Shown here piece by piece: positions 1 through 64,000 of a stretch of DNA of 64,000 nt. Origin of the DNA: Desulfosarcina widdelii. GTDB lineage: Bacteria; Desulfobacterota; Desulfobacteria; Desulfobacterales; Desulfosarcinaceae. The notes below the pieces were generated by a model, which was given only the letters and a program-made list of their open reading frames with translations, was not told where the DNA came from and did no database searches. A program made the translations under genes and the position numbers. The stretch lies in assembly GCF_009688965.1 (NCBI RefSeq), contig NZ_AP021875.1, forward strand, positions 4,216,001 to 4,280,000, written 5' to 3'. The stretch's first letter is position 1. Each line of letters begins with the position of its first letter.

Positions 1-160
1 CGTCGACTTCGGCATGGGGAACGAAACCTAGGTCGAGCAGACGCCTACGCATGGCTCCAGTTGCATGATGGCAATGGATTCTTGCCCGCTGGCCGCATTT
101 TACGTCATTGAGCATGCAGCATCTGCAGTGTTTTCGTTTTTTGCATCCGCGTCCTCGCAT
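1..160 (-). CDS. feoA: FeoA-like ferrous iron transport domain protein, 5' part only
   Basis: Reading the minus strand from position 160 gives 53 residues with no stop before the window edge. Residues 36 onward, with GAMRRRLLDLGFVP, match the conserved strand-turn of FeoA, the small SH3-like cytosolic partner of the FeoB ferrous iron channel. I chose the ATG at 158-160 because a GGAGAG ribosome site lies just upstream. An internal ATG at 113-115 has none. The chosen start adds a basic, Cys-rich N-terminus (Cys 6, 12, 14, 15), which is longer than a minimal FeoA. The 3' part lies outside the window, so a fusion to FeoB cannot be excluded. The family call rests on the short C-terminal motif. 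Confidence 0.65.
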   Translation of the reverse strand, partial: MRGRGCKKRKHCRCCMLNDVKCGQRARIHCHHATGAMRRRLLDLGFVPHAEVD

Positions 161-195
161 GCGCTCTCCATTCAACTCTTGTATAGGGATCTCTG

Positions 196-239
196 TCTAT
201 AGCAAGCTACAAGCGATGTCAACAAATATTTTAGACATC
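196..239 (-). promoter_or_regulatory. Candidate promoter and metal-regulator operator of feoA
   Basis: On the minus strand TTGACA (222-217) is followed after 15 nt by an extended -10 TGcTATAGA (TATAGA at 201-196), about 36 nt before the feoA start. An inverted repeat GATGTC-N13-GACATC (215-220 and 234-239) overlaps the -35 box, a usual place for a repressor. The identity of the regulator is unknown. The 15-nt spacer is short, so the promoter is tentative. Confidence 0.4.
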
Positions 240-362
240 TAACATTTATAAAGCATGCTTATTCCTTTTGACACTCCTAAAACAGATTCGCTTCCCGAGA
301 AAGATGCATTATCTCTATTTTTTCGGCAAATCAAGTAGATATTGTCATTTATTTTTCCCTTC

Positions 363-683
363 TCAATAACCCGCCCACCACCGCCCTGCCGCCACAATCC
401 CCATCCCCATAATCGCCCCGAAAAAAACGTTTCGGGTTTTCCAGACGCACAGCGCCGTGGACAGGGCGGCGAGGCCTCCGAGAGGGCCGGCGGAAACGAT
501 GCCCGGAGCAACCAGGGACAACAGAATCGTCCCCGGCAAGGCTGCCAGAAAGCGCCCGAAACCGCCGCTTTTCGGCAGGTGCTCGGCCAGCAGCAGGCCT
601 CCTAAACGCAGGCCGTAGGTGACCAAGGCCGCACCGGCAATGGCCAAAGCAACAAAAGGATCGATGGTAGACAGGGGGCTCAT
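363..683 (-). CDS. azlD: AzlD family branched-chain amino acid export subunit
   Basis: This 106-residue, very hydrophobic protein has about four membrane segments and the family-typical GAALVTYGLRLGG and LPGTILLSLVAP stretches. AzlD is the small inner-membrane partner of AzlC. Together they export branched-chain amino acids or analogues. Its start overlaps the azlC stop by 4 bp (ATGA), so translation is coupled. The length is normal for the family. The transported compound cannot be read from the sequence. Confidence 0.85.
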   Translation of the reverse strand: MSPLSTIDPFVALAIAGAALVTYGLRLGGLLLAEHLPKSGGFGRFLAALPGTILLSLVAPGIVSAGPLGGLAALSTALCVWKTRNVFFGAIMGMGIVAAGRWWAGY

Positions 684-1420
684 TCAATCTCCTTGGCAAC
701 AAGATCGGCCCGGGAGGGATCCGACAGGGCAAACGGCGCTTTTCCGGGCAAAAGCCATTGTTGAAAAACGGGGACCAGTGCCCCGCCGATACCACCGATG
801 ACGATGTACCATTTTCCGGGCAGCCAGCGTTCTGCGGTTACGGCAAAAATGGCAGCAGTGATCCAAGGCGCCACATCTCGCCTGCCCCGCCACATGCCGA
901 CGGTCAGGGCGGTGAATACGGCCACAAAGGCAAAATCCAGGGCAAAGCGCTCCGGGTGGGCGATCAGCGCTCCCAGCCGATGGCCGAGCAGGGTACCGGC
1001 AGACCAGATGACGCACAGGCAGATTCCGCCGCCCAGCAGGAAACCGGTGGTGACGTGGCCGTGCCGGTGGGCTGCCATGGTCACCGCCCAGTTCTCGTCG
1101 GCCACCAGATGCATGACCCCGGCTTTGTGAAAGAATGATTTGCCCCTGAAAAGCGGTTCCAGCGAGGCACCGATGAGCAGGTAGCGCATGTTGATGATCA
1201 GCACGGCCAGGATCATCTCCGCAATGGGCAGGGGCGGCACCCACATGTCGACCATCACGAACTGGGCCGAACCGGCGAAAATCGAAAGGTTCATGGCCAG
1301 AAGCTCCAGCCAGGAAAGTCCCTTCTGGGCGGCCAGCATCCCCAGGACACTGCCGTAAGCGGCCACGCTGGCGCCTACCGGAAGGTTGGCGACCGCACCT
1401 TTGCGCATCTCTTCAATCAT
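680..1420 (-). CDS. azlC: AzlC family branched-chain amino acid permease
   Basis: The protein has 246 residues and about seven hydrophobic segments. The N-terminal block with FAGSAQF and the following NMRYLLIGASL are typical of AzlC, the large subunit of the AzlCD exporter. It sits directly upstream of azlD with a 4-bp overlap, which is the usual two-gene operon. An AGGACGAAAG ribosome site precedes the ATG. No local regulator is adjacent: the next gene (MocR type, 1957) is divergent and more than 500 bp away. Confidence 0.88.
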   Translation of the reverse strand: MIEEMRKGAVANLPVGASVAAYGSVLGMLAAQKGLSWLELLAMNLSIFAGSAQFVMVDMWVPPLPIAEMILAVLIINMRYLLIGASLEPLFRGKSFFHKAGVMHLVADENWAVTMAAHRHGHVTTGFLLGGGICLCVIWSAGTLLGHRLGALIAHPERFALDFAFVAVFTALTVGMWRGRRDVAPWITAAIFAVTAERWLPGKWYIVIGGIGGALVPVFQQWLLPGKAPFALSDPSRADLVAKEIE

Positions 1421-1481
1421 CGTCTTTCGTCCTGAATTGGGGATTTGTCAAAGTTGATGACCTCGTAAAAGTCGCATTTCC

Positions 1482-1675
1482 GACGGACTCGTAAAAAGGC
1501 CGAGATCAAGGCTTGCGGGCCGCGACAGCGAGCCTGAGCGAGCGAACAGCAAATCGATCGATATCCTTACGGCGAACATTTATGTTTCATCCTGAGGAAT
1601 GAGGTGTATTGCTTATACTCCGCAGTGACGAAGGATGAAGCGTAACGCCGATATCGACCTTTTTACGAGTCCGTC
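1482..1675. mobile_element. MITE-like repeat, copy 1 (18-bp perfect terminal inverted repeats)
   Basis: A 194-bp noncoding block is bounded by perfect 18-bp inverted repeats (GACGGACTCGTAAAAAGG at 1482-1499 and its complement at 1658-1675). A related degenerate end (TTGATGACCTCGTAAAAGTC, from 1454) lies just outside. The same TCGTAAAAA ends bound blocks near 18.2 kb and 56.1 kb. No transposase is encoded, so it resembles a non-autonomous element mobilised in trans. Confidence 0.6.
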
Positions 1676-1847
1676 AAAGTTGTCCGATCGCCACCCCTGC
1701 GAATACGCCCGCCGCGATCCACAAAACCGCCTTGGCCGACCGCCATGCAACCGGTTCAATGATCGGCAAACCTTTCGAATGCCCTGCCGAAGTATCCTCC
1801 GGAGACATAAAAAATCGAAGAATCGCTATGGTTGCAGTGAGGCTCAT
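1674..1847 (-). CDS. Possible 57-residue membrane protein
   Basis: A minus-strand frame from ATG 1847, preceded by a GGTGG ribosome-site-like stretch, encodes 57 residues. It has a hydrophobic start and a convincing C-terminal membrane helix (AVLWIAAGVFAGVAIGQ). I do not recognise it. Its stop codon lies inside the end of the MITE-like repeat, so the element may have truncated a longer gene or supplied a new stop. This is weak evidence: it could be chance coding in a 280-bp spacer. Confidence 0.3.
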   Translation of the reverse strand: MSLTATIAILRFFMSPEDTSAGHSKGLPIIEPVAWRSAKAVLWIAAGVFAGVAIGQL

Positions 1848-1956
1848 CGTCCACCATCCGTATCTGAAATCGACCTTGATTTACCCTAACAGATCGGCTA
1901 ATTAATAACAGATACAGTTTTTTAATTTTTTTATAATAACAGTTGAAGGTATATAG

Positions 1957-3393
1957 ATGGCCCAACAAACAGTTTCGGGATTCAGATATGCCAACTTGGC
2001 CGATGATCTGGAACTCAAGATCAAAGAGGGCGTCTACCGTTCCGGTGAGAAGTTGCCCTCGTTGAGAAGACTGCATGACCAGACCGGGCTGAGCATCACC
2101 ACCGTGTATCAGGCCTACATCGAGCTGGAAAAGCGGGGCGTCGTGGAGCCGCGTCAGAAATCGGGATATTACGTCAGACCGCTTCTGGACCGAATTCTAC
2201 CGGTACCGGAAGCGCCGAAACTGAAGCCGGTTGCCAAAAAAGTAACCATGGGCACCCTGGCCTATTCCATCGTCGAAGACATGAGCAATCCGGATTTTCT
2301 TCAATTGGGGGGTTCGGTAGTGATGCCGGAATTGCTGCCCTTCAAGCAACTGGCCCGTTGCATTCGCTCGGCGCCCATCGAATCCATGAAACACAGCCTG
2401 ATGCGCTACGAAAATCCATACGGCAATCCCGAACTCAAACGCCAGATCGCCAAACGCATGGTCGGCCAGGCCCGGCGGGACGCCATGGAAGAAATAACCA
2501 TCACCACCGGATGCCTTGAGGCGGTAAACCTGTGCCTCCAGGCCGCCGGCAGCGCCGGCGACACGGTAATCGTGGAATCGCCCACCTATCCCTGGTTTCT
2601 GCAGTTGATCGAAGACCACAAGATGTTCGCCCTGGAAATACCTACGGATCCCCGCACGGGTATCGACCTGGAACAATTGGAGCAGGCCATCGGCGCCAAT
2701 GCCGTGGCCGCCTGCCTGCTGGTTCCCAATTTCCACAATCCCCTGGGTTTCGAGATGTCCATGGAGAAGAAAAAGACCCTGGTGAAGATGATGGCCGCCG
2801 CAAAAGCCCCCATCATCGAGGACAATATCCACGGAGAACTCTATTTCGGCAATGCAAGACCGGCGACTTTGAAATCACTGGACCGCAACGGATGGGTAAT
2901 GCACTGTGCCTCTTTCTCCAAAACCCTTTCGCCGGGGCTGCGGGTGGGGTGGTGCCTGCCGGGCCGCTACACCGAACCGGTAAGGCGGCTGAAACTGAAC
3001 GGCACGGTCGCCTCCCCCACATTGAACCAGCGGGCCGTGGCCGATTTTTTAAAAAGCGGCGCCTACGACCGCCACCTGCGCCGCCTGCGAACGGCGTTGA
3101 AAAATCAGATCAGCAACATGGCCCTGGCCATTGCGCGCCACTTTCCGAAAGGGACGCGCATCACCGCGCCCAAGGGCGGGTTGACCTTGTGGGTGGAGCT
3201 GAGTCCGAACATCAATGGCCTCGAGGTTTACCGGGAGGCCCGAAAAAGGAAGATTTCCATTTTTCCCGGCATCATCTGCTCCACAACCGGCCGCTACCGG
3301 AATTTCATCCGCATCAGCTGCGGCTACCCCTGGAGCGAAGAGGTCGAAAAGGGAATTCGGACGCTGGCAGAAATTATCGGCCAAATGGTTTAG
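1957..3393 (+). CDS. MocR/PdxR-type GntR regulator with aminotransferase domain
   Basis: The 478-residue protein joins an N-terminal GntR winged helix (residues about 8-75, with LPSLRRLHDQTGLSITTVYQAY) to a fold-type I aminotransferase-like domain (about 110-475). The PLP lysine is K322 in SFSKTLSPGLRVG. MocR proteins bind DNA and sense PLP or an amino acid and PLP adduct. GAAGGT lies 8 nt before the ATG. The upstream spacer is AT-rich and contains the promoter region. The target gene is unclear: neighbours are azlC (divergent) and hydG (downstream, same strand, 276 bp away). Control of azlCD amino acid export is a reasonable guess only. Confidence 0.85.
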   Translation: MAQQTVSGFRYANLADDLELKIKEGVYRSGEKLPSLRRLHDQTGLSITTVYQAYIELEKRGVVEPRQKSGYYVRPLLDRILPVPEAPKLKPVAKKVTMGTLAYSIVEDMSNPDFLQLGGSVVMPELLPFKQLARCIRSAPIESMKHSLMRYENPYGNPELKRQIAKRMVGQARRDAMEEITITTGCLEAVNLCLQAAGSAGDTVIVESPTYPWFLQLIEDHKMFALEIPTDPRTGIDLEQLEQAIGANAVAACLLVPNFHNPLGFEMSMEKKKTLVKMMAAAKAPIIEDNIHGELYFGNARPATLKSLDRNGWVMHCASFSKTLSPGLRVGWCLPGRYTEPVRRLKLNGTVASPTLNQRAVADFLKSGAYDRHLRRLRTALKNQISNMALAIARHFPKGTRITAPKGGLTLWVELSPNINGLEVYREARKRKISIFPGIICSTTGRYRNFIRISCGYPWSEEVEKGIRTLAEIIGQMV

Positions 3394-3669
3394 CGCCCAA
3401 ACTCCCATTCGCCACTGTCTCCTCTCGCTTTACAGGCTGAAAAGAAAAGTGACAACCCCAGCCTTCCAGTCGCCTGCGATCCGCGTTCTTTTTTTTCGAA
3501 TAACCCCACAGATTCATAGAAAATTGCAATCCCCAATTTGAATCTTCTCGCCCATGGCACTCCCTTTGCTCTGGCTTCAAACAGATCGAACGGGTCAGAT
3601 GTTTAATTGTCCACCGTTCATCCATAGAGCGTTTTCAGGCAGCCACCCATCAACACAGAAAGGCTTCTC

Positions 3670-5169
3670 ATGCTCAATGCATCCGTAAAAACCGATTCAT
3701 GGAAACAGCGAAAAATCCATTTGGACGAGATTGAACGGTATATGCAAAGCGACCGGGATTTCATTGACGATGCGGCGCTGACCCGGGCGATCGCCGCCAA
3801 CCGAAACCCGGATTCGTTGCGGATAAGAGAAATTATCGCCAAGTCCCTGGCCATCGAAACCCTCAACATTGACGAGGCGGCCGCACTTCTCAATGTCTCC
3901 GATCCCGAATTGCTGGACGAGATGGAGGCGGCGGCCGGACAGATCAAGAGAAAAGTGTATGACAACCGGATCGTCACCTTTGCACCGCTGTACCTGAGCA
4001 ATTACTGCGTCAACAACTGCCGTTATTGCGGATTTCGTCTTGAAAACAAAAAGATAAGGCGGATGACCCTTTCCATGGACGAGATCAGGCGGGAGACGGA
4101 AGTGCTGTGCGGCGATATCGGGCACAAGCGGCTGATCGTCGTATACGGCGAGCACCCGGTATCGGATATCGATTACATGGTCGAATCCATCCGGACCATT
4201 TACGATGTCGCCGTCCCCGCTCGCCAGGGAATCGGCAGAATCCGGCGGGTCAACGTCAATGCGGCCCCGTTGTGCGTCGAGGACTTAAAACGACTGCATG
4301 CGGTGGGCATCGGCACCTTTCAGGTGTTTCAGGAAACCTACCACCATGCCACCTACGCCCGCTTGCACCCTGCCGACACGATCAAGGGCAATTACCGCTG
4401 GCGCTTGTACTGCATGCATCGAGCCTTCGACGCCGGGGTGGACGACTTTGGCATCGGTGCCCTGTTCGGCCTTGCCGACTGGCGTTTCGAAGTCCTTGGT
4501 CTGCTGGCCCACACCCACGAACTGGAACGGGCCGTGGGCATCGGGCCCCATACCATCTCCTTTCCCCGCCTCGAACCGGCTAAAAACACTCCCTTTCTCC
4601 AGGATAGCCGTCTGCGGGTGGCCGAAGCCGATTTCAGAAAAGCCGTCACCGTTCTTCGCCTGGCCGTGCCTTACACCGGCATGATTCTCACGGCGCGGGA
4701 ATCCGCCGAAACCCGACGGGCACTGCTGCCGCTGGGGATTACCCAGGTGGACGCCTCCAGCCGCATCGGTGTGGGGGCCTATGCCAATCCGGCGGTCGAC
4801 AATTCCCAGGACAACCGGCAGCAGTTCGTCCTGGGCGATCTGCGCAGCCTGGAGGAAGTCATCCGGGAACTGGCCGAAGAGGGCACCATCACCTCTTTCT
4901 GTACGGCCGGTTATCGATGCGGAAGAACGGGCAAGCGCATCATGGATCTTTTGCGCAGCGGCAAGGAAGGAAAGTTCTGCAAGCTCAACGCGGTACTCAC
5001 CTTCCGGGAATGGCTCGACGACTTCGCCGCTCCCGAGACGGCCTCAGCAGCAGAACCGGTCATTCAGAAAGAAATCAAGGAAATCGAACAAGAGCAGCCA
5101 GGGATGGTCAAAACGTTCAAGGAATACTACCGGCGCATCGCTGATGGCGAGCGGGATCTCTACCTGTAA
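3670..5169 (+). CDS. hydG: [FeFe]-hydrogenase maturase HydG (radical SAM tyrosine lyase)
   Basis: HydG cleaves tyrosine to p-cresol, CO and cyanide for assembly of the diiron subcluster of the H-cluster. The 499-residue protein has the radical SAM CX3CX2C at C113/C117/C120 (CVNNCRYCGF), a TIM barrel and the HydG-specific C-terminal extension ending in GERDLYL. That extension normally carries CX2CX22C for a second, auxiliary cluster. Here it reads C411-TAG-YR-C417 with C437, so the second Cys is replaced by Gly and a Cys appears three residues later. The total C-to-C distance of 26 is preserved. It starts the hyd cluster and lies 3 bp from hydE. The HydG identity is firm given the neighbours. 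Confidence 0.9.
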   Translation: MLNASVKTDSWKQRKIHLDEIERYMQSDRDFIDDAALTRAIAANRNPDSLRIREIIAKSLAIETLNIDEAAALLNVSDPELLDEMEAAAGQIKRKVYDNRIVTFAPLYLSNYCVNNCRYCGFRLENKKIRRMTLSMDEIRRETEVLCGDIGHKRLIVVYGEHPVSDIDYMVESIRTIYDVAVPARQGIGRIRRVNVNAAPLCVEDLKRLHAVGIGTFQVFQETYHHATYARLHPADTIKGNYRWRLYCMHRAFDAGVDDFGIGALFGLADWRFEVLGLLAHTHELERAVGIGPHTISFPRLEPAKNTPFLQDSRLRVAEADFRKAVTVLRLAVPYTGMILTARESAETRRALLPLGITQVDASSRIGVGAYANPAVDNSQDNRQQFVLGDLRSLEEVIRELAEEGTITSFCTAGYRCGRTGKRIMDLLRSGKEGKFCKLNAVLTFREWLDDFAAPETASAAEPVIQKEIKEIEQEQPGMVKTFKEYYRRIADGERDLYL

Positions 5170-5172
5170 CTC

Positions 5173-6285
5173 ATGCGATCTCCTATTCAGACAAGCGGCA
5201 AGTCGAAAACGAATTTTACTACCGCTCAAATTCGCTCCCTGCTGGAATCGAGCGGCCGCAAAGAGATCGAGGCGCTTCGTCGGGAAGCGCACTGGGCGAC
5301 CCTGCTGCATTGCGGCAACAGGGTCTACTTCCGGGGCATCATCGAATTTTCCAACATCTGCACTTGTGACTGCTACTATTGCGGCATCCGCCGCAGCAAC
5401 AAGGACGTGGTGCGCTACCAGCTCGCCAAAGCGCAAATTCTGCGCCAGGCTAAATGGTGCGCCGAGAGAGGGTTCGGGTCCGTGGTCCTGCAATCGGGCG
5501 AGCGGCGGGACGCCCGGTTTGTCGATTTCGTGACCGACGTGGTGCGGACCGTCAAAAAAGAAACCCGATGTTCTCTTCTACCTGATGGATTGGGGATCAC
5601 CCTGTGCGTCGGAGAACAATCCCGCGAGGTGTACGCACGCTTTTTCGAAGCCGGCGCCCATCGTTACCTGCTGCGCATCGAAACCGCGTCGCCGCGCCTG
5701 TTTCGGCGCTGGCACCCGCCCGGGCAAACTTACGAAAACCGGCGGCGCTGCCTTTCGCACCTGCGATCCATCGGCTACCAGGTGGGCACCGGCGTCATGA
5801 TCGGGGCGCCCTGGCAGACCACCGCCGATCTCGCGGAAGATGTGGCCTTTTTCAAGGAGATGGATGTGGACATGATCGGCATGGGACCCTACATCCCCCA
5901 TCGCGCCGCACCCTTGGCCAGGATTGACGTGGACCTGCCGGCCATGCGTCTGCAGCGGGCACTGTCGACCATTGCCGTCGCCCGTCTGGTGCTGCGGGAT
6001 GTCAATATCGCCGCCACCACGGCCCTGCAGGCCCTGTCGCCTCTGGGCCGCGAAAGGGGGCTGGACTTCGGCGCCAATGTGATCATGCCCCAGGTGACTT
6101 CGCCCGACTGTCGGAAACAATACACGCTTTACGATGCCAAACCCTGTGACAATGAAACCGACCCCGGTTTTCAGAACGCTTTGGAGAGACGGATTCGGAA
6201 CCTGGGGCGCGAAGTGGGCCGCAACCGGTGGGGAGATTCACCCCATGCATGGATTCGGCAGGCCTTTATCCAAGGAGCGGCCTGA
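5173..6285 (+). CDS. hydE: [FeFe]-hydrogenase maturase HydE (radical SAM)
   Basis: HydE is the second radical SAM maturase, working on the synthon made by HydG to build the diiron unit later loaded on HydF. The 370-residue protein has CX3CX2C in CTCDCYYC near residues 64-71, preceded by the family-typical GIIEFSNI, and LQSGERRD, GVMIGAPWQT and GPYIPH in the barrel. The length fits HydE. It follows hydG with only three bases between stop and start and no obvious own ribosome site, suggesting translational coupling. A related possibility is PylB or BioB, but the hyd context decides. Confidence 0.92.
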   Translation: MRSPIQTSGKSKTNFTTAQIRSLLESSGRKEIEALRREAHWATLLHCGNRVYFRGIIEFSNICTCDCYYCGIRRSNKDVVRYQLAKAQILRQAKWCAERGFGSVVLQSGERRDARFVDFVTDVVRTVKKETRCSLLPDGLGITLCVGEQSREVYARFFEAGAHRYLLRIETASPRLFRRWHPPGQTYENRRRCLSHLRSIGYQVGTGVMIGAPWQTTADLAEDVAFFKEMDVDMIGMGPYIPHRAAPLARIDVDLPAMRLQRALSTIAVARLVLRDVNIAATTALQALSPLGRERGLDFGANVIMPQVTSPDCRKQYTLYDAKPCDNETDPGFQNALERRIRNLGREVGRNRWGDSPHAWIRQAFIQGAA

Positions 6286-6323
6286 ACCCCGACGAACATT
6301 GAATTGAAAATAAGGAGCAAACC

Positions 6324-8306
6324 ATGGCTAAAGTGATTTTTGGCGTCTGGGACGGCACCGTCATCGACAACAGGAGACGGAAAATCTTCGAAATCGAGGA
6401 AGATCCGTCCTTCCGGGAATTCGACGAATTCAATACCGGAAATCCCATCAAGGCCTTTATGGGCGGGCACGGATTTTTCATCTTTGAAAAAGGGGTGCAT
6501 CTGCTGGATGCCGCTCGCCAGTACATGCAGCGCGTGGCCCGCGAGTCCTGCGGCAAATGCACCCCCTGCCGGGTCGGCACGCAGATCATCGCCGCCAAGC
6601 TTCGCGAACTGTCCAACGGCAACCGGGATGCGGCCGTGCTGGATGAGATCGCCGCGATCGCCGAGCATATCCGCAGCACCTCCCTGTGCGGTCTCGGCCA
6701 GACGGCCCCGGTCGCCCTGCTCGAAATGATCCGCTACATGCGCGAGGAACTGATCGCGGAAATCGCCGCCGGCAACGGCATGCCGCCACAGCCCTGCACC
6801 ACCTACGTGTCGGCGCCGTGCATCGAAGCCTGCCCCTCCAAGGTCGATGTTCCCCGCTATATCGACTTCATCAAGGACGGCAAATTCACCCACTCCCTGG
6901 GCGTCATTCTCCAGAAATATCCCATGGCCGCAACGTGCGGCAGGGTATGCGTGCGGTTCTGCGAAATGGCCTGCCGCCGCACCCAGGTGGACGAGGCGGT
7001 CGGCATCAAGGTTCTCAAACGTTTCGTGGCCGATCGCGAGAAGTACATCACCAACGAATGGTTCAGCAGCTACCCGGCGGAAGAAAAAAAATCCGACGAT
7101 TTAAAGGTGGCGGTCATCGGCACCGGACCGGCGAGTATTTCGGCCGCCTATCATCTTCTCCTCAAGGGGTATCCGGTGGACGTGTACGAGGACAAAACGG
7201 TTCCCGGGGGCATGGCCGCGACCGGAATTCCCAACTACCGCCTGCCCAAGGACGTGCTCGGCAGGGAGATCAGCATCATCGAAACCCTTGGCGGACGAAT
7301 TTTGTACGACCGCCGCTTGGGAAAGAAAATTACCATTAAAAGCCTGCTCAACGACGGTTACCAGGCCATCTTTCTGGGCGTGGGAGCCCACAAGGGTAAA
7401 ATGCTGGGGGTCGCCGGCGAAGACACCGCCCTTCAGGGCTACCAGTTCGGGGTGAACATGCTGCTGCACATCAATCACGATTATGTCAATCGGGGCATTC
7501 CCATGGACCTGGGCGAGAAGATGATCGTGGTGGGCGGCGGCAATGTCGCCATGGACTGTGCTCGTTCAGCCCTGCGCATGGGCGTGAAAGAGGTGCACCT
7601 GATCTACCGGCGGTCACGCAACGAAATGCCCGCCGACAAGGAAGAAGTGGAAGCCGCCGAGAAAGAGGGCGTCATTTTCCATTACCTGACCCACCCCGTC
7701 CGCATCCTCCATGCCGACGGCCGGGTCACCGGGGTCAAAGCCACCCGCATGGAACTCGGCGAAGTGGACGCCGGGGGCCGGCGCAGCGTTTTGCCCGTTG
7801 CCGGATCGGAGTTCGTGCTGGAGGCCGACAGCATCATCCCGGCCATCGGCCAGCAGGTGGACCACAGCTTCACCAGCCCCGAGGAAGGACTCCGCTTTAC
7901 CAAGGGGGGCTTGATTGAAGTGAATCCCAACAGCCTGATGACCAGCCGCAAGGGGATTTTCGCCGGCGGGGACTGCGTCACCGGACCGGCCACCCTGGTT
8001 CAGGCCATGGCTCAGGGACACCAGGCCGCCCGCTGCATGGACGATTATCTGACTTTGGGCCGGGTGCGGTTCTTCCCCGATAGACGCATGAGCGATCTGG
8101 TGCAGGCAATTCAGCCCATGATTTCCAAGGGGGTTTCCATTCCCATTCGCCATGAATACCGGGTCAAGGTCAAGGAATTGGATCCGGAAGTGAGAAAACG
8201 CATGTTCGAAGAGGTGGAAAAGCCCATATCCGTGGAAGAGGCTTATCACGAGGCGGACCGCTGTATGCGGTGTTACCGCGTTTATTCGGTGATAACGGAA
8301 CAGTAA
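6324..8306 (+). CDS. Hydrogenase-linked NuoF C-terminal/GltD-like flavoprotein fusion
   Basis: The 660-residue fusion starts with a short unrecognised segment (1-55). A NuoF-type 4Fe-4S domain follows (ESCGKCTPCRVG near 73-84, CGLG near 130). Then comes a GltD/NfnB-like part: ferredoxin-like cysteines (CIEACPSKVDVP; CGRVCVRFCEMAC), the FAD fold (GTGPASISAAYH) and the NAD(P) fold (GGGNVAMDCARSAL). The N-terminal FMN/NADH half of NuoF is absent. It probably shuttles electrons between NAD(P)H and the downstream HydA, as in gltD-linked [FeFe] hydrogenases. An AAGGAG site precedes the ATG. Whether NADH or NADPH is used cannot be read by eye. Confidence 0.85.
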   Translation: MAKVIFGVWDGTVIDNRRRKIFEIEEDPSFREFDEFNTGNPIKAFMGGHGFFIFEKGVHLLDAARQYMQRVARESCGKCTPCRVGTQIIAAKLRELSNGNRDAAVLDEIAAIAEHIRSTSLCGLGQTAPVALLEMIRYMREELIAEIAAGNGMPPQPCTTYVSAPCIEACPSKVDVPRYIDFIKDGKFTHSLGVILQKYPMAATCGRVCVRFCEMACRRTQVDEAVGIKVLKRFVADREKYITNEWFSSYPAEEKKSDDLKVAVIGTGPASISAAYHLLLKGYPVDVYEDKTVPGGMAATGIPNYRLPKDVLGREISIIETLGGRILYDRRLGKKITIKSLLNDGYQAIFLGVGAHKGKMLGVAGEDTALQGYQFGVNMLLHINHDYVNRGIPMDLGEKMIVVGGGNVAMDCARSALRMGVKEVHLIYRRSRNEMPADKEEVEAAEKEGVIFHYLTHPVRILHADGRVTGVKATRMELGEVDAGGRRSVLPVAGSEFVLEADSIIPAIGQQVDHSFTSPEEGLRFTKGGLIEVNPNSLMTSRKGIFAGGDCVTGPATLVQAMAQGHQAARCMDDYLTLGRVRFFPDRRMSDLVQAIQPMISKGVSIPIRHEYRVKVKELDPEVRKRMFEEVEKPISVEEAYHEADRCMRCYRVYSVITEQ

Positions 8307-8333
8307 AGGGTTCATCAGAAAAGGAGAATGACG

Positions 8334-10130
8334 ATGATCGGCAGCATAAACGGCAAGCCTGTGGAATTTTCCGAAAACGAGACAATCCTTCAGGTGGCCA
8401 AACGCAATGGCCACTTTATCCCCACCCTTTGCGAAATGGCCGACCTGGACCACACGCCGGGCACCTGCCGGGTCTGCCTGGTGGAAATTCAGCGCCGCAA
8501 CGGCTCCGGGCCGCAGGTGGTGACCTCGTGCAACACACCCATGGAAGAGGGCATGGCGGTGCTCACGCGGACCCCGGCCCTGCGCGAACAGCAGCGGCTT
8601 CAGGTGGAACTGCTTTTGGCCGACCACAACCAGGACTGTGCCGTGTGCATTCGCCACGGCAACTGCGAACTTCAGGATGTGGCCCAGTTCGTCGGCCTTC
8701 AGCAGTCCCGCTACCACTATCCTCATTTTTACGAACAGCGCACCCGGGACGACTCTTCGGCGGCCATCGTCCGCGATATGAGCAAATGCATCCGCTGCCT
8801 GCGGTGCGTCAAGGTGTGCCGGGAAATCCAGGGCACGGACGCCCTGGTGATCACCGAAAAGGGGCTGGCCACCGAAATCAGCATCCGCGACAGCCTGCCC
8901 CTGGGCAGTTCGGACTGTGTGGCCTGCGGTCAGTGCATTCTGGTTTGCCCGGTGGGGGCGCTGGCCGAGCGGGACGACACCGAAACGGTGATCGACTATC
9001 TCTACGACCCGCGGATTGTCACCGTCTTCCAGTTCGCCCCGGCCATTCGGGTGGCTTTGGGAGAGGCCTTTCGCATGCCCCCCGGCGAGAATGTCGAAGG
9101 CCAGATCGTCACGGCTCTGAAGCATCTGGGGGCCGATGTGGTGTTGGACACCAATTTTACAGCCGATCTGGTTATCATGGAGGAGGGCACCGAACTGCTG
9201 CACCGCATCGAAAAAGGCGGGACGCTGCCCATGTTCACCTCCTGCTGTCCTGGCTGGATCAACTTCGCCGAGAAGAATTTCCCGGAGATCCTGCCCCACA
9301 TCTCCACCACCCGCTCCCCCCAGCAATGCTTCGGCTCCATGGCCAAAACTTACCTGGCCGAGGGGATGGGCATCGATCCCAAAACCATGCGGGTGATTTC
9401 CATCATGCCCTGCACGGCCAAAAAAGAGGAGGCCAAGCGCCCAGAATTTCTCAATAAGGGTACTCCGGATGTGGATGTGGTGCTGACCACCAGGGAATTT
9501 GCCCGACTGCTGGAGCGGGAGGGGGTGGATCTTTCGACCTTGGAGCCGTCGGCCTACGACAATCCATGGATGGGGGATTACACCGGCGCCGCGGCCATCT
9601 TCGGAACGACGGGCGGCGTGATGGAAGCGGCCCTGCGCACGGTTCATAAGGTGGTCACCGGCGACGAACTGGAGGGAATCGAATTTCAGCCGGTGCGCGG
9701 CAACGAAAAAGTTCGCGAAGCAAAAGTCGATTTGCAAAACGGCTCGCATCCCGTCAAGGTAGCCGTGGCCCACAGCCTCAAGGCGGCCCGGCATATGGCG
9801 GAAATGGTCCTGGCGGGCGAGGCGCCCTATCACTTTATCGAGATCATGGCCTGCCCGGGCGGGTGCATGGGCGGCGGCGGTCAGCCACGCAGCAAGAAGG
9901 CCTACCAGGCCAGTTGGCAGGAGCGGCAAAACGCCCTGTACGCCATCGACCGGCAGCGGTCAGTGCGCCAGTCCCACAACAACCCGCTCATCGAAAAGAT
10001 TTACGACGACTTTTTGGAAGAACCCAATTCCCACAAGGCCCATGATCTGCTCCACACGACGTATCGGAAGCGCAAGCGAACCATTAAGCATACCATGAAA
10101 GAGATCTGGCAGGAGATCGAGGCCCGGTAA
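8334..10130 (+). CDS. hydA: [FeFe] hydrogenase catalytic subunit HydA
   Basis: HydA reduces protons or oxidises H2 at the H-cluster. The domain order is a 2Fe-2S ferredoxin (1-75), the His-ligated 4Fe-4S segment with CAVCIRHGNCELQ, a two-cluster ferredoxin (CIRCLRCVKVC; CVACGQCILVCP), then the H-cluster domain. All three signatures are present: TSCCPGW with the proton-relay Cys (near 302-308), MPCTAKKEEA, and MACPGGCMGGGGQP. The C-terminal small-subunit-like region is fused. Both ATG 8328 and ATG 8334 are in frame. AAGGAG ends only 1 nt before the first and 7 nt before the second, so I use 8334 (598 aa). All catalytic residues look intact. Confidence 0.95.
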   Translation: MIGSINGKPVEFSENETILQVAKRNGHFIPTLCEMADLDHTPGTCRVCLVEIQRRNGSGPQVVTSCNTPMEEGMAVLTRTPALREQQRLQVELLLADHNQDCAVCIRHGNCELQDVAQFVGLQQSRYHYPHFYEQRTRDDSSAAIVRDMSKCIRCLRCVKVCREIQGTDALVITEKGLATEISIRDSLPLGSSDCVACGQCILVCPVGALAERDDTETVIDYLYDPRIVTVFQFAPAIRVALGEAFRMPPGENVEGQIVTALKHLGADVVLDTNFTADLVIMEEGTELLHRIEKGGTLPMFTSCCPGWINFAEKNFPEILPHISTTRSPQQCFGSMAKTYLAEGMGIDPKTMRVISIMPCTAKKEEAKRPEFLNKGTPDVDVVLTTREFARLLEREGVDLSTLEPSAYDNPWMGDYTGAAAIFGTTGGVMEAALRTVHKVVTGDELEGIEFQPVRGNEKVREAKVDLQNGSHPVKVAVAHSLKAARHMAEMVLAGEAPYHFIEIMACPGGCMGGGGQPRSKKAYQASWQERQNALYAIDRQRSVRQSHNNPLIEKIYDDFLEEPNSHKAHDLLHTTYRKRKRTIKHTMKEIWQEIEAR

Positions 10131-10152
10131 GGAATTTCAAGGCGGCAAAACG

Positions 10153-11625
10153 ATGAACCAACTCAACACCCGCATAGAAACAGACGTGCTGGGCAGCGTG
10201 GAGATTGCCGCCGAAGCCCTGTTCGGCATCCACGCCTGGCGCGCCAGGGAGAACTTCCCCAATACGGACCGGTTTTCCCAGCACTGGTATCAAGCCGTCG
10301 GGACGGTGAAGCTGGCCTGCTACAACACGATCGAACGGTTCCAGAATGCCGTTGAGAAGAAGTTTGGAAAAGCGACGACTATTAAAATGATGGCGCAGGA
10401 AAAAATCGAGGCCCTGCAGGAAGCGGCCAGGGAGGTAATTCAGGGAAAACATTTCGAGGGGTTCATCGTGCCGGCGGTCCAGGGCGGTGCGGGAACCAGC
10501 ATCAACATGAACGTCAACGAAATCCTGGCCAATGTGGCCCTTGGGAAGCTGGGCAAGGATCCAGGCACATATACCGAAATCGACCCCATCGAAGATGCGA
10601 ACCGCTACCAGAGCACCAACGACGTCATCCCCACAGCCTTGCACGTGGCCTGTATGCAGCGATTGCCGGCATTGGAAAACCGGATCAATCTCCTGCGGCA
10701 CGAGATCGAAAAGCTGGAAGCGGCCCATCGAAACCACCTGCGGATCGCCTACACCCAAATGCAGGCAGCGGTTCCTTCTTCCCTGGGGCGTCTTTTCAGC
10801 ACCTACAACGAGGCACTGTCCCGGGACTGGTGGCGTATTTCACGGGGTCAGGAGCGGCTGAAGGTGGTGAATCTGGGCGGGAGCGCCATCGGCAGCGGAT
10901 TGGCGTCCCCCCGTTTTTTCGTCATGGAAGCGATCCGCGAACTGCAGAAATTGACCGGGCTTCCGGTTACCCGCAGCGATAACATGCACGACGCCACCTG
11001 CAACCTCGACCCGTTCGTGGAAGTCCACGGCTTTTTAACCGCCCATGCCGTTTCGCTGGAGAAAATGGTGGGCGACCTGCGGCTGCTGGCTTCCGACCTG
11101 ATCGACACCAACGATATCCGGCTGCCCCGAAAGCAGGTGGGCTCCAGCATCATGCCTGGCAAAGTCAACCCCGTCATCCCCGAGTTCGTGATCGGCTGCG
11201 CCCACAAAGTATATGCCAACGGGACCATGGTGAACGGTTTGGCGGCCCGGGGTCTTTTGGACCTCAATGCCTATCTGCCCATCATCGGGCATGCCTTCTT
11301 GGACAGCCTGGAACTGTTGATTGCCGCCAACCGGACCTTGCAGGAAAATCTGTTCTGCGGGTTGGAAATCAACGCGCAGGCTGCCGAAGAGAAGCTCTAC
11401 CGCAGCCCTTCGGTGTGCACCGCCCTGCTTCCCTATCTTGGCTATGGGAAGGCCGCGTTGCTGGCCAGTGAAATGCAACGGTCGAGCGGCTCCATTCACG
11501 AGGCCAACCAGACCCTGCAATTGATCGATCCGGAAAAACTGGAAGAACTCCTGGCCCCTTCCAATCTCTTGAAGGAAGGATTTTCCGTTCACGATCTGCT
11601 CGATGAAATGGGGGAGCGTTCATGA
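10153..11625 (+). CDS. aspA: Aspartate ammonia-lyase within the hyd cluster
   Basis: The 490-residue protein belongs to the fumarase/aspartase superfamily, with the signature GSSIMPGKVNP and the GGAGTSINMN and STNDVIPTA blocks of the active site. Aspartases deaminate L-aspartate to fumarate and ammonia. It lies between hydA and hydF, with AAGGCGG before the ATG and a 4-bp overlap into hydF, so it is co-expressed with the maturases. It may supply ammonia for the bridging amine of the H-cluster, but that is inference. Fumarase or another lyase of the superfamily is possible; the aspartase assignment over fumarase is by overall resemblance. Confidence 0.8.
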   Translation: MNQLNTRIETDVLGSVEIAAEALFGIHAWRARENFPNTDRFSQHWYQAVGTVKLACYNTIERFQNAVEKKFGKATTIKMMAQEKIEALQEAAREVIQGKHFEGFIVPAVQGGAGTSINMNVNEILANVALGKLGKDPGTYTEIDPIEDANRYQSTNDVIPTALHVACMQRLPALENRINLLRHEIEKLEAAHRNHLRIAYTQMQAAVPSSLGRLFSTYNEALSRDWWRISRGQERLKVVNLGGSAIGSGLASPRFFVMEAIRELQKLTGLPVTRSDNMHDATCNLDPFVEVHGFLTAHAVSLEKMVGDLRLLASDLIDTNDIRLPRKQVGSSIMPGKVNPVIPEFVIGCAHKVYANGTMVNGLAARGLLDLNAYLPIIGHAFLDSLELLIAANRTLQENLFCGLEINAQAAEEKLYRSPSVCTALLPYLGYGKAALLASEMQRSSGSIHEANQTLQLIDPEKLEELLAPSNLLKEGFSVHDLLDEMGERS

Positions 11626-12839
11626 GAGGCAGAGAAACCCGCCCCCATATTGGAATTTTCGGAAGAACCAATGTCGGCAAAAGTTCGTTCATCAATGCCA
11701 TCACCGGCCAGGATGTCTCCATTGTCAGCGATCTGGCGGGAACCACCACCGACCCGGTGAACAAAAGCGTCGAATTGACCGGCATTGGCCCGGTCGTATT
11801 GGTGGACACGGCCGGTCTGGACGATACCTCTCAATTGGGCGAGCTTCGCGCCAACCGAACCCGGAAAGTTCTCGAGATCATCGACGCGGCCATTTTGCTC
11901 ATCGCCGGAAACCGGGTATCCGACACGGAACAGGCGTTGATGGCCCGGTTTCAATCCGAAGCGATCCCCTTTTTACTCGTTCATAACAAAAGCGACCTCG
12001 AGCGATGGCGGAACCATGGTGCCGTATTTCCTGAAAAGACGCCGGTCCTGGATTATTCGAGTGTCTCCCATGAGGACCCCTGGCCGCTGCTTAGTAAGCT
12101 AAAACGCATCATCCCCCCTTCGGCATTTAAACGGCAAGCACTGGTCGGCGACCTGGTTGCCTATGGAGATGTCGTGATGATGATCGTGCCCATCGATCTC
12201 GAAGCCCCGGAGGGGCGCTTGATCCTGCCCCAGGTGCAGGCCATCCGCGATATTCTCGACAACGATGCCATCGCCATTGTTCTCAAGGAACGGGAAGTCG
12301 AAGTTTTTTTAAAGAAGACAAAGATCGAACCGCATCTGGTCATCACGGACAGCAGTATTTTCAACAAGGCCGACGCCATGATCCCTAAGGCGATCCCGCT
12401 GACCGGCTTCAGCGTGATGCTGGCCCGGTTTAAAGGAGATTTCGACGCCTATCTGGAAGGTACGCCGAAGATATCGGAACTGAAGGACGGCGACAAGATT
12501 CTGCTTTTGGAGTCGTGCTCGCACCACACCTCCTGCGACGACATCGGCAGGGTGAAAATTCCCCGCTGGATTTCAAACTTTACGGGCAGAAATCTCCATT
12601 TCGAAATCGTCGCTGGCCTGGACGACATTCCAGGCACGATCCAGGATTATTCCCTGGTGGTGCAATGCGGCGGTTGCATGGTTACCCGCAGGCAACTGGT
12701 CAACCGTTTACAGCCCGCACGCAGAGCCGGCATTCCAGTTACCAATTACGGCATGGCCATCGCCTACGTGCAGGGCGTTTACGAGCGCGCCGTAGCCCCT
12801 TTTGTCAAACGGGATGACTTGGAGACAGCCTATTTATAA
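11622..12839 (+). CDS. hydF: [FeFe]-hydrogenase maturation GTPase HydF
   Basis: HydF is the scaffold that receives the diiron precursor and delivers it to HydA. The 405-residue protein has an Era-like GTPase domain (GRTNVGKSS near 14-22, TTTDPV, DTAGLDD, HNKSDL), a dimerisation domain, and a C-terminal cluster domain with SCSHHTSCDDIG followed by QCGGCM. In many HydF proteins the latter reads HCGxC. Here the His is a Gln, so the exchangeable cluster ligand differs. The start overlaps aspA by ATGA. It closes the cluster; no terminator is evident before the next gene. Confidence 0.94.
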   Translation: MRGRETRPHIGIFGRTNVGKSSFINAITGQDVSIVSDLAGTTTDPVNKSVELTGIGPVVLVDTAGLDDTSQLGELRANRTRKVLEIIDAAILLIAGNRVSDTEQALMARFQSEAIPFLLVHNKSDLERWRNHGAVFPEKTPVLDYSSVSHEDPWPLLSKLKRIIPPSAFKRQALVGDLVAYGDVVMMIVPIDLEAPEGRLILPQVQAIRDILDNDAIAIVLKEREVEVFLKKTKIEPHLVITDSSIFNKADAMIPKAIPLTGFSVMLARFKGDFDAYLEGTPKISELKDGDKILLLESCSHHTSCDDIGRVKIPRWISNFTGRNLHFEIVAGLDDIPGTIQDYSLVVQCGGCMVTRRQLVNRLQPARRAGIPVTNYGMAIAYVQGVYERAVAPFVKRDDLETAYL

Positions 12840-12891
12840 AGCAGCAATTATAATGGAGTACACAGTGAACTTTTATTCAGGAGGAAAAGTC

Positions 12892-15018
12892 ATGACCGAC
12901 ACCATCGAACCGCTTTTCAGCCCGGCATCCATTGCCATCGTCGGCGCCACCAACCGGCCCAACAGCGTGGGCCAGGCCGTGATGCGCAACCTGATTCAAG
13001 GCGAATTCCAGGGGGTGCTCTACCCGGTGCACCCCAAACTGAAATCCATATACGGCGTCAAGGCCTACCCGACCCTCACCGCCATACCGGATTCGATCGA
13101 CCTGGCCGTGATTATCGTCAAGCCGGAGGTCGTGCCGGATCTGTTGGATGAGGCGAAGGGCAAAGGCGTTAAGGGCGCGGTGATCATCACCGCGGGGTTC
13201 AAGGAGATCGGCGGCAAGGGGGCCGAACTGGAGGATCAGATCAAGGCGATCGCCGCCCGCAACAACATCCGCCTGGTGGGCCCGAACTGCCTGGGAATCA
13301 TCAATACCAACAAAGACGTTCGCATGAACGCCAGTTTCGCCCGCCTGATGCCAAGACCGGGCAACATCGGCTTCATCTCCCAGTCCGGGGCCCTGTGCAC
13401 CTCGGTATTGGACTACGCCGCGGGCCGCAAGATCGGGTTCTCGAAATTCATCAGCTTTGGCAACAAGGCCGATGTCAGCGAAATCGATCTGCTGCGCTAC
13501 CTGGGCGATGATCCCGAAACCAAGGTGATCTGCATGTACCTGGAGGATCTGTCCGCCGGCCAGGAGTTCATCCGCGTGGCCAGCGAGATTTCCTGGAACA
13601 AGGGCAAGCCCATCCTGGCCGTGAAATCCGGAACGTCGTCGGAAGGGGCCAAGGCCGCCGCCTCGCACACCGGTTCCCTGGTGGGCTCGGATTCGGCCTA
13701 TGACGCCATTTTCCTGCAAAGCGGCATCCAGCGGGTGGAGGGCATCAACGAATTGTTCCACTATGCCATGGCCTTCTCGCGCCAGCCCCTGCCCAAGGGA
13801 CGGCGCATCGCCATCGTGACCAACGCCGGCGGACCGGGCATCATGGCCACCGACGCCGCCATCCGCCACGGCCTCAAGCTGGCCGCCTTTACCGACGAAA
13901 CCACCGCGGCGTTGAAGGCCAGCCTGCCGCCCACGGCCAATATCCACAACCCGGTGGACGTGATCGGCGACGCCACCCACGAGCGTTACGAAAGCGCCCT
14001 GAAAACCGTCATGCAGGACCCCAACGTGGACGGGGCCATCGTTTTGCTCACCCCCCAGGCCATGACCGACATCCTGGAAACGGCCCAGATCGTGCCCAAT
14101 GTGGCCAAGCAGACGGACAAACCCATCCTCTGTTCGTTCATGGGCATCGTGGACGTGTCCGAAGGCGTGGCCCATCTGGAGTCCAACGGCATTCCCAACT
14201 ACGTTTTCCCCGAGGCCGCCTCGCGCACCATGGCCGCCATGGTCCGTTTCGGGGAGCGTCTCAACATCGGCAACCGCGTTCCGGCTGGCTATGCCGTCCG
14301 GCGCGATGAAGTATCCCGGCTGATCAACGCAAAGCTGAACGGCAACCTGTCCTGCTATCTGCCCGAACGGGAGGCGACGGAGTTGTTGAACTGCTATGGA
14401 CTGCCCCTGCTGACCAGCCGGCTGGTATCCGATTCCACGCAGATCGCCGCTGCCATGGAAGCCATGCGTGCGCCCGTGGCCATGAAAATCGTGTCCAAGG
14501 ATATTGTTCACAAGGTGGATGCCGGCGGAGTGAAACTGAACATCACCGATGCCGACCAGGCCAAGCAGGCATTTGAGGAAATCGTGGCCAACGGGCTGCG
14601 GTTCAAAGCCGATGCCAGGATCGACGGGGTGCTGATGCAGGAGATGGCCGGCAAGGGCGTGGAGGTGATCATCGGCTGCGCCCGGGATTCCAAATTCGGG
14701 CCCATTGTCATGTTCGGCCTGGGCGGTACGCTCGTGGAAGCATTGAAGGACGTTACCTTCCGCCTGGCGCCCATGTTTATCGCCAGCGCGGAAAACATGA
14801 TCCGCTCCATTAAAACCTTTAACATTCTCCAGGGGGTGCGGGGCAATCCGCCCTCGGATCTGGGCGCCATCCGGGAGTGCATCCTGCGGGTGTCGACCCT
14901 GGTGGCCGATCATCCCGAGATCAGCGAACTGGACATCAACCCGCTGATCGTCTATCCCGAAGGCAAGGGAGCCGTGGTGGCCGACTGCCGGATCATGCTC
15001 GCGTCAAAGCAGGCCTGA
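12892..15018 (+). CDS. ADP-forming acyl-CoA/acetyl-CoA synthetase (fused alpha-beta)
   Basis: The 708-residue protein has a CoA-binding domain with FSPASIAIVGATNRP, two ligase-CoA domains carrying the catalytic His in ASHTGSLVGSD (near residue 245), and a C-terminal ATP-grasp domain (about 480-705, with MKIVSKDIVHKVDAGGVKL). Such enzymes interconvert an acyl-CoA, ADP and phosphate with the acid, CoA and ATP, giving energy conservation in fermentative or syntrophic metabolism. I start at ATG 12892 because CAGGAGGAAAAG lies just upstream; an in-frame extension from 12802 overlaps hydF and lacks a site. The substrate (acetate or another acid) is not determinable. Confidence 0.88.
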   Translation: MTDTIEPLFSPASIAIVGATNRPNSVGQAVMRNLIQGEFQGVLYPVHPKLKSIYGVKAYPTLTAIPDSIDLAVIIVKPEVVPDLLDEAKGKGVKGAVIITAGFKEIGGKGAELEDQIKAIAARNNIRLVGPNCLGIINTNKDVRMNASFARLMPRPGNIGFISQSGALCTSVLDYAAGRKIGFSKFISFGNKADVSEIDLLRYLGDDPETKVICMYLEDLSAGQEFIRVASEISWNKGKPILAVKSGTSSEGAKAAASHTGSLVGSDSAYDAIFLQSGIQRVEGINELFHYAMAFSRQPLPKGRRIAIVTNAGGPGIMATDAAIRHGLKLAAFTDETTAALKASLPPTANIHNPVDVIGDATHERYESALKTVMQDPNVDGAIVLLTPQAMTDILETAQIVPNVAKQTDKPILCSFMGIVDVSEGVAHLESNGIPNYVFPEAASRTMAAMVRFGERLNIGNRVPAGYAVRRDEVSRLINAKLNGNLSCYLPEREATELLNCYGLPLLTSRLVSDSTQIAAAMEAMRAPVAMKIVSKDIVHKVDAGGVKLNITDADQAKQAFEEIVANGLRFKADARIDGVLMQEMAGKGVEVIIGCARDSKFGPIVMFGLGGTLVEALKDVTFRLAPMFIASAENMIRSIKTFNILQGVRGNPPSDLGAIRECILRVSTLVADHPEISELDINPLIVYPEGKGAVVADCRIMLASKQA

Positions 15019-15059
15019 TCCGTTTCACCCCATCGGAAAGTGCCCAAATCGAGCGGGTC

Positions 15060-15713
15060 CTAAAATTTCAGGGCCCACTCCACCATGGCCACAAAGTGTT
15101 CAAAAAGTACCTTGGGGCGAATGCCGAACGCCTCGTGGAAATGTTGCCGGCGCATCCTGAAAATTTTCATGACCCCGAAAATCTGACCCCACAGAAGCAG
15201 CATGAGCTGTTGTGGGGTCAGATCCTTTCCGATGTTACCGATTTCCATTCCCTTTTCAATGGCGGCCGTGACCATGCGGGCCATATCGGCGGAAACCTGC
15301 TGGCACTGCGCCCGGTAGCTGTCCGGCGCAAAGGAGCCGTCGCCGTTAAGGTAGTCGAAATAGCGGCTTTCGTAGATCATGATCAGATCGAGAAACTCCG
15401 GGCTTTGAACGGAGAAATCGAAAAACGCCCGGGCCATGTCTCGCAGGCCGCTGTCGTTTGAACCGGCCTGGTCGATGGCCTTGGCCAGCGTCTCCCTCAA
15501 TTGGAACAGACCCCGCAGGACTACGGCCAGAAAAAGCTCCTCTTTGTCTCTGAAGTACAGGTAAAGGGTGCGCTTGTTGTAGCCGGCGGCATCGGCGATG
15601 GCCGGCAGGGTGGTGTTTTCGTATCCGTTCTCGAAGAAAACGGCCTGGGCCTTGTCGACGATGCGATCGCTGCGCTGCTGCTGTTCCCAAGCCTTGCGTT
15701 CCGTATTCGTCAT
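15060..15713 (-). CDS. TetR/AcrR family transcriptional regulator
   Basis: The 217-residue protein starts at ATG 15713, which has AGGAAG upstream; the longer frame from 15731 has no site. The N-terminal helix-turn-helix (TTLPAIADAAGYNKRTLYLYFRDKEELF) is typical TetR, followed by an all-helical ligand-binding domain. It is divergent from the TauE/SafE permease, with a perfect 18-bp palindrome between them, so it probably represses both. The ligand is unknown. It converges on the acyl-CoA synthetase gene, leaving 41 bp. Confidence 0.9.
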   Translation of the reverse strand: MTNTERKAWEQQQRSDRIVDKAQAVFFENGYENTTLPAIADAAGYNKRTLYLYFRDKEELFLAVVLRGLFQLRETLAKAIDQAGSNDSGLRDMARAFFDFSVQSPEFLDLIMIYESRYFDYLNGDGSFAPDSYRAQCQQVSADMARMVTAAIEKGMEIGNIGKDLTPQQLMLLLWGQIFGVMKIFRMRRQHFHEAFGIRPKVLFEHFVAMVEWALKF

Positions 15714-15724
15714 GGTTCTTCCTG

Positions 15725-15767
15725 TTGACAATACAACTCCGTGAATGATATTTCACTATAGTGAAAT
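15725..15767 (+). promoter_or_regulatory. Permease promoter with TetR-type palindromic operator
   Basis: ATTTCACTATAGTGAAAT (15750-15767) is a perfect 18-bp palindrome between the divergent TetR gene and the TauE/SafE gene. A plus-strand TTGACA (15725-15730) followed 18 nt later by TATTTC (15749-15754) would put the palindrome over the -10 region, a classic repression geometry. The binding protein is inferred from position. Confidence 0.6.
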
Positions 15768-15819
15768 TTGTTGCATCTTAATGCAATAACAAATCCCTTT
15801 GCATGTCGTCAAGGATGCG

Positions 15820-16563
15820 ATGGACGCTCCGCTTGCACTTTTTATCGCCTTTACCATCCTGGTGGCCGGTTGTGTTCGCGGCTACGGCGGATTCGGCTTC
15901 TCCATGATCACGGTGGCGGCGCTTTCCCTGGTGTTGCCGCCCGAACGCATCGTGCCGATGATATTGATACTGGAAGTGGGCGCCAGTCTGTTGCTTCTGC
16001 CCGGTGCCTGGTCCTCCGTAAATTGGTTGGCGCTTGCCTGGATGCTGCTTGGTGTTGGCATCGGGACGCCGCTGGGCGTCTGGCTGCTCGGCAATGTTTC
16101 TCCGGCTTGTATGAAAACGTCGGTGGCGGCGATCATCTTCGCCCTGGCCTTCATCCTTCGTAAAGATGTCGTCGTCAGGCGCAGACCGGGGCGTGTACAA
16201 ACCGTACTTACCGGAACGGCTTCCGGGATTCTCAATGGTGCGGCGGCCATTGGCGGACCGCCGGCCGTTCTCTTTTTTTTCTCTTCTCCGGCTGGAGCCA
16301 CCGTATCCAGGGCGTCGCTGATCGCTTATTTCCTGTTGACGGACATTCTGGCCGCCGGCACCTGCCTGGCCGCCGGATTGATGACCGTCGATCATGCCCG
16401 CCAGGCCCTGTTGATGCTCGTTCCCATGGCGGTTGGGTTGCTTGCCGGCCAGCGAATGTTTCACCGCACTTCCGAAACGGTTTTCCGTAAGCGGGTCTTG
16501 CTTTGCCTGATGGGACTGTCCGTGCTGACACTGATAAAGGCACTATGGGAAATGGCTTCGTAG
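15820..16563 (+). CDS. TauE/SafE family anion permease
   Basis: The 247-residue membrane protein has about seven to eight hydrophobic segments. The two family repeats are visible as GCVRGYGGFGFSM and, later, GILNGAAAIGGPPAVLF. Members export or import sulfite, sulfoacetate and other small anions. The ATG at 15820 is preferred over 15799 because AAGGA sits 4 nt upstream of it. It is transcribed divergently from the TetR gene and probably controlled by it. The substrate is unknown. Confidence 0.85.
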   Translation: MDAPLALFIAFTILVAGCVRGYGGFGFSMITVAALSLVLPPERIVPMILILEVGASLLLLPGAWSSVNWLALAWMLLGVGIGTPLGVWLLGNVSPACMKTSVAAIIFALAFILRKDVVVRRRPGRVQTVLTGTASGILNGAAAIGGPPAVLFFFSSPAGATVSRASLIAYFLLTDILAAGTCLAAGLMTVDHARQALLMLVPMAVGLLAGQRMFHRTSETVFRKRVLLCLMGLSVLTLIKALWEMAS

Positions 16564-16569
16564 TGTTTA

Positions 16570-16696
16570 TCCAGAAATGGCCAATTTGCCCGATATCTTT
16601 GTTGCGCGAAAAATTTACTCCTCGGAATATCAACCATATACCTGCGGGTAAATTTTCCTTGCGCCTCGATCTCGACCAAATTTGCCTATTTCTGGA
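16570..16696. repeat. 127-bp imperfect inverted repeat
   Basis: The ends TCCAGAAAT (16570) and ATTTCTGGA (to 16696) are perfectly complementary. The match continues inward with small gaps: CCAATTTG against CAAATTTG, then GCGCGAAAAATTTACTC against GGGTAAATTTTCCTTGCGC. The transcript could fold into one long hairpin. It fills almost the whole spacer between the permease and the PLP enzyme. It resembles a REP/MITE-type element; no other copy was seen in this window. Confidence 0.5.
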
Positions 16697-16744
16697 CAGA
16701 CACAAAGATGAGAAACTGATTTATCTGAAAAAATGGAGTGAACC

Positions 16745-18184
16745 ATGGAACTGACCAAAAAAGGAATGACGCGTGAGGCTATCTTCGAGCGCCTGGCCGA
16801 GTTTCGCCGCAACGATATCAAATGGCAGGAAGGCCGGACCTACGGATATGTTTTCGATCCGGGGTCCGAGGTGATGGCGGTCGGCAAAGCCGCCTACAAC
16901 GAATTTCTATCCGAAAACGGACTGGATTTCACCGTTTTTCAGAGCCTCCTGCGACTCGAACGGGAACTGGCCGCTTTCGGTGCCCGCCATTTGAGAGGCG
17001 ATGAGCAGGTGGTGGGCAATTTCACCTCCGGCGGGACGGAAAGCATCATCCTGGCGGTGAAAGCCGCCCGGGATTGTTACCGCAGCACCCATCCCCAAAT
17101 CCATGTTCCGGAAATAATCCTGCCGGCCACCGCCCACGCAGCCTTTCACAAGGCGGCCCATTATCTGGGCGTGAAAGCGGTGACCGTTTCCGTCGATCCG
17201 CAGACGTTCCGGGCCGATGTGGAGAAAGTAAAGGCGGCCATCACCAAAAACACCATCATGATCGTGGGGTCGGCCCCCTCCTATGCCCACGGTGTGGTGG
17301 ATCCCATTGCCGATCTGGCCGCCCTGGCCCATGAAAAGGGCCTGTGGATGCATACCGATGCCTGCATGGGCGGATTTCTGCTGCCCTATTTTCGCCGCCT
17401 GGGCGAACCGGTGCCGGATTTCGATTTCACCGTGCCGGGGGTCACCTCCATTTCGGTGGATCTTCACAAATATGCCTATACCCCCAAAGGCGCGTCGCTG
17501 GTTCTCTACCGCAACAAAGGGTATCGCAAGCACCAGATCTTCGCCTGCTCCGGGTGGATCGGGTACACCATCGTCAACAATGCCGTCCAGAGCAGCAAGT
17601 CCGGCGGGCCCATGGCCGCGGCCTGGGCGGTCCTCAATTATATCGGCGACGACGGTTACCTGGACATCGCCCGCAAGAAGCTGGCGTCCGTGAAAAAGAT
17701 CGCCGAAGGCATCAACCGTATCGACGGCCTGCGGCTGGTCACCCATCCGGACATGTCGCTGATCTCTTTTACCGCCGACGAGGTGAACGTTTTTCATATC
17801 GTCGATGAAATGAACAGCCGGGGGTGGTATATTCAGCCGTCCCTCTCCTTTGACAATTCGCCCGCCCACATCCACCTGTCGGTCAACGCATCCAACGTGG
17901 GCTGGGAGGACGAACTGCTGAATAACCTGGCCGAGTGTGTGGACATCGCCCGCAAGCTGCCAGAAGGGGAACTGGTCAGTCTGGTCAAAGAAAGCCTGAA
18001 AGGCATGGATATGGCGGCTATCTCCGACAGCGACATCATGAACCTGATGGCGGCGGCCGGGGTTTCCGACGGCATGCTGCCCAGCCGCATGGCGGACATC
18101 AACGGTGTGCTGGATCTTCTGCCGACCCGGGTTCGGGAAACGGTGCTGACGGTGTTTGTGAATGATATGTTCACCCAGCCATGA
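16745..18184 (+). CDS. PLP-dependent decarboxylase/lyase (glutamate decarboxylase-sphingosine phosphate lyase type)
   Basis: The 479-residue protein is a fold-type I group II decarboxylase relative. The internal aldimine lysine is K242 in VDLHKYAYTPKG, the PLP-ring Asp is in MHTDACMGGF, and NFTSGGTES binds phosphate. The sequence around the lysine is closer to sphingosine-1-phosphate lyases than to E. coli GadB, and bacterial members may act on glutamate, aspartate or tyrosine. The following gene is a glutamate symporter, which makes glutamate an attractive substrate, but this is inference. The C-terminal 60 residues form an extra helical tail. Confidence 0.75.
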   Translation: MELTKKGMTREAIFERLAEFRRNDIKWQEGRTYGYVFDPGSEVMAVGKAAYNEFLSENGLDFTVFQSLLRLERELAAFGARHLRGDEQVVGNFTSGGTESIILAVKAARDCYRSTHPQIHVPEIILPATAHAAFHKAAHYLGVKAVTVSVDPQTFRADVEKVKAAITKNTIMIVGSAPSYAHGVVDPIADLAALAHEKGLWMHTDACMGGFLLPYFRRLGEPVPDFDFTVPGVTSISVDLHKYAYTPKGASLVLYRNKGYRKHQIFACSGWIGYTIVNNAVQSSKSGGPMAAAWAVLNYIGDDGYLDIARKKLASVKKIAEGINRIDGLRLVTHPDMSLISFTADEVNVFHIVDEMNSRGWYIQPSLSFDNSPAHIHLSVNASNVGWEDELLNNLAECVDIARKLPEGELVSLVKESLKGMDMAAISDSDIMNLMAAAGVSDGMLPSRMADINGVLDLLPTRVRETVLTVFVNDMFTQP

Positions 18185-18340
18185 TGATCTCCTAAAAAGT
18201 CAAAAATTCCAGTCTGGCGTCATTCCGGCGAAGGCCGGCGCACGTAGTGAAGCTTCAGCGTTATCCAGTCATTTCTATAATTTCTGGATGCCGGATCAAG
18301 TCCGGCATGACGAGCCTGCTATTTTTTACGAGTCTGTCAA
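18182..18340. mobile_element. MITE-like repeat, copy 2
   Basis: The spacer between the decarboxylase and the symporter is mostly this element. Its left end TGATGATCTCCTAAAAAGTC and right end TTTTTTACGAGTCTGTCAA are degenerate inverted repeats like those of copies 1 and 3. Inside is CTGGATGCCGGATCAAGTCCGGCATGACG, shared nearly base for base with copy 3, plus CGTCATTCCGGCGAAGGCCGG. The left end lies on the stop codon of the upstream gene. Confidence 0.55.
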
Positions 18341-18362
18341 CTTTATCGAGAAAGGGTATTAA

Positions 18363-19748
18363 ATGAACACCCCATTTCCCTTTGACGGCATGCTGGTTTT
18401 CGCGTTCCTCTCCCTGCTCCTGCTGATCGGTGTCGGTCTGCGAGCCACGGTAGGCTTCTTCCAGCGTTTTCTGGTTCCCAGTTGCCTGATCGGCGGGGTT
18501 TTGGGGCTGGGTGTGCTGCACACGGGCATTGTCGATCTCGACACGGCAACCATCGAGGCCCTGGCGTATCACTTTTTCAATATTTCATTTATTTCCGTTG
18601 GGTTGACCCGGGAAGAAAACAACAACCAGAAGATAGCGCAACCCAGTCCCCTCAAAGGTCCGACCTGGATGGCGCTCCTGCAGGGTCTCACCTTTCCCAT
18701 GCAGGCCATTGTCGGCGGGTTGCTGGTGATCCTGCTGGGAGCGTTCGGGCTTCACCTGTTTCCCACCTTCGGGTTCCTGGCGCCGCTGGGATTCAACGAA
18801 GGACCGGGGCAGGCCCTGTCCATCGGCAAGGTGTGGGAAGGCGTCGGTTTCAGCGACGCGGCCACCATCGGTTTGACCTTTGCCGCCATCGGGTATTTCT
18901 GCGCCTTTTTTATCGGGGTTCCCCTGGTCAATCGCGGCATTCGCAAAGGGCAGGCCACCTTCGGCCCCCGCCGGTTGCCGCGGGATTTTGTCGTCGGGGT
19001 GCTTGATCCCGATGGAAAATCCGAATCGGCAGGGCGGCTGACCCTGCATTCGGGCAACGTGGAAACCCTGGCGTTTCAGACGGCCCTGGTGGGCATGGTA
19101 TATGGGGCGACCTACGGAATCATCGCGTGTATCGGCCACTGGCTGCCGGCCGATGCGGCCAAAATTCTGTGGGGGTTTTTCTTCTTTTTCGGCTTGGGGG
19201 TGGCGCTGCTCGTCAAAGGGGCCATGCAGCGGCTGAAAATCGGGCATCTGGCCGATGGCGGCATCCAACGGCGGATCACCGGTTGGTCGGTCGATTTCCT
19301 CATCGTGGCAACGGTGGCGGCCATCGAGTTGAAGATCGTCTGGGACTACATTCTGCCCATCGGCTTGATCGCGCTGGTCAATGCCGTTTTGACCACTACC
19401 CTGGTCGTCTGGTTCGGCCGGCGCCTTTCCGCCTATAACCTGGAGCGGACGGCGGCCATCTACGGCGTCGTCACCGGCACCGTTTCCTGTGGCCTGCTGC
19501 TGCTGCGCATTGTGGATCCGGATTTTAAAACGCCAGCGGCCTATGAACTGGCCGTCATGAATGTGATGGCCCTTCCGGTGGTCGGCGGCTGCACCGTGCT
19601 GGTCAACGGCCCCTTGTGGTGGGACTGGTCAATGTGGATGACCCTGCTGGTATTTGCGGCGGTCATTGCCGTGGCGCTGATTCTGTTGAAGCTGTTGGGC
19701 TTTTTAGGGGGTGGTCCACCGGCACCGTCCCATGGTGCCCAATCTTAA
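18363..19748 (+). CDS. GltS-family sodium:glutamate symporter
   Basis: The 461-residue inner-membrane protein has about ten to twelve hydrophobic segments. The first half contains RFLVPSCLIGG and GFNEGPGQALSIG, and the second has GVVTGTVSCGLLLLRIVDP, the inverted re-entrant repeats of the ESS/GltS family. GltS imports glutamate with Na+. It follows the PLP decarboxylase on the same strand across a 178-bp MITE-filled spacer. It is somewhat longer than E. coli GltS. Substrate assignment follows the family only. Confidence 0.82.
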   Translation: MNTPFPFDGMLVFAFLSLLLLIGVGLRATVGFFQRFLVPSCLIGGVLGLGVLHTGIVDLDTATIEALAYHFFNISFISVGLTREENNNQKIAQPSPLKGPTWMALLQGLTFPMQAIVGGLLVILLGAFGLHLFPTFGFLAPLGFNEGPGQALSIGKVWEGVGFSDAATIGLTFAAIGYFCAFFIGVPLVNRGIRKGQATFGPRRLPRDFVVGVLDPDGKSESAGRLTLHSGNVETLAFQTALVGMVYGATYGIIACIGHWLPADAAKILWGFFFFFGLGVALLVKGAMQRLKIGHLADGGIQRRITGWSVDFLIVATVAAIELKIVWDYILPIGLIALVNAVLTTTLVVWFGRRLSAYNLERTAAIYGVVTGTVSCGLLLLRIVDPDFKTPAAYELAVMNVMALPVVGGCTVLVNGPLWWDWSMWMTLLVFAAVIAVALILLKLLGFLGGGPPAPSHGAQS

Positions 19749-19757
19749 GGTGGCTGG

Positions 19758-20873
19758 CTAACCCAGCGGCGATTCCTGAAGATCCCCAACAAAACGATCC
19801 AGAAGTTCGTAAAGCCGATCAATGCTCTCGATCTCCAAATGCTCGTCCTTGGAATGCTGGCTGCTGTTTCCTTCGGCACCCCAGACAATACCGGGGATGT
19901 CGAATTGGGTCAGGAAACGGGCATCGCTGGCTCCGTGCGCAATGCCGGTAAAGGTTTGGGGAGCGAGTTCCAGCAAGCGGTCCAGATAGGGCGAACCGGG
20001 GCTGACGAACAGGGGTTCGCATTCCTCGATGGTCGCCGTTCCGGAAATCGCCGCCTGAATCCGGCCAACCAGTTCATCGACATCGTCATTTTCCGTGTAC
20101 CGGATGTCAAAGACGGCTTCGGCCCGTTCCGGCACCTGGTTAACGGATTCACCCGCGTTGATGATCGACAGGTTGATGGTGCGATTCCAGTGCTCCGGAT
20201 CTGACAGGCCGTCGAAAAAACCTTTGACGATACGACAGTCCTCCATCAATTTTTCAATGGCATTGATCCCCAGCCAGGGTCTGGCCCCGTGGGCGGTTTT
20301 GCCCTCGGCAACAAGTTTCAGCCGAAGAACGCCCTTTTCCTTGATCACGATTGTTTCAACACTCCCTCCATCCAGGGCGATGCAGAAATCGCAGGCGATT
20401 TGACCCAGGGCGTAGCGGGCGCCATCGTATCCACCGGTCTCTTCGTCGCCGGTAATCAATGCGCCGAGAACCAGGCGGCTGTCGTCAATTCCCAGGCTGC
20501 GGCTTTTTTCGATCCGATTTTTCAGCAACACCATTGACAAAGCCGCGGCATACTTGTCGTCGATGGCCCCGCGCCCATATAGCTTGCCACCTTTTTCAAG
20601 CGGTTCGAAAAGCTGATGGGAAGCGCTGACCACATCCATGTGCGACATGAGCAAAAGCGGCGTCCGCTCCCGCCGGGGCATCGCAAGAACCGATGGAACG
20701 CCATTGTGTTCGATCACACGGCAGGGGATATCGTGGCGGTTGAACCAGTTTTCGATGAATCGGGCGCAGTTGAGAATTTCTTCGGGTCGGGTGCTGGTGG
20801 AGGGAAAACGGATCAGATCCTTGGTCAGTTCGACAATCTCCCGGGTGTTTGTCGTTTCGTTTTCGGTAGCCAT
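19758..20873 (-). CDS. M20 family metallopeptidase/deacylase
   Basis: The 371-residue protein is a two-zinc ArgE/DapE/carboxypeptidase G2-type hydrolase. Metal ligands are visible as the His in MSHMDVV, the bridging Asp in GRGAIDDK, the Glu pair in GDEETGG, ALDGG, and the late His in SSQHSKDEHL. The lid domain (about 180-285) sits between. Such enzymes remove acyl or amino acid groups from small peptides. It converges on the symporter with 9 bp between stops. The exact substrate is not readable. Confidence 0.85.
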   Translation of the reverse strand: MATENETTNTREIVELTKDLIRFPSTSTRPEEILNCARFIENWFNRHDIPCRVIEHNGVPSVLAMPRRERTPLLLMSHMDVVSASHQLFEPLEKGGKLYGRGAIDDKYAAALSMVLLKNRIEKSRSLGIDDSRLVLGALITGDEETGGYDGARYALGQIACDFCIALDGGSVETIVIKEKGVLRLKLVAEGKTAHGARPWLGINAIEKLMEDCRIVKGFFDGLSDPEHWNRTINLSIINAGESVNQVPERAEAVFDIRYTENDDVDELVGRIQAAISGTATIEECEPLFVSPGSPYLDRLLELAPQTFTGIAHGASDARFLTQFDIPGIVWGAEGNSSQHSKDEHLEIESIDRLYELLDRFVGDLQESPLG

Positions 20874-21031
20874 AAAGGCGTTTTTCTCCTTTTACCAAGC
20901 GGTTCGCGCACCGCGATGGCCGTTGGGCCGAACAGACGATGCGTACGGTCTGGATGAATGGTTTCGGCGAATACGGCCTGAAAATTAATCATGACAGGTT
21001 CGGTTGTAAACACGCCCCGTCTCTCATTCGT

Positions 21032-21973
21032 CTACGAGGATGCGTCTTTTCCGGTGGTCCCCATGTAGATGGCGCCAATGGCCAGGGCCACACCAACCCA
21101 GGCGATGGAAGAGGTTTCTCTTCCAAAAAAAAGAACATCCCAAACGAAGGCCAAGGAAGGCTGCAGCAACAAAAGCAGGCCGGCGATAGCTGCCGGGATC
21201 CGGGGCAGGGAATGGGTGATGAGCAGCCATCCGGCGGTTTGGCTGAAAAGTCCTAAAGCCACCAGCGCCAAACCGCTTTGGAAGGTCGGGATGGCAAAAG
21301 ATTCACCGCTGGCGAGAATATCCGCAGCCAGATAGATGGCGCTGAACGTCGAGACAATCATCAGGCTGAGGACTGCCGAAGGCGAGGTCGGTCTGGCTTG
21401 CAGCCGGCGCAAGGAAACCAGAAACCCGGTGTAGAAAACGGCGGTTGCCAGCCCCCAGCCGATGCCGATGCGATAATCCTGGCTGAGTTGATCCCAGCGT
21501 ACGCCAACAATCATGAACAGTCCGAAAACCGCCAGCGGCACTGCAGAAACGAAACGAAGGCTCAACCGTTCTTTGTAGAGCAGCAGGCCAATCACCGGCA
21601 CCAGAAAGACCTCGAAGTTGCCCAGGATGGTGGCCAGCCCCGGTCCCACGTAGCCGATACAGCGGTGCCAGGCGTAAAGATCGAGCGCGAAAAAGAGGGC
21701 CGCGATCAAAGATAGCCCCAAAACGGACCTACCCTGCCATAGCGGCTGCCTTCGAACGACCAGAATGGTCAGCAAAAAAACGGCTCCGAAACCGACCCGG
21801 TAAAACGCTGAAACGGTCGGCGCCACTTCGGCCAGGCGAACCCAGACAGCAGAAAAGCTGATCATCATGGCGCCGATGGTGGTTTTTACCAGGGCACTTT
21901 GCTGCAAATGGGCGGTTTTTGTCGGGTTCATACCTTCACTCGTCAATCCGATGGAAAGGGAATTCAGGCTCAT
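21032..21973 (-). CDS. EamA/DMT-family transporter
   Basis: The 313-residue protein has ten predicted membrane helices in two five-helix EamA repeats (first ending near LVPVIGLLLYKERLS, second near QPSLAFVWDVLFFGRE). Drug/metabolite transporters of this type usually export amino acids, metabolites or toxic compounds. An internal ATG (21931) is preceded by GAAGG but only 1 nt away, so I keep the longer start. It is transcribed in the same direction as the M20 peptidase 158 bp downstream, and the two may be co-expressed. Confidence 0.85.
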   Translation of the reverse strand: MSLNSLSIGLTSEGMNPTKTAHLQQSALVKTTIGAMMISFSAVWVRLAEVAPTVSAFYRVGFGAVFLLTILVVRRQPLWQGRSVLGLSLIAALFFALDLYAWHRCIGYVGPGLATILGNFEVFLVPVIGLLLYKERLSLRFVSAVPLAVFGLFMIVGVRWDQLSQDYRIGIGWGLATAVFYTGFLVSLRRLQARPTSPSAVLSLMIVSTFSAIYLAADILASGESFAIPTFQSGLALVALGLFSQTAGWLLITHSLPRIPAAIAGLLLLLQPSLAFVWDVLFFGRETSSIAWVGVALAIGAIYMGTTGKDASS

Positions 21974-22224
21974 TACAGGACTCGCCCGGTCTTTGCAACC
22001 GTCAGGGCGACCCGGTTTTCAGGCAGTCCCGAACGATAGCGCACCCAACGGCGGGCTCTTTTGTAAGAAAAAGTATTACACCAGAATCAGAAATCCACCA
22101 ATTGAAGCTGGTCCCATGCCCTGGTAACCTGTCAATCATTGGAAAAGCGCTTCCGGAACTTCGTGGCGCATGTTTTTAGGACCCGCCGCGGAAAACCCCA
22201 CTTAACCAGCAGGAGGAGAAACGA

Positions 22225-23199
22225 ATGAGGAACAAATTTTTTACCATTGCGATCTGTATTTGTGCGGCAGCGATAATGACCATGACATTTTCGGCCGATG
22301 CCAGTGCCAAGGCCATTTACAAGTTCGGCGGCGGTCCTGCCGGCGGAACCTTCCAGTTCATGGCGGGCGGCATCTCCACCTATCCCCCGGTGAAAGCCAT
22401 CAAGGAATTCCGCGTCCTGGCCGGCGCTTCCGGCGGCAGCGTGGAAAATATGCGCAAGGTTGATTCCGGCGCCTACTCCTTTGGCGTGGTCTACTCCGGC
22501 CACGTTTACCTGGGGCGCAACGGCCGCATGAAAAACGACACCAAAAAATACGAAAACGTCTTAGGCGTCGCATACTTCTATGGCGCCCCGGCCCAGCTCG
22601 TAGTGAAAAAAGGCGGCGGCATCAACAGCGTTAAAGATCTGGAAGGTAAAAAAGTCGGCGTGGGCAACGCCGGTTCGGGCGCCTTTGCCAACTGCGAACT
22701 GTTCTTTACCCATATGGGCGTCTGGGACAAGATCGAGCGCAACGCCATGGGCTACAACGATGCCGCTGCTGCATTCGGAAACAACCAGTTGGATGCATTC
22801 TGGCTGTTCACCGCATTTCCCAGCGGGGCCGTGGTCATGGCCGCCCAGCAAAACGACATCGACATGATCGATCTGGATGCCGACGCCAAAGCCTCCGGCT
22901 TCTATGACAAATATCCCTACTTTGCCAAACTGAAGGTCCCGGCCGGCACCTACAAAGGCGTCGATCGGGACATTCCTTCCTTTCAGGACTCCGCCCTGTG
23001 GGTCGCCAATTCCAAAGTTCCCGCGGATGTTGTCTACACCCTGCTCTCCAAGATCTACACCCCCGAGGGACTGGCCCACATGGTCAACGTGAAAAAGACC
23101 GCCAAGGCCATGAGCATTGAAAGTGGTATCAACGGAATCGTCACTCCGCTGCACCCGGGTGCCGAGAAGTTCTGGAAAGAAAAAGGCGTTCTGAAATAA
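22225..23199 (+). CDS. TAXI-type TRAP transporter solute-binding protein
   Basis: The 324-residue protein has an N-terminal signal peptide (about 1-28, ending ADASAKA) and a periplasmic binding fold with GGGPAGGTFQFMAGG near residue 35, as in the TAXI (TRAP-associated extracytoplasmic immunogenic) group. It delivers its ligand to the fused TRAP permease encoded next. TAXI ligands include glutamate and other carboxylates. CAGGAGGAG precedes the ATG. It is separated from the permease by 161 bp containing a hairpin, which may let it be made in excess. Confidence 0.9.
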   Translation: MRNKFFTIAICICAAAIMTMTFSADASAKAIYKFGGGPAGGTFQFMAGGISTYPPVKAIKEFRVLAGASGGSVENMRKVDSGAYSFGVVYSGHVYLGRNGRMKNDTKKYENVLGVAYFYGAPAQLVVKKGGGINSVKDLEGKKVGVGNAGSGAFANCELFFTHMGVWDKIERNAMGYNDAAAAFGNNQLDAFWLFTAFPSGAVVMAAQQNDIDMIDLDADAKASGFYDKYPYFAKLKVPAGTYKGVDRDIPSFQDSALWVANSKVPADVVYTLLSKIYTPEGLAHMVNVKKTAKAMSIESGINGIVTPLHPGAEKFWKEKGVLK

Positions 23200-23283
23200 A
23201 ATAAGCGAAAATGAGGGGCTGATGGTGAATTGCCGTTGCCCCTCTTTCGTTAATGTTCTCATAGGAATTCAGGAGGCAGATGC

Positions 23284-23328
23284 CAGGAGGCAGAACGGAT
23301 TTTTCCCGATTCTGAATTCTGGCTCCTG
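23284..23328 (+). repeat. Inverted repeat between binding protein and permease genes
   Basis: CAGGAGGCAGAA (23284-23295) pairs with TTCTGGCTCCTG (23317-23328), and a second direct copy of CAGGAGGCAGA lies at 23270-23280. The hairpin could protect the upstream transcript end or attenuate the permease. It may also be a dispersed repeat. Confidence 0.4.
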
Positions 23329-23360
23329 ACTTCTGACCACTCAAAAAGGCAGGGGCCGCC

Positions 23361-25292
23361 GTGTACGACCAATTAAGACGATTTGAACAAATCATTTTCG
23401 ATGTGCTTTCGGTGCTGTTGGTGCTTTTTTATTCCTATGCCGCCGTGGTTCAGCCGGCAGCCACCCAGTATCACCGGGGCATTTACGTGATCATCACCTA
23501 TGTGCTGGTATTTTTGCTCTATAAATCAAAAACCCCCGTCATGCGGACGGTGGATTACATATTGATCCTGCTGTCGATCATCAGCATCGGCTACTGGATC
23601 GTCAATTTCGAAGCCATCAACTACCGCACCGGCGCTGAAAATGCCGTCGACAAAACCATGGCAATGATCGGTGTCATGATCGGTATCGAGTTGGCCCGTC
23701 GGGTGGTGGGCAACGCCTTCGTGATCATCGGCGCCGTGATGCTGCTTTACGGCATATATGGTCCCTATGCACCGGAACTGTTCGCCCATCCGGGCGATAC
23801 CTTTCCCAACCTGTGCACCACCATTTACTACATGAGCGACGGGGTCTTCGGCATCATGGCCAACGTGCTGGCCACCTATGTAATTCTGTTTGTGCTCTTC
23901 GGCGCCTTTTTGGAAAAGAGCGGGGCCCAGCGTTTTTTCATCGACTGGCCCCTGGCTGCGGTAGGCCATAAGATCGGCGGCCCGGCCAAGGTCTCGGTCA
24001 TCGCTTCCGGTCTGTTCGGCTCCATCTCCGGCAGCGCCATTGCCAACACGGTTTCCACAGGAGCTTTCACCATTCCCATGATGAAAAAGGCCGGCTTCCG
24101 GCCCCACATCGCCGGCGGCATCGAACCGGCGGCCTCCATCGGCGGCATGTTCATGCCTCCCATCATGGGCGCCGGCGGATTCATCATGGCGGAGCTGACC
24201 GGCGTGCCCTACTCGCGCATCATGCTGGTGGGCCTGTTTCCGGCATTCATGTACTTTTTCAGTGTTTTCGTAATGGTGCATTACGAGGCCAAGATGTATA
24301 ACATCGTGGGCGAACGCAGCGAACACAGCGCCATGGAAATCCTCAAAAAAGAATGGTTTTTCACCCTGCCGCTGATCATCATCACGATTTTCATGCTGAC
24401 CGGCTACTCCCCCGGCTACTCGGCCATCCTGGGGTTGGCCACATGTATCGTCGTCAGCTATAAGTATCCGGAAAACCGTATCGATTACACCCTGGCCGTG
24501 GTCATGGCCCTGGTGCTGGCAACGCAGTTGTCATCGCTGCTGCTCAGCAAAACGGTCGGGCCCGAAGCGGCCAGGAGCCTGAACCACATTCTTTCCGAAA
24601 GAACCATGGTTTTTATCGGCCTGGTTCTCTGCGTAATCTGGTATGCCATTAAAAAAGACCATCGCCCGGCCATCAACACCGGTCTGAAACGATTTGTAGA
24701 AGCCTCCCGCAGCGGGGCGGAGAACAGCCTGAAGATCGGCGCAACCATCGGCGTCATCGGCATCATCATCGGCGTGCTCACCTATACCGGCCTGGTGCTG
24801 ACCTTTGCCGACATTGTGATCGAATTGGCCGGCGGTTCTCTGCCGTTGACAATCCTGTTCATCGCTCTGGCCTCCCTGGTGCTGGGCATGGGTGTGCCGG
24901 TTACCGCAGCCTATCTGATCACGGCGGTGGTCGCCGTTCCGGCCCTGACCCACCTGGGGGTCAACCCCATTGCGGCACACATGATCGTCTACTGGCTCTC
25001 CCAGGATTCCAACATCACCCCGCCGGTGTGCATCGCGGCCTTTGCCGGGGCGACCATCGCCAAAGCCAATATGTGGCGAACGGCTTTCGCCTCCTTCAAG
25101 TTCGCGAAATTTCTCTACCTGGGCCCCTTTCTGTTCGGCTACGTGCCGGGCTTTTCCCTAAACGGCAGTGCCATGGATATCGTCAAGGCTTTTGTAGCCA
25201 TTATTTTTGGTACCTGGCTCTACTCGTATATCTTGAGCGGCATCTGGATAAAGAGTATCAAGGGGTGGTTCAAGAAATCCCCGGCAGCCTGA
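23361..25292 (+). CDS. TRAP transporter permease, fused DctQ-DctM (TAXI partner)
   Basis: The 643-residue inner-membrane protein combines the small four-helix (Q) and large twelve-helix (M) TRAP subunits, as is normal for TAXI systems. The M part shows GSISGSAIANTVSTGAFTIPMMKK and EPAASIGGMFMPPIMGAGGFIM, with a second repeat at VLGMGVPVTAAYL. It imports substrate with Na+ or H+ using the upstream binding protein. The start is GTG with GGCAGGGG ahead. A strong terminator follows the gene. Confidence 0.92.
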   Translation: MYDQLRRFEQIIFDVLSVLLVLFYSYAAVVQPAATQYHRGIYVIITYVLVFLLYKSKTPVMRTVDYILILLSIISIGYWIVNFEAINYRTGAENAVDKTMAMIGVMIGIELARRVVGNAFVIIGAVMLLYGIYGPYAPELFAHPGDTFPNLCTTIYYMSDGVFGIMANVLATYVILFVLFGAFLEKSGAQRFFIDWPLAAVGHKIGGPAKVSVIASGLFGSISGSAIANTVSTGAFTIPMMKKAGFRPHIAGGIEPAASIGGMFMPPIMGAGGFIMAELTGVPYSRIMLVGLFPAFMYFFSVFVMVHYEAKMYNIVGERSEHSAMEILKKEWFFTLPLIIITIFMLTGYSPGYSAILGLATCIVVSYKYPENRIDYTLAVVMALVLATQLSSLLLSKTVGPEAARSLNHILSERTMVFIGLVLCVIWYAIKKDHRPAINTGLKRFVEASRSGAENSLKIGATIGVIGIIIGVLTYTGLVLTFADIVIELAGGSLPLTILFIALASLVLGMGVPVTAAYLITAVVAVPALTHLGVNPIAAHMIVYWLSQDSNITPPVCIAAFAGATIAKANMWRTAFASFKFAKFLYLGPFLFGYVPGFSLNGSAMDIVKAFVAIIFGTWLYSYILSGIWIKSIKGWFKKSPAA

Positions 25293-25340
25293 TCGACGCG
25301 CAGAAAAAACATTCACGCAACATAAATTCCAAACCTCCAT

Positions 25341-25373
25341 AAAAAATCCCGCTCTCCAGGAGCGGGATTTTTT
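25341..25373. terminator. Bidirectional rho-independent terminator
   Basis: AAAAAATCCCGCTC (25341-25354) and GAGCGGGATTTTTT (25360-25373) form a perfect 14-bp stem with a 5-nt loop and U tracts on both strands. It lies between the TRAP permease and the convergent radical SAM gene and can serve both. Confidence 0.92.
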
Positions 25374-25387
25374 ATTTGCAATGGGCG

Positions 25388-26461
25388 TTATGGCAAGACA
25401 GTAAGTTGATCAGCAACCCTGACATGGTCCTTCGCCAGCGTCGCGTCTTGAACCAATAAAACCTTTTCCAGAAGAAACTTCTGTTTCAGGTAAAAAATGT
25501 TTTTTTTCTTCAGCCCTTGAACACGCGAGATCATTCGGGGATGGGCTTGGATGATCAGGGGATCGGGGATGGGGGCCGCCATTTTGGCGATGGCCGCTGA
25601 AATCGCGTCGAGAACGATTTCGGCATACACTTGATGGCCGAAGGCGGGATGGTAGGGACCGGCCACCAGACCGGTTTCTGCGTTCAGGCCGTCCGAAGCC
25701 TGAAGTCCCATGCGGATCACGGGAATATGGCGAGCCTTGAAGAATAGACAGATCCGTTTCACCAATGTGACGCATGCGTCCAGGGGCATGGGACGATACC
25801 GCCCGGAACGGAACCAGTCGGCCAGGGGGCTGCCTTCGAGAACCAGGGTGGGATAGATTCTCACAAAATCAGGTGCCAACGCCGCCATCCGGCGGGCCGT
25901 CTCCATGGCACCATCCTCGCTGTCTCCGGGAAGTCCGACCATCATCTGCAGGCCCAATCGATAGCCCCGTTGCTTTACCCGTTCTGCGGCTGCAATCGTA
26001 TCCGCTGCCCGGTGACCGCGCTCGGCAAGCTCCAGCACCCGGTCATGCATGGACTGAACCCCCAATTCGATGGTAGAAACGGGAAATCCGGTCAGCAGTT
26101 CCAGTCTTTTTTCACAAACCGTGTCCGGTCTTGTGGAAAAGCGGATGCTGTCGACGGTTTCGTTCTGCACGAATTCCGCCGCTGCTTCCAATAGTTTCAG
26201 GATTGATGAGGACTTCAGACCCAGAAAATTGCCTCCGAAAAAGGAGATCTGGACCGTCGAGGAGGGACGCTTTCCGTATTCCAGGAACCGGCTGACTTCC
26301 TGACGGATCTGGTCTGGTGTGGGACAGCGGCGCGGTGTATCGGTGATCGCCGGCTGGCTGCAGAAAACACATTGATGGGGGCATCCCAACTGCGGGATGA
26401 AAATCGGGACAATCAGAGGGTGGGCGTGGGCCGCGGCAGCGCTGTCATCCGGTCTGCTCAA
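25388..26461 (-). CDS. Elp3-like radical SAM protein without acetyltransferase domain
   Basis: The 357-residue protein has CX3CX2C in CPHQCVFC (near 28-35) followed by ISFFGGNFLGL and the LGVQSMHDRVL block typical of the Elp3/coproporphyrinogen oxidase-like radical SAM group. The C-terminal GNAT domain of true Elp3 is missing. Its start overlaps the rnc stop by ATGA, so it is the last gene of the minus-strand block, ending at the terminator. The reaction is unknown; RNA or cofactor modification is plausible. Confidence 0.75.
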   Translation of the reverse strand: MSRPDDSAAAAHAHPLIVPIFIPQLGCPHQCVFCSQPAITDTPRRCPTPDQIRQEVSRFLEYGKRPSSTVQISFFGGNFLGLKSSSILKLLEAAAEFVQNETVDSIRFSTRPDTVCEKRLELLTGFPVSTIELGVQSMHDRVLELAERGHRAADTIAAAERVKQRGYRLGLQMMVGLPGDSEDGAMETARRMAALAPDFVRIYPTLVLEGSPLADWFRSGRYRPMPLDACVTLVKRICLFFKARHIPVIRMGLQASDGLNAETGLVAGPYHPAFGHQVYAEIVLDAISAAIAKMAAPIPDPLIIQAHPRMISRVQGLKKKNIFYLKQKFLLEKVLLVQDATLAKDHVRVADQLTVLP

Positions 26462-27174
26462 GGGTGTTTATCCAACAGCTCCAGGCCAACCCGGGCCGCT
26501 TCCTGTTCGGCCATTTTTTTGCTTTTTCCATCCCCTTCGGCAGTGACGTCCGCCACGCTCACCTGCACCCGGAAGGTCTTGCTGTGATCCGGTCCTCTGG
26601 TTTCGATGACCCGATACTGCGGAATTTCGCGATAGACGGACTGGGCGTGCTCTTGAAGCTGGCTTTTGTAATCGGTTTCGTAGCGGCCGCGGTTGACCTT
26701 GGCCAATTGCCGGGAAAAGCGGCTTTCGACGAAGGCGAAAGCCGCATCGAAGCCGCCATCCAGATAGATGGCGGCGATAACCGCCTCGGCGGCATCCGCC
26801 AGGATGGAGTTTTTTTCTCTGCCGCCGGTCAACGCTTCGCCTTTGCCCAGCAACAGGTGCGGGCCGAGTGAGAGTTTCCTGGCGATGGCGGCCAATTGGG
26901 TTTCATTGACCAACTGGGCCCGGTTTCTGGACAATTCACCCTCGGCCAGTTCCGGGTAGCGCTGCATCAGCAGGTGGCTGATGGACAGATTGAGAACGGC
27001 ATCGCCTAAAAATTCGAGCCGTTCGTTGCTTTCCAGATTGTCACGGGACTGCTCGTTGACATAGGAACTGTGGCACAGGGCGCCGGTCAATAGCGCGGGA
27101 TCGTTGAAATGGTAGCCCAAGGCCGTTTCCAAACGTTGGTTATCGGCGGTTTCTTCGTTTTGGGATGTCGTCAT
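26458..27174 (-). CDS. rnc: Ribonuclease III
   Basis: The 238-residue protein has the signature NERLEFLGDAVL, the second catalytic Asp/Glu region DAAEAVIAAIYLD, and a C-terminal double-stranded RNA-binding domain (about 165-235). It processes rRNA precursors and structured RNAs. It overlaps the PHP gene upstream and the radical SAM gene downstream by 4 bp each, giving tight coupling. Confidence 0.96.
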   Translation of the reverse strand: MTTSQNEETADNQRLETALGYHFNDPALLTGALCHSSYVNEQSRDNLESNERLEFLGDAVLNLSISHLLMQRYPELAEGELSRNRAQLVNETQLAAIARKLSLGPHLLLGKGEALTGGREKNSILADAAEAVIAAIYLDGGFDAAFAFVESRFSRQLAKVNRGRYETDYKSQLQEHAQSVYREIPQYRVIETRGPDHSKTFRVQVSVADVTAEGDGKSKKMAEQEAARVGLELLDKHP

Positions 27175-28067
27175 TTTCGGGTTCTCAGCGTTTCTACCAG
27201 GGTCTCATAGACCGAATAAGGCACGAGAAAGCTTCCGTCTCCGATACCCGGTTGAATCCCCGGTGTGACCTCGCCGTGAAAATCCGTTCCGCCGGTAATG
27301 ACAAGGTCATATTTACGTGCCAGGCGGCAGTATTCGCTGGTGGCCGTTTCCGGGTGATCGGGATAGATGGCCTCGATGCCCCCCAGTCCCAAGGATATCA
27401 GGGTCTTCAGGAAGGATTCGAACCTGTCCTGGCCATTCAAATCATTCAGGTACGGGTGGGCCAGAACGGCGATGCCGCCGGCCGTATTAATGGCGCCGAT
27501 GGCATCGGCCATGGGAACGCGGTATTTTCCAACATATCCCGGCCTGTTTTTCCCTAAAAATCGGTCAAAAGCATCGTCGATGGAATCGGCCAGACCCTTT
27601 TTCACCATCAGTTGCGCAATGTGGGGGCGGCCGGCAACGCCACTGCCCACAATGGGCGCCAATTCGTCAGCATGCAGGTCCATGCCCAAGGCGTTGAGTC
27701 GGGCAATGATTTTCGGATTGCGATTTTCCCTTGCCGTTTTCAGTACCTCGAGAAGAGAGGCAAGCCCCGGATTGCCAAGATCGAATCCGTAACCGAGAAT
27801 ATGAATGCTGCCGCCGGAATGAAAGCCCGGCGGCGCAGCAGCGCTGATTTCAATGCCCGTAATAAATTGTAAAGTTGACGGGATGCCCCGGGAGATTGCG
27901 GCCGCAGACCCGGCCAGGGTGTCGTGATCGGTAATGGCGATGGCTTTCAGGCCGAGTCGGACCGCCATCGCCAGGATTTCGGATGGGGTCAGAGTGCCGT
28001 CGGAGGCCGTTGAATGAATATGCAGATCGATACCGGCATTGGGTTCAGATGCCAAGGGCTTTTTCAA
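27171..28067 (-). CDS. PHP-domain phosphatase/nuclease (RNase AM-like)
   Basis: The 298-residue protein shows the PHP metal motifs DLHIHSTASDG, ITDHDTLAG, GIEIS, HPYLND and GTDFHG. It resembles the YciV/RNase AM and 3',5'-nucleoside bisphosphate phosphatase group, which trims 5' RNA ends or removes phosphates. The start is a TTG inside the dksA-like 3' end, with GAGGAGG 3 nt upstream. No ATG lies before the first motif. It overlaps dksA by 23 bp and rnc by 4 bp. Confidence 0.85.
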   Translation of the reverse strand: MKKPLASEPNAGIDLHIHSTASDGTLTPSEILAMAVRLGLKAIAITDHDTLAGSAAAISRGIPSTLQFITGIEISAAAPPGFHSGGSIHILGYGFDLGNPGLASLLEVLKTARENRNPKIIARLNALGMDLHADELAPIVGSGVAGRPHIAQLMVKKGLADSIDDAFDRFLGKNRPGYVGKYRVPMADAIGAINTAGGIAVLAHPYLNDLNGQDRFESFLKTLISLGLGGIEAIYPDHPETATSEYCRLARKYDLVITGGTDFHGEVTPGIQPGIGDGSFLVPYSVYETLVETLRTRK

Positions 28068-28407
28068 AAGCCTCCTCTTTGGTCTTGCATTCGATGCATT
28101 GGGTGGTGACCGGCCTTGCTTTCAGCCGTTCGATGGAAATATCGTCACCACACTTTTCGCAGATACCAAAGGTGCCGTTTTCGATTCGCTCGAGTGCTTT
28201 TTTCACTTTTTTGATCAGCTTGTGCTCGCGATCCCGAATGCGCAGCATAAAATTGCGATCCGACTCCAGCGTCGCCCGATCCGTGGGATCCGGAAAGTTT
28301 TCCTTCTGCTCCGTCATCCCAGAAACGGTTTCACCCGCATGGCTCAACAGTTCCTGCAGCCGCTTGTGAAGAAGATCTTCGAAAAACTTCAAATCATCTT
28401 TGTTCAT
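28045..28407 (-). CDS. dksA: DksA/TraR-family zinc-finger protein
   Basis: The 120-residue protein has a coiled-coil N-terminal half and a four-cysteine zinc finger (CEKCGDDIS, then CIEC). DksA binds the RNA polymerase secondary channel and, with ppGpp, controls rRNA and amino acid promoters. The coiled-coil tip carries DPTDRAT, an acidic motif as in DksA (DxxDxA). It heads the gene group PHP-rnc-radical SAM. An AT-rich 188-bp spacer upstream probably holds its promoter. Confidence 0.88.
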   Translation of the reverse strand: MNKDDLKFFEDLLHKRLQELLSHAGETVSGMTEQKENFPDPTDRATLESDRNFMLRIRDREHKLIKKVKKALERIENGTFGICEKCGDDISIERLKARPVTTQCIECKTKEEAFEKALGI

Positions 28408-28595
28408 GGTTCAACCCTGCACAAGTAAAATATTTTATCGCCATAATAAAAAATAAAAACTAACACAATGATATCGGCATGTAAAGTGCTATTGTTCCGG
28501 AGCTGTATTCCAGCGGCGTTGCTGTTTCATCGTTCGCCGATAACGCCAGTCGGGGTGTATTGAAATCAAAACCAACGGGTTGCCTGAAAAACGGT

Positions 28596-29534
28596 TCAGG
28601 ACAATTCGGACACCAGTGCTTCCAGGGTTTTCATGTTGCCGATGTTGAGAACCCGATGATCGTATTCCGGGGGAAGGATTTTTTTCAGCAGACCCGCCAG
28701 CACCCTGCCCGGCCCCACCTCGATAAAAAGGTCCACCTTTTCCGCCATCAAACGGCAGACGGTATCGTACCACCGTACCGGACTGCACAACTGCCTGGCC
28801 ATGAGTTGCCGGATTTCCGGAGCCTCCTGACAGCCGTCCGCGGTTACATTGTGAATGATCCGGTTTTTCGGCGAAGTAAAATCGATGGTTTCCAGATAAG
28901 CGGTAAATTCTTCTTCGGCGCCTTTGATCAGTTCACTGTGCCAGGCACCGCTCACCTTCAGGGGGATCGCCCGTGCACCGTTGGATTTGGCGGCTTGAGA
29001 AACGGCGGCAACCGCCTCCGGGCTTCCGGTGATAACGATCTGCTCTTTGGAATTGTGATTGGCCACCGAGACCGTACCGGACGATTGACCGGCTTGCACC
29101 AGTTCGTTGACCGTGCCGATATCCAGCCCCACAATGGCGCTCATGGCCCCCTTGTGCTGCTGGGATTCCCGGTGCATCAACTGCCCGCGTTTGAGCACCA
29201 GCCGCAGGGTGTCCGCCATGGAGACAACGCCGGCCGATTTCAGCGCACTGTATTCTCCCAGGCTGTGGCCGGCGGAAAAATGGCATTGGATGCCGGCCCG
29301 CTCGATGGCCGCCAGGCAGGCCAAATTCACGGCCGTGACGGCCGGTTGGAGATTGACGGTTTCCGTCAGGGTTTCCATGGGGCCCTTGAAGCAGACTTTG
29401 GAAATATGGGCACCGGCAATCTCGTCGGCGGCGTCGAAAATTTCCCTGACAAAGTCGTATTCCTGAAACAGGTCCTGTCCCATACCCACGGCCTGGGACC
29501 CCTGGCCGGGGAATAAAAATGCAATGGTTTTCAA
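28596..29534 (-). CDS. fabD: Malonyl-CoA:ACP transacylase
   Basis: The 312-residue protein has FLFPGQGSQAVGMG at the N-terminus, the nucleophile Ser in AGHSLGEYSAL, the substrate-binding Arg in RGQLMHRES, and the catalytic His in SGAWHSELI. FabD transfers malonyl groups to acyl carrier protein in fatty acid synthesis. The start is TTG with GGAGGAACC upstream. No other fab gene is nearby, which is unusual but not unknown. Confidence 0.94.
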   Translation of the reverse strand: MKTIAFLFPGQGSQAVGMGQDLFQEYDFVREIFDAADEIAGAHISKVCFKGPMETLTETVNLQPAVTAVNLACLAAIERAGIQCHFSAGHSLGEYSALKSAGVVSMADTLRLVLKRGQLMHRESQQHKGAMSAIVGLDIGTVNELVQAGQSSGTVSVANHNSKEQIVITGSPEAVAAVSQAAKSNGARAIPLKVSGAWHSELIKGAEEEFTAYLETIDFTSPKNRIIHNVTADGCQEAPEIRQLMARQLCSPVRWYDTVCRLMAEKVDLFIEVGPGRVLAGLLKKILPPEYDHRVLNIGNMKTLEALVSELS

Positions 29535-29618
29535 TCGGGTTCCTCCATTGTCGATCGGTTTTGGGTTGCGGTTCGAAACGCAGTCGAAAAACGTCGATTT
29601 TGCCTGTATCGGATCGAT

Positions 29619-30884
29619 TCAGTCGAGCTTGAACAGTTTTCGCGTCAGATCCAGGGAAACGGACTTGTCGCCATGGCAACCGTCCTTTTTCAAAAATTGG
29701 GTGGGATCGTGTAAAATCTTGTTCACCAGCGCATGGGTCATGCGTTTTATGGCTCGTTTGTCGTCCTCCGAAAGGTGGCTCAGCGTACCCATGGTTTTTT
29801 CAAGCTCGTTTTGGGCGAGGGTTTCCACCTTGTCGCGCAAAGAGACGATGGTGGGCACCACCGCCAGTGTGTCGTACCAGCGGCGAAATCCGATAACGGC
29901 TTCATCGATGATGCGCCGGGCTTTCATGGCCTCCCGGTTGCGGTCTTCGATATTTTCGTCCACGATGCCCTTCAGGTCGTCGATATCGTAGACATAGGCA
30001 TTGTTGATGCGGTTGATCTCCGGGTCGATGTCCCTGGGAACGGCGATGTCGATGAAAAAAAGCCGGCGATTGCGGCGATTCTTCATGGCCTGTTTGATCT
30101 GCTGTTTGCGCAGCACGTAATCAGTAGCACCGGTGGAACTGATGACGATATCGACATCCTGGATGCCGTCGATAATCTCTTCGAAACGAATGGCCTGGCC
30201 GGAAAAACGCTTGGCCAGTTCCACGCCTCTTTCGAAGGTTCGGTTGGCAACGGTTATCGCCCCGGCGCGGTTGCGGATCAGATGCTCCACGGCCAGTTCC
30301 GCCATCTCGCCGGCACCGATCAACATGACCCGTTTGCCCTGGAGTTCTCCAAAGATTTTCCGGCCCAATTCGATGGCGGCATAGCTGATGCTGACGGCAT
30401 GGTCGCCGATGCCGGTTTCCGTGCGCACTTTTTTGGCAACGAAAAAAGTTCGATGCAGCAGTTTGTTGAGAATCACGCCGGAGGTCCGCGCCACGGTGGC
30501 CTGTCTGTATGAGGCTTTCATCTGCCCGAGAATCTGGGGCTCGCCAACCACCATGGAATCCAGGGAGGACGCCACCTGGAAGGTGTGCCGGACGGCATCT
30601 TCGCCCCTGTGGGTGTACAGGGCATCGTCAAAGCGGTCCAGCGGCACGCGTTTAAATTCGGCCAGAAACCGTTTGGCTGCAGCGATTCCCTCCTCATGGT
30701 CATCAACGGCCATCAGCAGTTCAACGCGGTTGCAGGTGGAAAAAAGAACCGCTTCTCCGATCGCCGCATTGTCCCGCAACATGGACAGCGCCCGTTCGGT
30801 TTCGTCCTCCGTAAAGGCGATGCATTCCCGCACATGGACGGATGCGGTTTTATGGTTGAGTCCTAACAGTACGATATCGCGCAT
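29619..30884 (-). CDS. hemA: Glutamyl-tRNA reductase
   Basis: The 421-residue protein has the catalytic Cys in STCNRVE (near 49-55), LGLNHKTASVHVRE at the start, VGEPQILGQ, and the NADPH fold MLIGAGEMAE. It makes glutamate-1-semialdehyde, the first committed step of C5 tetrapyrrole synthesis. It lies downstream of ccsA and the sirohaem gene on the same strand, giving a haem/sirohaem and cytochrome c assembly cluster. Confidence 0.97.
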   Translation of the reverse strand: MRDIVLLGLNHKTASVHVRECIAFTEDETERALSMLRDNAAIGEAVLFSTCNRVELLMAVDDHEEGIAAAKRFLAEFKRVPLDRFDDALYTHRGEDAVRHTFQVASSLDSMVVGEPQILGQMKASYRQATVARTSGVILNKLLHRTFFVAKKVRTETGIGDHAVSISYAAIELGRKIFGELQGKRVMLIGAGEMAELAVEHLIRNRAGAITVANRTFERGVELAKRFSGQAIRFEEIIDGIQDVDIVISSTGATDYVLRKQQIKQAMKNRRNRRLFFIDIAVPRDIDPEINRINNAYVYDIDDLKGIVDENIEDRNREAMKARRIIDEAVIGFRRWYDTLAVVPTIVSLRDKVETLAQNELEKTMGTLSHLSEDDKRAIKRMTHALVNKILHDPTQFLKKDGCHGDKSVSLDLTRKLFKLD

Positions 30885-30957
30885 GGTTGTTTGTCGCCGT
30901 CGGCCGGGCCCGCTGCGGGCCGCTGATGACCGACTTTGCTATGTCAATCCCAGGGGT

Positions 30958-31779
30958 TTACATGGCCGTAAATGTGCCGTGATGCCCCTGCAGCAGAAAA
31001 TTCACACCAAAAAAAGTAAACAATAAAACGCCGAATCCGATGACAGCCATGATCGCCGCCCGTTTTCCCCGCCATCCCACCGTCAGGCGTTCGTGGAGCA
31101 GGGCCGCGTAAAAAAGCCAGGTAATGACTGACCAGACTTCCTTGGGGTCCCAGCTCCAGAAACGACCCCAGACAGCCTTGGCATATACCACGCCGGTAAT
31201 CAGGCCGATGGTCACCATGGAAAAGCCCACGACAATACAGGCGTAGCCGGCAGTATCCAACAAGGCCAGCGACGGCAGCCGGCTGAAAAAGAAACCGCGG
31301 GTTTTCCTTTTGATGGCCCTTTCCTGAAGCAGATACAAGATGCCCAGGCCGCAGGCCAGGGCAAAGGCCGCATTTCCCAGGAACACCGTGACGATATGGG
31401 CCGCCAGCCACCAGCTTTTAAATAGTTGAGGGTTTTGGGCAGTCGCTTTGGGCATCTGGTAGGCCACGATCATGGTCAGCGAAATCAATGGCGCCGCATA
31501 GATGCCCAGTATTTTGAGTTTGAACTTGAACGCAAAGGCCAAAAAAACGACGGCGATGGTCCAGGCGGTAAACGACAGGGTTTCATGAAGATTGTTGACC
31601 GGAAAATGTCCCGCCCGGATGCCGCAGGCCACCAGGGAAACGGTATGCAGGCCGACGCCGATCGTCATCAGTACGGCGGCCAATTTTTGAAGGCGGTCTT
31701 TCTGAAAAAAAAGATAGCCAAAATAACAGGCGCAGCTAAACATGTAGACGATGGTGGCGATGATGAATACGGGCTCCAT
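30958..31779 (-). CDS. ccsA: CcsA/ResC-type cytochrome c biogenesis protein
   Basis: The 273-residue protein has eight or so membrane helices and the tryptophan-rich haem-handling motif WGRFWSWDPKEVWS (near 207-220), with conserved His residues in flanking loops. CcsA exports haem and presents it for attachment to apocytochrome c. It begins one base after the sirohaem gene ends and lies 73 bp ahead of hemA. GGAGAG precedes the ATG. No ResB/Ccs1 partner is seen in this window. Confidence 0.9.
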   Translation of the reverse strand: MEPVFIIATIVYMFSCACYFGYLFFQKDRLQKLAAVLMTIGVGLHTVSLVACGIRAGHFPVNNLHETLSFTAWTIAVVFLAFAFKFKLKILGIYAAPLISLTMIVAYQMPKATAQNPQLFKSWWLAAHIVTVFLGNAAFALACGLGILYLLQERAIKRKTRGFFFSRLPSLALLDTAGYACIVVGFSMVTIGLITGVVYAKAVWGRFWSWDPKEVWSVITWLFYAALLHERLTVGWRGKRAAIMAVIGFGVLLFTFFGVNFLLQGHHGTFTAM

Positions 31780-31780
31780 G

Positions 31781-32464
31781 TCACTCTCCGGGTTGTCGAT
31801 CGGCCGTCATCAATTGGTCATAGCGGTAGCCCGGCCCCAGAACTTCCTCCAGCAAACGGTCGATGCGATCCTTTTCGCCGGTTTTTACCAGTTCCAGCAG
31901 GTCTCCGGCGATCAGGCGCTCGAACAGTGGTTTGTGGGCTTCCGGTTCGTGGGCTTCGGCCAGCAGTTTCCGGCGGATGGCGCCCATCAGATCCAACAGC
32001 TTGCCGTATTCCGGGCCGAACTGGGATTCAAGGCGCCGACGCATGTGCTTGGCAAAGGCCGGGCTTTTCCCTGCGGTTGAAATCGCCATCATGAAATCGC
32101 CGCGCCGTACGATGGCCGGCAGGATAAAATTACAGATTTCCGGCCGGTCGGCAATGTTGCAGAGCAAGTTGAGCCGCTCCGCATCGGCGTGGATTTGCCG
32201 GTTGAGGTGTTCATCGTCGGTGGCACCGATGACCAGAAATTGGCCCTTTACGTCCGATGAACGATATTCCCGCCGTTCCAGAAAAATGCGGCCCTCTTCT
32301 GCCAGTTGGGCCAAATTGGATGCCGCCTCGGGGCTGACAACGGTAACGATGGCCCCGCACTTCAGCAGGGTGTCCACCTTGCGGGCGCCCACGCGGCCGC
32401 CGCCGACCACCAGGCAGGGCCGCCCCTGAATATCGAGATTCACCGGATAATAACGCATGTTCAC
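31781..32464 (-). CDS. Precorrin-2 dehydrogenase/sirohydrochlorin ferrochelatase (Met8/CysG-N type)
   Basis: The 227-residue protein has MRYYPVNLDIQGRPCLVVGGGRVGARKVD at the start, with the NAD fold, and TAGKSPAFAKHMRRRLE, typical of the CysG N-terminal domain. It oxidises precorrin-2 and may insert iron to give sirohaem, which dissimilatory sulfite reductase needs. The uroporphyrinogen methyltransferase part is not fused. The start is GTG 32464 or ATG 32458. It lies 3 bp after the MBL gene. Confidence 0.92.
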   Translation of the reverse strand: MNMRYYPVNLDIQGRPCLVVGGGRVGARKVDTLLKCGAIVTVVSPEAASNLAQLAEEGRIFLERREYRSSDVKGQFLVIGATDDEHLNRQIHADAERLNLLCNIADRPEICNFILPAIVRRGDFMMAISTAGKSPAFAKHMRRRLESQFGPEYGKLLDLMGAIRRKLLAEAHEPEAHKPLFERLIAGDLLELVKTGEKDRIDRLLEEVLGPGYRYDQLMTADRQPGE

Positions 32465-32467
32465 CGT

Positions 32468-33244
32468 CTACAAGCTAAAGGTCATCAGATCCTGCGCCAG
32501 AACAAGCGAACCATTATATGTGCTTCGGCACTGATTTTCAATATCGGCGTCCTCGCAATCCGGATAAAAATGGGTCAAAACCAAACGTTTTACGCCGGCC
32601 GATTGGGCGATTCGGCCAGCCAGTGACGGCGTGAGATGGCCGTCGATTTTGCGGTCGTCCGGAAAGGCCGATTCACAGATCATCAGGTCGGCCTTGTCGG
32701 CGATGGTCACCAGGCTGTCGCAAACATCGGTATCTCCAGAGTAGACCAGCACTTTTCCGTCGGCATCGGTAACGCGGAAGGCCAGGCTTTCCGGACGATG
32801 GGCAACGGGCATGGAGGAAAGCGAAAAGGAGGAAAATACCCGCCGGTCGGGCGCGCGGGTATCCATTTCAACGATGGTCAAGCAATCGGGCGGCAGTTCG
32901 ATCCAATGTCCGTAGACGGATTTCAAACCTTCGAAAAAGGCGGTAAAGCCCTTGCCCGCGACAATCGTCAGGTGCCGCTGTTGCGGCGAGGGCGACGGAT
33001 ACTTCAGGCCGAACAGAAACGACACCAGTTCCCCGGAGTGGTCCGGATGGAAGTGGCTGAGAAAAAGGTGGCTGATATCGAAAATCGGGATGCCGATTTC
33101 CAGCAGTCGGCGCATCACCCCGGAACCGCAGTCAAAAAGCAGGTTCTCCTTTCCGGTCTGCATCAGAAAGGAGCATGGATTGCGTTTAAGCGATGGAACG
33201 CAGGTTCCCGAGCCCAGGATCGTGATTCGGCTTGAAGAGGTCAC
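32468..33244 (-). CDS. RNase Z-like metallo-beta-lactamase fold hydrolase
   Basis: The 258-residue protein has SHFHPDHSGEL as the zinc site, LGSGTCVPSLKRNPCS at the start, VYSGDTDVC and the late LTHFYPD, as in the RNase Z/ElaC and related phosphodiesterase group. I prefer GTG 33244 because AAGGA lies 6-9 nt upstream; the longer ATG frame at 33277 has no site. It heads the minus-strand haem/cytochrome block. True tRNA 3' processing is not certain. Confidence 0.82.
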   Translation of the reverse strand: MTSSSRITILGSGTCVPSLKRNPCSFLMQTGKENLLFDCGSGVMRRLLEIGIPIFDISHLFLSHFHPDHSGELVSFLFGLKYPSPSPQQRHLTIVAGKGFTAFFEGLKSVYGHWIELPPDCLTIVEMDTRAPDRRVFSSFSLSSMPVAHRPESLAFRVTDADGKVLVYSGDTDVCDSLVTIADKADLMICESAFPDDRKIDGHLTPSLAGRIAQSAGVKRLVLTHFYPDCEDADIENQCRSTYNGSLVLAQDLMTFSL

Positions 33245-33277
33245 GTGAATTCCTTTTTTTGTGCGGGTTATGGACAC

Positions 33278-33682
33278 GTTTTGCTATGGTAAGTCGATCA
33301 GAAAAAGAATTCAACCACAGGTTCCGTGCGGACCGCCCGGAAAGCAAACTTTCCCGATCGAATCTCTCCAGCGGTTTGCTTCGGAGAGAACTTGGCGACG
33401 GGTTTAACAGCGGTTTTTTGTGAGTGTTTCATAACCGAACAGTCGTATATCGGTGCTTGACAATGCTGAATGGGATTTGTTATTTGTGCCGCTACTCGAA
33501 AATTTGTTTCAATCCATAAAATGTAACCGGTGCAGCAATTTATAGTCAATCCAGAACTCGCACCGGTGTGCTCTTTTCGCTAGCTGGATCAACGCGGTTT
33601 CTCACGTTCATGCAGGACCCCGTCCGGCCGGATCGGCCGTGGCGGAACCCATACGATCGACGAATCGACACGGAAACGCTGT
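33278..33682 (+). promoter_or_regulatory. Intergenic region with candidate atp (F0) promoter
   Basis: No gene is apparent in these 405 bp between divergent transcription units. TTGACA (33457-33462) with a 17-nt spacer and TTATTT (33480-33485) is a reasonable sigma-70 promoter for the F0 operon. An inverted repeat ACCGGTGC ... GCACCGGT lies further down (about 33530-33570) in the leader. Confidence 0.45.
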
Positions 33683-33949
33683 TTGTTCGATTACAAAAGA
33701 AACAGGGACTGGGCCGAAAACCTGACCATTGTGATGCAGTTGGGCCTGACCATGGCCGGCTGTATCGTTTTCTGCTTTTTTGTGGGCCGCGGCCTGGACA
33801 GATGGTTGGGATTCAACGGCGTGTTCACTACGATTTTTATTCTTCTCGGCGTTGCCGGCGGTGCCAACGTCTGCTACCGACAGATCCTTGAAATTACGGA
33901 ACCGAAAAACAAGGTGGACCCCGATGAAAACGGCCACAACGGTTCTTGA
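33683..33949 (+). CDS. atpZ: AtpZ-like F0 accessory protein
   Basis: The 88-residue protein has two membrane helices (about 15-35 and 45-65) and GRGLDRWLG, as in AtpZ/AtpQ-type proteins encoded first in atp operons. It probably helps assemble F0 and may take part in Mg2+ or Ca2+ transport. The start is taken as TTG, since no ATG or GTG lies in frame before the first helix. It overlaps atpI by 26 bp. Confidence 0.78.
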   Translation: MFDYKRNRDWAENLTIVMQLGLTMAGCIVFCFFVGRGLDRWLGFNGVFTTIFILLGVAGGANVCYRQILEITEPKNKVDPDENGHNGS

Positions 33950-34313
33950 GGTTCAAAAAAAATATGGCTCCCGGGCATTGATGCTTTCCATTGGCGTCGG
34001 GCTTTTGTCCCTGGCCATGGGGTACAAAGAAATCTGCCGGGGGGTGGTGCTGGGAGGGGTGTTCAGTGCAATCAACTTCGCGCTGATGGGCCAGTTGCTG
34101 CGCTACCGGCTCCAGGAAAATCGCAAGGCGGCCGCGCGGCGATCTTTTGCCGCCCTGCTGCTCCGATACGCGCTTTTGGCCATACCGCTGGTTCTGGCGG
34201 TACAATCCGAACGATTCAACCTTCCTTTTACAGTGGTAGGCATCTTCATGGTTCAACTGGTGATCCTGTTCGAACAGGGGTCCCGGTTGATTTTCGCTTC
34301 CGTCAAGAACTGA
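33924..34313 (+). CDS. atpI: ATP synthase subunit I (AtpI)
   Basis: The 129-residue protein has four membrane helices and YKEICRGVVLGGVFSAINF, similar to AtpI, the chaperone for c-ring assembly. The ATG at 33924 is preceded by AAGGTGG. It lies between atpZ and atpB in standard order. A dedicated ring-assembly factor is relevant here because the operon encodes two very different c proteins. Confidence 0.78.
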   Translation: MKTATTVLEVQKKYGSRALMLSIGVGLLSLAMGYKEICRGVVLGGVFSAINFALMGQLLRYRLQENRKAAARRSFAALLLRYALLAIPLVLAVQSERFNLPFTVVGIFMVQLVILFEQGSRLIFASVKN

Positions 34314-34332
34314 ACCGCGAGGGCGATGGAAC

Positions 34333-35007
34333 ATGGGAGAACTTGGGAGAATTCACCAACTGATCATACCGGTTTTCGGTCACTCTATGGCGTTCAATCT
34401 CGAGGTCATTCTCATGACCTGGATCGCCTTTGCGGTGATTTTCGTTTTGGGCTATCTGACGGCCCGTAAACGGGGGATGGTGCCCGAATCCATGCAGGTG
34501 TTCGGTGAATTGTTCGTAGCCAACCTCTACAAACTGACCGAAGATGCCCTGGACGAGGAGATGGCCGAAAAATATGGTCCGCTGATCTGTGCCCTGTTTC
34601 TGTTTCTGCTGGTGTCCAACTGGCTGGGTATCGTTCCCCATCTGGAAGAACCCACCAAGGACCTCAACACGCCGCTCAGCCTCGGAGTGATGGGATTTGT
34701 GATCGCCCATGTGGCGGGGATCCGCAAAAAAGGATTTAAAAGCTACGCCGCCGAGTATTTTCAACCGATTTTCTTCATGGCGCCACTGAACATCATCGGC
34801 GAAATGGCCAAAATCGTCTCCATTTCCTTCCGTCTGTTCGGCAACATCATGGGGGGCTCGATCATTATCCTCGTGGTGTCCTACCTGACCTGGAGTATTG
34901 TGCTGCCACCGTTTCTCTATGCCTTTTTCGGCATGTTCGTGGGAACCATTCAGGCTTTTGTTTTTACGATGCTAACCGTTGTTTATATCTCGGTTCAGGT
35001 GAAATAG
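34333..35007 (+). CDS. atpB: ATP synthase F0 subunit a
   Basis: The 224-residue integral membrane protein forms the stator half-channels. The essential Arg that faces the c-ring is in SFRLFGNIMGG, and the final helix pair has GMFVGTIQAFVFTMLTVVYI. The length is typical for a subunit of this form. It lies directly before the fused c gene, with the stop abutting the next ATG. Na+ or H+ specificity cannot be decided from this subunit. Confidence 0.95.
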   Translation: MGELGRIHQLIIPVFGHSMAFNLEVILMTWIAFAVIFVLGYLTARKRGMVPESMQVFGELFVANLYKLTEDALDEEMAEKYGPLICALFLFLLVSNWLGIVPHLEEPTKDLNTPLSLGVMGFVIAHVAGIRKKGFKSYAAEYFQPIFFMAPLNIIGEMAKIVSISFRLFGNIMGGSIIILVVSYLTWSIVLPPFLYAFFGMFVGTIQAFVFTMLTVVYISVQVK

Positions 35008-35985
35008 ATGATGGAACTCGATGTTCAGGCATGGGTGAAGGTTGCCGCATTTGCCGGCGGGGGAATTGCCATGGGGCTTGGCGCGGTCGGTGCTGCCATC
35101 GGCGAAGGCTACACCGCGGCCCAGGCCAATCTGGCCGTTTCCAGAAGTCCGAGGCTTTCCGGGGATATTTTTAAAAACATGCTGGTCGGCCAGGCGGTGG
35201 CCGAATCCGCCTCGATTTTTGCGCTGGTCGTGGCGATTTTGCTGCTGTTCATGGATACGGGCGCTCCTACCATGCTCAAAGCGGCGGCCCTGTTCGGCGC
35301 TGGGCTGAGCATGGGGTTCGGCGCCATCGGGTCGGGCGTCGGATCGGGCTTTCCCGGAGGCCAGGCCTGCCTGGGTATATCGCGGCAGCCTGCGGTGGCC
35401 AGCCGGTTGACCACCAACATGCTGATCGGCTCGGCCGTATGCCAGACACCGGCCATCTTTTCCATGGTCGTGGCATTGATGCTGCTCTTCATGGATTTTT
35501 CCCAAGCCCCCCTGCATCCGACCTGGGCGGCGTTGGTGGGGGCGGGCCTGAGCACGGGACTGGCAGCCATCGGGTCGGGGTACGGCGGCGGTATGGCTGC
35601 CGGCACGAGCTGTGAGGGAGTTGCCCGGCAGCCGGAAACGGTGGGCAATGTAACCACCATCATGCTGGTCGGCCAGGCCGTGGCCCAGACCCCGTCCATT
35701 TTCGGACTACTGGTCAGCTTCATTCTGATGTTCAAAACCTTTCCCGAGTCCCATCAACTGCAGGCCGCCATGGCTTTGCTGGGAGCCGGTTTATGCACCG
35801 GATTAGGTGGCATCGGACCCGGAGTGGGCAACGGTATGGCCGCGGAAAGCGCAGTGCGCTGGGTGGCAAGGAACGTACAAAACGCCGCCGATCTCATGCG
35901 GACCATGCTGGTGGGGCAAGCGGTGTCCCAGTCTACCGCCATCTATGCCATGGTGGTCAGTCTGGTTCTGATTTTTGTAGTATAG
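35008..35985 (+). CDS. Quadruple-hairpin ATP synthase c subunit with one ion site
   Basis: The 325-residue protein consists of four tandem copies of the c hairpin (about 1-83, 84-163, 164-244, 245-325), that is eight membrane helices. Each copy has the G-rich helix 1, a polar RQP/RSP/ARN loop, and helix 2 with a GxAV(A/C/S)(E/Q) core. The ion-carrying carboxylate is present only in copy 1 (E66, with helix-1 E33). In copies 2, 3 and 4 the aligned residue is Gln (Q146, Q227, Q308), and helix-1 Glu is Ser, Gly and Asn. Copies 2 and 3 also have QTP. Intact glycine spacing suggests the gene is functional. It would lower the number of ions per turn if built into the ring. Fused c proteins are known in V/A-type and a few F-type rotors, but usually with two or three hairpins. 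Confidence 0.9.
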   Translation: MMELDVQAWVKVAAFAGGGIAMGLGAVGAAIGEGYTAAQANLAVSRSPRLSGDIFKNMLVGQAVAESASIFALVVAILLLFMDTGAPTMLKAAALFGAGLSMGFGAIGSGVGSGFPGGQACLGISRQPAVASRLTTNMLIGSAVCQTPAIFSMVVALMLLFMDFSQAPLHPTWAALVGAGLSTGLAAIGSGYGGGMAAGTSCEGVARQPETVGNVTTIMLVGQAVAQTPSIFGLLVSFILMFKTFPESHQLQAAMALLGAGLCTGLGGIGPGVGNGMAAESAVRWVARNVQNAADLMRTMLVGQAVSQSTAIYAMVVSLVLIFVV

Positions 35986-36052
35986 CATTGCACGAATAAA
36001 ACCGGAACAAAGATAAAACGTCCAAAAAGACCGTTAATCGAGGAGGAAAACC

Positions 36053-36301
36053 ATGGCCATTGAAGGGGCAGACATTGTTAAGGCAGCGGCTTTTCTTGGA
36101 GCCGGCATTTCCATGGGATTGGGCGCCATCGGCCCCGGAGTGGGCGAGGGCATGGTGGCCGCCAAAGCATGCGAAGCCATCGGCAAGAATCCCAAAGAGG
36201 CGGGATTGTTGACCCGGACCATGCTGGTGGGGCAGGCGGTGTCCGAATCGACCGGTATTTACTCCCTGGTGATTGCCCTGCTGCTGCTGTTCGTGGTCTG
36301 A
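36053..36301 (+). CDS. atpE: ATP synthase F0 subunit c, single hairpin, Na+-type site
   Basis: This normal-sized c subunit has 82 residues in two helices. Helix 2 has E65-S66-T67 and Y70 with V63, the Na+-binding pattern of Ilyobacter-type rings. Helix 1 has Glu at position 32, where Ilyobacter has Gln. This combination resembles the two-carboxylate ring described for Fusobacterium nucleatum, so Na+ coupling is likely but not proven. GGAGG precedes the ATG. It is closely similar to copies 1 and 4 of the upstream fused protein, which points to local duplication. Confidence 0.94.
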   Translation: MAIEGADIVKAAAFLGAGISMGLGAIGPGVGEGMVAAKACEAIGKNPKEAGLLTRTMLVGQAVSESTGIYSLVIALLLLFVV

Positions 36302-36460
36302 CGAATCCGGCCCGGCGCTTCCCTTTTCCTGACTAAGCGGCGTTTTCCCGTTTCCAGTCGCAACCGTTTTGCACCGGTTCAAGCCGATGGGGCCGAGTAA
36401 TCGTTGCCAATGGCCATCCGGCGACCCAAAACGGAGAACCGCCAGCGGAGAATAACCGCC

Positions 36461-36916
36461 ATGGAAATTATTGCTACCAATGCCCTGATCAGCATTAATG
36501 CGACCTTTGCGGTCCAGCTGATCTCTTTTTTAATTTTTCTGTATATCATGAACCGGATTATGTTTCGTCCGCTTCGCAGCACCATGGAGCAGCGGGACAT
36601 TTATATCGACCGCGTCAAGGAAGAAATCCGCTCCGGGAAAGAAAAACTGGAAAACCTGGCCGAGGAATTGGACGCCCAGCGTGCCCGAGTGGTGAGGGAA
36701 GCGGATAGGGCGGCCAAATCCCTGGAATCAGAGGGAGACCGGCAGGCTGCCGAACTGATCGAACAGGCCCGGCAGCAAATCACCTCTTTGAGAAGTGAAA
36801 CCGAAGCCCGGGTCGTCGATCAGGTGAAACAGGCCCGCAAGGCCATTGCCGAAGAGGTGGAAGCTGTCACCGTGGCTGTGATGGAAAAGGTACTGCATCG
36901 GAGGCTGTCCTCATGA
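36461..36916 (+). CDS. atpF': ATP synthase F0 subunit b'
   Basis: The 151-residue protein has one N-terminal membrane helix (FAVQLISFLIFLYIMNRIMF) followed by a long charged coiled coil, typical of a stator b/b' subunit. The ATG at 36461 is taken because the longer frame from 36404 adds a basic non-hydrophobic leader; GGAG lies about 11 nt upstream. It overlaps the next gene by 4 bp. Two different b-type subunits in tandem suggest a heterodimeric stalk. Confidence 0.88.
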   Translation: MEIIATNALISINATFAVQLISFLIFLYIMNRIMFRPLRSTMEQRDIYIDRVKEEIRSGKEKLENLAEELDAQRARVVREADRAAKSLESEGDRQAAELIEQARQQITSLRSETEARVVDQVKQARKAIAEEVEAVTVAVMEKVLHRRLSS

Positions 36917-37491
36917 AGGAGACCGGATCTTCAGGCGCAGCAGGCGTCACGATCCTTTTTATCTGGCTTGGGCTGCTTTTTTTTCCTGAATCCGCCGCGG
37001 CCGGCGATCCTGGATGGCGGCCAACCTATGACATTGTGCTGCGGTGGGTAAACTTTATTATTCTGGTGGCGGTGATCGTCAAATACTCCCACGAACCGAT
37101 CAAAAATTTTCTGAAGCTGCAAAAAGGCGACGTGGTTTCGCGTATCGCCGAGCTGGACAGCGAGAAGTCCCGAATCATAGAAGAGATCAAGGAAGTCAGA
37201 AAAAAAGGTGAGGCCAACCGGATTCGTTTTAAAGAGATGAAAGAGCGTCTGATCGCCCAGGGAGAAACCCGCAAGCAGGAACTCATCAGCCAGGCCAAAC
37301 AGCAAAGTGCAATCATGCTGGAAGATACCCGGCGCAAGTTGGAAAATCGGGTTGTCCAGGCCAAGACCGCCCTTAAATTGGAATTGCTGGACATGGCTAT
37401 CGAGCAGGCCATGAACCAGCTCCCGGGCATCCTCACCGATGGAGACAATCAACGACTGCTGGACGACTATATGAAAAGCCTCGACACTTGA
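36913..37491 (+). CDS. atpF: ATP synthase F0 subunit b
   Basis: The 192-residue protein starts with a signal-like hydrophobic segment (about 12-30), a second membrane stretch (about 44-60, VLRWVNFIILVAVIVKY) and a coiled-coil tail. The extra N-terminal hydrophobic part is common in b subunits of Desulfobacterota. It pairs with b'. It is the last atp gene here: delta, alpha, gamma, beta and epsilon are absent, so F1 must be encoded elsewhere. Confidence 0.88.
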   Translation: MKETGSSGAAGVTILFIWLGLLFFPESAAAGDPGWRPTYDIVLRWVNFIILVAVIVKYSHEPIKNFLKLQKGDVVSRIAELDSEKSRIIEEIKEVRKKGEANRIRFKEMKERLIAQGETRKQELISQAKQQSAIMLEDTRRKLENRVVQAKTALKLELLDMAIEQAMNQLPGILTDGDNQRLLDDYMKSLDT

Positions 37492-37667
37492 CGGCAGTAA
37501 AAGGTCCCGTTGCCCGTTGCGATGGGGATCCGGTTATAGGAACAGGACTATTTTGCTGCTTGACGACCGACCCTGATTTGCATTAGGGAGGCGTTGGTGC
37601 CATTTTTCTAAATAAAAGGGATTCAATTTCCGCAATGCGGCAGCGCGGAGAGAACGGGACGATTACT

Positions 37668-38369
37668 ATGGAAAACAATACCTCCATCGAAACCTTTATC
37701 AAAGAGCAGATCGAAAGATGGAAAAACCAGACCCAAACCCATATACCGGTGATAACGGTTTCCTCCCAGCCGGGCAGCGGCGGACGGGTGATCGCCAAGG
37801 GGCTGGCCAAGCGGCTTTGCATTGACCTGTTCGACCGGGACATCGTCAAGGAAATTGCCGAAAGCGCCCATATCAGTGGTGCCGTCATCGAAACCATGGA
37901 GAAGGAACGTCTTTCCGGAATCAAGGATTTCATCTCTTCTTTGGTGGATGACCGCTACTTGTGGCCCGGCGTCTATTTGGACCATCTGATGAAAGTGGTC
38001 GCCGCCATTGCCAGCCACGGCAATGCGGTCATCGTGGGACGCGGGGCCAACTTTCTGATTCCACAAAAAGAGCGAATGAGCATTCGAGTGATTGCACCTT
38101 TCAGAGTCCGGGTGCAAAACGTGGCCAAAACATTTGGCGTCACCCGGGAAGAAGCCAAACGACGCGTCATCCATCGCGAGAATCGAAGATCAGCATTTAT
38201 CCGGCAGTCCTTCAATGCGGACGTTGCCGATCCCAACAACTACGATCTGGTCATCAACACCGGCCGGGGCGACATCGATGCGGCCATTGGAGCGGTGATC
38301 GGCATGGTGGTGGGCTGTAAAGAGGTCGTTGTCAAAAAACCGCCGGCCAAATCACCCGGAAAAAAATAA
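37668..38369 (+). CDS. Cytidylate kinase-like protein
   Basis: The 233-residue protein has a variant P-loop (SSQPGSGGRVIAKGLAKRL near 33-50) and VIVGRGANFL, typical of the cytidylate kinase-like (AAA_26) family that is common in anaerobes and distinct from Cmk. The substrate is unknown. I start at ATG 37668; an in-frame ATG at 37635 has no convincing ribosome site. A basic KKPPAKSPGKK tail is present. A strong terminator follows. Confidence 0.82.
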   Translation: MENNTSIETFIKEQIERWKNQTQTHIPVITVSSQPGSGGRVIAKGLAKRLCIDLFDRDIVKEIAESAHISGAVIETMEKERLSGIKDFISSLVDDRYLWPGVYLDHLMKVVAAIASHGNAVIVGRGANFLIPQKERMSIRVIAPFRVRVQNVAKTFGVTREEAKRRVIHRENRRSAFIRQSFNADVADPNNYDLVINTGRGDIDAAIGAVIGMVVGCKEVVVKKPPAKSPGKK

Positions 38370-38410
38370 TCGCTCCTCGGAAAAGCGCCCGACGATCCGA
38401 AAACAATCGA

Positions 38411-38448
38411 CCGCACCGGCAATGCCTATTGCCGGTGCGGTTTTTTTT
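38411..38448 (+). terminator. Rho-independent terminator
   Basis: CCGCACCGGCAAT (38411-38423) and ATTGCCGGTGCGG (38428-38440) form a perfect 13-bp stem with a 4-nt loop, followed by eight T. It ends the cytidylate-kinase-like transcript. Confidence 0.95.
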
Positions 38449-38779
38449 GGTCGGTCTTTGGGCGATCCCCCTCTTTTCAGTGCACCGGTTCCCATCCTGC
38501 CCCTTCATGCTGAATTATATTTATTTTAAATGTTCCAACCAACAATTCATCAACACATAATTCTCTGTATTTATTTTAAATTTCATTTACTTGTTTGACA
38601 TTGACCGCCGATTGAATTAAGGAAAACCCTTCCTTGAATTAGATACCCCCGATGAACACAGGATTCGCTTTTTAGGCCCGAAACGCCGAGAAAGACGGAA
38701 ATGAAAACGCGCCGACGCCTTTGTCGATGGCATGCGCACGGGCTGGTTGTAACCAGTCTGTAAGTGAAAAGGATAGTTT
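38449..38779 (+). promoter_or_regulatory. Intergenic region upstream of the antiporter operon
   Basis: No gene is seen. Two identical AT-rich 14-mers, TATTTATTTTAAAT, lie at 38518-38531 and 38568-38581, exactly 50 bp apart. TTGACA at 38595-38600 with a weak -10 (TAAGGA, 17-nt spacer) may be the promoter. AAGGAAaacccTTCCTT just after it can form a small hairpin in the leader. Confidence 0.35.
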
Positions 38780-40084
38780 ATGGATGGGGCCCTGATACCG
38801 ATTGTTGTTTTCCTGCTCGTTTATGTGGCGCTGACCTTCGAACTGGTCAACAAGGCCGTGGCTGCACTGCTGGGCGTGATGGTGCTGATCACCCTGCACG
38901 TGGTCAGCGAACACCAGGCCGTGGAGTTCATCGACTTCGAAACCATCATGCTGCTGCTGGGCATGATGTCCATTGTGGCGATTCTCCGGAAAACCCGATT
39001 TTTCACCATCGTTTCGGTCCGGATCGCCGAGATGACCCAGGGCAGCCCGCTCAAGATCCTGATCCTCTTTTCCATCGTCACCGCCGTATTGTCCGCCTTT
39101 CTGGACAACGTGACCACGGTGCTGATCATCGTTCCCATCGTCATCGAGCTGACTGCCGGCATGGGCCTGGACCCGAAGTTGTATGTGATCAGCCAGGCCA
39201 TCATTTCCAATATCGGCGGTACGGCCACCCTGATCGGCGATCCGCCCAACATCATCATCGGCTCCAAGGTGGGCCTGACCTTCAACCAGTTCATGCTCAA
39301 CCTCACCCTGCCGGTAACGGTCTGCTTTGCGGTGGCCATCGTCTACCTCTGGGCCACCAACCGGGACAAATTCAAGCCCATCGACACCAGTCTGGCCAAA
39401 CTTTTTTCGGTGCAACTGCTGCTGGAAAAAATTCGCTACAATTTTCTGGACACAAAAATCGACGCCGTTTTCCTGACCAAGGGGCTGGCCTGCCTGGGTC
39501 TGGCTATTTTGCTGTTCGTCACCCAGACCGTCACCAAGCTTTCTCCCGGGGTGGTGGCCATGCTGGTGGCCATGATTCTGTTCGTGATCACGCGCATCGA
39601 TGTGGAAGAGATGCTCGAAGAGATCGAGTGGAGCACCCTTTTGTTTTTCACCGGCCTGTTCATCCTGGTGGGCGTGCTGGAGCATAAAGGCGTCATCGAA
39701 TGGATCGCCCGCAACATTTTCATGCGGGTGGGGGACAACCCCTATGTGATCGTGCTGACGGTGCTGTGGGTGTCGGGCATCGTCTCGGGCTTTCTGGACA
39801 ACATCCCGTTCACCATCACCATGATCCCCATCGTCCGGCTGATGCTGGAGAGCAACCCCATCCCCAACAACATCCTGTGGTGGGCATTGTCTTTAGGAGC
39901 CTGTCTGGGCGGCAACCTGACCATGATCGGGGCCTCGGCCAATATCGTTTCCGTGGGGATGGCCAAGAAATTCGGACAGGAAATCAGTTTTATCGAATTT
40001 GCCCGCAAGAGCGTGGTCATCACCCTGATCACCCTGACGATCGCCTCGGGCTATCTGATGCTCTATTTATGGATATCGTTATGA
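38780..40084 (+). CDS. ArsB/NhaD-type ion transporter
   Basis: The 434-residue inner-membrane protein of the ion transporter superfamily (ArsB, P-protein, NhaD) has eleven to twelve helices. Two inverted-repeat hairpins are visible: FLDNVTTVLIIVPIVIEL with ATLIGDPPNI, and FLDNIPFTITMIPIV with LTMIGASANIV. Family members move arsenite, Na+/H+, citrate or silicate; arsenite is unlikely without ars genes nearby. It overlaps the following eIF2B-like gene by 4 bp, an unusual pairing. Confidence 0.82.
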   Translation: MDGALIPIVVFLLVYVALTFELVNKAVAALLGVMVLITLHVVSEHQAVEFIDFETIMLLLGMMSIVAILRKTRFFTIVSVRIAEMTQGSPLKILILFSIVTAVLSAFLDNVTTVLIIVPIVIELTAGMGLDPKLYVISQAIISNIGGTATLIGDPPNIIIGSKVGLTFNQFMLNLTLPVTVCFAVAIVYLWATNRDKFKPIDTSLAKLFSVQLLLEKIRYNFLDTKIDAVFLTKGLACLGLAILLFVTQTVTKLSPGVVAMLVAMILFVITRIDVEEMLEEIEWSTLLFFTGLFILVGVLEHKGVIEWIARNIFMRVGDNPYVIVLTVLWVSGIVSGFLDNIPFTITMIPIVRLMLESNPIPNNILWWALSLGACLGGNLTMIGASANIVSVGMAKKFGQEISFIEFARKSVVITLITLTIASGYLMLYLWISL

Positions 40085-40980
40085 AACCGGAAGACAAAAA
40101 AATTCTGTGCAGCCTGATTCGGGACCATGAGGACACCGTGGGCTCCTCCAGGGTCACCATGATGGCCATCAATGCTTTTATCGAATCCATCCGGCAGGTG
40201 CGTTGCAGCGTGGAGGAAGTCCGGGAACTCTACTCGGAGCTTTCCCTGGCCATCAAGAACACCGAGCCGAAAGTAATTCCGCTGATCCATCTGATCGAGG
40301 AGTTCGAAAATGAGGTAGACGGCCCGATCAGTGAAAATCTCGAAGAGATCAAGGAACGGGCGATCAGCATTTTGAAGGCCAAGCATGACAAGATCAAGGC
40401 CAAGGTCGGCAAGGTGATCGAACAGGGACTGACCTGCATCAGCGAGGGCGACACGATCATCGTGCACACCATCAGTTTTGATGTGACCAACATGCTCAAA
40501 CTCGCACGGGAAGTTTTGCATAAAAATTTCAAGGTGATCGTTCTGAAACAGGACCTGGCCAAAACCCGTCGACTGGTCAAATCCCTTTCTCAGGCGGACA
40601 TCGACATGGAAGTTATTCCCGAATACAGCCTGAGTCACTATATCGAGCAGGGCAACAAGGTGTTCATGGGGGCTTTGTCCATCACCGAGGACCTCAAGGT
40701 GGTATCGGCCGTGGGTTCGGCCAATGTTGTCAGTCTTTGCCATCTCAATCGTCTGCCCATCTATCTGTTCGCCAATACGCTGAAGTTTTCGCACCGCCCC
40801 TCGTCCCAGCAGAAAATTCACCGCAAGGTGGAGGCCCACACCCATGACGACATCAGCTATCACCTGGTTACCCACTCCCACGATACCGTGGACCTGAAGC
40901 ACGTCGATTTTTTGGTAACCGAGCAAGGGATTAAAGACAAAACCGCCATCCTGGAATGTATCAAGGCCGCGCGCGGCTGA
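40081..40980 (+). CDS. eIF-2B alpha/beta/delta-family protein
   Basis: The 299-residue protein has an N-terminal helical half and a C-terminal Rossmann-like half of the eIF-2B/MtnA/ribose-1,5-bisphosphate isomerase family, with SEGDTIIVHTIS, TRRLVKSLSQ and AVGSANVVSL. Bacterial relatives are sugar-phosphate isomerases such as MtnA. The invariant isomerase Cys/Asp pair is not evident, so a regulatory or ligand-binding role is possible. Translation is coupled to the transporter (ATGA overlap). Confidence 0.68.
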   Translation: MKPEDKKILCSLIRDHEDTVGSSRVTMMAINAFIESIRQVRCSVEEVRELYSELSLAIKNTEPKVIPLIHLIEEFENEVDGPISENLEEIKERAISILKAKHDKIKAKVGKVIEQGLTCISEGDTIIVHTISFDVTNMLKLAREVLHKNFKVIVLKQDLAKTRRLVKSLSQADIDMEVIPEYSLSHYIEQGNKVFMGALSITEDLKVVSAVGSANVVSLCHLNRLPIYLFANTLKFSHRPSSQQKIHRKVEAHTHDDISYHLVTHSHDTVDLKHVDFLVTEQGIKDKTAILECIKAARG

Positions 40981-41201
40981 TTCGATCCGAGCCCACCCAA
41001 TCTCGCTACCATTAGCGTTCCATGCCGGGTTTTGCCCGCCGATATGCTTGCAGGCCCGGCAAAATTGACTTTTTACCGGCGAGTCGATATTTTTCGAATA
41101 CGACAGGCAATCGTGGCAGCCGTTTTATTTTAAGCGGTGTCAGCCTCAATTCTGATGGCCTTATCAAAAATCAATTTTCAGTTTCGTTAAGAGGTTGGCC
41201 T

Positions 41202-43070
41202 ATGAATATCGGCCTTGAATCGGATCTGCGCCGTCAAATAGCGGATTTGGAAACCAAAATCAGTGAGTATGAGGGACTGCTCTACCATCATGAGCCCGGC
41301 TGGAATTCCTTGAAGCAAAGCGATGCCAGCTACCAGGTTATATTCGAGAACACCGGAACCGGTGCTTTTGTCAAAGAGGCGGACATGACCATTTCAAAGG
41401 TCAACTCCGAATTCGAACGCCTCACCGGATATTCCAAAGCGGATATCGAAGGAGAAATGAAATGGACCGATTTCTTCCTCGAGGAGGACCATGACCGGCT
41501 GGCCGGCTACCACGCCGACCGGCGTACGGCGACCCGCGATGCGCCCCGCAACCTGGAATGCCGAATCAAAGACAGCAGCGGCGCCATCAGGCACGTCTAT
41601 TTGACACTGGACCTGATACCGGGCACCCGCAAGAGCATTGGCACACTCATGGACATCACGAAGCTCAAGCAGGCCGAAGCCCAGATTTTGGAAAGCAAGG
41701 CCTTTCTTGCGGCTATCGTCGAGAGTTTCGACGGCCTTATTTATGTGGTTTCCCGGGATTTGAAAATTCAATATCTCAATGAGGCGTTGCTGGAAAAAGT
41801 GGGCCGCAACGCCGTAGGCAAACCCTGCTATGAAGTTCTCCACCACCGGGCGGCAGTCTGCCCTTTTTGCGTACATGAACAGGTTTTCAACGGTGAAGCC
41901 GTCCGCTTCGAGATCAAGAATCCCGAAAATGACCGCTGGTACTACAGCGTGAACTCCCCCATTCACCATGTTGACCGATCCATCTCCCTGTTGGCCATGG
42001 TGACGGACATTCAGGCCCGAAAAACGGCCGAGCTTTCCCTGAAAAAAAACGAAAGCCAGCTTCGCCGCCAGAACCGCCTGTTGCGCTCCACCATGACCGA
42101 GCGAAGCAAGTTCGGCGGTCTCGTCGGCAAAAGCCAGCCCATGCAGGAAGTGTACGAGCAGATTCTCAACGCCGCTGCCACGGACGCTACGGTGGTCATC
42201 TACGGCGAACCGGGAACCGGCAAGGAACTGGTGGCTCGCGCGATCCACGATATGAGTTTGCGCAATCGGGAGCAATTCGTGCCGGTCCACTGCGGCGCCA
42301 TCCCCGAGAACCTGATCGAATCCGAATTTTTCGGGTATAAAAAAGGTGCCTTCTCCGGTGCCGGCGCAGATAAACAAGGATACGTGGATTTCGCCCACAA
42401 GGGAACCCTGTTCATGGACGAAATCGGTGAAATCAGCCCCCATATGCAGGTCAAACTGCTGCGGGTGATCGAAGGAGGAGGATATACGCCGGTGGGCGGC
42501 AACCGGGTCAAACATTCCGACATCCGCATCATTGCAGCCACCAACCGGGATATGCTGGAACGCATGGAAAAGCAGATGATGCGCAAGGATTTTTTCTATC
42601 GGATCCACATCCTTCCCATCTATATGCCGCCGCTGCGCAGTCGTAAAGAAGATCTTCCGCTGCTCATCGATCATTTTCTGATGCTCTACGGAGGAAAAAA
42701 GAATTTGCCGCCCATTACTGATCGTTCAATGGACCGATTGCTGGAATACGATTGGCCGGGAAATGTGAGGGAACTGCAAAACGTAATGATCCGTTATTGC
42801 CACTCGCAAAAAATTGAACTGATGGAGACCCTGAAATCGCCCTTTGAAACACCAGTGGCCGACGATATCCCTTCGGCAGGCGATTCGGGCACATTGCGAT
42901 CCATGATGGACGCTTACGAGAAAAAGTTGATCGAAGCGGTGCTGCGCCGCAATCAATGGCACCGCAGCCACGCGGCCCGGCTGCTGGGCATTGACCGCAA
43001 AACCCTGTTCACCAAAATGAAACGCCACGGATTGGCGCGCCCCCAGTCCCGTTCATCCCATTCTTCCTGA
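41202..43070 (+). CDS. PAS-containing sigma-54-dependent regulator
   Basis: The 622-residue protein has an N-terminal coiled coil, two PAS domains (about 40-160 and 165-290, the second with CPFC cysteines), an AAA+ sigma-54 activation domain (Walker A GEPGTGKE, GAFSGA loop in place of the usual GAFTGA, Walker B GTLFMDEIGE), and a Fis-type helix-turn-helix (SHAARLLGIDRKTLFTKMKRHG). I start at ATG 41202, where AAGAGG lies 7 nt upstream; the frame is open from 41022 without a site. The PAS ligand and target promoter are unknown. Confidence 0.9.
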   Translation: MNIGLESDLRRQIADLETKISEYEGLLYHHEPGWNSLKQSDASYQVIFENTGTGAFVKEADMTISKVNSEFERLTGYSKADIEGEMKWTDFFLEEDHDRLAGYHADRRTATRDAPRNLECRIKDSSGAIRHVYLTLDLIPGTRKSIGTLMDITKLKQAEAQILESKAFLAAIVESFDGLIYVVSRDLKIQYLNEALLEKVGRNAVGKPCYEVLHHRAAVCPFCVHEQVFNGEAVRFEIKNPENDRWYYSVNSPIHHVDRSISLLAMVTDIQARKTAELSLKKNESQLRRQNRLLRSTMTERSKFGGLVGKSQPMQEVYEQILNAAATDATVVIYGEPGTGKELVARAIHDMSLRNREQFVPVHCGAIPENLIESEFFGYKKGAFSGAGADKQGYVDFAHKGTLFMDEIGEISPHMQVKLLRVIEGGGYTPVGGNRVKHSDIRIIAATNRDMLERMEKQMMRKDFFYRIHILPIYMPPLRSRKEDLPLLIDHFLMLYGGKKNLPPITDRSMDRLLEYDWPGNVRELQNVMIRYCHSQKIELMETLKSPFETPVADDIPSAGDSGTLRSMMDAYEKKLIEAVLRRNQWHRSHAARLLGIDRKTLFTKMKRHGLARPQSRSSHSS

Positions 43071-43075
43071 CCGCG

Positions 43076-45565
43076 TCAATTGTCATTGATAATGGTGGTG
43101 ACCAGAGACCGGTTTTCCTCCAGCGCTGCTTTTTCGGGCATCTCTCCATTTGGCGAGGGAAGCGATTTCCATTGTGATTTGTACATCGCCCGGAAGGTAA
43201 TTTGAAACATGGCTTCGAGAATCGAATAGGCCGACACCCCGTGGGGCGGCACCTCAATATTGGCGATTGCTTCACGTTTTTCCACTGCACCGGATTTCAA
43301 GCGGTTCAGGTTTCTTAAAAAAGAGACCATCTGTGGGGCGACCTTGCGATGGTGGTCCGGCAGGCTCTGAGCATTGTCCCACTTGGCAATCTGCTTCGCG
43401 ATGGTATCGCTGGAAGCCTCCAAAAGAAATTTTTTGTTTTTTTCGCTCTTAAACAGTGGGGAATAAGAGACGTGTTTGCGGATGGCCGCATCGAGGCAGG
43501 CGGCTTCACGCTTCAGCTCTGCGCTCATGGCGGGGACCATGGCTTCGGGAACCGCAAGGCTCAGTTGATTCAGCAGGTCTGAAAATTCCGTCAGGCTCGT
43601 TTTGATATCCTTGGCGGCCGCCGACCAGAATTTCCGGCTCATGGCCTTGACGGTGGCTTCATCGGGGTCGGATTTGGATGGACCGGATTTGAGTATTTTC
43701 AGGACAGCCGGAAACGATCTGGCGGATCTGCGAAACAGATTTCTACCGCTAACGGCCTTGAAAATGATTGCGATGGTGGCGAACCAGTCCTGAAGGTGGA
43801 GCAACTCGGCCACATCACCGAAATGGCTGGCAATGGTTCCATTTTTCAATACATGCAAGGGGGTGGCGTATAGCGGCGTTCCCCCCAACAGCGGTTGGGC
43901 AACATAACCGTTTTGATCGGGAACCAGTGAGATCGCTGTCTCCACGTCAATGACGCCGATGGCAAAAGACTCTGCGTTGTTAAGAAATACGGGATAATCG
44001 TCCGGATTGGCATCCAGAAACAGGTTGTCCGGCTTCAGGTCCCGGAGCGCAATATGCTTTTCCTTGAGTTGATCGAGCAGGTGCAGCAGGTTGGAGGCGA
44101 TGTTCTCGATTTGCAGCCGGCTCTGTGAAAAACCTTTCCTGGCCAACTGGGTTTTGAGAAGCTGGTTCAGATCTTCCACCTCTTGCGGGTGCTTTTTCAA
44201 AACCCCGGTAAATCCAGTTTCGACTCGCTGCAACAGGTCCGCATCGACCTCTTTTTCATCATGGCCGATCGCCTCACCGGCAAGGCAGTTGAGAAACCAG
44301 TGTTTAATCTGGAAGGTATGGACCGGCTCACTTGTGCCCGAGGCCTGGAAAATGCGTTTGGCCTCGTTTTCACACTGCCGGTAAAGGGTTTGCAGCCCTT
44401 CGAAAACCGGCATGGCGTCCAGTCCGTATCGGGTGGTAAAGGCGTCCTGGTCCCATGGGACTTCCGGGGCTTCACGGAACTCATCGGCGACCTTGTTTTT
44501 CGATTCATGCAATTCGGCAATCACGCGCCCCAGAAAGAAACTGTTGGTCAACTCCATGAAAAAGGCGAAGCGGTCCCCGATTTTCAGGTACTGTCGATAT
44601 TCGGGTTCCCCTTCCACCAGGCGGATATACTGCTTTTCGATCTGCTCCTGGGTGCAGTCCGAAATGCAGGGCAGCGTTTTGACCTTGTTCAGAACCACGG
44701 ATACCATGGGAATGATGCAGGCGATGGGCGCCAGTTGAACGGCGATCTGCACCTCCCTTCTGATGGCGCTTACGTACTTTTCCATGTCCGTGATCGGCGT
44801 CGGAGGAATTTTGACGACCATGTGGGTATCGTAAATGACATAGTAGCACTTGCTTTTACTCCCGGTATCTTCTCCCAGCGGGCCAATGGACATCCGGCGG
44901 GTCAGCCAGTCGTTGCTGCCCTTGACGCCCAGTTCAAAGCGCTTCATTTTCTTTGCGGCCGAATCGGATGCCATGGAAAAACGGGCCGGAGCGTCCTTGC
45001 CTACGCCTTTCTGAAGTTTGTATAACTCAAGGAAAAACATGGCAATATCCCGCAAATCGGAGGACTCGTGGCTGTCTTGGGCAAACAGGTTGGCAGTCTG
45101 GGCTTCTGGCTGCAGGTCGCTCCGGGGCTCGGATTTGGGGAAAGATTGTTTCACGAGGACGGCCGTCTTGCGAAAAAGCACCATTCCTGCGCAGGCCAGC
45201 GCCAAAGCAGCCAGAAAAACCAGCAGCCGGATGTCCAGAGAACGGGCCGTTTTTGGATCGACGCCCATGGCCTTCAAAACCTGCAGCTTTTTCCGGTCGA
45301 GGACCTTTAGCAACGCGATCTTTTTTTGTACCTGTACCGATCCGATGGAGGTGACGTCGTCCTCCATGAACATGCCGGATTTTCCATCGACCGTATAAAG
45401 GACAAGATCACCCGTCCGGTTGATGCTGTCGACAAGGACCGGTTCGCCTCCCTTGATATAGATGACTTGTCTTTCCGCAGTCACTCCGACTTCCAAAAAG
45501 GAGGCGATGGCGGTGCATACAATCGAACAGGCAACCAGAATAATCCATTTTTTCATAGCGTCCAC
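43076..45565 (-). CDS. Membrane-anchored, divergent Ser/Thr protein kinase-like protein
   Basis: The 829-residue protein has a signal/anchor helix (7-24), an extracytoplasmic region of about 85 residues, a second membrane helix (112-130) and a cytoplasmic kinase-like region. Recognisable are the ATP lysine (VVKIPP, K252), a catalytic loop LRDLKPDN (507-514) and DVE (540-542) where DFG is usual. About 250 residues separate the lysine from the catalytic loop, far more than in ordinary kinases. A 270-residue C-terminal domain is unrecognised. With the upstream PP2C and FHA genes it forms a phosphorylation module. Kinase activity is inferred. Confidence 0.7.
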   Translation of the reverse strand: MDAMKKWIILVACSIVCTAIASFLEVGVTAERQVIYIKGGEPVLVDSINRTGDLVLYTVDGKSGMFMEDDVTSIGSVQVQKKIALLKVLDRKKLQVLKAMGVDPKTARSLDIRLLVFLAALALACAGMVLFRKTAVLVKQSFPKSEPRSDLQPEAQTANLFAQDSHESSDLRDIAMFFLELYKLQKGVGKDAPARFSMASDSAAKKMKRFELGVKGSNDWLTRRMSIGPLGEDTGSKSKCYYVIYDTHMVVKIPPTPITDMEKYVSAIRREVQIAVQLAPIACIIPMVSVVLNKVKTLPCISDCTQEQIEKQYIRLVEGEPEYRQYLKIGDRFAFFMELTNSFFLGRVIAELHESKNKVADEFREAPEVPWDQDAFTTRYGLDAMPVFEGLQTLYRQCENEAKRIFQASGTSEPVHTFQIKHWFLNCLAGEAIGHDEKEVDADLLQRVETGFTGVLKKHPQEVEDLNQLLKTQLARKGFSQSRLQIENIASNLLHLLDQLKEKHIALRDLKPDNLFLDANPDDYPVFLNNAESFAIGVIDVETAISLVPDQNGYVAQPLLGGTPLYATPLHVLKNGTIASHFGDVAELLHLQDWFATIAIIFKAVSGRNLFRRSARSFPAVLKILKSGPSKSDPDEATVKAMSRKFWSAAAKDIKTSLTEFSDLLNQLSLAVPEAMVPAMSAELKREAACLDAAIRKHVSYSPLFKSEKNKKFLLEASSDTIAKQIAKWDNAQSLPDHHRKVAPQMVSFLRNLNRLKSGAVEKREAIANIEVPPHGVSAYSILEAMFQITFRAMYKSQWKSLPSPNGEMPEKAALEENRSLVTTIINDN

Positions 45566-45595
45566 GCTTTTTCCATCAATGATTCCGAAACGTCG

Positions 45596-46342
45596 CTAAT
45601 GAGTTGACTGGCTGCTTGAGGCGTATTGAAGGACCACCGAACCGATTTTTATGATGTCCATGTGTTTCAGTCGAATCGGCCCTCGAACGGTTTGGCCGTT
45701 TACTTTCGGTTTGATCCAACCGCTGACGCTGCTGATGTAATGGTGTTGCGGCGTCTTGCTGATGGCGGCGGCCGGGTCACCGGCCAAAAAGGAAAAAAAA
45801 CCGCCGATAACGATATCGCATCGATGGGTTCGGCCGATGGTCACCAGGCTTTTGATCAGGTCGTACCTGCCGTTGCCGCCGGACAGGAAAGCGACATAGG
45901 CCTCGGCGGTCTTGATTTCCGGGATGTCGCCGCTCTCGGCCAGCATGCGACGGTATACCTCGGTATCCATAAACATGGTGTGGTCGGGCCCCGGGTCACC
46001 GGGCAAAGCGGAAGTTTTCAGTCCGCCCTGTTCGGGCCTTGGGCGCGGCCGGCCACGATCCAGAAAGACCAGGGTGTGTTTGCCGATCGTAATGACGTCT
46101 CCGTTTTTCAAAGGGGCCTGCTCTACGGTCAGTCCATTTAAAAACGTACCGTTCTTGCTGTTCGTATCTTTTAACGTGTATCGATTGCCCTGTTTCAGAA
46201 TAACCGCGTGGTCCCCTGAAACCGCATAGTTGTCGATCACCAGATGATGGTTGGGGTTCCTGCCGATGGAAAGGGCATCAATTCTGTCAAGGGCGAACTC
46301 TTTGATGGTCCTGTCCTTGAATTTGACCAGCAATCTGATCAT
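45596..46342 (-). CDS. Protein with two FHA domains
   Basis: The 248-residue protein has an N-terminal FHA domain with LSIGRNPNHHLVI, SGDHAVI and the loop NSKNGTFLNG, and a second, more divergent C-terminal FHA-like domain (TIGRTHRCDIVI, KPKVNGQTV). FHA domains bind phosphothreonine. ATG 46342 is preceded by AAAGGCGG; an in-frame ATG at 46372 is less likely. It lies between the PP2C and kinase genes and probably recruits the kinase substrate. Confidence 0.88.
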   Translation of the reverse strand: MIRLLVKFKDRTIKEFALDRIDALSIGRNPNHHLVIDNYAVSGDHAVILKQGNRYTLKDTNSKNGTFLNGLTVEQAPLKNGDVITIGKHTLVFLDRGRPRPRPEQGGLKTSALPGDPGPDHTMFMDTEVYRRMLAESGDIPEIKTAEAYVAFLSGGNGRYDLIKSLVTIGRTHRCDIVIGGFFSFLAGDPAAAISKTPQHHYISSVSGWIKPKVNGQTVRGPIRLKHMDIIKIGSVVLQYASSSQSTH

Positions 46343-46384
46343 TCGACCGCCTTTTTTGTGCCAGCCGGACACTGGCAGCTTTTC

Positions 46385-47239
46385 TCAGGAACGCTGTTTC
46401 GATCGGAAAAGAGAGGCAATCCATGCCGGGATGCCGATAACCCTGCCCAGGAGGGTTTTGGACGAATCGCCGTTGGTCGATTGTATCCGTACCACGATGA
46501 CGGTGATATTGTCCTCTCCGCCCCTTTGGTTGGCCAGATCCGTCAGCTTTTTGCAGGCAGAGTCCGAATCGTTCTGGCAGACCAGGTCCCGGATTTCTTC
46601 CGGGGCGATCTTACCGCTGAGGCCGTCGCTGCACAGAACGACGATGTCGTCTGTAAAACATTGGGTTTCCACAAAATCGACACCGACCTCGGACCGAATA
46701 CCCACGGCACGGGTAAGAATATGGGCAAGTTTCCCCTCGGAGAACTTGCCTTCCATGGATTTGGGAATTTTTTTGCGCTCGTGAAGCAGGGTGTGGGGCG
46801 TGTAGAGATTTTCGATCTCACCGTTTCTCAACAAGTAGATGGGACTGTCCCCCACATTGGCGGTGATCAGGGTGTTTTCGGCGAGATAGAGGGCGGAAAC
46901 CGTAGTACCCATGCCCCGGCAGGCCTCATCCTGGAGGGACTGCTTATAGATTCTGCGATTGGCCAGGGTTATACTTTGGCGCAGCCGCTGGGTGGCTTCA
47001 TCCACCCCCTGGGCAACCGCCATCTCTTCCGATTCGGAGCTTTTCTCCGCAGCGGCCGTCATGTAAGTACCGATGGCCTCCACGGCCATACGGCTGGCCA
47101 CCTGTCCGGCGCGGTGCCCTCCCATACCATCCGCCACAACATACAGCCCGATGGACTCGTTGATCAGGAAGCTATCTTCGTTTGCCTTACGAACTTTGCC
47201 GATATCGCTAGATCCAGCGGCTTGTGCCATAATCATCAT
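46385..47239 (-). CDS. PP2C-family Ser/Thr phosphatase
   Basis: The 284-residue protein has the PP2C motifs KANEDSF, VADGMGGHRAG, GMGTTV, NVGDSPIYLL, LCSDGLSG and GGEDNITV, so the metal-binding Asp set is intact. It dephosphorylates Ser/Thr proteins. A C-terminal stretch (about 250-275) is hydrophobic/basic and may associate with the membrane. It is the first gene of the phosphatase-FHA-kinase group, divergent from the hdr-mvh operon. Confidence 0.92.
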   Translation of the reverse strand: MMIMAQAAGSSDIGKVRKANEDSFLINESIGLYVVADGMGGHRAGQVASRMAVEAIGTYMTAAAEKSSESEEMAVAQGVDEATQRLRQSITLANRRIYKQSLQDEACRGMGTTVSALYLAENTLITANVGDSPIYLLRNGEIENLYTPHTLLHERKKIPKSMEGKFSEGKLAHILTRAVGIRSEVGVDFVETQCFTDDIVVLCSDGLSGKIAPEEIRDLVCQNDSDSACKKLTDLANQRGGEDNITVIVVRIQSTNGDSSKTLLGRVIGIPAWIASLFRSKQRS

Positions 47240-47673
47240 TTGCCCCTTTTTCTCTTAAAAACAATAAATTGGACACATTGTCAAGAAAAACGGTAGTTTT
47301 TTCAGCTCAATGGGGCGATCGCCTCCCGGGCAAATAAAAGCGACGGGGTGTATTGGATGCAATTGCCCGGCGCGGGAATCGAATCGCTTTCCTGTCGATA
47401 ACCCGCCCACTCGATGGGGCGAATTCTCCCCATTATGAACATTTTATTCCCCAAATGTGCATCTGCTCGAATTTAATGGGTAATTTTGGAAACCCATACC
47501 AATTGGGGCGAAAAGACCCCAATTGGGCAATTTGTGCGAACATTCGAATGATGTTCATAATTATTTGTAATTTATTTAAATAAAATTTTATTGAAAAGCG
47601 GCACACAAATTGGAAAACCTCTGAGCTTGATACCTTTTGCACAAATCGCACAACATGAACCAAGGTAAATTTC
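47240..47673 (+). promoter_or_regulatory. Divergent control region with three TGGGGCGA motifs
   Basis: There is no gene in these 434 bp. TGGGGCGA occurs at 47311, 47415 and 47505. The second and third head inverted repeats with an 8-nt spacer: ATGGGG-CGAATTCT-CCCCAT (47414-47433) and CCAATTGGGG-CGAAAAGA-CCCCAATTGG (47500-47527). The first copy is a weaker repeat. GAACAT-N7-ATGTTC (47539-47557) follows, then very AT-rich DNA (47555-47600) suited to a promoter for the protease-hdrA operon. Confidence 0.55.
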
Positions 47674-48171
47674 ATGATAGAACTGATTCACACCAAGCCC
47701 TGTCTTGTTTTCGGTTGCGGCAACCCTTTGTTCGGCGATGACGGTTTCGGACCCGAGGTCATTGCGGATCTGGAAAAGAACCATGCCTTGCCGGACCATG
47801 CCGCCTGTCTGGATGCGGGCACCTCCATCCGCGACTTTCTCTTCGACATCCTCCTGGCGTCAGAGAAACCGAAGCAGGTGATTGTCGTCGATGCGGGCGA
47901 CTGCGACGGCAAACGGCCGGGGGAGGTGTTCGAAATCGACATCGACGAGATGGACCCCAAAAAAACCAGCGATTTTTCCCTGCACCAGTTTCCGACAACC
48001 AACATGCTCAAGGAACTGAAAACAGATACGGATATGGACGTTCGCATTCTCGTCGGACAAATCGAAAACATCCCAGACAAGGTTTCGCCGGGACTGTCGC
48101 CGGCCATGGCGGCGGCTGTTGCAAAGGCGAGCCGCCGAGTCCTGAAGATGATCGCAAAGGAGGCCGTATGA
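47674..48171 (+). CDS. Hydrogenase maturation protease (HyaD/FrcD type)
   Basis: The 165-residue protein has [17 protein letters not shown] at the start and VVDAGD (near 71), with the Ni-sensing Glu/Asp residues of [NiFe] hydrogenase endopeptidases. It would clip the C-terminal tail of the large subunit after the His of DPUxxCxxH once nickel is in place. The likely substrate is the mvhA product in the same operon. Its stop overlaps the HTH-HdrA start by ATGA. Confidence 0.88.
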
Positions 48172-51100
48172 TCGCCATTCGCGCAGGAGAACTGGCCCGC
48201 ACCCTGGGGGTTCACCGCAATACCATTCGCAACTGGATCAAAAACGGTGTGCTCGAAGCGCAACCGACGGTGGGGAAAAAATACCTGATTGCAAAGGACC
48301 GGTTGCTGCAATTCGTTCAATCCAAGGGCATTGCTACAACAGCAGTGGAATCGTTGATCGAAAGCGGCCTGACGGTACCTGCGGCACAGCCGGTCCCATC
48401 GCTGAATCAACCAGCATTACAGAAAGAGGCGCCAATGAAACAAAAAGCCATCGGTTCGGTACTGGTGGTCGGCGGAGGCATTGCCGGCATCCAGGCCACC
48501 CTGGATCTGGCCGATTCCGGCTATTACGTTTACCTGTTGGAAAAAAGCCCCGGTATCGGCGGCGTCATGGCCCAGCTGGACAAGACCTTTCCGACCAACG
48601 ACTGTGCCATGTGAATCGTTTCACCCAAGTTGGTTGAGTGCGGTCGGCACTTAAACGTTGAGATTCTCACCCTATCGGAAATTGTCGATGTCAGCGGACA
48701 GAAAGGCGACTTCACGGTCACCGTTCGCAAAAAACCCCGCTATATCGACATGGACAAGTGTATTGCCTGCGGGCTGTGCGCCCAGAAATGCCCCAAAAAG
48801 GTCGACGACGAATTCAATATGGGCATTTCCAAACGCAAAGCCGCCTATATTCAGTACGGCCAGACCGTACCGCTGAAATATGTGATCGATCCGGAGCAAT
48901 GCCTCTATCTGACCAAGGGAAAATGTCGGGCCTGCGAAAAATTCTGCCCCACCGGCGCCATCAATTTTGACGATAAGGAAGAGCGGGTCACCCTGAACGT
49001 GGGGGCAATGATCCTCTCCCCCGGATATCGCCCCTTCGATCCGTCGGGCATGGATTACTATGGCTATGGCCAAATTCCGGACGTGGTCACCAGCCTGGAG
49101 TACGAACGCATGCTATCGGCCAGCGGCCCCTTTCAAGGGCACCTGGTCAAGCCCTCGGACCACCGCGAACCGAAAAAAATCGCCTGGATCCAGTGTGTGG
49201 GTTCGCGCAACACCAACCGCTGCGACAATGGATACTGCTCCAGCGTCTGCTGCATGTACGCGGTCAAGCAGGCCCTGGTGACCGCCGAGCACCTCACCGG
49301 CGAAGGATTGGAGCAGACCATTTTTTACATGGATATCCGCAGCCACGGCAAGGAGTTCGAGCGCTATTACGAAGATGCCATTGACAAAAAGGTGAACTTC
49401 GTACGCGCCCGTCCCCACACCATCGATCCGGGGATCGAAGGCTCCGGTGTATCCATGACCTACACCCTGGAAGACGGGACTCAAGTAACCGACCATTTCG
49501 ACCTGGCCGTGCTTTCGGTGGGGCTGGAGGCTTCGCCGGAAGCCATAGAACTGTCCGAAAGGTTGGGCATTGCCCTGGACGAACATCGGTTCGCCCAAAC
49601 CAGAAGCTTCTGGCCGGTCACCAGCTCCCGTGACGGGATCTACGTCAGCGGCGCCTTCCAGGCACCCATGGCCATTCCCCGCTCCGTGACCCAGGCCTCG
49701 ACGGCCGCCGCCGAAGCCGGACGCGCGCTTATCGAGGCCAAGGGCACCCTGACGCGCTCCAAAACCTACCCGGAAGAACGCAGCATCGAAAACGAAGCGC
49801 CCCGCATCGGCGTGTTCGTCTGTTCGTGCGGCATCAACATCGCCAACGTCGTGGACGTAGAGGCCGTGGCGCAGTATGCCGCGGGCCTGCCCAACGTGGT
49901 GCTGGTGGAAAACAATCTGTTTACCTGCTCCACGGACACCCAGAGCCTGATCGCCGAAAAAATCAAGGAACACAACCTGAACCGCATCGTTGTTGCGGCC
50001 TGTACACCGCGGACCCATGAGCCGCTGTTTCAGGATACGTTGAAAGAGGCCGGGCTCAACGGCCATCTGGTGGAAATGGCCAATATCCGCAATCAGAATT
50101 CCTGGGTTCACCAGAAGCAGCCCGAAATGGCCACCGAAAAGGCCAAGGATCAGGTTCGCATGGCCGTGGCCCGGTCTTCGGTAGCCTACAGCCTGGAAGC
50201 CGTAGCCGTGGATGTCGAGCAAAAGGCCCTGGTGATCGGCGGCGGCGTGTCCGGCATGAAAGCCGCTTTGATGATGGCCGGCCAGGGATTTCCCGTGCTG
50301 CTGATCGAAAAAAGCGACCGCCTGGGAGGCGTGGCCGCGCAACTGCGGACCACCGCCCAGGGCGAAGCCGTCCGGCCCTTGCTGGAACAGCTCATTCAAG
50401 ATGTTAAAAATAATGATCGCATTGAAATTTCAACCCGAACCACCCTGGTCTCGGCGGCAGGGTCGGTGGGCAACTTCAGCGGTGAAATCGATGTGGACGG
50501 CAGCCGCCGGTCCGTTTCCTTCGGCGCCGCCGTGGTGGCCACCGGAGGGAAAGAATCCACACCGGAAGAATACGGCTACGGCAGCCATGACCGCATTCTC
50601 ACCCACCTGCAACTCGACGCCCTGCTGGACAGCCGACCGGAAGCGCTGCAAAACGCGGACAGCGCGGTATTCATTCAGTGCGTGGGGTCCCGCGATGCCC
50701 GCCGGCCCTACTGCAGCCGGGTATGCTGCGCCCATTCGGTGGAAAGCGCCATCGAATTGAAAACGCTCAACCCGCAGATAGATGTGTATGTGCTCTACCG
50801 GGATATGCGCACTTACGGAACCCGGGAAGCCTTGTACGCCCGCGCCCGGCAGATGGGCGTCGTCTTCATCCGCTTCGACCTGGACAGCAAACCGCAGGTC
50901 AGCACCGACAACGGAAACATTGCGGTGCGGGTCAACGACCCCGTGCTGCAGATGCCGCTGGAAATTCGAGCCGATTACCTGATTCTGGCGGCGGCCATCG
51001 AACCGACCGACAACGCCGATCTGGTGGATATCTTCAAGTTCAGCGTCAATCCGGAAGGCTTTGTCAACGAAGCCCATCCCAAGCTGCGTCCGGTAGACAT

Positions 51101-51518
51101 GAGTGTAGACGGCCTTTTCGTGGCCGGGTTGTGCAATTACCCCAAACCCATCGACGAGGCCGTGGCCCAGGCCAAGGCGGCCGCTTCCCGGGCCAACGTG
51201 ATCCTCTCCCAGGCAACGATGCAGCTCGACCCCATTAAATCGACCGTTACCGAAGCCTGCGACGGCTGCGCGCTGTGTCTGGATGTCTGTCCATACAAGG
51301 CCATTGGTCTGGTGGAAAAGATCGTCGACGGCACGCCCGTTCGGCGGGTGGTCACGGACAGCGCGCTCTGCAAGGGCTGCGGCATCTGCGAGGCAACCTG
51401 TCCCAAAGGTGGCATCGTTGTCCACGGGTTTACCCCGGATCAGCTCAAGGTTCAGGTGGAAGCAGCACTGGAACCGGTCCGGCAGCGGGCTTTAGAAACG
51501 GTATCGGTCGAAAAATAG
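48168..51518 (+). CDS. hdrA: Selenoprotein HdrA with N-terminal HTH domain (in-frame UGA 48612)
   Basis: The frame is open through one TGA (48612-48614) and gives 1116 residues with Sec149 in [18 protein letters not shown]; HdrA proteins have Cys or Sec here. Domains: MerR/excisionase-like HTH (about 4-50), linker, FAD fold (GGGIAG near 102), ferredoxin clusters (C198, C253), a second Rossmann fold (GGGVSG near 691) and two C-terminal 4Fe-4S motifs (C1031, C1068). HdrA bifurcates electrons between ferredoxin and a partner. AAAGGAGG lies 4 nt before ATG 48168. An internal ATG (48435, after AAAGAGG) would give a 1027-residue HdrA without the HTH, so both forms are possible. A sequencing error instead of UGA recoding is unlikely. 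Confidence 0.9.
48612..48640 (+). promoter_or_regulatory. UGA selenocysteine codon and candidate SECIS of hdrA
   Basis: TGA 48612-48614 is followed 7 nt later by CACCCAA (48622-48628), loop GTTGG, and TTGAGTG (48634-48640), a 7-bp stem with one C-A mismatch. The conserved downstream peptide continues in frame. The spacing and loop differ from the other two elements in this operon, so the structure is less certain. Confidence 0.6.
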
Positions 51519-51592
51519 CGGATGGACCATTATCCGCGCGCTTCCCGTTGAACCGCCGACGGGGGCAAACCGCAAACCAAGGAGAATGAAAG

Positions 51593-52024
51593 ATGTCTCA
51601 AGCGTTCGAACCGGTGATTATCGGTTTTCTGTGTAACTGGTGCGCCTACGCCGGCGGTGATCTGGCCGGCGTGTCCCGGCTGCAGTACCCCCCCAACATG
51701 CGCCCCATCCGGGTGATGTGTTCCGGCATGGTGCCGCCCGATCTGGTGGTGGAAAGTCTCTCCCAGGGGGCCGACGGCGTCATCGTCATGGGCTGACACC
51801 TGGGTGAATGCCATTACCTGGACGGTAATCACAAAGCCAAGGCAAGAGCAGAAGTTATCAAAATCGTTCTGGCGGACAACGGCATCGATCCCCGCCGCTT
51901 CGCCCTGGAATGGGTTTCGTCGGCCGAAGCACCCCGGTTTGCCGAAGTGGTCACGACCTTTACCGAAACGATTCGATCATTGGGGCCCAACCCGGTGCGG
52001 ACCCCCATGGCAGCGGCCGGATGA
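51593..52024 (+). CDS. mvhD: Selenoprotein MvhD (in-frame UGA 51794)
   Basis: Read through TGA 51794-51796, the product has 143 residues: GFLCNWCAYAGGD near the start, then VIVMG-U68-HLGECHYLDGNHKA. MvhD carries a 2Fe-2S cluster that passes electrons from the hydrogenase to HdrA, and the position of U68 is Cys in ordinary MvhD. Without readthrough the protein would be 67 residues and lose the GECHY motif. AAGGAG precedes the ATG. The true stop lies 11 bp before the next start. Confidence 0.93.
51794..51829 (+). promoter_or_regulatory. UGA codon and SECIS hairpin of mvhD
   Basis: After TGA 51794-51796 and 16 nt, ATTACC (51813-51818), loop TGGAC (51819-51823) and GGTAAT (51824-51829) form a perfect 6-bp hairpin. 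The loop sequence and distance equal those in mvhA, while the stem bases differ in compensated pairs. Confidence 0.82.
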
Positions 52025-52035
52025 TAGGAGGAACG

Positions 52036-53151
52036 ATGGAAACCTTTTTCAATTTGATCCAGGAAGTCCAGAAACCGGGCCTTTGCCACCGCTGCGGGGC
52101 CTGTGTCACCTTCTGCAATGCCGTTAACTACGGCGCCCTGGAGCTGGACGAAGATGGCAAGCCCCGCTATGGGGAGATCGAAAAGTGCATTGAGTGCGGC
52201 CTGTGTTATTCCATCTGCCCGGAGATCGACGAACTGGAAGAAATCACCCGGCAGCGTGCCGCCTGGAGCGCCCCCATGGGGCGGGTGATCGAAACAACCA
52301 TCGCCCGGGCGCTGGATCCTGAGATTCGTGCGGCCGCCACCGACGGTGGCGTCGTTACCGCGCTGCTGGTTCACCTTTTCGAAACCGGCCGCATCGACGG
52401 TGCCATCGTGACCGAGCCGGCCGGCCCTTTTCAGCGCCGTCCCTGCCTGGCCACCAGCGTCGAACAAATCCGCCAGGCGGCGGGATTTTTCTTTGACACC
52501 TCCCACGGCATGAAACAGTTCAGCGATGCCTATCTGACCTATTCTTCCATCGAGGAATTCGCCCCCATGGTCAGAAAGGGCCTCAACCGGGTGGCTCTGG
52601 TGGGCACGCCCTGCCAGATCAAAGCCTTTCGCCGCATGGAGGCCCTGGGCATTGTGCCTTCGGATTCCATCAAATTCTGTTTCGGCCTGCTCTGCTCGGG
52701 AAATTTCGTTTTCGGCGAAACCCAACGGCAAAAGCTGGCCCAGCAATTCGACTTCGATTGGGACGACGTGGCCCGCATCAATGTCAAAGAGGCCTTCCAG
52801 GTGCACCTGAAAGGCGGCGATACGGTTCGCATTCCGCTGGAAGAGCTGGATTTCATGAAACGGGTGGCCTGCCGCTACTGTGGCGATTATTCGGCCGAGT
52901 TTGCCGACATCTCCTTCGGCGGCATCGGTGCCCGGGAAGGCTGGACCACGACCATCATCCGCACACCTTTGGGGCGGGCGGCCTTTGCCGATGCCCGCGG
53001 AAAAACCGTCGAAGAACAGACCCACGCGGATGAAGAAAATTTCGCCAGCCATGCCCTGAGCAAAGTGCGGGCCTGGTCGGCGCGTAAAAAGAAATCGGCT
53101 CGCCAGTTTCGCCGCAATGGCAGCAAGAGCGGCGTTACCATCGCCGGTTGA
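52036..53151 (+). CDS. FrhB/FdhB-like iron-sulfur flavoprotein
   Basis: The 371-residue protein has two N-terminal 4Fe-4S motifs (CHRCGACVTFC near 17-27; CIECGLCYSICP near 51-62) and the FrhB/FdhB_C domain (TDGGVVTALL, VGTPCQIKAF, FCFGLLCSGNF, CRYCGDYSAEFADISFGG). Relatives oxidise F420H2 or act as redox adaptors. Here it takes the place that HdrBC have in classic operons. GGAGG lies upstream of ATG 52036. The electron acceptor is unknown; F420 use is not demonstrated in this lineage by the sequence. Confidence 0.85.
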   Translation: METFFNLIQEVQKPGLCHRCGACVTFCNAVNYGALELDEDGKPRYGEIEKCIECGLCYSICPEIDELEEITRQRAAWSAPMGRVIETTIARALDPEIRAAATDGGVVTALLVHLFETGRIDGAIVTEPAGPFQRRPCLATSVEQIRQAAGFFFDTSHGMKQFSDAYLTYSSIEEFAPMVRKGLNRVALVGTPCQIKAFRRMEALGIVPSDSIKFCFGLLCSGNFVFGETQRQKLAQQFDFDWDDVARINVKEAFQVHLKGGDTVRIPLEELDFMKRVACRYCGDYSAEFADISFGGIGAREGWTTTIIRTPLGRAAFADARGKTVEEQTHADEENFASHALSKVRAWSARKKKSARQFRRNGSKSGVTIAG

Positions 53152-53208
53152 ACCGTTGCCCCGAGCCCGGCGATCCGCCGGTTGCAGCGGGAGAAAGAAG
53201 GAAAACCA

Positions 53209-54135
53209 ATGACAGTCAAAGTGGCAAGCGAGTGGCTCAATTCCTGTTCAGGATGCGAAATTTCCATCGTGGACATGGGCGAGCGCCTGCTGGATGTGCT
53301 CAACCTGGTGGATTTTGTACACATGCCGGTCATCATGGATCACAAATATTTCGGCCAGACCGGCCAGGGCGGGCATGTGGAGATCCCCGAAGCCGATGTG
53401 GGCATCATCAGCGGCGGGATTCGCAATGAAGAGCACCTGGAAGTGGCCCGGGAGATGCGCAAAAAATGCGGAACAATCATCGCCTTGGGCACCTGTGCCA
53501 CCCATGGCGGCATTCCGGCCCTGTCCAATTCCTACACCAACCAGGATCTGCTGGACCGGTATTACAGCACCGAGTCAACCACACCGGCACAGGCCTTCCC
53601 CACGGACGGCATTCCCCCGCTTCTGGATTCCGCTTATGCCCTGGACGAAAAGATCAAGGTCGATATCTACCTGCCCGGCTGTCCGCCGCATCCGGATCAG
53701 ATATTCGGTGCCCTGGTCGCCCTGGTTGAAGGCAAGGCGCCGGTACTGCGGGGGAAAAGCGTTTGCGATACCTGCCCCACCATTCGAGAGGGCAAGGGCC
53801 AGTTGAAGCAGTTGCGCCGTTTTTTGCAGAAGCCCAAGTTTACCCCCGGAGAATCCATCGACAAAATGCGCTGCCTGCTGGAGCAGGGTATCCTTTGCAT
53901 GGGCCCGGTGACCCGGGCCGGCTGCGGCGGCGAAGGTGTCCACCCGCGCTGCATCTCCGCACGGGTGCCCTGCCGGGGCTGCTACGGTCCGGTGCGCCAT
54001 GAAGGCAATCAGCGTCTGGACATGCTCAATGCCCTGGCTTCCAACGGCATCGACATCCAATCCCTGCCGGAAAGTACTTCCCTGCTGCGCTTTTCAGGCG
54101 CGCATCAACTGCTGCGGCCCCAATCGGGGCGCTAA
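53209..54135 (+). CDS. mvhG: [NiFe] hydrogenase small subunit (MvhG type)
   Basis: The 308-residue protein lacks a Tat signal, so it is cytoplasmic. Cluster ligands are visible: C13-x2-C16 in SCSGCE, GTCATHGG, LPGCPPHPD, and C-terminal cysteines in GPVTRAGCGGEG and CRGCYG. It carries electrons from the Ni-Fe centre to MvhD. The start at ATG 53209 has GAAGGAAAA upstream. It lies 13 bp before mvhA. Confidence 0.93.
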   Translation: MTVKVASEWLNSCSGCEISIVDMGERLLDVLNLVDFVHMPVIMDHKYFGQTGQGGHVEIPEADVGIISGGIRNEEHLEVAREMRKKCGTIIALGTCATHGGIPALSNSYTNQDLLDRYYSTESTTPAQAFPTDGIPPLLDSAYALDEKIKVDIYLPGCPPHPDQIFGALVALVEGKAPVLRGKSVCDTCPTIREGKGQLKQLRRFLQKPKFTPGESIDKMRCLLEQGILCMGPVTRAGCGGEGVHPRCISARVPCRGCYGPVRHEGNQRLDMLNALASNGIDIQSLPESTSLLRFSGAHQLLRPQSGR

Positions 54136-54148
54136 GGAGGCTCGTTAA

Positions 54149-55597
54149 ATGGCAAAAACGATCAACATTGCACCGCTGACCCGGATCGAAGGCCACGCAT
54201 CCATCGCCATCCAGCTGGATGACGCCGGCAACGTCGCCGATTCCAAGGTGCACTTTCAATCCCTGCGCGGCTTTGAAAAATTCGTGGAAGGCAAACCAGC
54301 CGAGGAGCTGCCGCGCATCGTCAACCGCATCTGCGGCATCTGCCCCTGGCACCATCACCTGGCCGCCAACAAGGCCGTGGACCGCTGCTTCGGCGTCACG
54401 CCGCCGCCGGCAGGCCAGAAGCTGCGGGAACTGATGCAGACCATCGCCCATGCCGAGGACAAGCTGCTGCACTTTTTCTTTCTGGCCGCCGCCGATTTCG
54501 TGATCGGGCCGGATGCCGACTATGCCGTGCGCAATGTCATCGGTGTGGCCAAGGCCAATCCGGAATTGGCCCAGAAAGTGGTTCGGATGCGCTTCAAGGC
54601 CAAGATGATCCTGGAAAAATTCGCCGGCAAGGCGATCCACCCGGTGGCCGGGGTCACGGGCGGCTTTGCCAAGCCCATGCTGGAAGAGGATCGCAAGCAG
54701 ATGCTGGCAGACATGCAGGAGATCCTGGATTTCGCCCTGTACACCATCGACTTTGCCAAAACGCAGGTCTTTCCTCCCTATCTGGATACAGTCCAGACCC
54801 TGGGCGTTATCAAGACCGGTTTTCTGGGCACCGTGGACGATGACGGCGCCCTGAACCTGTACGACGGCAAACTGCGCCTGATGAAAGCCGACGGCAGCTA
54901 CACCGACTTCGATGTCCAGGACTACACCGATTACCTGGCCGAACAGGTGGTTCCCTGGTCCTATGGCAAGTTTCCCTATGCCCAAAGCTGGAACGAAGGC
55001 TTTTCCCTGGATCTGGACGAACCCAAAGGGATTTACCGGGCCAACTGCCTGGCGCGCATCAATGCGGCCGACAAAATGCCGACCCCAAAGGCCCAGGCGG
55101 AACTGGACGAATTCCGCTCAACATTCGGCCGACCGGCCCAGGCCACCCTGCTCTACCACTGGGCCCGGCTGATCGAGGAGGTCTACGCCTGCGAGCACGC
55201 CATCGAACTGCTCAATGATCCGGAAATTACCGATCCCGACGTCAGGTCCGAGGTTGTTCCGGGAGCCGGCCGGGGAGTCGGGTGTGTTGAAGCCCCGCGC
55301 GGAACCCTGATTCACGACTACTCCACAGACGCAAACGGCCTGATCACCCGGGCCAATATGATCGTGGGAACCACCCACAACCTGGGGCCCATCAACATGA
55401 GTGTGAACCAGGCGGCGCGCAGCCTGATTCACGAGGGAAATGTGGACGAGGGCATCCTCAACAAAATCGAAATGTCGGTACGCGCCTACGACCCATGAGT
55501 GAGCTGTGCAACCCATCGCCTGGACGGCGATCACGGCATCTCCATCACAATCAGCGACAGTAACGATCGGGTGGTCCGGTCCTGGCCGAACCCTTAG
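54149..55597 (+). CDS. mvhA: [NiFeSe] hydrogenase large subunit MvhA (in-frame UGA 55496)
   Basis: Reading through TGA 55496-55498 to the stop at 55595-55597 gives 482 residues. N-terminal Ni ligands are C62 and C65 in RICGICPWHHH. The C-terminal motif is YDP-U450-VSC453-ATH456, the standard DPCxxCxxH with Sec at the first ligand. The 26-residue tail after H456 is the propeptide expected for the protease at 47674. If TGA were a stop, the enzyme would lack both C-terminal ligands and could not bind nickel. AAGGAGG lies 8 nt before the ATG. Confidence 0.95.
55496..55531 (+). promoter_or_regulatory. UGA codon and SECIS hairpin of mvhA
   Basis: After TGA 55496-55498 and 16 nt, ATCGCC (55515-55520), loop TGGAC (55521-55525) and GGCGAT (55526-55531) form a perfect 6-bp stem. 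The distance and loop match the mvhD element exactly. Confidence 0.85.
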
Positions 55598-56084
55598 AAT
55601 CAAGGGGGTTCTCAAGGAACGGTCTTACCGGCCACGGACGGATGCTGCTTTAATGTCCGTGGAGGATCTGGATTCCTCCCGATTTATTTGTTCGTGTCCG
55701 TTTTAAAAAGGCCTGTTGGCCCTTTCCTGGATGGACACGAAAATTGGTCTCGCCGCCGCGGGTTTACTTTTCAGCAAACCAATCCTCCGCATGAACCTGC
55801 GGCGGCCGGGCCGGTAGAGGGGAGATTGGGGCCGTAGCGACGCAGACGCTTCGGCCCCAATCATCACCCGATCCCCTTAAGGCAACAGGGGGATCCATTC
55901 ATTTTGCCTGCAAACCCATGGCAGGGGTTCCTCACTGACCCCGTTTTCCGGACGGCACGGAAAACGGGGTCAACGTTTTTGGACGGCTTCGACCGGCACC
56001 TTCCTCTGAAGTAACGTTTTCCAGCAGGCTCTGGCCTTTCTATGCTGATAATTATCATGTATAGGCATTGATGACAGTTCAATC
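55598..56084. other. Intergenic region with nested hairpins after mvhA
   Basis: No gene is supported. Inverted repeats include CCACGGAC/GTCCGTGG (55632-55639/55655-55662), a nested pair TTCGTGTCC/GGACACGAA (55691-55699/55733-55741) around AAAGGCCtgttGGCC, and a strong stem GATTGGGGCCG/CGGCCCCAATC (55823-55861). None of these three has a T tract. They may stabilise the 3' end of the hdr-mvh mRNA or be remnants of repeats. Confidence 0.45.
55936..55980 (+). terminator. Likely rho-independent terminator of the hdr-mvh operon
   Basis: TGACCCCGTTTTCCG (55936-55950) pairs with CGGAAAACGGGGTCA (55958-55972) over 15 bp with a 7-nt loop. It is followed by ACGTTTTT. The T tract starts 3 nt after the stem. 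Confidence 0.72.
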
Positions 56085-56221
56085 TTGATGGTCTCGCAAA
56101 AAGTCGAAATTTTCATCTTTTCGTCATTCTGGCGTAGGCCGTAATCCATTAATATCAATGGGTTATGGATGCCGGATCAAGTCCGGCATGACGAATCTGG
56201 TACTTTTTACGAAGCCATCAA
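56085..56221. mobile_element. MITE-like repeat, copy 3
   Basis: A 137-bp block is bounded by TTGATGGTCTCGCAAAAAGT (from 56085) and ACTTTTTACGAAGCCATCAA (to 56221), imperfect inverted repeats of the same type as copies 1 and 2. The interior GGATGCCGGATCAAGTCCGGCATGACGA is nearly identical to copy 2. Confidence 0.6.
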
Positions 56222-56259
56222 CGTTTGTTCATCCATTTTTCGGATAAGCGGGGAAGGCC

Positions 56260-56955
56260 ATGAAAACCATCGGTTTGCTGGGTGGAATGAGTTGGGAAAG
56301 CACGCTGACCTATTACCAGGAAATCAATGCCGGCGTTAAGCAACAGCTTGGCGGGCTGCACTCCGCTCAGATCGTTCTTTACAGCGTCGATTTCGATCCC
56401 ATCGAAAAGCTTCAGCATCGCGGCGACTGGGAGGCAACCGCCCAAATCCTGTCAAACGCAGCCCGCAGCATCGAAGCCGCCGGCGCCGATTTCTTCCTGA
56501 TCTGTACCAATACCATGCACAAAGTGGCCGAACCAGTCCAGGCAGCCGTCAAAATCCCATTGCTGCACATCGCCGATGCCACGGCGACGGTGCTGCTGGA
56601 AAGCAAGATTCAGCGGGTAGGGTTGCTGGGCACGGCCTTTACCATGGAACAGGATTTCTACAAGGGGCGCCTGATGGACAAGTATGGCCTGGAAGTACTG
56701 ATTCCCGGCGAGGAGGACCGCCGCCTTGTCCACGAGGTGATCTACAAGGAGCTCTGCCTGGGCAAGATCAAACCGGAATCCAGACAGGCATATGTCGATA
56801 TCGTCGACGGCCTGGCCCAAAACGGAGCCGAGGCAGTGATTCTGGGCTGTACCGAGATCGGGCTGTTGATCAATCAGGCAGACACAACAGTAGCCCTATA
56901 TGACACGAGCCTCATCCATGCAGAAAAGGCAGTTGCGTTGGCGCTTGCCGAATAG
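56260..56955 (+). CDS. Aspartate/glutamate racemase family protein
   Basis: The 231-residue protein has the two catalytic cysteines of PLP-independent racemases, in ICTNTMHK (near 86-93) and ILGCTEIGLL (near 195-204), and GLLGGMSWEST at the start. It resembles aspartate racemase or the YgeA broad-specificity racemase rather than MurI. GGGGAAGG lies upstream of the ATG. It stands alone between a MITE and a terminator. The amino acid substrate is unknown. Confidence 0.86.
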   Translation: MKTIGLLGGMSWESTLTYYQEINAGVKQQLGGLHSAQIVLYSVDFDPIEKLQHRGDWEATAQILSNAARSIEAAGADFFLICTNTMHKVAEPVQAAVKIPLLHIADATATVLLESKIQRVGLLGTAFTMEQDFYKGRLMDKYGLEVLIPGEEDRRLVHEVIYKELCLGKIKPESRQAYVDIVDGLAQNGAEAVILGCTEIGLLINQADTTVALYDTSLIHAEKAVALALAE

Positions 56956-56972
56956 CCACGATTTTTCCCCGC

Positions 56973-56998
56973 AAGGGCAGGCGGCGCCTGCCCTTTTC
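56973..56998 (+). terminator. Rho-independent terminator
   Basis: AAGGGCAGGC (56973-56982), loop GGC, and GCCTGCCCTT (56986-56995) form a perfect 10-bp stem running into TTTTC, just after the racemase gene. Confidence 0.85.
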
Positions 56999-57142
56999 TA
57001 TTATTCAGCAGCAGACGATCCATAAACGCCTCCGCTTTTTCACCTGCTTTTCACACAACCTTCATCGGCATTTCACCCACCCCGGGCAGGATGCATCCGA
57101 AAACGGATTCGTTTCGGCGGCAACCGATCAAACGGGAGGTGG

Positions 57143-59137
57143 ATGATGCGCAAGGCATTGATTTTTCTGTTCATGGTTCTGACAGCGGTATGGGGCAGCT
57201 TTCAAACGGCGGAAGCACAAACGGACGGCAAACACCTGTCGCCCTATTTTTTCGTTGAGAGCGGCGGGGAGGGGGAGGAGCAATTTCCCCTGAAATCCAC
57301 GGCAGTGAAAGCGGTGATCAGCGGGGTGGTGGCCGATGTGACCGTGACCCAGACCTATGCCAATACGGGCACCGGGCCCATCAACGCCCGTTATGTGTTT
57401 CCGGCCGGCACGCGGGCGGCGGTCCACGGCATGCGCATGAACGTGGGCGATGAGATCATCGAGGCCCGCATCAAGGCGTGTGAGGAGGCCCGCAAAACCT
57501 TTGCTGACGCCAAGGCCAAAGGCAAGCGCGCCTCGCTGCTGGAGCAGCAGCGGCCCAATGTCTTCTCCATGGACGTGGCCAATATCATGCCCGGCGAAGC
57601 CATCGCCGTCGAGCTGCACTACAGCGAATTGCTGGTGCCCGAGGAGGGCAAGTACCAATTCGTCTACCCCACGGTGGTCGGGCCGCGCTATTCGACCATC
57701 CCCGAAGCCGGCGCCGACGATCATCATCAATGGCTGAGCAATCCCTACCTGACCGAAAGTCAAGCGCCCACCAGCACCTTCGACATCCAGGTCTCCATCG
57801 CCGGAGGCCTGCCCATCCAGCAGGTGGCCTGTCCGTCGCACGCCACCGATGTGGCCTGGGCCGGCCCGTCCCGGGCGCAAATCACCCTGGCGTCCGGTGA
57901 AGCCCACGGCGGCAACCGGGACTTCATTCTGGACTACCGTCTCAGCGGCGACCGCATCCATTCCGGATTGCTGCTCCACGAAGGGGAGACGGAGAACTTC
58001 TTCATGCTCATGGTCCAGCCCCCCGCCCGCATGATGCCGGAGGCCATGCCGCCCAGGGAATATATTTTCGTGCTGGACGTCTCCGGTTCCATGCACGGTT
58101 TCCCGCTGGACACGGCTAAATTGCTGATGAAGGACCTGCTGGATAGCCTGCGTCCCGAGGATCGCTTCAATGTGATCCTCTTCGCCGGTGCGGCGCAGCT
58201 TTTTGCCCCCCGCTCCATTGCGGCCGATCCGGGCCAGGTACAGGCTGCCGTCCAATTCATCGACAGCCGGCAAGGCGGCGGGGGCACCGAACTGGCCCGG
58301 GCGCTTGAGACCGGCCTGGCCCTGCCCCACGATGAGGGCATTGCCCGCACCATGGTCGTGGTCACCGACGGATATATCGCCGCGGAAAAACCGCTGTTCG
58401 GCCTGATCGCCGATCAGGTGGGCAACTGCAACCTCTTTGCCTTCGGCATCGGCAGCAGTGTCAACCGTCATCTGATCGAGGGGCTGGCCCGTGCCGGCCA
58501 GGGTGAACCCTTCGTGGTCACCGAATCCCGTGACGCCGCAGCAGCTGCCGTCCGGTTCCGGCGTTATATCGATGCGCCGCTGCTCACGGATATCAAAATT
58601 GATATCGACGGGTTCGACGCCTACGACGTGGAACCGCTGCGACAGGCCGACCTTTTCGCCCAGCGGCCCCTGATCGTCAGCGGCAAGTGGCGCGGGGCGC
58701 CCGCAGGCACCATCGCCATCAGGGGCACCACCGGCGGCGGGCCGCATACGGAGGCGTTCGAGGTCTCGGCTGCCGCGCCGTCGGACGACAACCGCGCACT
58801 GCCCTTTCTGTGGGCTCGCCAGCGACTGGAGCGCCTCAGCGACGTTGCGGCGGAGGAAAACGACAAAGAGATTCAAGAACTGGTGACCCGCATCGGGCTG
58901 ACTTACAAGATGCTCACGGCCTACACCAGTTTCGTCGCGGTCCACGAAAGAGTGGACAACACCGACGCGGCGGCCAGGGACGTGACGCAACCGCTGCCCC
59001 TGCCCCTGCATGTGTCCAATTTAGCCGTGGGTGCCCGCAACGTCCCCGAGCCGGGACTGGGACTTCTGATGGTGGCGGTGTTGCTGCCCGGACTATGGAT
59101 CTTCTGGCGGCGGCACAGATCTGCCGACCATTGCTGA
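57143..59137 (+). CDS. VIT and von Willebrand A domain protein with PEP-CTERM-like sorting signal
   Basis: The 664-residue protein has a signal peptide (about 1-25, ending TAEAQ), a VIT domain (about 45-170), a vWA domain with the MIDAS motif DVSGS (D312, S314, S316), and at the C-terminus VPEPGLGLLMVAVLLPGLWIFWRRHR (634 onward in shortened form: VPEP, a membrane helix, then a basic cluster). That tripartite end is a PEP-CTERM signal cut by exosortase. An exosortase gene follows directly. The protein is probably exported, processed and used in adhesion or surface matrix. GGGAGG precedes the ATG pair. Confidence 0.88.
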   Translation: MMRKALIFLFMVLTAVWGSFQTAEAQTDGKHLSPYFFVESGGEGEEQFPLKSTAVKAVISGVVADVTVTQTYANTGTGPINARYVFPAGTRAAVHGMRMNVGDEIIEARIKACEEARKTFADAKAKGKRASLLEQQRPNVFSMDVANIMPGEAIAVELHYSELLVPEEGKYQFVYPTVVGPRYSTIPEAGADDHHQWLSNPYLTESQAPTSTFDIQVSIAGGLPIQQVACPSHATDVAWAGPSRAQITLASGEAHGGNRDFILDYRLSGDRIHSGLLLHEGETENFFMLMVQPPARMMPEAMPPREYIFVLDVSGSMHGFPLDTAKLLMKDLLDSLRPEDRFNVILFAGAAQLFAPRSIAADPGQVQAAVQFIDSRQGGGGTELARALETGLALPHDEGIARTMVVVTDGYIAAEKPLFGLIADQVGNCNLFAFGIGSSVNRHLIEGLARAGQGEPFVVTESRDAAAAAVRFRRYIDAPLLTDIKIDIDGFDAYDVEPLRQADLFAQRPLIVSGKWRGAPAGTIAIRGTTGGGPHTEAFEVSAAAPSDDNRALPFLWARQRLERLSDVAAEENDKEIQELVTRIGLTYKMLTAYTSFVAVHERVDNTDAAARDVTQPLPLPLHVSNLAVGARNVPEPGLGLLMVAVLLPGLWIFWRRHRSADHC

Positions 59138-59165
59138 CTCACCGATGACGATCAAGGCGCATACC

Positions 59166-59960
59166 ATGGACATCACGACCCACACAAGTCAAATGGAAAT
59201 CACCGCCGTTCACGAACGCATCAACCGTTTGCTGGCCGCAGCAGCGGCCGCCCTGCTCATGCTGGTACTCAAGCGCCATTACAGTCTGGCCGTGGCCGAA
59301 GATCTGCTCTGGATTCTGGCCCCCACCGCTCGGCTGACCGCGTGGGTCGGCGGTGTGCAACCGGTGTGGGAAGCCGGTGTCGGGTACGCCGATTTCGGCC
59401 GGGGGATCGTCATTGCGCCGGCCTGCGCCGGAGTCAATTTCATGATCATGGCCTTCGGACTGGCGACTTTCTTCGGGCTCGGACGGCTGCGACGCTTCGC
59501 CGGCCTGCTCGCCTGGCTGGTGTTTTCATTTGCCGCCGCCTATCTGGCCGCCCTGGGGGTCAACACCCTGCGCATCGTTCTCTCCACGGCGCTTTACCGG
59601 GCGGATATCTATTCGGCCTGGCTCACCCCGGACGCCCTGCACCGCGTCGCCGGCGTCTGGATCTATCTGGGCGGTCTGGGGTTGTTTTTTAGGGGACTGC
59701 AGCCCATAATGAACCGATTCGCAAACCGCTTCGACCCGGCACGCCGATCTTTCGACGCCATTCGGTCCCCCTGGCTGCCCTTGGGGTGGTACCTTCTCGG
59801 TGCCGTGGGGGTGCCGGCGGTTAATCGGCTCTTCAAAGCGCCGCCGTCTGACTTCGGCATCCATTGTCTGATGGTGTTGGCGGCCGCCATGGTTCTGTGG
59901 GGCGGCGGTCTGCTGGCAAAGGTTCTCATTGCCCGGTACATTGCGACAGGAATGCGTTAA
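59166..59960 (+). CDS. Exosortase-family transpeptidase
   Basis: The 264-residue protein has about seven membrane helices and the exosortase catalytic triad region: Cys87 in APACAGVNF, the Arg in NTLRIVLSTALY, and the His in ALHRVAGVWIYL. Exosortases recognise PEP-CTERM signals. The neighbour ending in VPEPG is the obvious substrate, a one-enzyme one-target pair. The compact size is like exosortase K, but I cannot assign the subtype by eye. AAGGCG lies before ATG 59166; an ATG at 59145 has no site. Its last bases abut the response regulator. Confidence 0.85.
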   Translation: MDITTHTSQMEITAVHERINRLLAAAAAALLMLVLKRHYSLAVAEDLLWILAPTARLTAWVGGVQPVWEAGVGYADFGRGIVIAPACAGVNFMIMAFGLATFFGLGRLRRFAGLLAWLVFSFAAAYLAALGVNTLRIVLSTALYRADIYSAWLTPDALHRVAGVWIYLGGLGLFFRGLQPIMNRFANRFDPARRSFDAIRSPWLPLGWYLLGAVGVPAVNRLFKAPPSDFGIHCLMVLAAAMVLWGGGLLAKVLIARYIATGMR

Positions 59961-60650
59961 ATGGCCAAGATACTGATCGTGGAGGATGAACCGGCTATCG
60001 CCGATACCATCCAGTATGCCCTGGAGACCGAAGGCTTTACGCCGCTGATGGCTCCTACGGGGCAGGAAGCACTGGAACAGATGGCGGTGCATGCCGTCGA
60101 TCTGGTAATTTTGGACATCGGCCTGCCGGACATCAACGGCTTCGAGCTGTGCAAACGGATCCGCCACCACAGCGCCCTGCCGATCATTTTTCTCACAGCC
60201 CGCAGCGAGGAGGTGGACAGGGTGGTGGGGCTGGAGATCGGCGGGGACGACTACGTGGTCAAACCGTTCAGCCCGCGGGAACTCACCGCCCGGGTCAAGG
60301 CGGTCCTGCGCCGTACCCGCTCGGACGCCCCTGCCCTGTCGTCGGCACAGACGGTCTGGGCCGTTGACGAGGCCAGGCGCCGTATCCAATACTTCGGCTG
60401 CCGGCTGAAACTCTCGCGGACCGAATTCGACCTGTTGCGGATCCTGATCCGTCGGCCGGGCCTGGTGTTTACCCGCGAGCAACTCATGGCCGCCGTGTGG
60501 GACGAACCCGAAGCCAGTATGGACCGTACGGTGGATGCGCACATCAAGAACCTGCGCGCCAAGCTCAAAGGTGTCAAGGCGGATCTCGACCCCATCGTCA
60601 CCCATCGCGGCACCGGCTACGCCCTGAAGGAAAATATCACCCCGTCATGA
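59961..60650 (+). CDS. OmpR-family response regulator (CreB-like)
   Basis: The 229-residue protein has a receiver domain (phospho-acceptor Asp in VILDIGLP near residue 52, acidic pocket VEDEP, Lys in VVKPFSP) and a winged-helix output domain (FTREQLMAAVWDEP, RTVDAHIKNLRAKL). It resembles CreB. It is directly downstream of the exosortase and overlaps the sensor gene by ATGA, so the two-component pair may control the surface-protein operon. Confidence 0.92.
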   Translation: MAKILIVEDEPAIADTIQYALETEGFTPLMAPTGQEALEQMAVHAVDLVILDIGLPDINGFELCKRIRHHSALPIIFLTARSEEVDRVVGLEIGGDDYVVKPFSPRELTARVKAVLRRTRSDAPALSSAQTVWAVDEARRRIQYFGCRLKLSRTEFDLLRILIRRPGLVFTREQLMAAVWDEPEASMDRTVDAHIKNLRAKLKGVKADLDPIVTHRGTGYALKENITPS

Positions 60651-62083
60651 AACTCGGACTGCGCATTTTCGGCTGCTACCTGGTCATTTTCTGCATCTGT
60701 TTCGCCGTCCCGGTGGGTTGGATGCTGGATACGCTGCGCACCCGCTATCTGGAAGGGGTGGAGGACCCCCTGGTGGACCAGGCCCATATCCTGGCCGGCG
60801 TGGTGGGTCGCATGATGGCCGACGGCCGTTTCGATGCGGCCCGCTTTTATGAGACCTTCGATGCCGTCTACAACCGGCCCCTGGACGTGCGCATCTATCA
60901 TCTCGCCAAGACCGTCGTGGACCCGGTGGTCTACATCACCGATGCCAAGGGAAGGGTGCTCTTTCATTCACGTGATCCCGGACAGGTCGGTGCCGACTAC
61001 CGCCGCTGGCGGGACGTCAGCCTGACCCTCGACGGGGCTTACGGTGCGCGCACCACTTTGGCCGACCCGAACGATCCGACCTCCTCGATGCTCATCGTGG
61101 CCGCGCCGATCATGGTCGACGGCACGCTTGCAGGCGTGCTGAGCGTCGGTAAGCCGACCACCAACATCAACAGCTTCCTGGAGCATGCCAAACCGCGGAT
61201 GATCCAGGTGGCTGTTTTTGCCGTTGTCATGGCCGTGGCACTGGGCTACCTGGTCGCCCTGTGGATCACGCGGCCCATCAAACGCATGACCGACTACGCC
61301 CACGCCGTGTCCGACGGCCGTCCCGCCGTTTTCCCGCGGCTGGACCGCACCGAAATCGGCATCATGGGCCGGGCCTTGCAGAAGATGCAGGCAACCCTGG
61401 AGGGCAAGGCCTACGTGGAGCGCTACGTGCAGCAGTTGACCCACGAACTGAAGAGCCCGCTGTCCGCCATCCGCGCCTCGGCTGAACTCCTGGAGGAGGA
61501 GGTTCCCCCCGAACGGCGACGACGTTTTCTGACTCACATCCACACCGAGGCCGGCCGGATCAGCGACATTGTCGAGCGCATGCTCACCCTGTCGGCACTG
61601 GAGAACCAGCCGCAGCTCGACCGGCGCGAAAAGGTCGATCTCTCCAGTCTGGTGCGCGACGTGATCGAAAGCAAACAGCCCATGATCATGGCCCGGAACA
61701 TCTCCGTATCTGTCGATATCGACGAAACGACACGGGTCGTCGGCGACGCCTTCTGGCTGCGCCAGGCCGTGGCCAACCTGGTCCAGAACGCCATCGACTT
61801 CAGCCGGTCCGGAGGAGAAATCGCCATTCGTTCGGCATCCGACGACCATGCCGTGCAGCTTTGCATCGAAGACAGCGGCGCAACCATCCCCGCCTACGCC
61901 CTGAAGAAGATTTTCGACAAGTTCTATTCTTTGAAGCGCCCCGACAGCGGCCGCAAAAGTACCGGCCTGGGACTCAATCTGGTCCGGCAGGTGGCGGCCC
62001 TGCACGGCGGAGAGATCACCTTGCAAAACTGCTCGTCCGTTGGCGTTCGTGCCGTGCTGACGCTGCCGACAAAGCGCCGCTGA
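60647..62083 (+). CDS. Membrane sensor histidine kinase (CreC-like)
   Basis: The 478-residue protein has an N-terminal helix (about 5-25), a periplasmic dCache-like region, a second helix (about 185-205), HAMP, the phospho-acceptor His in QLTHELKSPLSAIR, and an ATPase domain with NLVQNAID and STGLGLNLVRQ. The resemblance is to CreC. The last base of its stop is the first base of the downstream hydrolase start. The signal is unknown. Confidence 0.9.
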   Translation: MKLGLRIFGCYLVIFCICFAVPVGWMLDTLRTRYLEGVEDPLVDQAHILAGVVGRMMADGRFDAARFYETFDAVYNRPLDVRIYHLAKTVVDPVVYITDAKGRVLFHSRDPGQVGADYRRWRDVSLTLDGAYGARTTLADPNDPTSSMLIVAAPIMVDGTLAGVLSVGKPTTNINSFLEHAKPRMIQVAVFAVVMAVALGYLVALWITRPIKRMTDYAHAVSDGRPAVFPRLDRTEIGIMGRALQKMQATLEGKAYVERYVQQLTHELKSPLSAIRASAELLEEEVPPERRRRFLTHIHTEAGRISDIVERMLTLSALENQPQLDRREKVDLSSLVRDVIESKQPMIMARNISVSVDIDETTRVVGDAFWLRQAVANLVQNAIDFSRSGGEIAIRSASDDHAVQLCIEDSGATIPAYALKKIFDKFYSLKRPDSGRKSTGLGLNLVRQVAALHGGEITLQNCSSVGVRAVLTLPTKRR

Positions 62084-62883
62084 TGGATATCCTGACCCAT
62101 TCCCTGTCCGGTGCGATGGCCGCTACCGCAATTGCACCGTTTTGCGGTAAACCGACGTATCGAAAGCTGTTGGTGATCGAGAGCGGCACGGTGGGTGCGG
62201 TGATGCCGGACATCGACGCAATCACGCGCTGGCCCGGGTTCGACGCCACCATCGGGCGCTGGTTCGATCTGTCGCGATCGGGTCGAGCGATCTACCATGC
62301 CAATCTCTGGTATTCTCACCACAATTTTTGCCACTCGCTGGCCTCCGGGGTGCTGTTTACTCTGATGCTGGCGGTGGTCTTTTTGCTTGTCAAAAAAGGT
62401 TTTGCTTCTCGCTGCGGCGCTATAAGTGGGCTCAACTCATGGTGGGGCTACCTAATAGCCTTCTTTATCGGCTTCTGTATACATCTTGCGGGGGACCTGC
62501 CCACGCCGGGCAGCACCTGGCATGGCATCAAACTCTTCTGGCCTTATACCGTGCCCGTGGGTGGCCTCGGCTATATCTGGTGGTGGAACAACTACGATAT
62601 CTTTCTGCTGCTTCTATTCGGTTGCAGCATCAACCTCATTGTCATTTTTCTTAACAGCGGTTTAAAAAGCCGCTATCTGAAGGTTGCACCGATGCTGTTT
62701 TGCGCAGTGGTCATCGGCACCGCCGTTTTTCAGATCACCCACCGCCCGGTACGCTTTTCGGATACCGGCGGCGCCTGGTCCGAAAAGGAGAGTCGCTCTT
62801 TGGCCGTTCAAAGGAAAATTATAGGCGATCCGCTTTATCGGACTATGGTTAAAATGGACCGCAGCCTGCCGTTTCCATTTTAA
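62083..62883 (+). CDS. YdjM/DUF457-type membrane-bound metal-dependent hydrolase
   Basis: The 266-residue protein has His/Asp motifs of the family: LTHSLSGA (near 5), MPDIDAI, HHNFCHSL and IHLAGDLPTPGS, interleaved with about four or five membrane helices. The biochemical role of DUF457 proteins is poorly known. Its start overlaps the sensor kinase stop by 1 bp. CreD, the usual partner of CreBC, is absent from this position. Confidence 0.78.
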   Translation: MDILTHSLSGAMAATAIAPFCGKPTYRKLLVIESGTVGAVMPDIDAITRWPGFDATIGRWFDLSRSGRAIYHANLWYSHHNFCHSLASGVLFTLMLAVVFLLVKKGFASRCGAISGLNSWWGYLIAFFIGFCIHLAGDLPTPGSTWHGIKLFWPYTVPVGGLGYIWWWNNYDIFLLLLFGCSINLIVIFLNSGLKSRYLKVAPMLFCAVVIGTAVFQITHRPVRFSDTGGAWSEKESRSLAVQRKIIGDPLYRTMVKMDRSLPFPF

Positions 62884-63005
62884 AAATTTATATGGGATAT
62901 ACTCTTTTTCCACAGATTATGATTTCAGTGAACAGCTTGTTTTTTACCAGTGCAACGGTTAAATGATTACAGACTTCCTAAACCGCTCTTAAATAGGGGA
63001 AACGC

Positions 63006-64000
63006 GTGCCCCTTCAAAAAAAATCCATCTGGCGAAAAATAGGATTCGGAATCGGGGTATTCCTGTTGATTCTGCTGGGACTCGGCCAGTTCTACAAAAA
63101 AGACCTGCTGCGCCTGAGGTTCGTGCTGACCCTGTTCGAACCGCCCACCATTGCGGAAAATTTCAGGAGCATGACCCGGTTTTTCGATACCCGCAAGGTG
63201 CAGCGCAGCGGCCCGCTTTACCGGATTCCATACGAAAGCAAGAAGCTGCCCGCATCCTATCCCTACAACGGAAGCCAACATGATCTGGCCGAATGGATCG
63301 AGCGGACCGGTACCACCGGCATCATCATCATCCATGACGGCAAGATTGCCTTCGAACGCTACTACCGGGGCAACAATGCCCAGACCCGTTGGATATCCTG
63401 GTCGGTCTGCAAATCCATGGTATCGGCCCTGGTGGGGTTTGCCATCCAGGAAGGTCTGATCGACAGCCTCGACGACCCGGTGACGGCCTATGTGTCCCTG
63501 TTGAAGGCCTCCGGCTACAACGGGGTGCGAATCAAGGATGTCCTCCAGATGTCTTCCGGGATCGCGTTCAACGAAGATTATGGCGATTTTCATTCGGACA
63601 TCAACCGCATGGGGCGCACTTTCGCCCTGGGCACGGCTATGGACGACTTCGTTGTTTCGCTGGAAAACCAGCGGCAGCCAGGCACCTTCCATCACTATGT
63701 GAGCATGGACACCCAGGTGCTGGGAATGGTGCTGCGGGAGGCCACCGGCCAGAGCCTGTCTAAATACATGGAAAAATGCCTCTGGTCACGTCTGGGAACC
63801 GAAGCCGATGCCTTCTGGATTATTGACGGCAATGGAATGGAGTTGGCCTTTGGCGGTTTCAACGCCGTCTTGCGGGACTATGCCCGGTTCGGGCTTCTGT
63901 TTCTCAACGAGGGCAAAAACTTCAGGGATCAACAGCTCCTCCCGGCTCAATGGATCAGGGATTCCGTGACGCCCGACCAACCTCGCCTCATGCCCGGGGC
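63006..64000 (+). CDS. Beta-lactamase/serine hydrolase family protein, 3' end beyond window
   Basis: Read from GTG 63006 (AGGGGA about 6 nt upstream), the frame is open to the window end, over 330 residues. A membrane anchor (about 10-28) precedes a class C beta-lactamase-like domain with the nucleophile motif SVCK (SxxK) in ISWSVCKSMVSAL and LQMSSGIAFNED. Such proteins are esterases, DD-peptidases or amidases rather than drug-resistance enzymes in most environmental bacteria. The C-terminal KTG-like box lies outside. Confidence 0.82.
   Translation, partial: MPLQKKSIWRKIGFGIGVFLLILLGLGQFYKKDLLRLRFVLTLFEPPTIAENFRSMTRFFDTRKVQRSGPLYRIPYESKKLPASYPYNGSQHDLAEWIERTGTTGIIIIHDGKIAFERYYRGNNAQTRWISWSVCKSMVSALVGFAIQEGLIDSLDDPVTAYVSLLKASGYNGVRIKDVLQMSSGIAFNEDYGDFHSDINRMGRTFALGTAMDDFVVSLENQRQPGTFHHYVSMDTQVLGMVLREATGQSLSKYMEKCLWSRLGTEADAFWIIDGNGMELAFGGFNAVLRDYARFGLLFLNEGKNFRDQQLLPAQWIRDSVTPDQPRLMPG

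Follow-up and report, generated by a model that had tools for sequence, protein, structure and literature searches.

The window, as the whole 64,000-nucleotide stretch of Desulfosarcina widdelii DNA is called here (contig NZ_AP021875.1, positions 4,216,001 to 4,280,000), carries an Fo operon on its forward strand, with the genes in the order ATPase_gene1, I, a, fused c, plain c, b and b' (33683-37491). The first gene encodes an AtpZ-like small membrane protein (33683..33949; PF09527, E 7.6e-15). It is followed by an AtpI-like protein (33924..34313; PF03899, E 4.1e-8), for which the ATG at 33924 was chosen by us as the start, the mechanical open reading frame beginning at 33780. Subunit a (34333..35007; PF00119, E 4e-51) has the stator arginine, Arg167, which is conserved in 124 of 124 homologues. 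The fused c gene (35008..35985) comes next, and then the plain, single-hairpin c (36053..36301; PF00137, E 1.4e-18), which is preceded by a Shine-Dalgarno-like GAGGAGG at 36040..36046. Subunit b (36461..36916; PF00430, E 6.1e-14) again has a start of our choice, ATG 36461, in a mechanical frame that begins at 36404, and the PF00430 match of b' (36913..37491; E 2e-5, 25.1 bits) is below the Pfam curated cut-off of 28. No F1 genes adjoin the operon. The preliminary description had placed the fused gene in an F-type operon beside a normal c gene; the normal c is there, and the operon is one of Fo only. A cytidylate-kinase-like gene (37635-38369; PF13189) lies directly after b', and a similar gene is found near the fused-c operon in many, not all, relatives. 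Further on are a CitMHS-family ion transporter (38780-40084; PF03600), an IF-2B-family protein and a PAS/sigma-54 regulator.

The fused c reading frame runs through 325 codons without an internal stop. The ATG at 35011, the second in the frame, more probably serves as the start, because most four-hairpin homologues are 324 residues long when counted from their own first start. The ATP-synt_C profile (PF00137) matches the protein four times (whole-protein E 3.6e-58), and the AlphaFold2 model (mean pLDDT 95.6, pTM 0.91) contains eleven helical segments, which we take for eight membrane helices, long and partly kinked; the profile and the transmembrane hairpins by which an ATP synthase c subunit is recognised are thus both found. 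The ion-binding carboxylate of helix 2 is present in hairpin 1 only (E66, together with the helix-1 glutamate E33) and is glutamine in the other three hairpins (Q146, Q227 and Q308), so that both the four tandem hairpins and the residues named for them in the preliminary description are confirmed. In the numbering of Na+ c-rings (positions 32, 63, 65, 66, 67 and 70), which is used from here on, hairpin 1 (35020..35259) has E32 and E65, with Ala at position 67 and Phe at position 70, and represents a live half-site. Hairpins 2 to 4 have Q65, with Ser, Gly and Asn, respectively, at position 32. Hairpins 2 (35260..35502) and 3 (35503..35745) are silent and carry Pro67 and Phe70. Hairpin 4 (35746..35982) has the glutamine, yet keeps Ser66, Thr67 and Tyr70, a half-site which, in the ring, would complete the Glu of the adjoining neighbour.

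The best match of the fused c, in sequence as well as in fold, is the c1 subunit of the Na+ F/V-hybrid rotor of Acetobacterium woodii (4bem_J; Foldseek E 6.5e-7 for the model). In that system, too, fused hairpins belong to an F-type ring beside a plain c, and the crystallised ring (PDB 4bem) contains both c1 and c2 chains. The c1 protein has Glu and then Gln, and Phe70 and then Tyr70, which is the layout of the window protein and fits the rule for half-sites described below. Comparison of the window genes with the c1 sequence thus finds fused hairpins with Glu first and Gln last, adjoined by a plain c in an F-type Fo operon, and the fused c is a known kind of protein, that of the hybrid F-type rotor of A. 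woodii. The two systems differ in that c1 has only two hairpins, whereas the window protein has four and its family up to six, and in that the window Fo is separated from F1. The preliminary description had named c1 correctly as a known fused c, but overlooked its identical E-Q layout at two hairpins, as well as the absence of F1 and the half-site rule. The c1 hairpins are 73% and 73% identical to A. woodii c2 and 31-42% identical to the window hairpins (identities only, with no tree behind them). As c1 is nearer to its own c2, the two fusions are probably independent in origin, and a shared ancestral fusion is disfavoured by the same identities.

Other rotors resemble the window protein less. 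The V-type K/c subunits of Enterococcus hirae and the eukaryotic V-ATPase likewise have fused hairpins, fewer sites than hairpins and ligand sites made by two hairpins (passages of PMC2359735), but they belong to V/A-type complexes, while the window operon is F-type (a, b, b'). Of the seven PF00006 matches in the window genome, four are the alpha and beta subunits of two F1-type pairs, two are Rho proteins and one is the flagellar FliI, with no V/A-type catalytic subunit among them; an ordinary V-type K was ruled out by these matches and by the operon. The 13-hairpin c of Methanopyrus kandleri and the three-hairpin c of Methanocaldococcus also exceed two hairpins per chain. Unlike the window protein, the former is described as having full Na+ ligands in all 13 hairpins (passages of PMC2359735), and both are parts of archaeal ATPases. 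The two-carboxylate Na+ ring of Fusobacterium nucleatum has the ligand set E32, V63, E65, S66, T67 and Y70, as does the window plain c, and consists of 11 single-hairpin c subunits, with no fused subunit mentioned in the relevant part of PMC3692424. The N-ATPase c of the window genome has the E32/E65/S66/T67/Y70 set of the window plain c, but Met63; it is a single-hairpin protein of a separate, complete operon, unlike the fused c.

Matches to the fused c occur in 39 of the 60 genomes of a search among relatives (E <= 1e-60, own genome included) and in 43 of the 395 genomes of a phylum-wide sample (E <= 1e-25, own genome included; this threshold can miss short members). The whole-genome searches covered the phylum of the window and one further phylum with two genomes. 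A scan of named genomes gave 69 fused-c loci, in which the gene order of the window recurs as far as the loci reach, with small departures (I and b' were not detected in L110, nor gene1 and I in L129). The plain c follows the fused c in 65 of these loci, and the remaining four end first. One locus, L081, has two consecutive plain c genes. In the second phylum, both genomes (G450 and G451, with loci L129 and L224) encode an E-Q-Q member of three hairpins, preceded by a and followed by c, b and b'. The L129 locus includes a complete F1, and L224 is, by our reading, cut within delta; one of the records is labelled Candidatus Methylomirabilis at NCBI, and the label may be wrong.

When proteins differing in their last 150 residues are taken as distinct, the family comprises 124 complete members, with 2-6 hairpins and 1-3 Glu sites each. 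Three rows cut by contig ends (L194, L127 and L115), L125, in which the frame is split into two open reading frames on a metagenome contig, and L224, which was found later, are outside these counts. Two members have two hairpins (EE and EQ), 10 have three (EQQ 6, EQE 4), 92 have four (EQQQ 53, EQQE 29, EQEE 10), 15 have five (EQQQQ 9, EQQQE 6) and 5 have six (all EQQQQQ). The preliminary description had proposed to search Desulfobacterota Fo operons for eight-helix c proteins and to align their four repeats; doing so shows that the form it gave, four hairpins with one site, is one of several. A single site is found in 74 of the 124 proteins. Position 65, over all hairpins of the family, is Glu 184 times and Gln 323 times and never any other residue. 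The trees of the other operon proteins require at least 16 changes of hairpin number and 32-33 changes of site pattern, part of which may be due to poor resolution. The wide conservation of the family with a variable length of the silent sector, and the presence of up to six hairpins with one site per chain, are new. Among the open-licence papers listed by the literature searches, a scope outside which most subscription papers lie, no title or abstract opening deals with four- to six-hairpin c proteins in Desulfobacterota, and these searches brought up neither a biochemical study of a family member nor data on its protein, expression or structure. The EE member, L198, is peculiar in that its plain c precedes the fused gene instead of following it.

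It might be argued that the fused gene is a degenerate tandem duplicate on its way to being lost, or an artefact of assembly, and the split frame of L125 speaks for this. The frame is intact, though, in all 124 distinct proteins, and its breakage in close relatives, by which the preliminary description would have been undone, did not occur. The median pN/pS is 0.19-0.22 in each of the four hairpins of the EQQQ four-hairpin proteins (932 sequence pairs, with synonymous sites near saturation), and all four hairpins are under purifying selection. The glutamine is invariant, and the gene is present in a genome assembled into a single contig of 7,297,718 bases. Decay or artefact is thus extremely improbable, and chance or a pseudogene is ruled out by the family matches, the intact frames, the invariant glutamine and the pN/pS.

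In an Na+ c-ring, the site is made by Glu32 and Glu65 of one c subunit and by Val63 and Ser66 of the c next to it, with Tyr70 forming a bond to Glu65 (passages of PMC3692424). If consecutive hairpins of a fused c are neighbours in the ring, the Ser/Thr/Tyr half is expected in a given hairpin only when the following hairpin has Glu. The neighbour of the last hairpin is another subunit, and so the half is expected there always. This is what the 124 proteins show. Tyr70 is kept in 51 of 60 internal hairpins that precede a live hairpin, in 1 of 323 that precede a dead one and in 124 of 124 last hairpins; the corresponding numbers for Thr67 are 47 of 60, 0 of 323 and 123 of 124. For Tyr70 at internal hairpins, the raw Fisher p, which ignores kinship, is 7e-53. 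Tabulation showed that Tyr70 does not follow the Glu of its own or of the previous hairpin. The exceptions are nine live interfaces without Tyr70 (hairpin 2 in L175, L117, L131 and L057; hairpin 3 in L028, L029, L030, L032 and L033), and one dead interface with it, in L189.

Kinship was corrected for by pairing proteins on supported branches of a tree of a, b and b' together, for which 121 of the 124 rows could be used (three have no copy of one of the three proteins in their stretch). The link between Glu in the last hairpin and Tyr in the penultimate one gives 9 independent pairs, of which 7.7 on average are concordant and none opposite (median p 0.008). Among the four-hairpin proteins, the same link between hairpins 4 and 3 gives 8 pairs (median p 0.016). 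The link between the Glu of hairpin 3 and the Tyr of hairpin 2 is not significant on this tree (6 pairs, median p 0.125). The combined tree was used because the tree of a alone has only 3-5 supported independent pairs, none of them opposite, too few for significance.

Both ends of the fused c thus appear to face live partners, while its inside mostly does not, as a part of a rotor would require and as is hard to explain otherwise. The half-site rule is the strongest evidence for membership of the fused c in a ring, and it makes this membership and the order of the subunits testable by point mutation. One could suppose instead that the fused c is a separate membrane protein or an assembly factor which is merely transcribed together with the rotor genes, its place in the ring having been deduced from its sequence. 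Such a role is very improbable in view of the half-site rule, the conserved position of the gene between a and c, and the c-type fold with A. woodii c1 as its best match.

The plain c has the ligands that the partner in an Na+-coupled ring would need. The complete set E32 V63 E65 S66 T67 Y70 is present in the window plain c and in 87 of 111 distinct single-hairpin sequences of the loci. The other 24 comprise 20 sequences with Leu67 (all from the second Fo discussed below), one with Gln32, the N-ATPase c and two pieces of cut or split fused c. The Gln32 plain c belongs to L083, where hairpin 1 of the fused c likewise has Gln32. Na+ is therefore, judging by these ligands, the predicted coupling ion of the fused-c Fo. 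In the window, the Shine-Dalgarno pairing in the 20 nucleotides upstream is -11.8 kcal/mol for the plain c and -4.7 kcal/mol for the fused c. Among 122 loci, the plain c is the stronger of the two in 110, the means being -9.2 kcal/mol for the plain c and -3.5 kcal/mol for the fused c; at least 3 of the 12 loci in which it is not are six-hairpin loci, where the chosen start may be wrong. The stronger site would fit a plain c made in excess, the strength of a ribosome site being a weak proxy for copy number.

By combining these observations, a fairly probable picture of the fused c can be drawn, namely that of a rotor subunit of an Na+-type Fo, which forms a hybrid ring with an ion-free sector, lowers the number of ions per ATP and docks, with its Fo, on the single ordinary F1 of the cell. 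The fused c and the plain c of the next gene would assemble into one ring. The first hairpin of the fused c would supply the Glu pair of one Na+ site, and the last hairpin would supply the Ser/Thr/Tyr half which completes the Glu site of the next neighbour. The hairpins between them would make up the ion-free sector. Each fused c would then fill four places of the ring and add one site, so that fewer ions would be needed for each turn and each ATP. The number of fused c per ring may be one, by analogy with A. woodii. Ring size is what normally determines how many ions an ATP synthase uses per ATP; here, the number of ring places would be uncoupled from the number of ion sites.

The half-site rule is satisfied equally well by a plain c or by a second copy of the fused c as the partner, and a ring of the fused c alone would also fit it. 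The complementary half-sites of the first and last hairpins would give such a ring, for example one of three four-hairpin copies with 12 hairpins and 3 sites, working sites. The plain c would then form a ring of its own, and the cell would have two interchangeable rotors encoded in the one operon that the two genes share. A three-site ring corresponds to 1 ion per ATP and, if 50 kJ/mol per ATP is assumed, to about 518 mV, which puts ATP synthesis out of its reach, and the five- and six-hairpin one-site proteins would lead to still lower ratios. Rings of the fused c alone are unlikely on these grounds, and a mixed ring, which the preliminary description had proposed on finding what is indeed a genuine fused c with fewer sites than hairpins beside a plain c, is the most plausible reading. 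It is favoured by the adjoining plain c, by the stronger ribosome site of the plain c in most loci and by the precedent of A. woodii.

The genome offers an F1 at another place. It has three a genes and two gamma genes. An F1 locus at about 6.9035-6.9094 Mb contains, as named by profile, b, b', delta, alpha, gamma, beta and epsilon; a plain Fo of the order I-a-c is located at about 7.292-7.293 Mb, and a complete N-ATPase operon at about 4.018-4.024 Mb, whose beta, alpha and c score above the NCBI curated cut-offs for the alternate F1Fo. This inventory leaves the window Fo without an F1 of its own. The same imbalance is found in relatives: a genes exceed gamma genes by one in 18 of 18 genomes with a fused-c Fo that were given to both searches, and the two numbers agree in all 26 genomes of a set that had yielded no fused c. 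Both sets were picked by hand from the lists of the relatives search and the phylum sample, and genomes in one search only (11 further in one, 5 in the other) are excluded. An excess of one a with the fused-c Fo, and equality without it, make it appear that two Fo motors are served by a single F1.

The other Fo, read in 20 genomes with a fused-c Fo and in that of the window, consists of a and c. An I gene was detected in 18 of the 21 loci, and a b gene in none of the stretches of 6-18 kb that were read. Its plain c has Leu67 in place of Thr67 in 21 of 21 loci, because of which this Fo is probably H+-coupled. The two types of a have fixed differences and both keep the stator arginine (124 of 124 and 20 of 20), which supports two distinct kinds of Fo. 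The fused-c Fo of the window, having its own a, b and b', would most likely dock on the single ordinary F1 of the cell, which also serves the separate plain a-c Fo. Complete F1 genes lie in the fused-c operon in 11 of 42 loci read, some of the others being cut by contig ends. In G080, G153 and G091 the only gamma gene found is in the fused-c operon, so that F1 is presumably the working partner of the fused-c Fo in these genomes, with the second Fo depending on a loan of it. The loan would run in the opposite direction in the window genome, with the window Fo as the borrower. A second Fo that appears to share the F1 is a further new feature; among the open-licence papers listed by the literature searches, which most subscription papers fall outside, no title or abstract opening deals with one F1 and two Fo. 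If the arrangement is real, a single F1 combined with two Fo that differ in their predicted ion would amount to a two-fuel ATP synthase in a group with many marine sulfate reducers.

All Na+ F-type rings that had been characterised up to 2013 were made of 11 hairpins (passages of PMC3692424). For an assumed ring of this size, one four-hairpin copy with seven plain c subunits would give 8 sites and 2.67 ions/ATP, and one six-hairpin copy with five plain c subunits would give 6 sites and 2.0 ions/ATP, the copy number also being assumed. The A. woodii ring has 10 Na+ sites (quoted in PMC7793690). At an assumed 50 kJ/mol per ATP, the ion-motive force needed is 141 mV for 11 sites and 194 mV for 8 sites. 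The suggestion of the preliminary description that a lowered ion requirement is a design for low-energy anaerobes is thus backwards for synthesis, since fewer ions per ATP demand a larger ion-motive force. Conditions that suit a low ratio are a high sodium-motive force or pumping at the expense of ATP, and the motor would accordingly be used either for ATP-driven Na+ pumping or for synthesis only when the sodium-motive force is high. A pump supporting Na+-driven sulfate uptake is one possible use, sulfate transporters of the DASS family being Na+-driven (passages of PMC11887813).

Mechanically, the chief puzzle of such a rotor is how it gets across the ion-free arc. A single E56Q substitution in an artificial c10 ring of PS3 abolished ATP synthesis (passages of PMC8809890), which leaves the passage of several silent hairpins in a row (three to five, and one to five over the whole family) past the stator mechanically unexplained. 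The PS3 result would be accounted for if the silent sector were a brake, a clutch or a protection against leaks, the rotor stalling with the ion-free arc at subunit a and turning only above a threshold of torque or ion gradient, or in one direction. The invariance of Gln at the silent positions (323 of 323), with no drift, and the difference in sector length between lineages would agree with such a function. The ATP synthase of A. woodii, though, is reportedly functional with one silent hairpin, and the location of the sole gamma gene found in G080, G153 and G091 within the fused-c operon suggests that the motor must turn in ordinary life. A braking role is accordingly held to be quite unlikely.

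If the silent sector is part of a turning hybrid rotor, the family can tentatively be regarded as a series of gears on a shared head, in which one F1 takes two interchangeable Fo, one probably for H+ and one for Na+, and in which the Na+ rotor has had the length of its silent sector and the number of its sites changed many times. The sector would range from one to five hairpins, and the sites from about 10 to perhaps as few as 6 in a ring of 11 hairpins. From one Glu to the next, the arc would then span four to six hairpins, or about 131-196 degrees of such a ring. As this exceeds one 120-degree step of F1, torque would have to be carried across the ion-free gap. Such a gear series, if true, would conflict with a strict model of one carboxylate after another and with the PS3 E56Q result. 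The fused-c family, with its steps of one to five silent hairpins, would provide natural test objects for the dependence of the ratio on the number of sites and for the crossing of a carboxylate-free stretch by a rotor.

Within the genus coded g3, four genomes (G018, G023, G026 and G029) have no match to the fused c and six others have one, which points to patchy presence or loss; in these four, the numbers of a and gamma genes are equal. One metagenome-assembled genome, G031, has two fused-c operons (L016 and L055), one encoding a four-hairpin EQQQ protein and the other a five-hairpin EQQQQ protein.
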